From positions 1 to 22,705 of the IMG/VR virus record IMGVR_UViG_3300021594_000663: a stretch of DNA of 22,705 nt; one strand, 5' to 3'. Positions 1 to 22,705 of this stretch are shown here, one piece after another. The first letter of the stretch is position 1. Each line of letters starts with the position of its first letter. The notes below the pieces were generated by a model that was not told where the DNA came from, did no database searches, and saw only the letters and a list, made by a program, of their open reading frames with translations. The position numbers and the translations under genes were made by a program. Source of the stretch: a virus.

Positions 1-108
1 ACACTATCCGACATCCTGACTATTAAGACTTATTATGACAAAACGGACATTACCTATTATAACAATTTGATAACTTTAAATATCACTGTCCGAATTGTAC
101 CTATATGA
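1..108 (+). CDS. 3' end of an upstream gene, probable structural protein
   Basis: The first reading frame is open from base 1 to a TGA at 106-108 and gives the last 35 residues of a protein whose start lies outside the window. The tail is rich in Tyr, Ile, Asn and Thr with alternating hydrophobic residues, as in a beta-strand-rich phage tail or baseplate protein, but no family can be named from so little. The stop codon TGA also supplies the TG of an extended -10 box (TGA-TATACT), an arrangement repeated elsewhere in the window, which supports this being the real gene end. Confidence 0.6.
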   Translation, partial: TLSDILTIKTYYDKTDITYYNNLITLNITVRIVPI

Positions 109-114
109 TATACT
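106..114 (+). promoter_or_regulatory. Extended -10 promoter fused to a stop codon
   Basis: TGA-TATACT fits the extended -10 form TGn-TATAAT with one mismatch, and its TGA is the stop of the preceding gene. A start site about 7 nt later (near 121) would fall on the first base of the hairpin at 122-170, so the product would be a very short RNA. No good -35 box is seen. Confidence 0.45.
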
Positions 115-121
115 TTAAGTT

Positions 122-177
122 GACTAGTACTCTGGTTTGTCTCTCATACCCACCAGCCTGAGTACTAGTCTTTTTTT
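122..177 (+). terminator. Rho-independent terminator
   Basis: Arms GACTAGTACTC (122-132) and GAGTACTAGTC (160-170) are perfectly complementary. An inner CTGGT/ACCAG helix is also possible, and seven T residues follow (171-177). This is the clearest terminator in the window. It separates the upstream gene from the tail block starting at 197. Confidence 0.85.
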
Positions 178-178
178 A

Positions 179-187
179 TGGTATAAT
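179..187 (+). promoter_or_regulatory. Extended -10 promoter for the gene at 197
   Basis: TGG-TATAAT follows directly on the T-run of the terminator. The ATG at 197 lies 9 nt beyond the box and no Shine-Dalgarno is present, so the transcript would have a leader of zero to a few bases. Confidence 0.65.
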
Positions 188-196
188 CTAGATATT

Positions 197-577
197 ATGA
201 ATTTATGTTCACCTGAGATATTTGGAGCAGATCCAGCCAGAATTAAATGGCAGATTGTAAGAGGAGATACTTCTCCCCTACGTGTTGAATTTTTACAGGA
301 TGATGAACTAACATATTTTGATACATCTGATTGGACTTATGAGGCTACTACTTATGATCCTCAGTCTGATGTTCTAGATTCCCTGGAAATTACCCCTGGA
401 GCAGGTTATGTTGACATTATGGCTCCAGCATCAATTACTGAACTATGGGGTAAGGGTTTTAAATCAGTTGTAACAGAATTAACATTTGATCTACAGGTAA
501 CTATTGATGGAGAAACAATTTGGACACCCTTGATTGGAACTATCTCTGTACTTGGAGATATTACAGGTAGTCTATAA
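197..577 (+). CDS. Tail/baseplate accessory protein with RGDT-type N-terminal domain
   Basis: This 126-residue protein begins at ATG 197, chosen over an in-frame TTG at 137 that lies inside the terminator hairpin. Near residue 20 it has V-R-G-D-T-S-P, followed by a beta-rich domain that ends in a T-x-I-W-x-P-L-x-G-x-I-x-V-x-x-D-I-T pattern. The same plan (RGDT near the N-terminus, ending G-x-I-x-V-x-D-V-T) appears in the genes at 1420 and 10690, so these are three diverged paralogues. The fold resembles the N-terminal domain of siphophage upper-baseplate (BppU-like) proteins, although that assignment is by pattern only. The gene overlaps the next by one base (TAATG), suggesting translational coupling. 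Confidence 0.7.
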   Translation: MNLCSPEIFGADPARIKWQIVRGDTSPLRVEFLQDDELTYFDTSDWTYEATTYDPQSDVLDSLEITPGAGYVDIMAPASITELWGKGFKSVVTELTFDLQVTIDGETIWTPLIGTISVLGDITGSL

Positions 578-663
578 TGGCAGTAGTAAAAGTTACAATT
601 CCTAGACCTGAGTTGCCACCAGTAGTTAGAATTAAGAATAAAATCTTTAAAGTAAGCAAATAA
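577..663 (+). CDS. 28-residue small protein, unknown function
   Basis: A 28-codon ORF starts with the ATG of TAATG, overlapping the stop of the preceding gene, and ends at TAA 661-663. It is basic and Val/Ile/Lys/Pro-rich, and begins MAVVKVTIPRPELPP. A paralogue of the upstream gene (10690) is likewise followed by a small gene starting in a TAATG overlap (11100). That conserved arrangement is the main reason for accepting this as coding. It may be a short fibre or baseplate peptide, or a shortened version of the 11100 protein. Function is unknown. Confidence 0.5.
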   Translation: MAVVKVTIPRPELPPVVRIKNKIFKVSK

Positions 664-668
664 TACCG

Positions 669-677
669 TGAGATAAT
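669..677 (+). promoter_or_regulatory. Extended -10 promoter, leaderless start of the collagen-like gene
   Basis: TGA-GATAAT ends exactly 6 nt before the ATG at 684, and no Shine-Dalgarno is visible. Predicted +1 is the A of the ATG. Confidence 0.6.
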
Positions 678-683
678 ATCTTT

Positions 684-1412
684 ATGGCTGCTTCTAAATC
701 TATGGACTTTCCTGGTGCAAAAAAATCTAGTTATGCTGCACAGGTAGAACAAAGCCAAGCCTCTCCATATCAAGAAAATGCTCTGTCATTTCTTCCAGTC
801 CCTGGGCCACAAGGACCACAAGGACCTGCAGGCAAAGATGGCAAAGATGGAAAAGAAGGACCTCAAGGACCAGTAGGAATTCCAGGACCAGCAGGGCAAA
901 CAGGAAAGACAGGCAAAGAAGGTTTAAGTTCTTTGTCTTCTTCAGGCCAGCAAGCAGGTTGGGCCTCATACCACAACAAAATAGAAAAACCTTTTAAACT
1001 TGGTATTTCTGAAGGAGAAGATGGTTGGGTCACAACATTTGTTTTATCTGAAGGTCTATCAAACGAAAAATATCTTCCAAAAGGATGCACTCCACTATGG
1101 AATGATCACGCCCGAGCATTTAGTTTTAGAGGACTTAAAGAAGGAGCCCAAGTATTCATAACGTATAGTTTTGAACTAACAACTTATAGCAGCAATACAG
1201 AGGCATGGATTAGAACCTATTCACCTAGTAGTGGTTTAGACATTGCCCAATTTATAGGATCAATGAAATACCAGCATACATATCCAATAACTGTAACACA
1301 GCAGGTATTTATTGAAAACCAGCAAATTTGGGGTAACGGAGCAGTACCTCAAATTAGAACTGACTATGACGCATCAGTAATTCTCAAATCTATATATGTC
1401 AGCGTGGTATAA
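684..1412 (+). CDS. Collagen-like tail fibre protein
   Basis: The protein has 242 residues. Residues 1-40 form a short N-terminal part. Residues 41-79 hold 13 uninterrupted G-X-Y triplets (mostly GPQ, GPA, GKD, GKE, plus GPV and GIP), a collagen-like triple-helix segment. A globular beta-rich C-terminal domain (about 85-242) has many aromatic and Thr/Ser residues and may be a receptor-binding head. Collagen-like stalks that trimerise are common in phage fibres. In most triplets Pro is at the X position; only GIP has it at Y, the site used by animal prolyl 4-hydroxylase. Bacterial and viral enzymes differ in their preferences, so modification by the window's own oxygenases remains possible. 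The last codons GTG GTA TAA also build the next promoter. Confidence 0.85.
   Translation: MAASKSMDFPGAKKSSYAAQVEQSQASPYQENALSFLPVPGPQGPQGPAGKDGKDGKEGPQGPVGIPGPAGQTGKTGKEGLSSLSSSGQQAGWASYHNKIEKPFKLGISEGEDGWVTTFVLSEGLSNEKYLPKGCTPLWNDHARAFSFRGLKEGAQVFITYSFELTTYSSNTEAWIRTYSPSSGLDIAQFIGSMKYQHTYPITVTQQVFIENQQIWGNGAVPQIRTDYDASVILKSIYVSVV
804..920 (+). repeat. Collagen G-X-Y repeat, 13 triplets
   Basis: Thirteen consecutive Gly-X-Y codon triplets encode residues 41-79 of the collagen-like protein. Charged GKD/GKE triplets sit between two Pro-rich runs, a pattern often seen in stable bacterial collagen-like helices. Confidence 0.9.
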
Positions 1413-1413
1413 T
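1405..1413 (+). promoter_or_regulatory. Extended -10 promoter overlapping a stop codon
   Basis: TGG-TATAAT contains the TAA stop (1410-1412) of the collagen-like gene and ends 6 nt before the ATG at 1420. No Shine-Dalgarno precedes that ATG, so a leaderless transcript is predicted. Confidence 0.7.
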
Positions 1414-1419
1414 AAAACT

Positions 1420-2052
1420 ATGGCATTTCCAGGAGAACTTAATATAAATTACTACAAGGGTGACACCCATGAGTTTAAGATATACCCTCAAAAAACTGAC
1501 GGATCAATATTTTATCTAGATGACTATAGTAATGCGACTTTTACTATTGCAGAGATTAGAGGTTCAGCGGGAGTTTCTGGACAAATAGTTGGAAGCGCAA
1601 AAATTTCACTAGACGGAACAAACATAACTTGTGCAATCACTCCTGAAAATGGAAAATTGATGGACCCTGAAAAAACATATGTATATGATGTTCAGGTATA
1701 TGCTCAAGGACCAGACACCTACGACAAAATCTTTACTATTTTAACTGGATCTATTTCAGTAACAGACGATGTAACACAAGATATTGGAACTCCTAACAGA
1801 GCAATTCCAACATATAGAATTATTTACAACAATAGCAATGCAACAAGCGGAGTTGTTCCAGTAGACACAAATGGATATCTTCCAGGACAAAATGCAATTG
1901 TTGCAAATAACGGAACGCTTGCAAGAATTGGATATACTTTTTCTGGCTGGACAAAGTTCTCTGATGGAACTGGAACACTATATACTGCAGGATCTTCAAT
2001 TCCAGTTGCTTCCTTAGATATAAAACTTTATCCTAAATGGACAGCAGTATGA
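1420..2052 (+). CDS. Tail protein: RGDT-like domain plus InlB-type beta-grasp repeat
   Basis: This 210-residue protein starts at ATG 1420, not at the in-frame ATG at 1396 inside the upstream gene, because the -10 box and the paralogues' N-termini fit the later start. Residues 1-125 match the domain of the genes at 197 and 10690 (Y-K-G-D-T near residue 13, ending G-S-I-S-V-T-D-D-V-T). Residues about 135-210 resemble the Listeria/Bacteroides InlB B-repeat: Y-x-I-x-Y-N-N, then G-Y-T-F-S-G-W, and ending L-Y-P-K-W. That repeat is a small beta-grasp domain common in surface adhesins. The gene overlaps the next one by ATGA, so the two are probably translationally coupled. Confidence 0.75.
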   Translation: MAFPGELNINYYKGDTHEFKIYPQKTDGSIFYLDDYSNATFTIAEIRGSAGVSGQIVGSAKISLDGTNITCAITPENGKLMDPEKTYVYDVQVYAQGPDTYDKIFTILTGSISVTDDVTQDIGTPNRAIPTYRIIYNNSNATSGVVPVDTNGYLPGQNAIVANNGTLARIGYTFSGWTKFSDGTGTLYTAGSSIPVASLDIKLYPKWTAV

Positions 2053-2636
2053 CAGAAGTATTTGTATCAACTGACGATGTAAAAGTTATTGGTGGTACAG
2101 CCAATGTAAATGTTGAAGTTGATTTTGGTCCGCAAGGAGATAGAGGAAATTTGTTTTTAGTGGGCTATGGAGATCCAAATGCAATAAATCATTCTACAGA
2201 AGTACAGGCTTTAGATATATATATAAATATAGACACAACAGATGAAAAATATTTGATGATCTATCAACTACAAAATGTTAATGATACAACTCAATGGGAA
2301 GAAGTGTCTAAGTTAACTACAGATAAATATAGCACAACAAGAGATGTTGCTTTTTTAAACGGAGTGTCTGTAGATAGTGAAGATTTCAAGGTTTCAAATA
2401 TAATACCCGCAAGTCTTTTTAGCACTATATCTGAATCAAGATTCAACATTCAGTGCACATTTTCAAATCCCACAAAGCCAGTTGCCAACTCTATAGTTGT
2501 TAAGCCAATAACCACAGAGCCAGTAAGTGGAGACATTGTATTGCCAGTAAGCATAAATGCTGCTGAATTTTCAGGAAGTAGTTGGTCTGCACTAAACGGA
2601 ACCCACAAAGTGCATTTCCTAATTACGGTGGTATAA
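2049..2636 (+). CDS. Putative tail fibre/baseplate protein
   Basis: This 195-residue protein starts at the ATG of an ATGA overlap with the upstream stop; an upstream in-frame ATG at 2037 is less likely. Near residue 27 it has a short F-G-P-Q-G-D-R-G-N segment followed by a V-G-Y-G-D-P-N motif. A brief collagen-like turn of this type often begins phage tail-fibre domains. The rest is beta-rich without a recognised fold. It ends in VV with the stop codon inside a TATAAT box, just like the gene ending at 1412. Position among fibre genes supports a virion role; the precise function is unknown. Confidence 0.65.
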   Translation: MTEVFVSTDDVKVIGGTANVNVEVDFGPQGDRGNLFLVGYGDPNAINHSTEVQALDIYINIDTTDEKYLMIYQLQNVNDTTQWEEVSKLTTDKYSTTRDVAFLNGVSVDSEDFKVSNIIPASLFSTISESRFNIQCTFSNPTKPVANSIVVKPITTEPVSGDIVLPVSINAAEFSGSSWSALNGTHKVHFLITVV

Positions 2637-2637
2637 T
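2629..2637 (+). promoter_or_regulatory. Extended -10 promoter overlapping a stop codon
   Basis: TGG-TATAAT contains the TAA (2634-2636) of the upstream gene. The first ATG downstream (2643, 5 nt beyond) opens only a six-codon ORF; the real gene start is 2656. The leader would therefore be about 12 nt, unless the mini-ORF is itself translated from a leaderless end. Confidence 0.6.
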
Positions 2638-2655
2638 CTAAGATGGTGATATGTA

Positions 2656-4122
2656 ATGGCTGATAACTATATTGATGAAACGGAAACTGGCACTGGGTTA
2701 TACTCAACCAGGGTTCCTGGCTATGAAGATGCAGCAGATATTCAGGAGGCTTTAAGACTTTATCATTATGGATCACTAAGTATCCCAACTGTTGATTCAC
2801 TTGGAACGGCAAATGGAATAAGTCCAAAATCTATAGCAGGGCACCTAAAAACCTTATCAAATACAGACATAGCCAATGCATTATTGGCAGCAAATGCTCT
2901 TGCACAAGAGATAACAGATAGAACAACTGCAGATACAGGTCTTCAAACACAGATAAATAACCTTTCAGCAACCATAGGGTTGCAAACCACTTTAACTACA
3001 AAAACTTCTAACTTTACCCTGGCTCTTTTGGATGCTGGAAAAACAATTTTACTTGATACTGCATCACCAATGACATTGACAGTCCCTACAAATTCATCAG
3101 TTGAAATACCTGTTGGATATCAGTATTTTGTTATAGAAGCAGGATCAGGAAGAACAACTTTTACACCAGCATCAGGTGTAACAATTAATAGCAAAAATTC
3201 ACAAATGTATATTGATAATCAATATGGTAGAGCAACGCTTTTAAAGGTTGGAACTGATTCATGGATTGCCTATGGAGATATTTCTGAAAATGCTGTCCCA
3301 GTGACACCACCAGTGACACCACCAGTGACACCACCAGTGACACCGCCAGTGACACCACCAGTGACACCACCAGTTACTCCACCGCCACCACCAGTGACAC
3401 CACCAGTTACTCCACCAGTAGTAGTGACACCACCTGTAACTCCACCAGTAGTAGTGACACCACCTGTAACACCACCAGTAACAACAGGAACAGCCTATCT
3501 CTCATACTGCTTTAATGGAACTCCTACACAAGAATCATTCCCCGTTAATTCTGAAAATGTAGTTGTACAAGATATTAACCAAGCAGTTGCTGCTTACACT
3601 TCACTTCTTCAAGGTTTAAATCCTCCAGCAACAAGCATTTCTGTTTCAATAAGTTCAATGCCAGCAGCACCAACTAACTGTCCAGCAGCACCAGTGACAC
3701 CACCAGTTACACCCCCAGTAGTTACTCCACCAGTAACACCCCCAGTAGTTACTCCACCAGTAACGCCACCAACAGGTGGATTCTTTGCTTCATTCTGTTC
3801 TAATGGAATTGCTATGTCAGATGGAGGACCTCAGTACTCATCTGCAGGAGCCATTCAAGCATGGGTAAATGGCAATTATCCTAATGTAAACAATCTTACT
3901 ACTCAAGAAGGGTCCGCACCAGCATTACCAAATTGTACACCAGCAGTTACTCCACCAGTTACTCCGCCTGTAACTCCACCAGTTACTCCACCACCACCAG
4001 TGACTCCACCAGTTACTCCACCACCACCAGTGACACCACCAGTTACTCCACCAGTAGTAGTGACACCACCTGTAACTCCACCTGTAACTCCCCAGCAGGC
4101 GGTTGTAATCCAGACACAGTAG
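2656..4122 (+). CDS. Long tail fibre with (VTPP)n linkers and Cys-bracketed modules
   Basis: The protein has 488 residues in this frame. Residues 1-70 look like a virion-attachment segment (Y-E-D-A-A-D-I-Q-E-A-L-R). A helical stretch follows (about 70-110). A beta domain at about 115-213 contains L-T-V-P-T-N and ends G-T-D-S-W-I-A-Y-G-D; it is clearly related to the C-terminal domain of the gene at 14054. From residue 216 three VTPP blocks alternate with two modules that share the layout TG-x4-S-[YF]-C-x-N-G ... P-x-N-C. Each module probably closes a disulfide. The frame ends VTPQQAVVIQTQ, but a -1 shift in the CCCC at 4090-4093 would give a Cys-rich end to 4166 (separate entry). The Thr-Pro-Pro linkers are candidate substrates for the oxygenases and GT61 enzymes nearby. 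Confidence 0.8.
   Translation: MADNYIDETETGTGLYSTRVPGYEDAADIQEALRLYHYGSLSIPTVDSLGTANGISPKSIAGHLKTLSNTDIANALLAANALAQEITDRTTADTGLQTQINNLSATIGLQTTLTTKTSNFTLALLDAGKTILLDTASPMTLTVPTNSSVEIPVGYQYFVIEAGSGRTTFTPASGVTINSKNSQMYIDNQYGRATLLKVGTDSWIAYGDISENAVPVTPPVTPPVTPPVTPPVTPPVTPPVTPPPPPVTPPVTPPVVVTPPVTPPVVVTPPVTPPVTTGTAYLSYCFNGTPTQESFPVNSENVVVQDINQAVAAYTSLLQGLNPPATSISVSISSMPAAPTNCPAAPVTPPVTPPVVTPPVTPPVVTPPVTPPTGGFFASFCSNGIAMSDGGPQYSSAGAIQAWVNGNYPNVNNLTTQEGSAPALPNCTPAVTPPVTPPVTPPVTPPPPVTPPVTPPPPVTPPVTPPVVVTPPVTPPVTPQQAVVIQTQ
3301..3480 (+). repeat. VTPP repeat block 1
   Basis: Sixty codons are built from GTG/GTA/GTT-ACN-CCA-CCA units (Val-Thr-Pro-Pro), with occasional PPPP and VVV variants. The 12-base units vary at third positions, so the repeat is conserved more at the protein than at the DNA level. 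Confidence 0.95.
3694..3771 (+). repeat. VTPP repeat block 2
   Basis: This second Val-Thr-Pro-Pro block of about 26 codons, with VVTPP variants, links Cys module 1 (about 3481-3690) to Cys module 2 (about 3772-3942). Confidence 0.9.
3946..4095 (+). repeat. VTPP repeat block 3
   Basis: A third block of Val-Thr-Pro-Pro units with PPPP interruptions runs up to the CCCC run at 4090-4093, where the frame appears to have shifted. Confidence 0.9.
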
Positions 4123-4166
4123 GATGCCAAGGAGACTTTGGTTCTTGCGGAGGGTGCTTTGCATAA
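4092..4166 (+). CDS. Cys/Gly-rich C-terminal extension in the -1 frame
   Basis: If the frame slips by -1 at CCCC (4090-4093), the VTPP protein continues for 24 residues as PAGGCNPDTVGC then QGDFGSCGGCFA, ending at TAA 4164-4166. It carries four Cys and many Gly. This looks like a natural third Cys module following a VTPP block, whereas the zero-frame end (QQAVVIQTQ) does not. Three explanations are open: a programmed -1 frameshift, a true one-base loss (five C to four), or a sequencing or assembly error in the homopolymer. The following gene's promoter (4168-4176) begins right after this end, which also favours 4166 as the ancestral terminus. Confidence 0.5.
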   Translation, partial: PAGGCNPDTVGCQGDFGSCGGCFA

Positions 4167-4167
4167 A

Positions 4168-4176
4168 TGATACAAT
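4168..4176 (+). promoter_or_regulatory. Extended -10 promoter
   Basis: TGA-TACAAT matches the extended -10 consensus with one mismatch. Here the ATG (4199) is further away and has a good AAGGAG Shine-Dalgarno (4188-4193), so the mRNA would have a short leader. Confidence 0.5.
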
Positions 4177-4198
4177 TAAATATAAACAAGGAGAAATT

Positions 4199-4615
4199 AT
4201 GTATGCTTTTATAGTAAAAAATAATGCAGGTACTTGGGATGTTTGGTCTACGCTTTTAGATATTCCAATTATTGAAAGAAAAGAAAGAGTTGAGTCTGCC
4301 ATAGCAAGTGGTCTTCCTATTACTGGAAAAAATGTAACGGAACATAAAGAATCAGTTAAAAATGGTGCTATCTGGGATGGAACGCAATGGTCTGGTGGAG
4401 ATTCTATGTCAGTGTCACAAGAAATGGCATTAAACTTGTTTGCATATATTTGTAATAATACAATTATCCTTATACACATATCTTCACCAAACAGTGCTTC
4501 TGATATACAGATGGCAGCAATTTTTGAAAGCGATAATAGCATGATTAAAGTTCCAGAAGGCCAAACTGCTAAAATTGGAGATATCTGGGATGGCGAAAAT
4601 ATAATTACTATATAA
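4199..4615 (+). CDS. Hypothetical phage protein, tail-associated by position
   Basis: This 138-residue protein starts at ATG 4199, fixed by the AAGGAG five bases upstream; an in-frame ATG at 4124 would overlap the preceding gene's Cys-rich end. The N-terminus MYAFIVKNNAGTWDVW is followed by an I-W-D-G-T-Q-W-S-G motif (about 58-66) and a closing G-D-I-W-D-G-E-N. Such W-D-G motifs are common in small tail-fibre or fibre-chaperone proteins, where they form beta turns. No catalytic motif is visible. It sits between the VTPP fibre and the modification genes. Function is not assigned. Confidence 0.6.
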   Translation: MYAFIVKNNAGTWDVWSTLLDIPIIERKERVESAIASGLPITGKNVTEHKESVKNGAIWDGTQWSGGDSMSVSQEMALNLFAYICNNTIILIHISSPNSASDIQMAAIFESDNSMIKVPEGQTAKIGDIWDGENIITI

Positions 4616-4633
4616 AATAAAAATGGGGCAAAC

Positions 4634-4816
4634 ATGTCAAAATGGGAAGAGTGGAAAAAGGCTCAAGGAGAAGCAAGGCCTTGGCATTTATTAGATCACA
4701 ACAAGTTGGTAGATGATGAATCTATATCTGATTCTAGACTAAGCATATGTAAAACATGTCCAGAGTTGATCAAACTTACAACAACATGTAAAAACTCTTT
4801 AATTGTGCAATTATGA
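4634..4816 (+). CDS. Small Cys-motif protein, possibly a truncated zinc-ribbon
   Basis: This 60-residue protein has a W-E-E-W-K-K-A-Q-G-E-A-R-P-W-H-L-L-D start and a C39-x2-C42-P-E-L-I-K-L-T-T-T-C52 motif. From general knowledge, small phage proteins of this kind usually have a second metal-binding part of the form CKKCGC after the TTxC. Here the frame goes CKNSLIVQL and stops, so the second half is missing. The -1 frame reads CKKLFNCAIM and continues in frame into the radical SAM gene. The gene overlaps that gene by ATGA, so they are co-translated. It could be a degraded zinc-ribbon, a partner protein or a substrate of the radical SAM enzyme. Confidence 0.6.
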   Translation: MSKWEEWKKAQGEARPWHLLDHNKLVDDESISDSRLSICKTCPELIKLTTTCKNSLIVQL

Positions 4817-5667
4817 TAAAAGATTGGTTTAAGAAGCAACTAGGCCTTATAGAGATAGAGGTATATTCTTACTGCAATAGGAAGTGCTGGTTTTGTCCTA
4901 ACTCTTTTATAGACAGACACTCTGATAACAATGTTATGCCAGAAGAAATGTATTTGTCTATACTTAATCAGTTATCAGAAATAGACTATGATAAAGAAAT
5001 TACGTACAGCAGATATAACGAGCCACTAGCCTATAGAGAGATAATACTAAAGCGTATTTCTCAAGCCAGAGAGATATTGCCAAAGGCCAAACTAAGAACC
5101 AATACCAATGGCGACTATGTTACACTTGACTATATTCATGCTCTTAGAAACGCAGGACTTAATGAGTTGTTTATTCAACAATACCTGGCAAATAATGAGC
5201 AATACAATCATGCCAAGATGAAGAAACGTATGCTTGAAAAGATCAAAGGTTTTGGTGTTGAGTACACAGTTATTTCTGATGTAGAAAATCACAGAATAGA
5301 ATATGACCTAGCAATAGATGGAATAGTTGTACACCTAAGAGCAAGAAACTTTGCTGTAGAGGGAACTGCTAGAACTGAAAAGGTTGCGGGATTTAACGAA
5401 GAATATGTAAGAACTAAGGCATGCACACAGCCATTTAAAAACATGTACATAGACTACAATGGTAGCGTAATGGTGTGTTGCAATACAAGATCAGATGTGC
5501 CTGAGCATAATAATGGAATTATGGCTCATGTAAACGACGCTCCTTTGTGGGAAATCTACAGAAATGAAAAATATAAGCCTTGGAGAGACCACCTTGAGAA
5601 AGATGGCCCTAAGTCTGGTATTTGCAAGGGTTGTAAAATTGATATTAACTTTAAGGAAATGATTTAG
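4813..5667 (+). CDS. Radical SAM enzyme with SPASM-like C-terminus
   Basis: This 284-residue protein has the radical SAM cluster motif C21-N-R-K-C25-W-F-C28, which binds the [4Fe-4S] cluster that cleaves S-adenosylmethionine. Y-N-E-P at 68-71 takes the place of the usual GGEP segment. A C-terminal set of cysteines (C204, C222-C223, C271-x2-C274), around C-T-Q-P-F and D-Y-N-G-S-V-M-V-C-C-N, fits a SPASM/twitch domain holding auxiliary clusters. SPASM enzymes usually modify peptides or proteins, or act on sugars and cofactors. The start overlaps the upstream stop by ATGA. Candidate substrates nearby are the 60-residue Cys protein or the Cys-rich fibres, but nothing in the sequence proves this. 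Confidence 0.85.
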   Translation: MIKDWFKKQLGLIEIEVYSYCNRKCWFCPNSFIDRHSDNNVMPEEMYLSILNQLSEIDYDKEITYSRYNEPLAYREIILKRISQAREILPKAKLRTNTNGDYVTLDYIHALRNAGLNELFIQQYLANNEQYNHAKMKKRMLEKIKGFGVEYTVISDVENHRIEYDLAIDGIVVHLRARNFAVEGTARTEKVAGFNEEYVRTKACTQPFKNMYIDYNGSVMVCCNTRSDVPEHNNGIMAHVNDAPLWEIYRNEKYKPWRDHLEKDGPKSGICKGCKIDINFKEMI

Positions 5668-5673
5668 AAGGTT

Positions 5674-6672
5674 ATGGTGCTTGTATTACCAGGAGAAGAG
5701 TATCCTAACTATGACTCTATGTCATATATTAAAACTGATGGTGGACCATTTTACACTTTTAATAATTTTTATCTTGACAATGCAAGTGATGTTCAAATTG
5801 ACTTAAAAGGTTCTTGGATTTTAATTCCAAAAGGATATCAGTACCATCATTTTTTAAAAGAAATTTTTGGTACTTACTTATACTATAAAAATAATGTAGA
5901 TAGAGATATTAATGTTTTGTGGGTTGAGCAACCTATTGACTCTCCTACAGGTCACAATTTAGAACTTGTTAATAATGAATTGTCTTCTTCAATAAAGCCA
6001 GATAAAATTCATAAAATACAGATTTCCGATATTGTTACTAAAAATATAAAAATAGAAAAGTTAATTATTTTTTCTTGCAACACCAGATATTTCTTTTCTT
6101 TAGAAAGTCCAAATCTTTTTATAAAAAATTATACATTTAATAATTTAGGATATTACCATTTTCCAGAAGTGAATAAAGAACTTAGAAAATTTTTTGAAAT
6201 GTATATGCATGAAGATATAAGAAAACCAAAAAAGATTTTTATAACAAGAAGAGATGCAAACAATGCAATTAGAAAAAACAACAGGTTAAAAGATTTTGAC
6301 AACAGATATATGGATGAGTGGTTAGATGACACTTTAGAAAACTTCTTTTCTAGTCGTGGTTTTGAGATAGTAACACTTTCGGGAATGTCAATTAAAGATC
6401 AGATTTCTTATTTTTATAATGCAGATGTAATTGCTGGGGTTCGTGGAGGAAATCTTTGTAATACTATTTGTTCAAAAGACGGAACAGCATTAATGCAGAT
6501 AAATATTAATAAACTTTACTCTTACCCATGGGAAAAAGAGTTTGACAGTGTTGTAGGTTTGAACTATATGGATCTTCATTTATATGAAGACATATCTGCT
6601 GAAACAGTCGAAAATGCTTTATTGAAAGAGTACGATGAATTTTTAAAAAAATATGATTTAGGAGTTAAATAA
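5674..6672 (+). CDS. GT61-like glycosyltransferase A
   Basis: The protein has 332 residues. The C-terminal half carries the GT61 (DUF563) pattern: F-I-T-R-R-D-A at about 189-195, G-F-E-I-V at 229-233, and A-D-V-I-A-G-V-R-G-G-N-L-C-N at 250-263. An upstream Y-Q-Y-H-H-F-L-K-E-I segment (56-64) corresponds to the family's G-H-x-L-x-D region. GT61 enzymes transfer sugars to polysaccharides or to protein Ser/Thr residues. The usual G-x-H-G-A-G is here G-V-R-G-G, so the motif His is replaced. It is followed 3 nt later by a second GT61-like gene, and both are co-directional with the radical SAM gene. Substrates could be the Thr-rich VTPP fibre or host envelope glycans. Confidence 0.75.
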   Translation: MVLVLPGEEYPNYDSMSYIKTDGGPFYTFNNFYLDNASDVQIDLKGSWILIPKGYQYHHFLKEIFGTYLYYKNNVDRDINVLWVEQPIDSPTGHNLELVNNELSSSIKPDKIHKIQISDIVTKNIKIEKLIIFSCNTRYFFSLESPNLFIKNYTFNNLGYYHFPEVNKELRKFFEMYMHEDIRKPKKIFITRRDANNAIRKNNRLKDFDNRYMDEWLDDTLENFFSSRGFEIVTLSGMSIKDQISYFYNADVIAGVRGGNLCNTICSKDGTALMQININKLYSYPWEKEFDSVVGLNYMDLHLYEDISAETVENALLKEYDEFLKKYDLGVK

Positions 6673-6675
6673 AAA

Positions 6676-7668
6676 ATGATTTTAAAATGTGATTATATAT
6701 ATCAAGAAAAGTTTTTAAATTATGAGTTTGATTCTGTTAATATTAAAAATTTTTCAATAGTCAATGACAATACAGAAGTGCTTTTTGTTCCTGGTAAAAC
6801 ATATCTTTTTTCAACATTTTCTCCATATGGACACTCATTGATAGATATTTATGGACAGTATAAAGTTTTAAAGTTAAAGTATCCAGATATACAGCCATTC
6901 TTTTTTGAAAATGGAGAAAAAGGTTATTTGTTTAATAATAATAAAATTACAAAAGACTTGATGAGCACATTTATCGATATTCCCAACACAGTCTTTGATA
7001 TATCAAAAAACAATTATCTATTTGAGGAAGTTGTGATGTTCTTTGATATGAATAATACATTTCCTCAAAATTTTTATCAAGATCATGGAATTACAAGAAG
7101 TCTAAACTATTTCCCATTTTGTTCTTGCTACATGGGAACTGATATTTGTGGACAAAGTGAGTACTTTAAGTACAACTACTTAGCAATTGATTTGGTTATA
7201 GAAAGTTTTTCATATATGTTTTATAAAAATAAAGAAAAAAAATATTTTATATCTAGAGAAAGATATAACGCTCAGTATAAAAATGACATAGATTATTTTT
7301 CAGCAAAGACTGTTTTATCTGCAGAAGAAGAATCTCAATTTTATAGAGCAAAAATAAGATATTGTGAAAAAGAAAAAGATATACAAGACATATTTGTAAA
7401 AAATGGCTATGAGGTTATTTATCCAGAGGACTATGGACTATTTGATCAAATAAAATTTTTTAGCCAAGCAAAAGATATTGCTTCTATATCTGGTGCAAGT
7501 TTGTTTAATGTTTTGTGGTGCAACAACGAATCTTCTATTACTGAAATTCTTGCTGTTCCAGGGTATAGGTACCACTACAAAGAGTTTGCAGAACACATAG
7601 GTGCAGGTCATAGGCAGATCTTGGCGATAGATCAAGACATGCTTCTACTTGAAAAATCCTTGTTCTAG
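6676..7668 (+). CDS. GT61-like glycosyltransferase B
   Basis: This 330-residue protein is a diverged relative of the preceding gene. It has F-S-P-Y-G-H-S-L-I-D at 48-57 (the family's G-H-x-L-x-D region), F-I-S-R-E-R at 191-196, G-Y-E-V-I at 244-248, and a final Q-A-K-D-I-A-S-I-S-G-A-S-L-F-N-V-L-W segment (264-281) where GT61 enzymes usually have G-P-H-G-A-G-L-x-N. As in the neighbour, the motif His is not kept (S-G-A-S). Both may therefore be altered in activity, or a pair that works together. A weak AGGAG lies 11 nt before the ATG, inside the upstream gene. An unassigned beta-rich insert lies at about 100-180. Confidence 0.7.
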   Translation: MILKCDYIYQEKFLNYEFDSVNIKNFSIVNDNTEVLFVPGKTYLFSTFSPYGHSLIDIYGQYKVLKLKYPDIQPFFFENGEKGYLFNNNKITKDLMSTFIDIPNTVFDISKNNYLFEEVVMFFDMNNTFPQNFYQDHGITRSLNYFPFCSCYMGTDICGQSEYFKYNYLAIDLVIESFSYMFYKNKEKKYFISRERYNAQYKNDIDYFSAKTVLSAEEESQFYRAKIRYCEKEKDIQDIFVKNGYEVIYPEDYGLFDQIKFFSQAKDIASISGASLFNVLWCNNESSITEILAVPGYRYHYKEFAEHIGAGHRQILAIDQDMLLLEKSLF

Positions 7669-7686
7669 GATTTAAAATCCCAATTG

Positions 7687-7695
7687 TGCTATAAT
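7687..7695 (+). promoter_or_regulatory. Extended -10 promoter for the cupin operon
   Basis: TGC-TATAAT is followed by a strong AAGGAGG (7701-7707) and ATG 7712, giving an mRNA with a very short leader. It would drive the cupin, oxygenase and DUF6065-like genes. Confidence 0.6.
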
Positions 7696-7711
7696 TTATT
7701 AAGGAGGAAAA

Positions 7712-8308
7712 ATGTCTACTTTAAATTATTCTGATGTAATAAATCAATCAGATATAGATCTAGCAATAAAAGAAAATAGAATCCATGTATTTAAGAATCC
7801 GTTTCCAGAGTTACCAACATGGGACACCATTTTAAATGTTATATCCACATATGTTGATATAGATTTAGAAAGATTCCCAGATAGATCATATCTAGACAGC
7901 AAAAACTTAGAAGAAGAGTATTTAAGTTTTGATCTAAAATGTAGGTTTTGGTCCAGACTTGCTTTTCAGTTAAATGATCCAGAGGATCCATATATGGAGA
8001 TAATCCCAGAACTAAAGCCAGTAACTGAGTGGGGACTTTCAAAATATTCAAAACATATATATTCAAATAACTTTGGCCTAGTAACCTTTATGAAAAATAA
8101 AGGGGTCGTTGGAAATAAACACCATGACCTAGTAGACCAATTTCAGTGGGTGGTAAAGGGAGAAATGATCTGGCGTACTGGAGAAAATTTAGAAAATGAA
8201 ACCCATGTTGTTGAGGGTGATTTTGTTTTTGTACCAAAACTTTTAGTTCATGAAGTCGAAACTTTTAAAGCACCACGTGCATGTATTAACTTAGCGATTA
8301 GGAATTAG
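7712..8308 (+). CDS. Cupin-fold metalloprotein
   Basis: The 198-residue protein has a cupin-type pair of motifs in its C-terminal half. The first is G-N-K-H137-H138-D ... Q ... W-V-V-K-G-E-M; the second is V-E-G-D-F-V-F-V-P-K-L-L-V-H180-E-V. The HH and the later H, with an acidic residue or Gln between, are likely ligands for Fe(II) or another divalent metal. The N-terminal half (I-H-V-F-K-N-P-F start) resembles JmjC/cupin_8-like or phage oxygenase-associated proteins. It starts with a good Shine-Dalgarno and is followed one base after its stop by a 2OG-Fe(II) oxygenase. It may be a further hydroxylase or a binding protein; activity cannot be told from sequence alone. Confidence 0.65.
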   Translation: MSTLNYSDVINQSDIDLAIKENRIHVFKNPFPELPTWDTILNVISTYVDIDLERFPDRSYLDSKNLEEEYLSFDLKCRFWSRLAFQLNDPEDPYMEIIPELKPVTEWGLSKYSKHIYSNNFGLVTFMKNKGVVGNKHHDLVDQFQWVVKGEMIWRTGENLENETHVVEGDFVFVPKLLVHEVETFKAPRACINLAIRN

Positions 8309-8309
8309 T

Positions 8310-8873
8310 GTGTTTAATGCAAAGGTTGCAAAAAATTTTATTTCTAAAGATGATTGTAAATATTTAGTAAACATTGCAACATCTTATGATTTATGGGAAG
8401 GCGGAGGATCAAGTTTCTGGGAAGGAAGAGTTGTAAACTATCAATCAATTTTAAAGTTTGATAAAAAAGCAGGAAAAATTATGCTAGATGCAAATAATGC
8501 TTGTGGAAAACTAATTAAAGAAAATTATAATCTAAGTTTGCCAGTTTATTCTGATACCCTTCAAGTAATTAGATGGTTTCCAGGAATGGAACAGCCACCG
8601 CATGCAGACGACATGAGTAATACTGAGCACCATGGATTTGAGCACAGAGCCTTTGGATCAATAATTTATTTAAATGATGATTATAGTGGTGGTCATACAT
8701 TTTATCCAAATTTTGATATAGAGGTAATTCCAGAAACTGGTTCTCTTGCAATTCATCCAGGGGACCCAGAACATCTTCACGGAGTAAGAAAAATAGAAGA
8801 CAGCATGAGGTACACAATTGCATCCTTCTGGACTTTTGATAAGGAGAAAAGCCATGAATGGCCAGTACCTTAA
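8310..8873 (+). CDS. Prolyl-4-hydroxylase-like 2OG-Fe(II) oxygenase 1
   Basis: The 187-residue protein has a GTG start one base after the cupin stop. The jelly-roll iron site is complete: H98-A-D100, then H157 in L-H-G-V-R, and R167 (M-R-Y) for the 2-oxoglutarate carboxylate. I-I-Y-L-N-D-D-Y-S-G-G (118-128) is the family's typical strand. Enzymes of this type (P4Hc domain) hydroxylate prolyl or other side chains using O2 and 2-oxoglutarate. Length matches stand-alone bacterial and viral P4Hs. The last 20 bases overlap the next gene, whose Shine-Dalgarno lies inside this one. Proposed substrates are the Pro-rich fibres of this phage. Confidence 0.9.
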   Translation: MFNAKVAKNFISKDDCKYLVNIATSYDLWEGGGSSFWEGRVVNYQSILKFDKKAGKIMLDANNACGKLIKENYNLSLPVYSDTLQVIRWFPGMEQPPHADDMSNTEHHGFEHRAFGSIIYLNDDYSGGHTFYPNFDIEVIPETGSLAIHPGDPEHLHGVRKIEDSMRYTIASFWTFDKEKSHEWPVP

Positions 8874-9606
8874 TAATCCTGGATACGAAGTTCCAGACAA
8901 TACAATTTTAATTGTCCCCCACCGTCTTGAAGATGATGGGTTTTATAAAGAAGTTATTTTGCCACTAAAAGGAGAGAGCAAAAGAGATTGGTTTACACCC
9001 CACTTCTATTACTGTCTTCCTTTAAATATTGGAAATCAGTATGGATTTTTAATACAGTCTTTAAGAGATTTTGAAATTATTTGGGATGGATCACCAGCAG
9101 ACCCAGTGATAACCTTTTTAAACTCAGATAATGAAAACAAGCAGTTTATAACTGGAGGTTTTGGAAGTGGAATTGTTACGGTTCAAAATTGTTTTGCTAT
9201 AAAAACTCCAATAGGAACAAATGTTATGACTATTCAGCCACCCAATATGTTTATTCCTGGATGTATTTCTATGGCTGCTGTTATTGAAACAGACAACATA
9301 AAGAGAGACTTTACTTTTAATATTAAAATGACAGTTCCAAACTTAAAGGTAACTGTAAAAAAGGGAGACCCCTTGGGAGCCTTTATACCAATTCAAAGAC
9401 ATTATGTAGATGAGTTTGATGTGAAACTTATTAGTGAGTTTTTCTCAAAAGAGGTTCATGAAAATGAAATAAATGAACAACTTGCTCTAAGCATTGAAAG
9501 AACTACTGTCGACAAAGAAAAGCCTCATGAATCTGGAAGGCGATACTTTAAAGGCATAAACACCGATGGTACCGCCTATCCAGATCATCAAAAAAAACTT
9601 ACTTAG
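8854..9606 (+). CDS. DUF6065-like protein 1
   Basis: The 250-residue protein starts at ATG 8854, set by AAGGAG at 8841-8846, rather than the in-frame ATG at 8818. Recognisable segments are F-Y-Y-C-L-P-L-N-I-G-N-Q-Y-G-F, I-I-W-D-G, P-P-N-M-F-I-P-G-C-I, and K-K-G-D-P-L-G-A-F-I-P-I-Q-R-H. The same skeleton (C/F-P-L/V-N-I-x-N-x-x-G-W/F, WDG, a P-N-x-F-I-x-G turn, an I-P-A/KGD-P step) recurs in the gene at 18544 and more weakly at 19251. I match it, with moderate confidence, to DUF6065. The function of that family is not known to me. In both loci here it follows an oxygenase directly, which suggests a shared pathway. Confidence 0.6.
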   Translation: MNGQYLNNPGYEVPDNTILIVPHRLEDDGFYKEVILPLKGESKRDWFTPHFYYCLPLNIGNQYGFLIQSLRDFEIIWDGSPADPVITFLNSDNENKQFITGGFGSGIVTVQNCFAIKTPIGTNVMTIQPPNMFIPGCISMAAVIETDNIKRDFTFNIKMTVPNLKVTVKKGDPLGAFIPIQRHYVDEFDVKLISEFFSKEVHENEINEQLALSIERTTVDKEKPHESGRRYFKGINTDGTAYPDHQKKLT

Positions 9607-10162
9607 GAAATTTAGTCATCCAGAACTTAGTTCTTGGCGTAATGCCTTTCCAAGAAGACCAATCTTCTCCACCATTTGTCATGTAGTATGCAATCTCTGC
9701 ATTCTTGACGGGATTGAATAGTTCAGCATTTGAGTCAAGATCAAACTTAGTTCTACGATCAGGACCAAGAGCGTCAATCATATTTATTTGAAACATTCCA
9801 TAAGACGAGTCACCAGTCTTGTGGTTGCCGTTAAAAGCCAATGGACGGCCATTAGACTCCTTTTTAGCAACTGCCCAAGCAACTACAAGGTCTTTGCCCT
9901 TGAAGCCTACTAGAGAAAGCAGTTCTTTTAGTTCTAGATCAGTAAGAGAAACCTTATTCTCAAAACTCTCTAGTTTTTTTGCTTTAGAAACCAAAAAAAC
10001 CTCTTTCGAGGCGGTTTCCGATGTCTGAGCCTGTTCCAGGCTAAGGTTATTCTTTGTATCAAGATCTGAAATAGCATTAGCAGAGTTAGACATAACCGTT
10101 ACTAGTGCTACGATACTGAGTGTGCTAATGATCTCTTTGTTTCTTTCGATAAATTTAATCAT
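9599..10162 (-). CDS. Secreted lysozyme-like transglycosylase (endolysin candidate)
   Basis: This is the only credible minus-strand gene, 187 residues long. Start ATG (complement of 10160-10162) has a perfect AAGGAGG 5 bases upstream (complement of 10168-10174). Residues 1-30 form a Sec signal peptide: basic start, hydrophobic core around 11-24, and A-N-A cleavage after residue 30. The catalytic domain (about 75-187) has A-W-A-V-A-K-K-E102-S-N-G and S-S-Y-G-M-F-Q-I-N-M, the pattern of SLT/goose-type lysozyme folds that cut peptidoglycan; E102 is the likely acid. Its 3' end overlaps the convergent DUF6065-like gene by 8 bases. It could be an endolysin exported by Sec or a virion-associated lysin. 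Its opposite strand and flanks suggest later insertion. Confidence 0.85.
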   Translation of the reverse strand: MIKFIERNKEIISTLSIVALVTVMSNSANAISDLDTKNNLSLEQAQTSETASKEVFLVSKAKKLESFENKVSLTDLELKELLSLVGFKGKDLVVAWAVAKKESNGRPLAFNGNHKTGDSSYGMFQINMIDALGPDRRTKFDLDSNAELFNPVKNAEIAYYMTNGGEDWSSWKGITPRTKFWMTKFPK

Positions 10163-10167
10163 AGTTT

Positions 10168-10174
10168 CCTCCTT
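10168..10174 (-). promoter_or_regulatory. Strong Shine-Dalgarno of the lysozyme-like gene
   Basis: The minus strand reads AAGGAGG five bases before the ATG. It decides the start at 10162 over an in-frame ATG at 10183, which would place the Shine-Dalgarno within the coding region. Confidence 0.85.
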
Positions 10175-10176
10175 AG

Positions 10177-10677
10177 AAAACAATTAAATATCCCCTTGAA
10201 ACATCTCCAGTAAATGTACATGGAGACCTAAAGAAACTAGCAGAATCCCTTGACGCAATCCTTCCAGCATACGGTGTATCATATTTTCAGATTGATGTTC
10301 ATAACAATAGTGGTGGCCCAATTGGTGCTGGAGTTCCAGTTTATGCAACAAATGGAAAAGTAAATGAAAAGGTAACTATAGCAAAAGCACTTCCATCAAC
10401 AACTGCTCCAATACTTGGTTTATTAAAAAACAATAAAAATAATGGAGAAGATGGAATTGTTGTAGTCGCTGGAGTAATGGAGGGATTAAACACTTCTGGA
10501 TTTGCTGCAGGACAAACACTTTATGTAGGAATATCTGGGGGACTAACAAATGTAAGGCCAGAAGGTGGATCAGCAGCAGTTGGAATTTGTGCAGTTGCAG
10601 ACAATGTTAATGGGATAGTTATAGTAGAGGCAAAAGGAAACGGTACCTGGGGAGCACTCAGAGACGGTTTGTCGTGA
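10177..10677 (+). pseudogene. 5'-truncated tail/fibre gene lacking a start codon
   Basis: A single + frame is open from just after TAG 10174-10176 to the TGA at 10675-10677 and codes throughout like a phage structural protein (for example S-P-V-N-V-H-G-D-L ... G-G-P-I-G-A-G-V-P-V-Y-A-T-N-G ... A-A-V-G-I-C-A-V-A-D). No ATG, GTG or TTG occurs in frame until ATG 10477, which has no usable Shine-Dalgarno and would drop 93 clearly coding-like codons from 10198 on. The N-terminal part is therefore missing, and the break sits against the ribosome site of the inverted lysozyme-like gene. It may be dead, or may be expressed as a 66-residue C-terminal fragment (10477-10677). The repeating A-x-G-x-x-V-Y-A-T-N-G pattern resembles trimeric fibre-head domains. 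Confidence 0.65.
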
Positions 10678-10683
10678 TATAAT
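10675..10683 (+). promoter_or_regulatory. Extended -10 promoter fused to a stop codon
   Basis: TGA-TATAAT uses the TGA of the truncated ORF as its TGn element and ends 6 nt before ATG 10690. There is no Shine-Dalgarno. A leaderless transcript is predicted. Confidence 0.7.
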
Positions 10684-10689
10684 AAACAA

Positions 10690-11100
10690 ATGGCAACTTT
10701 AAGAGGATCTCAATCACTATACGATATTGGAAATAAACCACCAACAGTTATTTGGACTGTCGTGCGTGGAGATACTTCTGGCTTTAAGGTTTATGTAACA
10801 GATGATGCAAAGGTCCCGTTAATTTTAAAAGGTCCTGGATCTGAATGGGACATTGCAATGAAAATTAAAAGACCAAATTCAACACCTGGAATAATTACAG
10901 ACGATGCTGTAACAATTATGGCATTACATCCAGTTGCAGATGAAGATGATTTGGTTGGAGAGTTTACAGTTTGGCTTACAGCAGAAGAATCTAATGTCTT
11001 GCAGACAGGAGACATCTTTGATATTCAGGTATCAGATCCAACAAGAGTCTGGACAGTTGCTCAGGGCAGCATGAAGATTCTTGAAGATGTAACAGATTAA
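10690..11100 (+). CDS. Tail/baseplate accessory protein, RGDT-type domain
   Basis: The 136-residue protein is a paralogue of the genes at 197 and 1420. W-T-V-V-R-G-D-T-S-G lies at about 22-31, and the end reads F-D-I-Q-V-S-D ... V-W-T-V-A-Q-G-S-M-K-I-L-E-D-V-T-D. Here the whole protein is the single domain. The shared plan suggests a module that docks fibres on the baseplate, similar in layout to upper-baseplate protein N-termini. It has a leaderless-type start, and its stop overlaps the next ATG (TAATG), as in the 197/577 pair. Confidence 0.7.
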   Translation: MATLRGSQSLYDIGNKPPTVIWTVVRGDTSGFKVYVTDDAKVPLILKGPGSEWDIAMKIKRPNSTPGIITDDAVTIMALHPVADEDDLVGEFTVWLTAEESNVLQTGDIFDIQVSDPTRVWTVAQGSMKILEDVTD

Positions 11101-11324
11101 TGGCCACAGCATTAATACTTGATGAATTAAAAAACAAAACAGAACGAATTTTTCCAATAGACTATGCAATAGTCCAGGTAGAAGACTTTACAAGAAAAAC
11201 AGTTATAAGTGAGGTTTTGCCCTTTAGAGTTAAGTTTACAGCAATTCAAATTCAGGCTATTGGTTTAGGAAACACTCCAGCAATTCCTCTACAGGTTATT
11301 GGGTATAGCAACTACATTCTCTAA
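11100..11324 (+). CDS. Small tail-associated protein
   Basis: This 74-residue protein starts in the TAATG overlap with the previous gene, so it is coupled. The C-terminal half (F-R-V-K-F-T-A-I-Q-I-Q-A-I-G ... I-P-L-Q-V-I-G-Y-S-N-Y-I-L) reads as a small beta-sandwich typical of short phage proteins encoded beside baseplate/fibre genes. There is no catalytic motif, signal or membrane segment. It corresponds in position to the 28-residue gene at 577, which follows the paralogue at 197. Confidence 0.6.
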   Translation: MATALILDELKNKTERIFPIDYAIVQVEDFTRKTVISEVLPFRVKFTAIQIQAIGLGNTPAIPLQVIGYSNYIL

Positions 11325-11342
11325 TAGTCTTATTAAAAGGGA

Positions 11343-11351
11343 TGATATAAT
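11343..11351 (+). promoter_or_regulatory. Extended -10 promoter, leaderless
   Basis: TGA-TATAAT ends 6 nt before ATG 11358 with no Shine-Dalgarno between. It lies in a 33-base gap and does not overlap a stop codon. Confidence 0.7.
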
Positions 11352-11357
11352 CACTAC

Positions 11358-11804
11358 ATGGCTAAAATATCAATTCCAGATGTAAAGGCTCTATTCCAAA
11401 CTGGAGATAGACCTACTCAAGAAAATTATGAAGACTTAATTGATACCGCAGCATCCCAGGCAACAGATTTGGGGTCAAAGGGTAACAATGAAAATACAGT
11501 CAATGGTATTGAGAACGTAACTGTTATTGATAACTTTGATGCCACAGTCTGGCGCATGGTCAAGTATATTATTTCAATATCAAAGACCTCTGCAGGGGAC
11601 AACAAGTTCTATGCAACTGAATTAACAATTCTTGTTGACGGTACAAATGTATCAGTCAGCGAGTACGGCACTATCGACAATGATGGGAATATTGGCACCA
11701 TTGATGTCTCTCGCACTGGAAATACCGTGGCTATTACAGTCACTCCAGATCCTGCGATCAAGCCAGTCACAGTTCGTTACGCACGAATTGGACTTAAGGC
11801 ATAA
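11358..11804 (+). CDS. Short tail fibre protein
   Basis: The 148-residue protein has an N-terminal stretch (I-P-D-V-K-A-L-F-Q-T-G-D-R-P-T-Q-E-N-Y) resembling the attachment segment of many phage fibres. The C-terminal beta domain (about 62-148: V-K-Y-I-I-S-I-S ... L-T-I-L-V-D-G-T ... S-E-Y-G-T-I ... V-R-Y-A-R-I-G) matches in layout the last 90 residues of the next gene (E-Y-L-V-K-V ... L-L-T-L-D-S-S ... T-E-Y-G-I-V). The two share a receptor-facing or trimerising end domain. Leaderless-type start. Confidence 0.65.
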   Translation: MAKISIPDVKALFQTGDRPTQENYEDLIDTAASQATDLGSKGNNENTVNGIENVTVIDNFDATVWRMVKYIISISKTSAGDNKFYATELTILVDGTNVSVSEYGTIDNDGNIGTIDVSRTGNTVAITVTPDPAIKPVTVRYARIGLKA

Positions 11805-11822
11805 TAAAAGGAGATATAAAAA

Positions 11823-13511
11823 ATGGCAACAGTAAATAAAGATTTTAAAATTAAGCAAGGGTTAGTCGTTGAAGGCCTACAAGGTACAATCAACGGTGAA
11901 GTAATCCTTACAGAAAACGCAGGAGATCAATACATCCTTGACCTCATTGGCGGAGAAACACTTGTAAAGTCTGTAGAGGCAACTCAACTAGAAGTTAGCG
12001 TAGCAGGAAAGTTATCCGTAAAGGCTAACGTATTTGACGCTTACGGTGCAGCAGCAGATGCAGAGGCAGCAGCAGCCCTTGATGCAACATCAAAAGCAAA
12101 CGCAGCAGAAGCAGATGCAATCTCTGCAGCAGCAACAGATGCTACAAATAAGGCTAATGCAGTAGCATCAGATCTTACAGATCACGAAAATGCTACAGTA
12201 GCACACGGTGCAACTGGTGCGGTAGTTGGAACAACTAACACACAAACATTAACAAATAAGACTATTGGAGATACACTTAACTTCACTGGCGCAGGTGCAA
12301 TGACAATCAATTCTGATTCTCATATCGTTCTTACTCCTGCAGCAGGTTCTTCAGTTAAGTGGGGCGCTGATGTTCTTGCAACTCAGGCTTATGCTGACAC
12401 AGCAGAGCAAGATGCAAAGAACTATGCAGACAGTCTTGCTGGCAACTACGATGTAGCAGGTGCTGCAGCAGCAGCACAAGCAGCAGCAGAAGGATTTGCA
12501 ACTCAAGCAGTAGCAGACCTTGTTAACGGTGCTCCAGCACTTCTTGACACATTAGACGAATTGGCATTAGCACTTCAGGATAATCCAGATGTTATTGCTA
12601 ACATTCAAAGTGTTGCAGCAGGAAAGCAAGATACACTGACTGCAGGATCAAACATTGACATTACAGGAGCAACAATTTCTGTAACTGGTCTTGATTCAGC
12701 AGATATTTCAGACTTTAATACTGCAGCACTATCTGCAACATCTGCAGCATACGATACAGCAGGTGCAGCAGCACAGGCTCTTTCAGATGCAGAAGATTAT
12801 GCAAATGCACTTACAACAGCAGACATTGCTGAAGATGCAGTCAATGGTGGTCTTTACTTCACAAATCAGCGAGCAATTGACGCTGTTGGTGGAACAATTG
12901 GAGATCAGATTGACCTCCTTGATACAGATGACATCGAAGAGGGCACTACAAATCAGTACTTCTTAGATTCTCGTGCAAAGGCTTCAGCAGCAGATCTTAT
13001 CCTTGGTGCATCATTAACAAACATCGCAATTACAGGAAACAGCACAACAGGTCTTATCATCACAGCAGAAAACGGTGTAGCAGACTCTACTACATCTGAT
13101 CTTGCAGAAGGTACAAATAAGTACTTTACAGATGCTCGTGCAGTTGATGCTCTTGAAGCAGTTGTTCCAAACTTCACAGCAGTTGAGTTAAACTCAGTTG
13201 CTAAGCAGGTTGCAGCAACACTTTCAGCACCTACAGCAGGAATCCAGGTAGCCCACGCTTTTGCTAAGGCTGACTACCGTTCTGCAGAGTACCTTGTAAA
13301 GGTTGCCTACGGAACACACACTGAAATCTCAAAGGTTCTTTTGACACTTGATTCTTCAGATAACATTGCAATTACTGAATACGGAATTGTTGGAACAAAT
13401 GGCTCAGCGTCATCAGTTTCTGCAGGTATCTCAGGATCAAATGTACAACTTCAGGTAACAACCGTTAACAATAACTCAACAGTTACTGTTATGGGAACAC
13501 TTCTTAAGTAA
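11823..13511 (+). CDS. Ala-rich long tail fibre
   Basis: The 562-residue protein starts at ATG 11823 after AAAGGAG. Its N-terminus MATVNKDFKIKQGLVVEG is shared with the gene at 13547 and is probably the virion anchor. Residues about 65-130 and 190-330 are very Ala-rich with heptad-like spacing, indicating trimeric coiled-coil shaft. In between is T-N-T-Q-T-L-T-N-K-T-I, a common fibre beta-turn motif. Further on come two similar segments (G-T-T-N-Q-Y-F-L-D-S-R-A and G-T-N-K-Y-F-T-D-A-R-A), the usual phage YFTDARA repeats. The C-terminal 90 residues match the end domain of the previous gene. It is a clear structural gene of a tail fibre. Confidence 0.85.
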   Translation: MATVNKDFKIKQGLVVEGLQGTINGEVILTENAGDQYILDLIGGETLVKSVEATQLEVSVAGKLSVKANVFDAYGAAADAEAAAALDATSKANAAEADAISAAATDATNKANAVASDLTDHENATVAHGATGAVVGTTNTQTLTNKTIGDTLNFTGAGAMTINSDSHIVLTPAAGSSVKWGADVLATQAYADTAEQDAKNYADSLAGNYDVAGAAAAAQAAAEGFATQAVADLVNGAPALLDTLDELALALQDNPDVIANIQSVAAGKQDTLTAGSNIDITGATISVTGLDSADISDFNTAALSATSAAYDTAGAAAQALSDAEDYANALTTADIAEDAVNGGLYFTNQRAIDAVGGTIGDQIDLLDTDDIEEGTTNQYFLDSRAKASAADLILGASLTNIAITGNSTTGLIITAENGVADSTTSDLAEGTNKYFTDARAVDALEAVVPNFTAVELNSVAKQVAATLSAPTAGIQVAHAFAKADYRSAEYLVKVAYGTHTEISKVLLTLDSSDNIAITEYGIVGTNGSASSVSAGISGSNVQLQVTTVNNNSTVTVMGTLLK

Positions 13512-13546
13512 TAAAAAATAAAAATAGTTGGAAGAAGGAGTAGTAA

Positions 13547-13996
13547 ATGGCAATAGTCGACAAAGACTTTAAGGTCAAGAATGGGTTAGTCGTATCAAAC
13601 GGCGGTACATTCGGAGATGCAGTAACAGTAGGAGCCCCAACTCTTAATGCCCATGCAGCAACCAAGGAGTATGTCGATAGTCGTTCAATGGCCGTTGGCT
13701 CTACTGCTCCTTCTTCACCAACTAATGGAACACAGTGGTTAGACACTGCAACAAATAGAGTTAATTTCTATTATGAAGGTTCTTGGTATACCCAGGCAAC
13801 TATTGATGATACAAATAACTTACCACAGCACATTCACGATACCGCAATTGATGGAACTGGTTTCATAGTATCTCAGTTCTATGAAGGTGGATCATTCAAC
13901 AGCCCATTGGGTGTAGGTTTGGATTCTGGTGGACCAGGTACAACAACTTGGACAGTAGTATTCGATGGCGGTAGTGTAGTAGATAACTTCAATTAA
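13547..13996 (+). CDS. Short tail fibre sharing the KDFK N-terminal anchor
   Basis: The 149-residue protein follows a GAAGGAG (13534-13540). Its N-terminus MAIVDKDFKVKNGLVV is near identical in plan to that of the 11823 protein. Next come N-A-H-A-A-T-K-E-Y-V-D-S-R (a common fibre linker) and P-T-N-G-T-Q-W-L-D-T ... N-F-Y-Y-E-G-S-W-Y, a small beta domain seen in many phage fibres. The C-terminus is Gly-rich (V-D-N-F-N end) and may be a tip. It probably attaches at the same site as the long fibre or forms part of the same bundle. Confidence 0.75.
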   Translation: MAIVDKDFKVKNGLVVSNGGTFGDAVTVGAPTLNAHAATKEYVDSRSMAVGSTAPSSPTNGTQWLDTATNRVNFYYEGSWYTQATIDDTNNLPQHIHDTAIDGTGFIVSQFYEGGSFNSPLGVGLDSGGPGTTTWTVVFDGGSVVDNFN

Positions 13997-14005
13997 AACA
14001 GGGGT

Positions 14006-14011
14006 TATAAT
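14006..14011 (+). promoter_or_regulatory. Possible -10 box and leader mini-ORF before the Mtd-N fibre
   Basis: TATAAT without the upstream TG lies 11 nt before an ATG at 14023 that opens an eight-codon ORF (MGSPHKEK, stop 14047-14049). The AAGGAG for the fibre at 14054 is inside this mini-ORF (14038-14043). Weak evidence; it may be chance. Confidence 0.3.
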
Positions 14012-14053
14012 AAGATAAGTTAATGGGCAGCCCCCATAAGGAGAAATAAAAAT

Positions 14054-16162
14054 ATGGCAACAAGAATGCAACAGCGCAGAGGAACTGCAGCACAATGGAC
14101 GGCTGCAAACCCAATTCTAGCAGCAGGTGAAATCGGTTTTGAAACCGACACAAATAAATTTAAGATTGGTAACGGAGCAACTGCTTGGACAGCATTGGAT
14201 TACTTTGCTAACTCTTCAGCACTAACAGCGCTTCTTACAGGAGCACCTGGAACATTAGATACTCTTAATGAACTAGCAGCAGCAATCAACGATGATCCAA
14301 ACTTCTTCTCAAGCGTTGCAGATCAGATCGCAGATGCAATTGCAGGTGCCGAAGATAATTATCCAGCCCTTGCTGGAGCAGGAATAGAATGGAATGCAGG
14401 AACTAACGCATTCGATATAGACTCAACAGTTGCCACAACTAGTTATGCAGACAATGCTGTAACTGTCCACAACCAGGATTCTACTGGTGTTCATGGAATT
14501 ACTGACACAGCAGCACTTGTAACACTATCAGGAACACAGCAACTAGCAAATAAGACATTGCTGAGCCCACTTATTAGTACTCCTACTGGCTTGACAAAAG
14601 CAGATGTTGGTCTTGAAAACGTAGACAACGTTTCAGATTCACTAAAGCCAGTTTCAACTGCTACCCAAACAGCACTTGACCTTAAGGCACCAGTTAACAA
14701 CCCAACCTTCACAGGAACAGTAGCAGGCATTACAAAGGGTATGGTAGGACTTGGACAGGTAGACAATATTTCAGATGAAAACAAGCCAATTTCAACCCTT
14801 ACTCAGGCAGCCCTTGATGCAAAGGCTCCACTAGCAAACCCTCAGTTTACAGGTGTTGTTTACGGTGTTACAAAAGCAATGGTTGGGTTAGATCTAGCAA
14901 ACAATACAGCAGATCTAGACAAGCCAGTTTCAAATGCTACACAAGTGGCACTAGATAACAAACTTGCACTATCTGGAGGAACTCTTGTTGGATATTTGAC
15001 AACACACGCAAACCCTTCAGACTCACTTCACGTAGCAAATAAGCGCTATGTCGATGCAATTGCAACAGGGCTACATATTCACGCAGCAGTAGTTGCAGCA
15101 ACTAGTGCAAATATTAATCTCTCAACAGCAGTTGCAAATGGAAGCACTCTTGATGGTGTAACTTTGGCAACTGGAGATAGAATCCTTATAAAGAATCAGA
15201 CAACTGCTTCTGAAAATGGTATCTATATTGTTGCAGCAACTGGAGCACCAACTAGAGCATCAGACTTCGACACACATGAAGAAATTCATGGTGGAGACTT
15301 CGTGTTCGTAAAGGGTGGAACCGTTTATGACAATACTGGATGGGTACAGACAGCAACAGTTAATACTGTTGGAACAGACCCTATAGAATTCACTCAGTTC
15401 TCAGGTGCAGGAACATTCCTTGCAGGTAATGGACTTACACTGACTGGATCAACATTCTCTGCTGATCTTGGAGTACTTGCTCCAAAAAATAGCCCAACAT
15501 TCACAGGAACAGTTTCTGGAGTTACAAAGGCTATGGTCGGATTGCAAAACGTTGATAATACATCCGATGAAGGAAAGCCAGTTTCAACTGCTACACAAAC
15601 AGCGCTTGACCTAAAGGCTAACCTAAATGCTCCAACATTTACTGGAACAGTTTCTGGTATTACTAAGTCAATGGTTGGTCTTGGAAATGTTGATAACACA
15701 ACAGATGCAGGAAAGCCAGTTTCTACTGCAACTCAGACAGCACTTGACCTAAAGGCTCCAATTGCAGATCCAACATTTACTGGAACAGTAACAGTTGGTG
15801 CACCTGGAGTAGCATTTTCAGACGGTACACAGACAAAGGAAGGTGTTCCATCTAGAACAACAATTATCCAGAGAACAGACTCCTATACACTGGCTGCACT
15901 GACAGAAAGAGATTCTTTAATAGAGATCAACAAGTCATCAGCAGCAACTTTGACAATTCCAACCAATGCAACAGTTGCATGGCCAATTGGAACATCAATT
16001 GATATCCTTCAAACTGGAACAGGACAGGTAACAATTGCTGGAGCAGCAGGAGTAACTGTCAATGCAACACCAGGATTAAAACTACGCACTCAGTGGTCAT
16101 CTGCCTCTCTTCTTAAGCGAGGAACTGATTCATGGGTAGTTGTAGGCGACCTAACAGCATAA
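14054..16162 (+). CDS. Tail fibre with Mtd-type N-terminal domain and VDN repeats
   Basis: This 702-residue protein is the largest in the window. Residues about 5-50 (Q-Q-R-R-G-T-A-A-Q-W, A-G-E-I-G-F-E-T-D-T, F-K-I-G-N-G) match the N-terminal domain of major tropism determinant proteins, a virion-attachment module. The shaft has five copies of a unit of about 46 residues built on T-K-x-M-V-G-L-x-N-V-D-N, K-P-V-S-T-A-T-Q and P-T-F-T-G-T-V; three lie before and two after an inserted domain (about 335-465; D-R-I-L-I-K-N-Q-T-x-A-S-E-N-G-I-Y). The last 100 residues (L-T-I-P-T-N ... R-G-T-D-S-W-V-V-V-G-D) are homologous to the domain before the VTPP linkers of the 2656 protein. AAGGAG at 14038-14043 fixes the start. 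Confidence 0.85.
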   Translation: MATRMQQRRGTAAQWTAANPILAAGEIGFETDTNKFKIGNGATAWTALDYFANSSALTALLTGAPGTLDTLNELAAAINDDPNFFSSVADQIADAIAGAEDNYPALAGAGIEWNAGTNAFDIDSTVATTSYADNAVTVHNQDSTGVHGITDTAALVTLSGTQQLANKTLLSPLISTPTGLTKADVGLENVDNVSDSLKPVSTATQTALDLKAPVNNPTFTGTVAGITKGMVGLGQVDNISDENKPISTLTQAALDAKAPLANPQFTGVVYGVTKAMVGLDLANNTADLDKPVSNATQVALDNKLALSGGTLVGYLTTHANPSDSLHVANKRYVDAIATGLHIHAAVVAATSANINLSTAVANGSTLDGVTLATGDRILIKNQTTASENGIYIVAATGAPTRASDFDTHEEIHGGDFVFVKGGTVYDNTGWVQTATVNTVGTDPIEFTQFSGAGTFLAGNGLTLTGSTFSADLGVLAPKNSPTFTGTVSGVTKAMVGLQNVDNTSDEGKPVSTATQTALDLKANLNAPTFTGTVSGITKSMVGLGNVDNTTDAGKPVSTATQTALDLKAPIADPTFTGTVTVGAPGVAFSDGTQTKEGVPSRTTIIQRTDSYTLAALTERDSLIEINKSSAATLTIPTNATVAWPIGTSIDILQTGTGQVTIAGAAGVTVNATPGLKLRTQWSSASLLKRGTDSWVVVGDLTA
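14575..14990 (+). repeat. VDN-type fibre repeats 1-3
   Basis: Three tandem copies, about 46 residues each, carry T-K-x-x-V-G-L-x-x-V-D-N and K-P-[VI]-S-T cores in the 14054 protein. The third copy is diverged (A-N-N-T-A-D) and leads into the inserted domain. Boundaries are approximate. Confidence 0.75.
15475..15800 (+). repeat. VDN-type fibre repeats 4-5
   Basis: Two further copies of the same unit lie after the inserted domain and are more alike in DNA than the first three, which suggests recent duplication. Boundaries are approximate. Confidence 0.75.
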
Positions 16163-16193
16163 AAAAATAAATAAGAAAATTGGAGAAATATAA

Positions 16194-17054
16194 ATGGCAA
16201 AGAAAGAAATAGGTACGAAGTCTCAACAGCAGAACGACTTCTTAGAACCAAAAGCACCAACTAACGTAGTAGCAACAGATGTTGGAACAGGTAGAGCGTT
16301 CTCAAGCGCAGCAGCAACTGTTTCATTTTCTTTGCCAGCAGATTCTCCAGCAGCAACATCATATACAGTAACTTCTTCACCAGGAGGGCTTACTGGTACT
16401 GGTGCAGGATCACCTATAACAGTTGCAGCATTAACCCCTGCTACATCTTACACATTTACAGTAACAGCAACTAATGCATCAGGAACATCTCTTGCATCAT
16501 CAGCATCATCTGCAATTACAGTAACAACTGTTCCAAATGCTGTATCTGTTATTTCAGCAACAACTGCTGTTAACCAAGATACAGTTAGTTGGACTGCACC
16601 ATCAACAGGTGGAAAAGCAATTATTGATTATGCTTGGTCATCATCTGATGGAAAATCTGGAACAACAGCATCAACATCTGTTAATGTCGCACAAGAAGGA
16701 AACACCGCTCAGACATATACTGTTACAGCAAGAAATGCAAATGGATCTTCTCTTGTATCTGCACCATCAAACAGTGTTACAACTACACCACCATTCTTCC
16801 CACCATCGTTCCCATTTTTCCCACCAGCATTTTGTCCATTCTTCCCATCATTCTGTCCATTCTTCCCGAACTTCTGTCCATCATTCTGTCCATTCTTCCC
16901 GAACTTCTGTCCATCATTCTGTCCATTCTTCCCGAACTTCTGTCCAGCATTTTGTCCAGCATTTTGTCCAGCATTCTGTCCAGCATTCTGTCCAGCATTC
17001 TGTCCATCATTCGCTCCATTCTTCCCATCATTCACAATACCAGGAGCAGTATAA
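16194..17054 (+). CDS. Fibronectin III-like protein with a Phe-Cys-Pro repeat tail
   Basis: The protein has 286 residues. Residues about 20-112 and 113-197 are two fibronectin type III/Ig-like domains (first: P-T-N-V-V-A-T ... T-P-A-T-S-Y-T-F-T-V-T-A-T-N; second ends Y-T-V-T-A-R-N-A-N-G). Such domains are common add-ons in phage tail proteins and bind carbohydrate or host surface weakly. Residues 199-280 are a nearly pure F/C/P tail: AFCP, SFCPFFP and NFCP units with 12 Cys. I know no close analogue. Possible roles are a disulfide-welded tip, a metal-binding element, a membrane-active segment, or a substrate for the radical SAM enzyme or oxygenases. GGAGAAA (16182-16188) precedes the ATG. It is the last gene before the second oxygenase cluster. 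Confidence 0.8.
   Translation: MAKKEIGTKSQQQNDFLEPKAPTNVVATDVGTGRAFSSAAATVSFSLPADSPAATSYTVTSSPGGLTGTGAGSPITVAALTPATSYTFTVTATNASGTSLASSASSAITVTTVPNAVSVISATTAVNQDTVSWTAPSTGGKAIIDYAWSSSDGKSGTTASTSVNVAQEGNTAQTYTVTARNANGSSLVSAPSNSVTTTPPFFPPSFPFFPPAFCPFFPSFCPFFPNFCPSFCPFFPNFCPSFCPFFPNFCPAFCPAFCPAFCPAFCPAFCPSFAPFFPSFTIPGAV
16788..17033 (+). repeat. Tandem (xFCP)n repeat
   Basis: Two DNA units are seen. A 33-base unit coding for FCPFFPNFCPS occurs about three times. A 12-base unit (TTC TGT CCA GCA) occurs in tandem about five times. Because unit lengths are multiples of three, the other frames also stay open, which produces spurious long ORFs on both strands here. Confidence 0.9.
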
Positions 17055-17070
17055 TAAAATAAAAAATATG

Positions 17071-17110
17071 GTATGCCACACTTATAACTAGGTGTGGTAT
17101 ACTTTATTTT
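17071..17110 (+). terminator. Hairpin with T-rich tail, overlapping a promoter
   Basis: Arms GTATGCCACAC (17071-17081) and GTGTGGTATAC (17092-17102) pair with one G-U, and TTTATTTT follows (17103-17110). It would end transcription of the fibre block. Its right arm also contains the extended -10 of the next gene. Confidence 0.65.
17095..17103 (+). promoter_or_regulatory. Extended -10 promoter in the right arm of a hairpin
   Basis: TGG-TATACT lies 7 nt before ATG 17111, with no Shine-Dalgarno. A leaderless start of the second oxygenase cluster is predicted. Confidence 0.65.
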
Positions 17111-17806
17111 ATGGAAAAAAGATATGAATGGTATGACGCCCCAAGACTAGAAAAAACACAAACTAGACTTGAAAAGCGTACAATTGTAAATAATATTGAA
17201 GTTTTAAATTTAGAGTATGGCATTAATGTATACAGAAATGCTATACCTAAAGATCAGTGCTTAAGCATAATAGACAGACTTGAAAGTGCTTCAGAAAAGA
17301 ACTCTCCCAACCTTTCTTGGAGAGGGGCACAGATCAATGACAAAGAAGATTCTGACCATGTTAGAAATTGCTTAGATATTAAATATAAAAGAGAACATCT
17401 TGGAAAATTCTTGCCATTTGATCAAGACATGTTCGATATACACAAAGAGGTAGAAGATTGTTTAGATAACTGCTTAAGAGATTACGAATCCTTGTGGCAC
17501 TTCCAGATGGCGTACAAAGAAGCATTTAACTTTGTAAAGTATTTACCTGGAAAATATTTTAAACTTCATGGAGATCATGGCCCATATTACACATGCACAG
17601 TATCTGCTGTTGTTTATTTAAATGATGATTATACTGGAGGAGAGATCGAGTTTCCAAGACAAGGCATTAAGATAAAGCCAGAAGCAGGAGACATCATTGT
17701 TTTCCCATCAAACTTTGTTTATGAGCATGCCTCTTGTGAAATTTTTGAGGGAACAAAGTACTCAGTAGTAATAATGACAGACTATAACGACTTACACCAT
17801 AAGTAA
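17111..17806 (+). CDS. Prolyl-4-hydroxylase-like 2OG-Fe(II) oxygenase 2
   Basis: The 231-residue protein has its iron ligands at H153-G-D155 and H206 (Y-E-H-A-S). K216 (T-K-Y-S-V-V) takes the place of the usual 2-oxoglutarate-binding Arg, as in classical prolyl 4-hydroxylases. The strand V-V-Y-L-N-D-D-Y-T-G-G-E-I-E-F lies between, and P-E-A-G-D precedes the second His strand. The N-terminal 110 residues (Y-R-N-A-I-P-K-D-Q-C start) are the usual variable lid region. It is a tandem paralogue of the next gene, with which it shares F-V-K-Y and H-x-D-H-G. Confidence 0.9.
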   Translation: MEKRYEWYDAPRLEKTQTRLEKRTIVNNIEVLNLEYGINVYRNAIPKDQCLSIIDRLESASEKNSPNLSWRGAQINDKEDSDHVRNCLDIKYKREHLGKFLPFDQDMFDIHKEVEDCLDNCLRDYESLWHFQMAYKEAFNFVKYLPGKYFKLHGDHGPYYTCTVSAVVYLNDDYTGGEIEFPRQGIKIKPEAGDIIVFPSNFVYEHASCEIFEGTKYSVVIMTDYNDLHHK

Positions 17807-17812
17807 AAATAG

Positions 17813-17821
17813 TGATAGAAT
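17813..17821 (+). promoter_or_regulatory. Possible extended -10 box before oxygenase 3
   Basis: TGA-TAGAAT lies in the 37-base gap and is followed by GAGAAGG and ATG 17844. One mismatch to TATAAT; moderate support. Confidence 0.4.
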
Positions 17822-17843
17822 GTATATAGAGAGAAGGTAAAAA

Positions 17844-18542
17844 ATGGATAAAGCAGTTAACACAAGTTCTGATGAAACAAAGGACTATGAAACACCAACA
17901 TGGTCTTCATTTGAGAATTTAGGAAGCGGAATTTTTGTTTATAGAGATGTTCTTCCAAAAGAACTAGAAATAATCAAAAGGCTTGAAGACAACCTTAGTG
18001 AAGATCATCCTAGGTATAAATGGATGGAAGCCTTTGTTGGATACTTTCAGAGCATGCCAGAATATAGAGATTGTCAAGACTTCAAGTTTAAGAAATCAGA
18101 TATTGCATTAGACACAAGCGAGCAATCATTAAACCTTCAGGCATTATGGCAAGACTGCTATGATAGACAAAAGCCAGCAGTAAACCATTACCAAAAAATG
18201 TTTAATCTTGGAGAACTAAGATATTGGGAAGCAATGAACTTTGTTAAATATAATAGAGGTCAGCATTTCCAGTATCACCATGACCATGGATTTTCTTATA
18301 ACTGTACAGTATCTTTAGTTGCTTATCCAAATGATGACTACGAGGGTGGAGAATTATCTTTCCAGCACCAAGGGTTAACTATAAGTCCAAAGGCTGGAGA
18401 TCTATATATTTTCCCATCAACATACATGTATAGTCACAGAGCAATGCCAGTCCATTCTGGAACAAAGTATTCTGTTGTTACAATGTTAGACTATAGTGCA
18501 AAGTTTCATACACCAGAAATGTATAGAGAAACTGGCGACTAG
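17844..18542 (+). CDS. Prolyl-4-hydroxylase-like 2OG-Fe(II) oxygenase 3
   Basis: The 232-residue protein has H145-H-D147-H-G, a second iron His in M-Y-S-H-R-A (about 197), and a Lys in T-K-Y-S-V-V (about 207) for 2-oxoglutarate. L-V-A-Y-P-N-D-D-Y-E-G-G-E-L-S-F is the core strand, with Pro in place of the usual Leu before N-D-D. It is more similar to the 17111 protein than to the other four oxygenases, so the pair arose by tandem duplication. Its stop is followed one base later by the TTG start of a DUF6065-like gene, the same order as in the 8310/8854 pair. Confidence 0.9.
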   Translation: MDKAVNTSSDETKDYETPTWSSFENLGSGIFVYRDVLPKELEIIKRLEDNLSEDHPRYKWMEAFVGYFQSMPEYRDCQDFKFKKSDIALDTSEQSLNLQALWQDCYDRQKPAVNHYQKMFNLGELRYWEAMNFVKYNRGQHFQYHHDHGFSYNCTVSLVAYPNDDYEGGELSFQHQGLTISPKAGDLYIFPSTYMYSHRAMPVHSGTKYSVVTMLDYSAKFHTPEMYRETGD

Positions 18543-18543
18543 T

Positions 18544-19251
18544 TTGAAGATTGACGTTTATAGAAAAAGAGATTTTGATTCAGACTTCTATCCTTTGCCA
18601 CCAAAAAGAGACTGGATGGATGATACATTTGATAAGCATGCATACAGATGTTTTCCAGTAAATATTGCAAACACATTAGGATGGACGTTCTCTTTTCCAA
18701 AAGACATATCTTTTATCTGGGACGGAATCTCAACTTCAGAAGATGGACATGTTAAGGTCCTTTCTGGAGAGGAGTATGTTTTTACTAACAGAGCAAATGC
18801 AACAATAAGTTTTAATAGTGGTTTAACTTTTATGACAGAGGAAAATGTTAGTTTGTTGATGATGCCTGTTCCAAATCAATTTATTGATGGTGTGCATGGC
18901 TTTACAACAATGATAAGCACTTCTGTTTTAACAACCCCAATTCCTTATGCTTGGAAAATAACAAAGGCAAATGAAGTAATAACTATTCCAGCAAATACTC
19001 CTATTGTTTCAATAATTCCAATAAATTTAACAGATATTCAGAACACTGAAGTTAATCTTTATATAGAAAATTTTCCATATGAGCATTTTAAAAAGATCTC
19101 TGATTATGCAAATGCTTCTCATGAAATATCTAAAAAACAGTCCTGGACAAATTTCTACAGAGATGCGGTAGACCATGAAGGAAACCAACAGGGTAATCAT
19201 GAACTAAAGAGTTTAAGATTAAGGGTAATAGATCATAGAGATGGCAATTAG
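18544..19251 (+). CDS. DUF6065-like protein 2
   Basis: The 235-residue protein begins at TTG 18544, just after the upstream TAG. An in-frame ATG at 18496 would force a 47-base overlap with a non-homologous N-terminus. Key segments are R-D-W-M-D-D, Y-R-C-F-P-V-N-I-A-N-T-L-G-W, F-I-W-D-G, P-N-Q-F-I-D-G, and I-P-A-N-T-P-I-V-S-I-I-P-I. These fit DUF6065 best among the three related proteins. The fold appears all-beta with a short helical C-terminus. It has no obvious catalytic residues and no signal peptide. The stop shares its G with the GTG start of the next gene (TAGTG). Confidence 0.65.
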   Translation: MKIDVYRKRDFDSDFYPLPPKRDWMDDTFDKHAYRCFPVNIANTLGWTFSFPKDISFIWDGISTSEDGHVKVLSGEEYVFTNRANATISFNSGLTFMTEENVSLLMMPVPNQFIDGVHGFTTMISTSVLTTPIPYAWKITKANEVITIPANTPIVSIIPINLTDIQNTEVNLYIENFPYEHFKKISDYANASHEISKKQSWTNFYRDAVDHEGNQQGNHELKSLRLRVIDHRDGN

Positions 19252-19982
19252 TGAATACAGAAAATATAAAGTTTATAGCAAATAAGATATGGCTATCAAA
19301 TGAAAGTAACTCTGCTCCAAAACCAATAATAAGAACAATTCCAGACTGGTTTAGAAAAGCAGATAGATTTGCTAAAAGACCAGATGGAGAATTTTGGATA
19401 GGTCCAGACAAAGGTAAAGTTCCCACTTGGAAAGCATGTCCTGCAATTTTTGATATTATGAGTACTGGATATTCACTAAACCTACCATGTGATATTGAGT
19501 TTTATATGACTGAGTCTGGACTTAAGCACAAAGTTTTAAGTAACAAATATCAAGACTTTATACAGGTAAGAGATGAGATGCCACAGTTTGAGCATCCGCG
19601 TGGATACTACAAAAATCATTTTGCATTAACTCCAGACTGGCAAATAAAAACTCCTCCAGGATACAGTGTTTTGTACACTCAACCATTTAATAGATTTGAG
19701 TTGCCCTTTTTGCTAACTACAGGAATTGTGGACAATGATAAAGTCCACATGCCTGGATCTTTTCCATTTTTTATTGTTGAGGGATTTGAGGGTGTTATCC
19801 CAGCAGGAACTCCATATGCACAACTAATTCCATTTAAAAGAGAAAACTGGACATCTGAAATTATTGAGCAAGACGACGGATCAGAGTTAATGAGACAGGC
19901 AATGGATAATGCAAATATTTACAGAAAGCCAGATGGCGGAATATATAAAAACGAAGTTTGGGAGCAAAGAAAATATGAATAG
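19251..19982 (+). CDS. Diverged DUF6065-like protein 3
   Basis: The 243-residue protein has a GTG start in a TAGTG overlap with the previous gene. It has P-D-W-F-R-K-A, T-W-K-A-C-P-A-I-F-D, G-Y-S-L-N-L-P-C-D-I-E-F, L-Y-T-Q-P-F-N-R-F-E-L-P-F, and I-P-A-G-T-P-Y-A-Q-L-I-P-F-K-R. The order of motifs (CP, aromatic-rich D-I-x-F, P-x-N-R-F, I-P-A-G-T-P) parallels the upstream gene, so I read it as a distant paralogue that arose by tandem duplication. Proteins like this occur in other environmental phages beside 2OG oxygenases, to my recollection; the function is unknown. Confidence 0.6.
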   Translation: MNTENIKFIANKIWLSNESNSAPKPIIRTIPDWFRKADRFAKRPDGEFWIGPDKGKVPTWKACPAIFDIMSTGYSLNLPCDIEFYMTESGLKHKVLSNKYQDFIQVRDEMPQFEHPRGYYKNHFALTPDWQIKTPPGYSVLYTQPFNRFELPFLLTTGIVDNDKVHMPGSFPFFIVEGFEGVIPAGTPYAQLIPFKRENWTSEIIEQDDGSELMRQAMDNANIYRKPDGGIYKNEVWEQRKYE

Positions 19983-19988
19983 AAAAAA

Positions 19989-19997
19989 TGGTATAAT
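19989..19997 (+). promoter_or_regulatory. Extended -10 promoter, leaderless
   Basis: TGG-TATAAT ends 6 nt before ATG 20004, without a Shine-Dalgarno. It would start a three-gene oxygenase operon (20004, 20678, 21477). Confidence 0.7.
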
Positions 19998-20003
19998 TTA
20001 ACT

Positions 20004-20678
20004 ATGAATAACTCTGAATACTCAAACAGCCAAGTTTCTAATAGGTTTTCAATAACTCCTTCTGGGTATTTTGGAAAAGATAAAATAAATATACAATCTA
20101 GAGAAAACTTTATTAGTTTAGAAGATCTAACTTTTTTGTCAGATGCTGCAAAAAATATAAGCATTTGGGATGTAACAGAAAGTCACTATGATGACGATGG
20201 TGTTATGATCTATGATTCATCCTATTGGGAAAACAGGGTTGCAACATCAAGGACTTTAAACCTTAATGATGAAAAAATTAATCCAGTTATTGAAAAACTT
20301 CAAGAAAGCCTTAAAAACGAAGTAGACTTATTCTTTAATGTTGATGCATGGCCAACAAGTCCAGCAATAGTTAGATGGCTTCCTGGACAGTTTCAACAAC
20401 CGCATGCAGACAAAGAGTTGCATGAAGGAGAAAATGCAGGAAAGCCAAATGACTTCCCATATTATGATATAGCAGGACTGTTTTATTTAAACGATGACTA
20501 CGAAGGCGGAGAGTTGTATTTCCCAAACCAAGGAATACAGTTTAAGCCTAAAGCAGGATCAGCATATTTTTTTCCAGGAGATTTAAACTATATACACGGA
20601 GTAACTCAGATCACAGAAGGAACAAGATATGTTGTTCCATTTTTCTTTACTATTTTGTCTCATAAGGAGGGCCAATAA
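20004..20678 (+). CDS. Prolyl-4-hydroxylase-like 2OG-Fe(II) oxygenase 4
   Basis: The 224-residue protein has H134-A-D136, H198 (Y-I-H-G-V) and R208 (T-R-Y-V-V). The core strand is L-F-Y-L-N-D-D-Y-E-G-G-E-L-Y-F-P. R-W-L-P-G-Q-F-Q-Q-P-H-A-D is close to R-W-F-P-G-M-E-Q-P-P-H-A-D of the 8310 protein, so these two form one subgroup, with Arg for 2-oxoglutarate, distinct from the 17111/17844 Lys subgroup. AAGGAGG near its end (20664-20670) serves the next gene, whose ATG overlaps its stop (TAATG). Confidence 0.9.
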   Translation: MNNSEYSNSQVSNRFSITPSGYFGKDKINIQSRENFISLEDLTFLSDAAKNISIWDVTESHYDDDGVMIYDSSYWENRVATSRTLNLNDEKINPVIEKLQESLKNEVDLFFNVDAWPTSPAIVRWLPGQFQQPHADKELHEGENAGKPNDFPYYDIAGLFYLNDDYEGGELYFPNQGIQFKPKAGSAYFFPGDLNYIHGVTQITEGTRYVVPFFFTILSHKEGQ

Positions 20679-21484
20679 TGCCAGAAGACACAGTTTTAAA
20701 TTTTAATAAAATAGATAATAGAATTTTTGTTTACAAAAATCCATTTAATGATTTAGAAAAAATAGTCTCATCGCTTGCTGATAGAAAGTGGGATCAGTGG
20801 TATACTTTTGGAGATATTCATCATATACCTCTTCCTGGTAGTGTTGAGTCAGACCTTTTCCCAGACATTGCTGAGTGGGAGTCTTACACTAACAAGATTA
20901 AAGATAAAGACAAAGATTTAGATATAGTCAATGTTTTTTATAATACCACCAAGCACTACATTGAAGAGACAGGCCTTACTTCAAATAACTGGATGCTTGG
21001 GAAGATAGATATAGCAAAGTATCCTGATGCAAAGAGCATATCTGATCCAAATGCAAAACCATTTTTTAATGAAATCGGGAAAAACTATACAATGTCCTTC
21101 CATACCGACTATCCACAAGAAAGCACAAACTCTCCAGGAGCAAAACAAATAGTTACCTGCAACATGTACCTAAATGATAATTATGATGGAGGAGAGATAG
21201 AGTTTAAGGTCTTTTCAGAAGACGGATCTTATGAGAGAATAACCTACAAGCCAGAGGCAGGAGATGTTGTCATATTCCCATCTACTCCCCCATATTGGCA
21301 TGGAGTAAGAGAAACAACAAATGGCGATAAATATTTTGTTAGATCATTTTGGTATGTAATTGACGGGCCATCAGAAGAGTGGCTTGAAAATGAAAAGAAA
21401 TATGGTAAAGAAGTCTGGCACGAGATGGAAGAAACAAGAAAGCAAGAAGAAAGAATTTCTGGGTTGTACATAAGAAATGGTTAA
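20678..21484 (+). CDS. Prolyl-4-hydroxylase-like 2OG-Fe(II) oxygenase 5
   Basis: At 268 residues this is the longest oxygenase of the set. Iron ligands are H142-T-D144 and H208 (Y-W-H-G-V); K218 (D-K-Y-F-V-R) probably holds 2-oxoglutarate. The core strand reads M-Y-L-N-D-N-Y-D-G-G-E-I-E-F and is followed by a short insert (F-S-E-D-G-S-Y) before K-P-E-A-G-D. The C-terminal 35 residues are charged and helical (E-E-W-L-E-N-E-K-K), absent from the smaller paralogues. It overlaps the next gene by 8 bases. Confidence 0.9.
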   Translation: MPEDTVLNFNKIDNRIFVYKNPFNDLEKIVSSLADRKWDQWYTFGDIHHIPLPGSVESDLFPDIAEWESYTNKIKDKDKDLDIVNVFYNTTKHYIEETGLTSNNWMLGKIDIAKYPDAKSISDPNAKPFFNEIGKNYTMSFHTDYPQESTNSPGAKQIVTCNMYLNDNYDGGEIEFKVFSEDGSYERITYKPEAGDVVIFPSTPPYWHGVRETTNGDKYFVRSFWYVIDGPSEEWLENEKKYGKEVWHEMEETRKQEERISGLYIRNG

Positions 21485-22205
21485 CAAATCAAACTTTAAT
21501 TACTTAAAAGATGAAAAAAATAACAAAGGTGTTTTGGGAATAACCCATAACCGTATTGTAGAAATTCCTAATTTTATTGATCAAAAAACAGCAGATAATA
21601 TGATTGCCTATGTTGAGTCAAAGGGAGAGAACTGGGGAGACATAGCATTCTATGGTTCACTAGGAATGGGTCTGGCTTCAAATGACCCAGGACTTGCTGA
21701 ACATGGATTAAGCCTTACATTTTTTGATGACCTTAGAGATAAATTTAAAGAGTGTGTCGAGTTAGTTTTTGAAAGAAAGGTAAGACCAAACACATCTCAT
21801 GCCCAAAAGTGGGATGTCGGAGGATATGCTTCACCACATTCTGACAACTCTGATTTTGATGGAAATCCTAATGCTTTTGAAATAAACAAGTATGTTGGAA
21901 TTTTATATTTAAATGATAACTATGAAGGCGGTGAGTTATTTTTCGTTGAGCCATCAGACAAGGAATCAGTGGGATCTAAGCCAAATGCTTATTCTTATTA
22001 TGTGTTTCCAGGAGGAGTAGAAAATATTCATGGAGTAACCGAAATACTTGCTGGCACAAGGTATACGATGGTTTCTTTTTGGGACTACGAGGAAATAGAA
22101 TATAGCCAAGAAACCATTGATAAATGGAACGAAGAAGAAAAAGAAATTAGAAGATTGCAGTCTATTCAAAAAGAAGAATGGACAAAAGGAAATAAATACG
22201 CATAA
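21477..22205 (+). CDS. Prolyl-4-hydroxylase-like 2OG-Fe(II) oxygenase 6
   Basis: The 242-residue protein has H121-S-D123, H185 (N-I-H-G-V) and R195 (T-R-Y-T-M). The core strand is I-L-Y-L-N-D-N-Y-E-G-G-E-L-F-F. The N-terminal lid contains G-M-G-L-A-S-N-D-P-G, not found in the others. A charged helical C-terminus (about 205-242) resembles that of the previous gene, so both may pack against the same partner. The start ATG lies inside the upstream gene, 8 bases before its end; expression is probably by coupling. Confidence 0.9.
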   Translation: MVNKSNFNYLKDEKNNKGVLGITHNRIVEIPNFIDQKTADNMIAYVESKGENWGDIAFYGSLGMGLASNDPGLAEHGLSLTFFDDLRDKFKECVELVFERKVRPNTSHAQKWDVGGYASPHSDNSDFDGNPNAFEINKYVGILYLNDNYEGGELFFVEPSDKESVGSKPNAYSYYVFPGGVENIHGVTEILAGTRYTMVSFWDYEEIEYSQETIDKWNEEEKEIRRLQSIQKEEWTKGNKYA

Positions 22206-22231
22206 AATGCAAGAGTAAAGCATAACCAAAG

Positions 22232-22267
22232 GTATAGAGTTTTGCTTTTTATAAAACTCTGCTATAC
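22232..22267 (+). repeat. Inverted repeat overlapping the promoter of the reductase gene
   Basis: AGAGTTTT (22236-22243) and AAAACTCT (22253-22260) form an 8-bp stem, extended by GTAT/ATAC across a three-base bulge. No T-run follows the right arm, so it is a weak terminator. The right arm carries the -10 box at 22263-22268, so an operator or attenuating role is possible. Confidence 0.55.
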
Positions 22268-22268
22268 T
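22260..22268 (+). promoter_or_regulatory. Extended -10 promoter of the ribonucleotide reductase gene
   Basis: TGC-TATACT is followed by a leader of about 27 nt with AGAAAGGA (22286-22293) and ATG 22302. This gene therefore uses a conventional ribosome site rather than the leaderless mode. Confidence 0.6.
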
Positions 22269-22301
22269 TAACACTATTCCGTTTTAGAAAGGACGAAACA
22301 C

Positions 22302-22705
22302 ATGTCAGATTTTTTTAGTTTTAAACTTCCAGAGGACTTCGTAGAAAAGTACAAAAATGTAGAAAGCCCATTTGGATTCAAAGATGCAGCAGAAAATTCA
22401 CTTGGAGAGATTACTTTTATTCGTACATATTCTCGCATGAAGGAAGATGGAACTAAAGAAAGATGGCACGAAGTTTGTCGTCGTGTAATCGAGGGTATGT
22501 ATTCAGTTCAGAAGAATCATGCTAAAGAAAACCGTTTGCCATGGAATGACTATAAGGCACAGAAGTCTGCACAAGAAGCATTCCAAAGAATGTTTGAATT
22601 AAAGTGGACACCACCAGGTCGTGGCATGTGGGCATTTGGAACTCCTATGACTATGGAGAAGAAGAACTCAGCAGCACTACAGAACTGTGCAATGGTTTCA
22701 ACAAA
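22302..22705 (+). CDS. nrdJ: Class II (B12-dependent) ribonucleotide reductase, N-terminal part
   Basis: The gene runs off the window after 134 codons. The readable part matches the N-terminus of monomeric adenosylcobalamin-dependent ribonucleoside-triphosphate reductases: I-T-F-I-R-T-Y-S-R, R-W-H-E-V-C-R-R-V-I-E-G, L-K-W-T-P-P-G-R-G-M-W-A-F-G-T, and A-A-L-Q-N-C-A-M-V-S. The Cys in Q-N-C is the first of the redox-active pair in this family. The enzyme makes deoxynucleotides for phage DNA synthesis without needing O2 or a separate radical-generating subunit, but needs B12. It marks the change from structural to nucleotide-metabolism genes. Own promoter and Shine-Dalgarno are present. Confidence 0.9.
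   Translation, partial: MSDFFSFKLPEDFVEKYKNVESPFGFKDAAENSLGEITFIRTYSRMKEDGTKERWHEVCRRVIEGMYSVQKNHAKENRLPWNDYKAQKSAQEAFQRMFELKWTPPGRGMWAFGTPMTMEKKNSAALQNCAMVST

Follow-up and report, generated by a model that had tools for sequence, protein, structure and literature searches.

What does a phage gain from a structural protein that ends in a long tandem run of phenylalanine, proline and cysteine? The question is raised by one gene in a viral DNA stretch of 22,705 nucleotides (the whole stretch analysed, hereafter the window). The initial annotation had read its product as a fibronectin-like phage fibre protein with a cysteine-bearing repeat tail of a kind it could not match elsewhere. The features on which the first part of the argument draws are as follows.

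14054..16162, plus strand: upstream long tail fibre with an Mtd_N domain and repeats (PF18454, 2.2e-15; PHROG tail fiber and minor tail families)
16194..17054, plus strand: complete gene for a putative FnIII-FnIII-(xFzP)n fibre-tip protein of 286 aa (open frame; Pfam fn3, E=2.9e-7; >545 viral-contig relatives; codon-level constraint)
16194..16247, plus strand: N-terminal segment, aa 1-18 (MAKKEIGTKSQQQNDFLE), with the conserved motif KxxGxKSQxxNDFLEP, a possible virion anchor (42-row alignment)
16248..16784, plus strand: two FnIII/Ig-like β-sandwich domains, aa 19-197 (AlphaFold2, Foldseek)
16788..17033, plus strand: repeat tail, aa 199-280, of 4-mer xFCP and 3-mer FFP units with 12 Cys (composition, Tandem Repeats Finder, Cys spacing)
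16914..16946, plus strand: single 33-bp (11-aa, 2-Cys) repeat unit, present in the window and missing from contig L108
17070..17103, plus strand: hairpin of terminator type that separates the fibre gene from an oxygenase cluster (15-pair stem, then TTATTTT; consensus match only)

The fibre gene and its repeat tail

In an AlphaFold2 monomer model built from 42 sequences, residues 21-195 form two confident β-sandwich domains, mostly with pLDDT >90, and the tail is without predicted structure (pLDDT 40-59). Foldseek matches these domains to the tandem FnIII of titin, LAR and NEO1 and also to proteins of uncultured phages that are entered as 'Fibronectin type III'. The latter, from uncultured Caudovirales phages (UniProt A0A6J5NYB8, A0A6J5MFV5 and others; BFVD), share the tandem fold at 45-53% identity and probably belong to the same family as the window protein, although they are annotated by the FnIII domain alone and are compared here over that fold. 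Ahead of the FnIII pair, K4, G7, S10, N14, D15 and P19 are near-invariant in the 42-row alignment. In fold and family searches alike, the protein matches FnIII proteins of the minor-tail type. The gene closes a cluster of tail-fibre genes whose upstream members match tail-fibre PHROGs and Mtd_N, a setting that, together with the FnIII pair, agrees with the fibre-type assignment made at the outset. Known phage minor tail and fibre proteins with FnIII/Ig-like domains are similar in carrying such domains on structural proteins from tail-fibre clusters, but their descriptions include neither an aromatic-Pro-Cys arm nor an adjoining hydroxylase cluster.

The phage itself, a freshwater one, is probably an actinophage, since a ribonucleotide reductase fragment in the window shares 67% identity with its counterpart in Actinomycetia phage DSL-LC01 and whiB genes occur in its relatives, both on a 112-kb contig whose version of the fibre protein is 90% identical and on 6 of 23 other related contigs. 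Matches in cellular genomes are at the FnIII level only, with the exception of L112, a probably viral contig of 3 kb within a Chitinophagaceae MAG.

The tail corresponds to codons 199-280 of the frame and begins PPFFPPSFPFFPPAFCPFFPSFCPFFPNFCP... (F29, P25, C12, A7, S6, N3). Phe, Pro and Cys account for 66 of its 82 residues, the remainder being Ala, Ser or Asn at the x position, and the description of it as almost only Phe, Pro and Cys was thus slightly overstated, although the coordinates were exact and the count of 12 cysteines was right. These lie at residues 214, 221, 228, 232, 239, 243, 250, 254, 258, 262, 266 and 270, in steps of 7, 7, 4, 7, 4, 7, 4, 4, 4, 4 and 4, which bears out the regular spacing of 4 or 7 that had been proposed. 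No Cys precedes residue 199 of the 286-aa protein, so that all 12 are confined to the tail; the C-terminus reads ...FTIPGAV. The tripeptide FCP occurs 12 times in the real frame and at most once per open frame in 60 shuffles of the window. Open frames on the antisense strand and in the +1 frame also cross the repeat, merely because the length of the unit is a multiple of 3.

Tandem Repeats Finder resolves 16837-17033 into 4.5 copies of a 33-bp unit plus 12-bp units, as expected from the recent tandem expansion that had been suspected. An assembly artefact, which had been named as a possible refutation, is ruled out: independent contigs L001-L004, from other samples, encode the tail with 12, 12, 12 and 10 Cys, and their codons differ synonymously with Phe, Pro and Cys invariant. 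Protein identity to the window is 93% for L002, 90% for L003 and 89% for L004, all with a tail of like kind. Contig L083 differs from the window by four substitutions over 11.8 kb. Over 5,331 bp, L108 is identical save for exactly one absent 33-bp unit (window 16914-16946), and repeat number therefore varies in frame, as had been predicted for differing strains. Frame-breaking indels, likewise named as a refutation, are rare in relatives: in the one case, L072, the tail is collapsed and frame-shifted and the N-terminal domains are identical to those of L070, which may reflect a real slip or a mis-assembly.

Recent tandem copies and the in-frame loss of a copy are also what would be seen if the tail were a largely neutral low-complexity product of slippage, with its aromatic and Cys content incidental. 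We regard this as very improbable. Where the tail has F, P or z (z being mostly Cys), comparison with L002 and L003 gives 9 synonymous and 0 nonsynonymous differences, and at the x positions 4 nonsynonymous differences; the FnIII part shows 18 nonsynonymous and 29 synonymous codons against L002. Across the family, moreover, unrelated codon solutions (FYN, GAF, SFVPY) keep the aromatic periodicity.

Aromatic-repeat tails in related viruses

More than 545 viral loci encode relatives of the window FnIII protein. The repeat tails of this family sit on proteins of freshwater phages, the hosts probably being actinobacteria. Their tandem aromatic tails include PFFPPFFPFFP, SFFAPPGFFAPP, FSPFGVFGFSPFG, GAFGAF, FYNFYN and SFVPY, and hundreds of relatives from metagenomic viruses fall into classes that we name FFP, FFAPP, FSPFG, GAF and FYN. 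The window protein, with tandem aromatic units of 3 to 6 residues after an FnIII pair, fits this pattern. FFP-class tails are built from xFzP or xFP units. Of 1,846 such units, 1,485 have F at x, 167 have Y and 100 have S; at z, 1,162 have P, 87 have C and 41 have G, and 548 have no residue. Across the family the z position is Pro, Cys, Gly, Ala or absent. The FCP tail is therefore the variant of a large aromatic-repeat family with Cys at z. On the FnIII tree the FCP label requires at least two changes of state, counting starred branches only.

The suggested search of viral metagenomes for the (xFCP)n pattern returned 31 matches, many of them chance frames without a real gene; the substantial FCP ORFs all carry the FnIII pair except L256, which carries a Hint domain. 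The statement that no similar phage tail protein is known holds for annotated phages, in that tblastn of the window protein against 50,697 annotated phage records gave no match and a phage search with a Hint-bearing relative gave none either. It also holds for the open-access papers searched, in which we found no description of PFFPPFFP or such tails (an earlier account elsewhere is possible), and it fails for metagenomic viruses, where relatives number in the hundreds. The family thus appears to be undescribed.

The FFP tail is found on other N-terminal domains as well. In L190, L204, L221, L236, L254, L261 and L263, FFPP or YFPP tails follow another small N-terminal domain that looks PASTA-like by eye (VPNIVG...); Pfam searches with two of these domains gave no match. 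In the tails of L411, L412, L413 and L431, FSFVPFGF gives way to long stretches of (VP)n or (PVPV)n, and these loci are without an oxygenase cluster.

What follows the repeats also differs. Of 53 FFP tails, 19 have a short Cys-rich cap and 11 a long C-terminal domain; some tails end bare, and Peptidase_S74 is a rare ending. The long domains are Hint/bacterial-intein-like, a profile of 12 matching PDB 2LWY at 6.5e-8; they begin with Cys and often finish in His-Asn. The profile search revealed this relationship; a Foldseek search with a Hint-bearing relative, dominated by FnIII, did not show the Hint domain. Such C-termini on aromatic-repeat phage proteins are seen at L018:5805-6290, L057:4299-4760 and L062:5805-6365, among others, and in L069, L014, L021 and L064 both Cys1 and the terminal His-Asn are lost. 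It is possible that Hint ends serve self-cleavage or ligation of the fibre tip and that degenerate forms are retained. Bacterial intein-like (BIL)/Hint domains thus cap some relatives but are absent from the window protein.

Among the Cys-rich caps, a conserved 8-Cys form, GC.GC.RSYCWQACP.CCG..CGC, follows FFP repeats in L009:2970-3980, L012, L193, L237, L259 and L267, and other relatives have several further unrelated Cys-rich caps. The window protein lacks a C-terminal Peptidase_S74 domain. This chaperone, which trimerises fibres in known phages, occurs immediately after FFPP repeats in L232:1082-1771 (minus strand; E=3.7e-11), and short YSSERFKHSI-type ends in L247, L250 and L059 resemble the start of that domain. 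With S74 in only 1 of 19 whole related contigs, it is a minority ending.

Hydrophobicity and cysteine chemistry of the arm

The hydrophobicity of the tail had been taken to suggest contact with a membrane or lipid, and a tail rich in Phe with a GRAVY of 0.84 (1.5 in GAF tails) could in principle insert into, or partition onto, the host membrane at adsorption or entry. We think this improbable. The FYN tails of the same family are hydrophilic (GRAVY -1.05), and with values spanning 1.5 to -1.05 membrane insertion is not a family-wide property; Pro at every third or fourth residue precludes a transmembrane helix, and the C-terminal caps and Hint domains would need to cross the membrane or sit at it. 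The property that the tails share is regularly spaced aromatic residues, not hydrophobicity.

Because the cysteines are evenly spaced and occur nowhere outside the tail, the simplest guess at their role is inter-chain disulfides, formed after lysis. A fixed set of intramolecular bonds is disfavoured because tail Cys counts differ among relatives (12, 12, 10, 10, 8, 7 and 6), one of them being odd. No glutaredoxin that could act as a redox partner was found in FCP contigs.

Two other chemistries, both raised by the initial annotation, have to be weighed. First, the tail could form a metal-stacked trimeric needle in which Cys (here) or His (in HFPP tails) on the three-fold axis binds Fe or Zn. 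The tip of T4 gp37, a receptor-binding needle, binds metal through His in His-X-His; regularly spaced metal-ligand side chains are possible in both proteins, although the ligand here would be Cys and there is no sequence relation. The fixed z position of the Cys, the HFPP units of L203 and L231 and the S74 chaperone in one relative are in keeping with such a needle, but z is mostly Pro in the family and metal therefore cannot be general in it; we consider a needle of this kind improbable. Second, thioether (sactipeptide-like) cross-links could be made by the radical-SAM/SPASM enzyme that the window does encode, at 4813-5667. That gene, however, lies 11 kb from the fibre gene, adjoining glycosyltransferases and a different Pro-rich protein. 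A SPASM match is found in 1 of 19 related contigs, the near-identical one, so that the gene is not conserved with the Cys protein, and the 112-kb contig, which encodes the 90%-identical 12-Cys protein, lacks it. The chance that thioethers are formed seems to us slight.

Window 2656-4122 encodes a tail protein with long (PPVT)n repeats. Behind it follow the radical-SAM/SPASM gene, a pair of GT61 glycosyltransferases and genes for a cupin-like protein, a 2OG oxygenase and a DUF6065 protein. This neighbourhood is possibly a second fibre-modification cluster. DUF6065 proteins occur twice in the window, at 18496-19251 and 8818-9606 (3.4e-30 and 5.1e-34), each adjoining 2OG oxygenases.

Downstream oxygenases and a proposed adhesive arm

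Beyond the hairpin, the fibre gene is followed by a cluster of genes for 2OG-Fe(II) oxygenases, enzymes of the prolyl/lysyl-hydroxylase superfamily.

17111..17806, plus strand: 2OG-Fe(II) oxygenase, candidate tail-modifying hydroxylase (PF13640, 1.7e-11; HxD..H..K; nearest solved relatives prolyl 4-hydroxylases, weak)
17844..18542, plus strand: 2OG-Fe(II) oxygenase, candidate tail-modifying hydroxylase (PF13640, 7.5e-14; HxD..H..K; closest solved structures those of prolyl and procollagen lysyl hydroxylases, weak at E 6e-4 to 2e-3)
20004..20678, plus strand: 2OG-Fe(II) oxygenase, same cluster (PF13640, 5.5e-10; HxD..H..R)
20678..21484, plus strand: 2OG-Fe(II) oxygenase, same cluster (PF13640, 1.4e-13; HxD..H..K)
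21477..22205, plus strand: 2OG-Fe(II) oxygenase, same cluster (PF13640, 4e-8; HxD..H..R)

All six oxygenases of the window keep the catalytic HxD..H..R/K, and five of them sit downstream of the fibre gene, which gives the adjacent, active-site-intact 2OG-Fe(II) genes by which a hydroxylase-modified fibre would be recognised. In the last of the five, an in-frame stretch of 51 bp (17 aa) near ~21977 that is present in L083 and L108 is deleted in the window.

This arrangement is not peculiar to the window. On 24 whole contigs, 78 of 106 PF13640 matches fall within 8 kb downstream of an FnIII-tail gene on the same strand, against a mean of 12.5 and a maximum of 38 in 5,000 trials of random placement. 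When 127 distinct loci were compared by tail type, counting oxygenases within 4.5 kb downstream, at least two were found behind 58 of 60 FnIII tails of the FFP, FFAPP or FCP types as against 4 of 67 other tails, one of these four being the frame-shifted L072. The mean number of oxygenase genes in that interval is 3.4 for FFP/FFAPP/FCP, 0.41 for FSPFG and none for GAF, FYN and VPVP. Two sister rows illustrate the difference, L444 (FFP-type) having 4 oxygenases and L437 (FSPFG) 0. None of 55 loci scored has an upstream oxygenase. VPVP tails are Pro-rich and without the cluster, so that Pro content alone does not predict it. The link between oxygenases and tail type is strong as a count but unproven as an evolutionary correlation: only 3-5 phylogenetically independent contrasts are available on the tree, none contradictory but too few for significance, and synteny or co-transfer could therefore explain part of it.

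Hydroxylation of the tail by this cluster is the reading that we prefer, unproven as it is. Collagen with its prolyl and lysyl hydroxylases (in animals, and with the P4H of Bacillus anthracis and of PBCV-1, and in mimivirus) offers a parallel as a Pro-rich repeat fibre served by 2OG-Fe(II) enzymes. It differs in having a Gly-X-Y repeat; the window tail has no Gly in residues 199-280 and is for this reason not classed as collagen, and its hydroxylation is only proposed here. A collagen-like Gly-X-Y segment does occur on a tail-fibre-type protein elsewhere in the window (684-1412; PF01391, 1.9e-7) and is another candidate substrate.

It could instead be that the protein is an adhesive fibre tip but that the oxygenases act elsewhere, on other fibres, glycans, DNA or small molecules, their position merely marking a lineage that has both. 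We judge this unlikely on balance. Published work interprets the 2OG-Fe(II) enzymes of cyanophages as serving DNA repair or 2-oxoglutarate/nitrogen metabolism (PMC3037559; similar text in PMC10611076), independent contrasts are few, and the collagen-like and PPVT-repeat proteins of the window could be the substrates. The link is also weaker for FFP tails on other N-terminal domains, of which only 3 of 18 have at least two adjacent oxygenases. On the other side, relatives at the same locus with GAF, FYN, VPVP or FSPFG tails are usually without the cluster, and the oxygenases are never upstream in the loci scored.

Taken together, these observations lead us to favour, tentatively and with somewhat less than even confidence, an adhesive fibre tip whose prolines are hydroxylated by the adjacent oxygenases and whose cysteines, in the FCP form, cross-link or bind metal. 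On this reading a freshwater actinophage would use the product as a short adhesive fibre or as the tip of a fibre, attached to the virion probably through the conserved N-terminal segment, with the two FnIII domains as a stalk. The distal low-complexity xFzP arm, in which z is Cys in this branch, would carry Phe side chains at short intervals along a backbone rich in proline; it most likely folds only as a multimer and would bind the host envelope by many weak aromatic contacts. After lysis, the arm cysteines would form inter-chain disulfides or bind metal. The downstream oxygenases would hydroxylate prolines of the arm (or other residues), as P4H does on collagen, and arm length could be tuned through slippage of the 33- and 12-bp units. 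Of this model, the domain architecture, the conservation, the varying repeat number and the association with oxygenase genes are observed; virion location, adhesion, hydroxylation, cross-linking and multimer formation are inferred.

That the gene product is a host adhesin seems likely, and this fits a study of Planktophila phages in which collagen-like and fibre genes lie in a variable island thought to be related to host recognition (PMC10202952). As an adhesive, the proposed arm bears an analogy to a known system without being homologous to it. Mussel foot proteins likewise combine aromatic, Pro-rich tandem repeats and hydroxylated residues with Cys-rich partners, but they are based on Tyr/DOPA and the arm is based on Phe.

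In summary, the tails represent a large class of low-complexity proteins, presumably virion-borne, that the label 'fibronectin type III' has concealed. The 2OG-Fe(II) oxygenases of phages are abundant and lack an explanation, and they are frequently placed among auxiliary metabolic or DNA-repair genes; that they lie so regularly behind a single kind of fibre tail supplies a specific, testable candidate substrate. Going further, we raise as a doubtful but conceivable generalisation that freshwater actinophages carry widespread, undescribed adhesive fibres whose aromatic-Pro repeat arms are hydroxylated after translation by prolyl-hydroxylase-like clusters of the phage and bear exchangeable tips (Cys-rich caps, Hint domains that process themselves, S74 chaperones), cross-linked here by a regular Cys ladder, as a viral counterpart of hydroxylated adhesive and collagen-type matrices. 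The Cys form offers a direct test case for cross-linking of the arm outside the cell, and, if the proposal is true, a length-tunable polymer of Phe, Pro and Cys would add a new type to the known biological adhesives.
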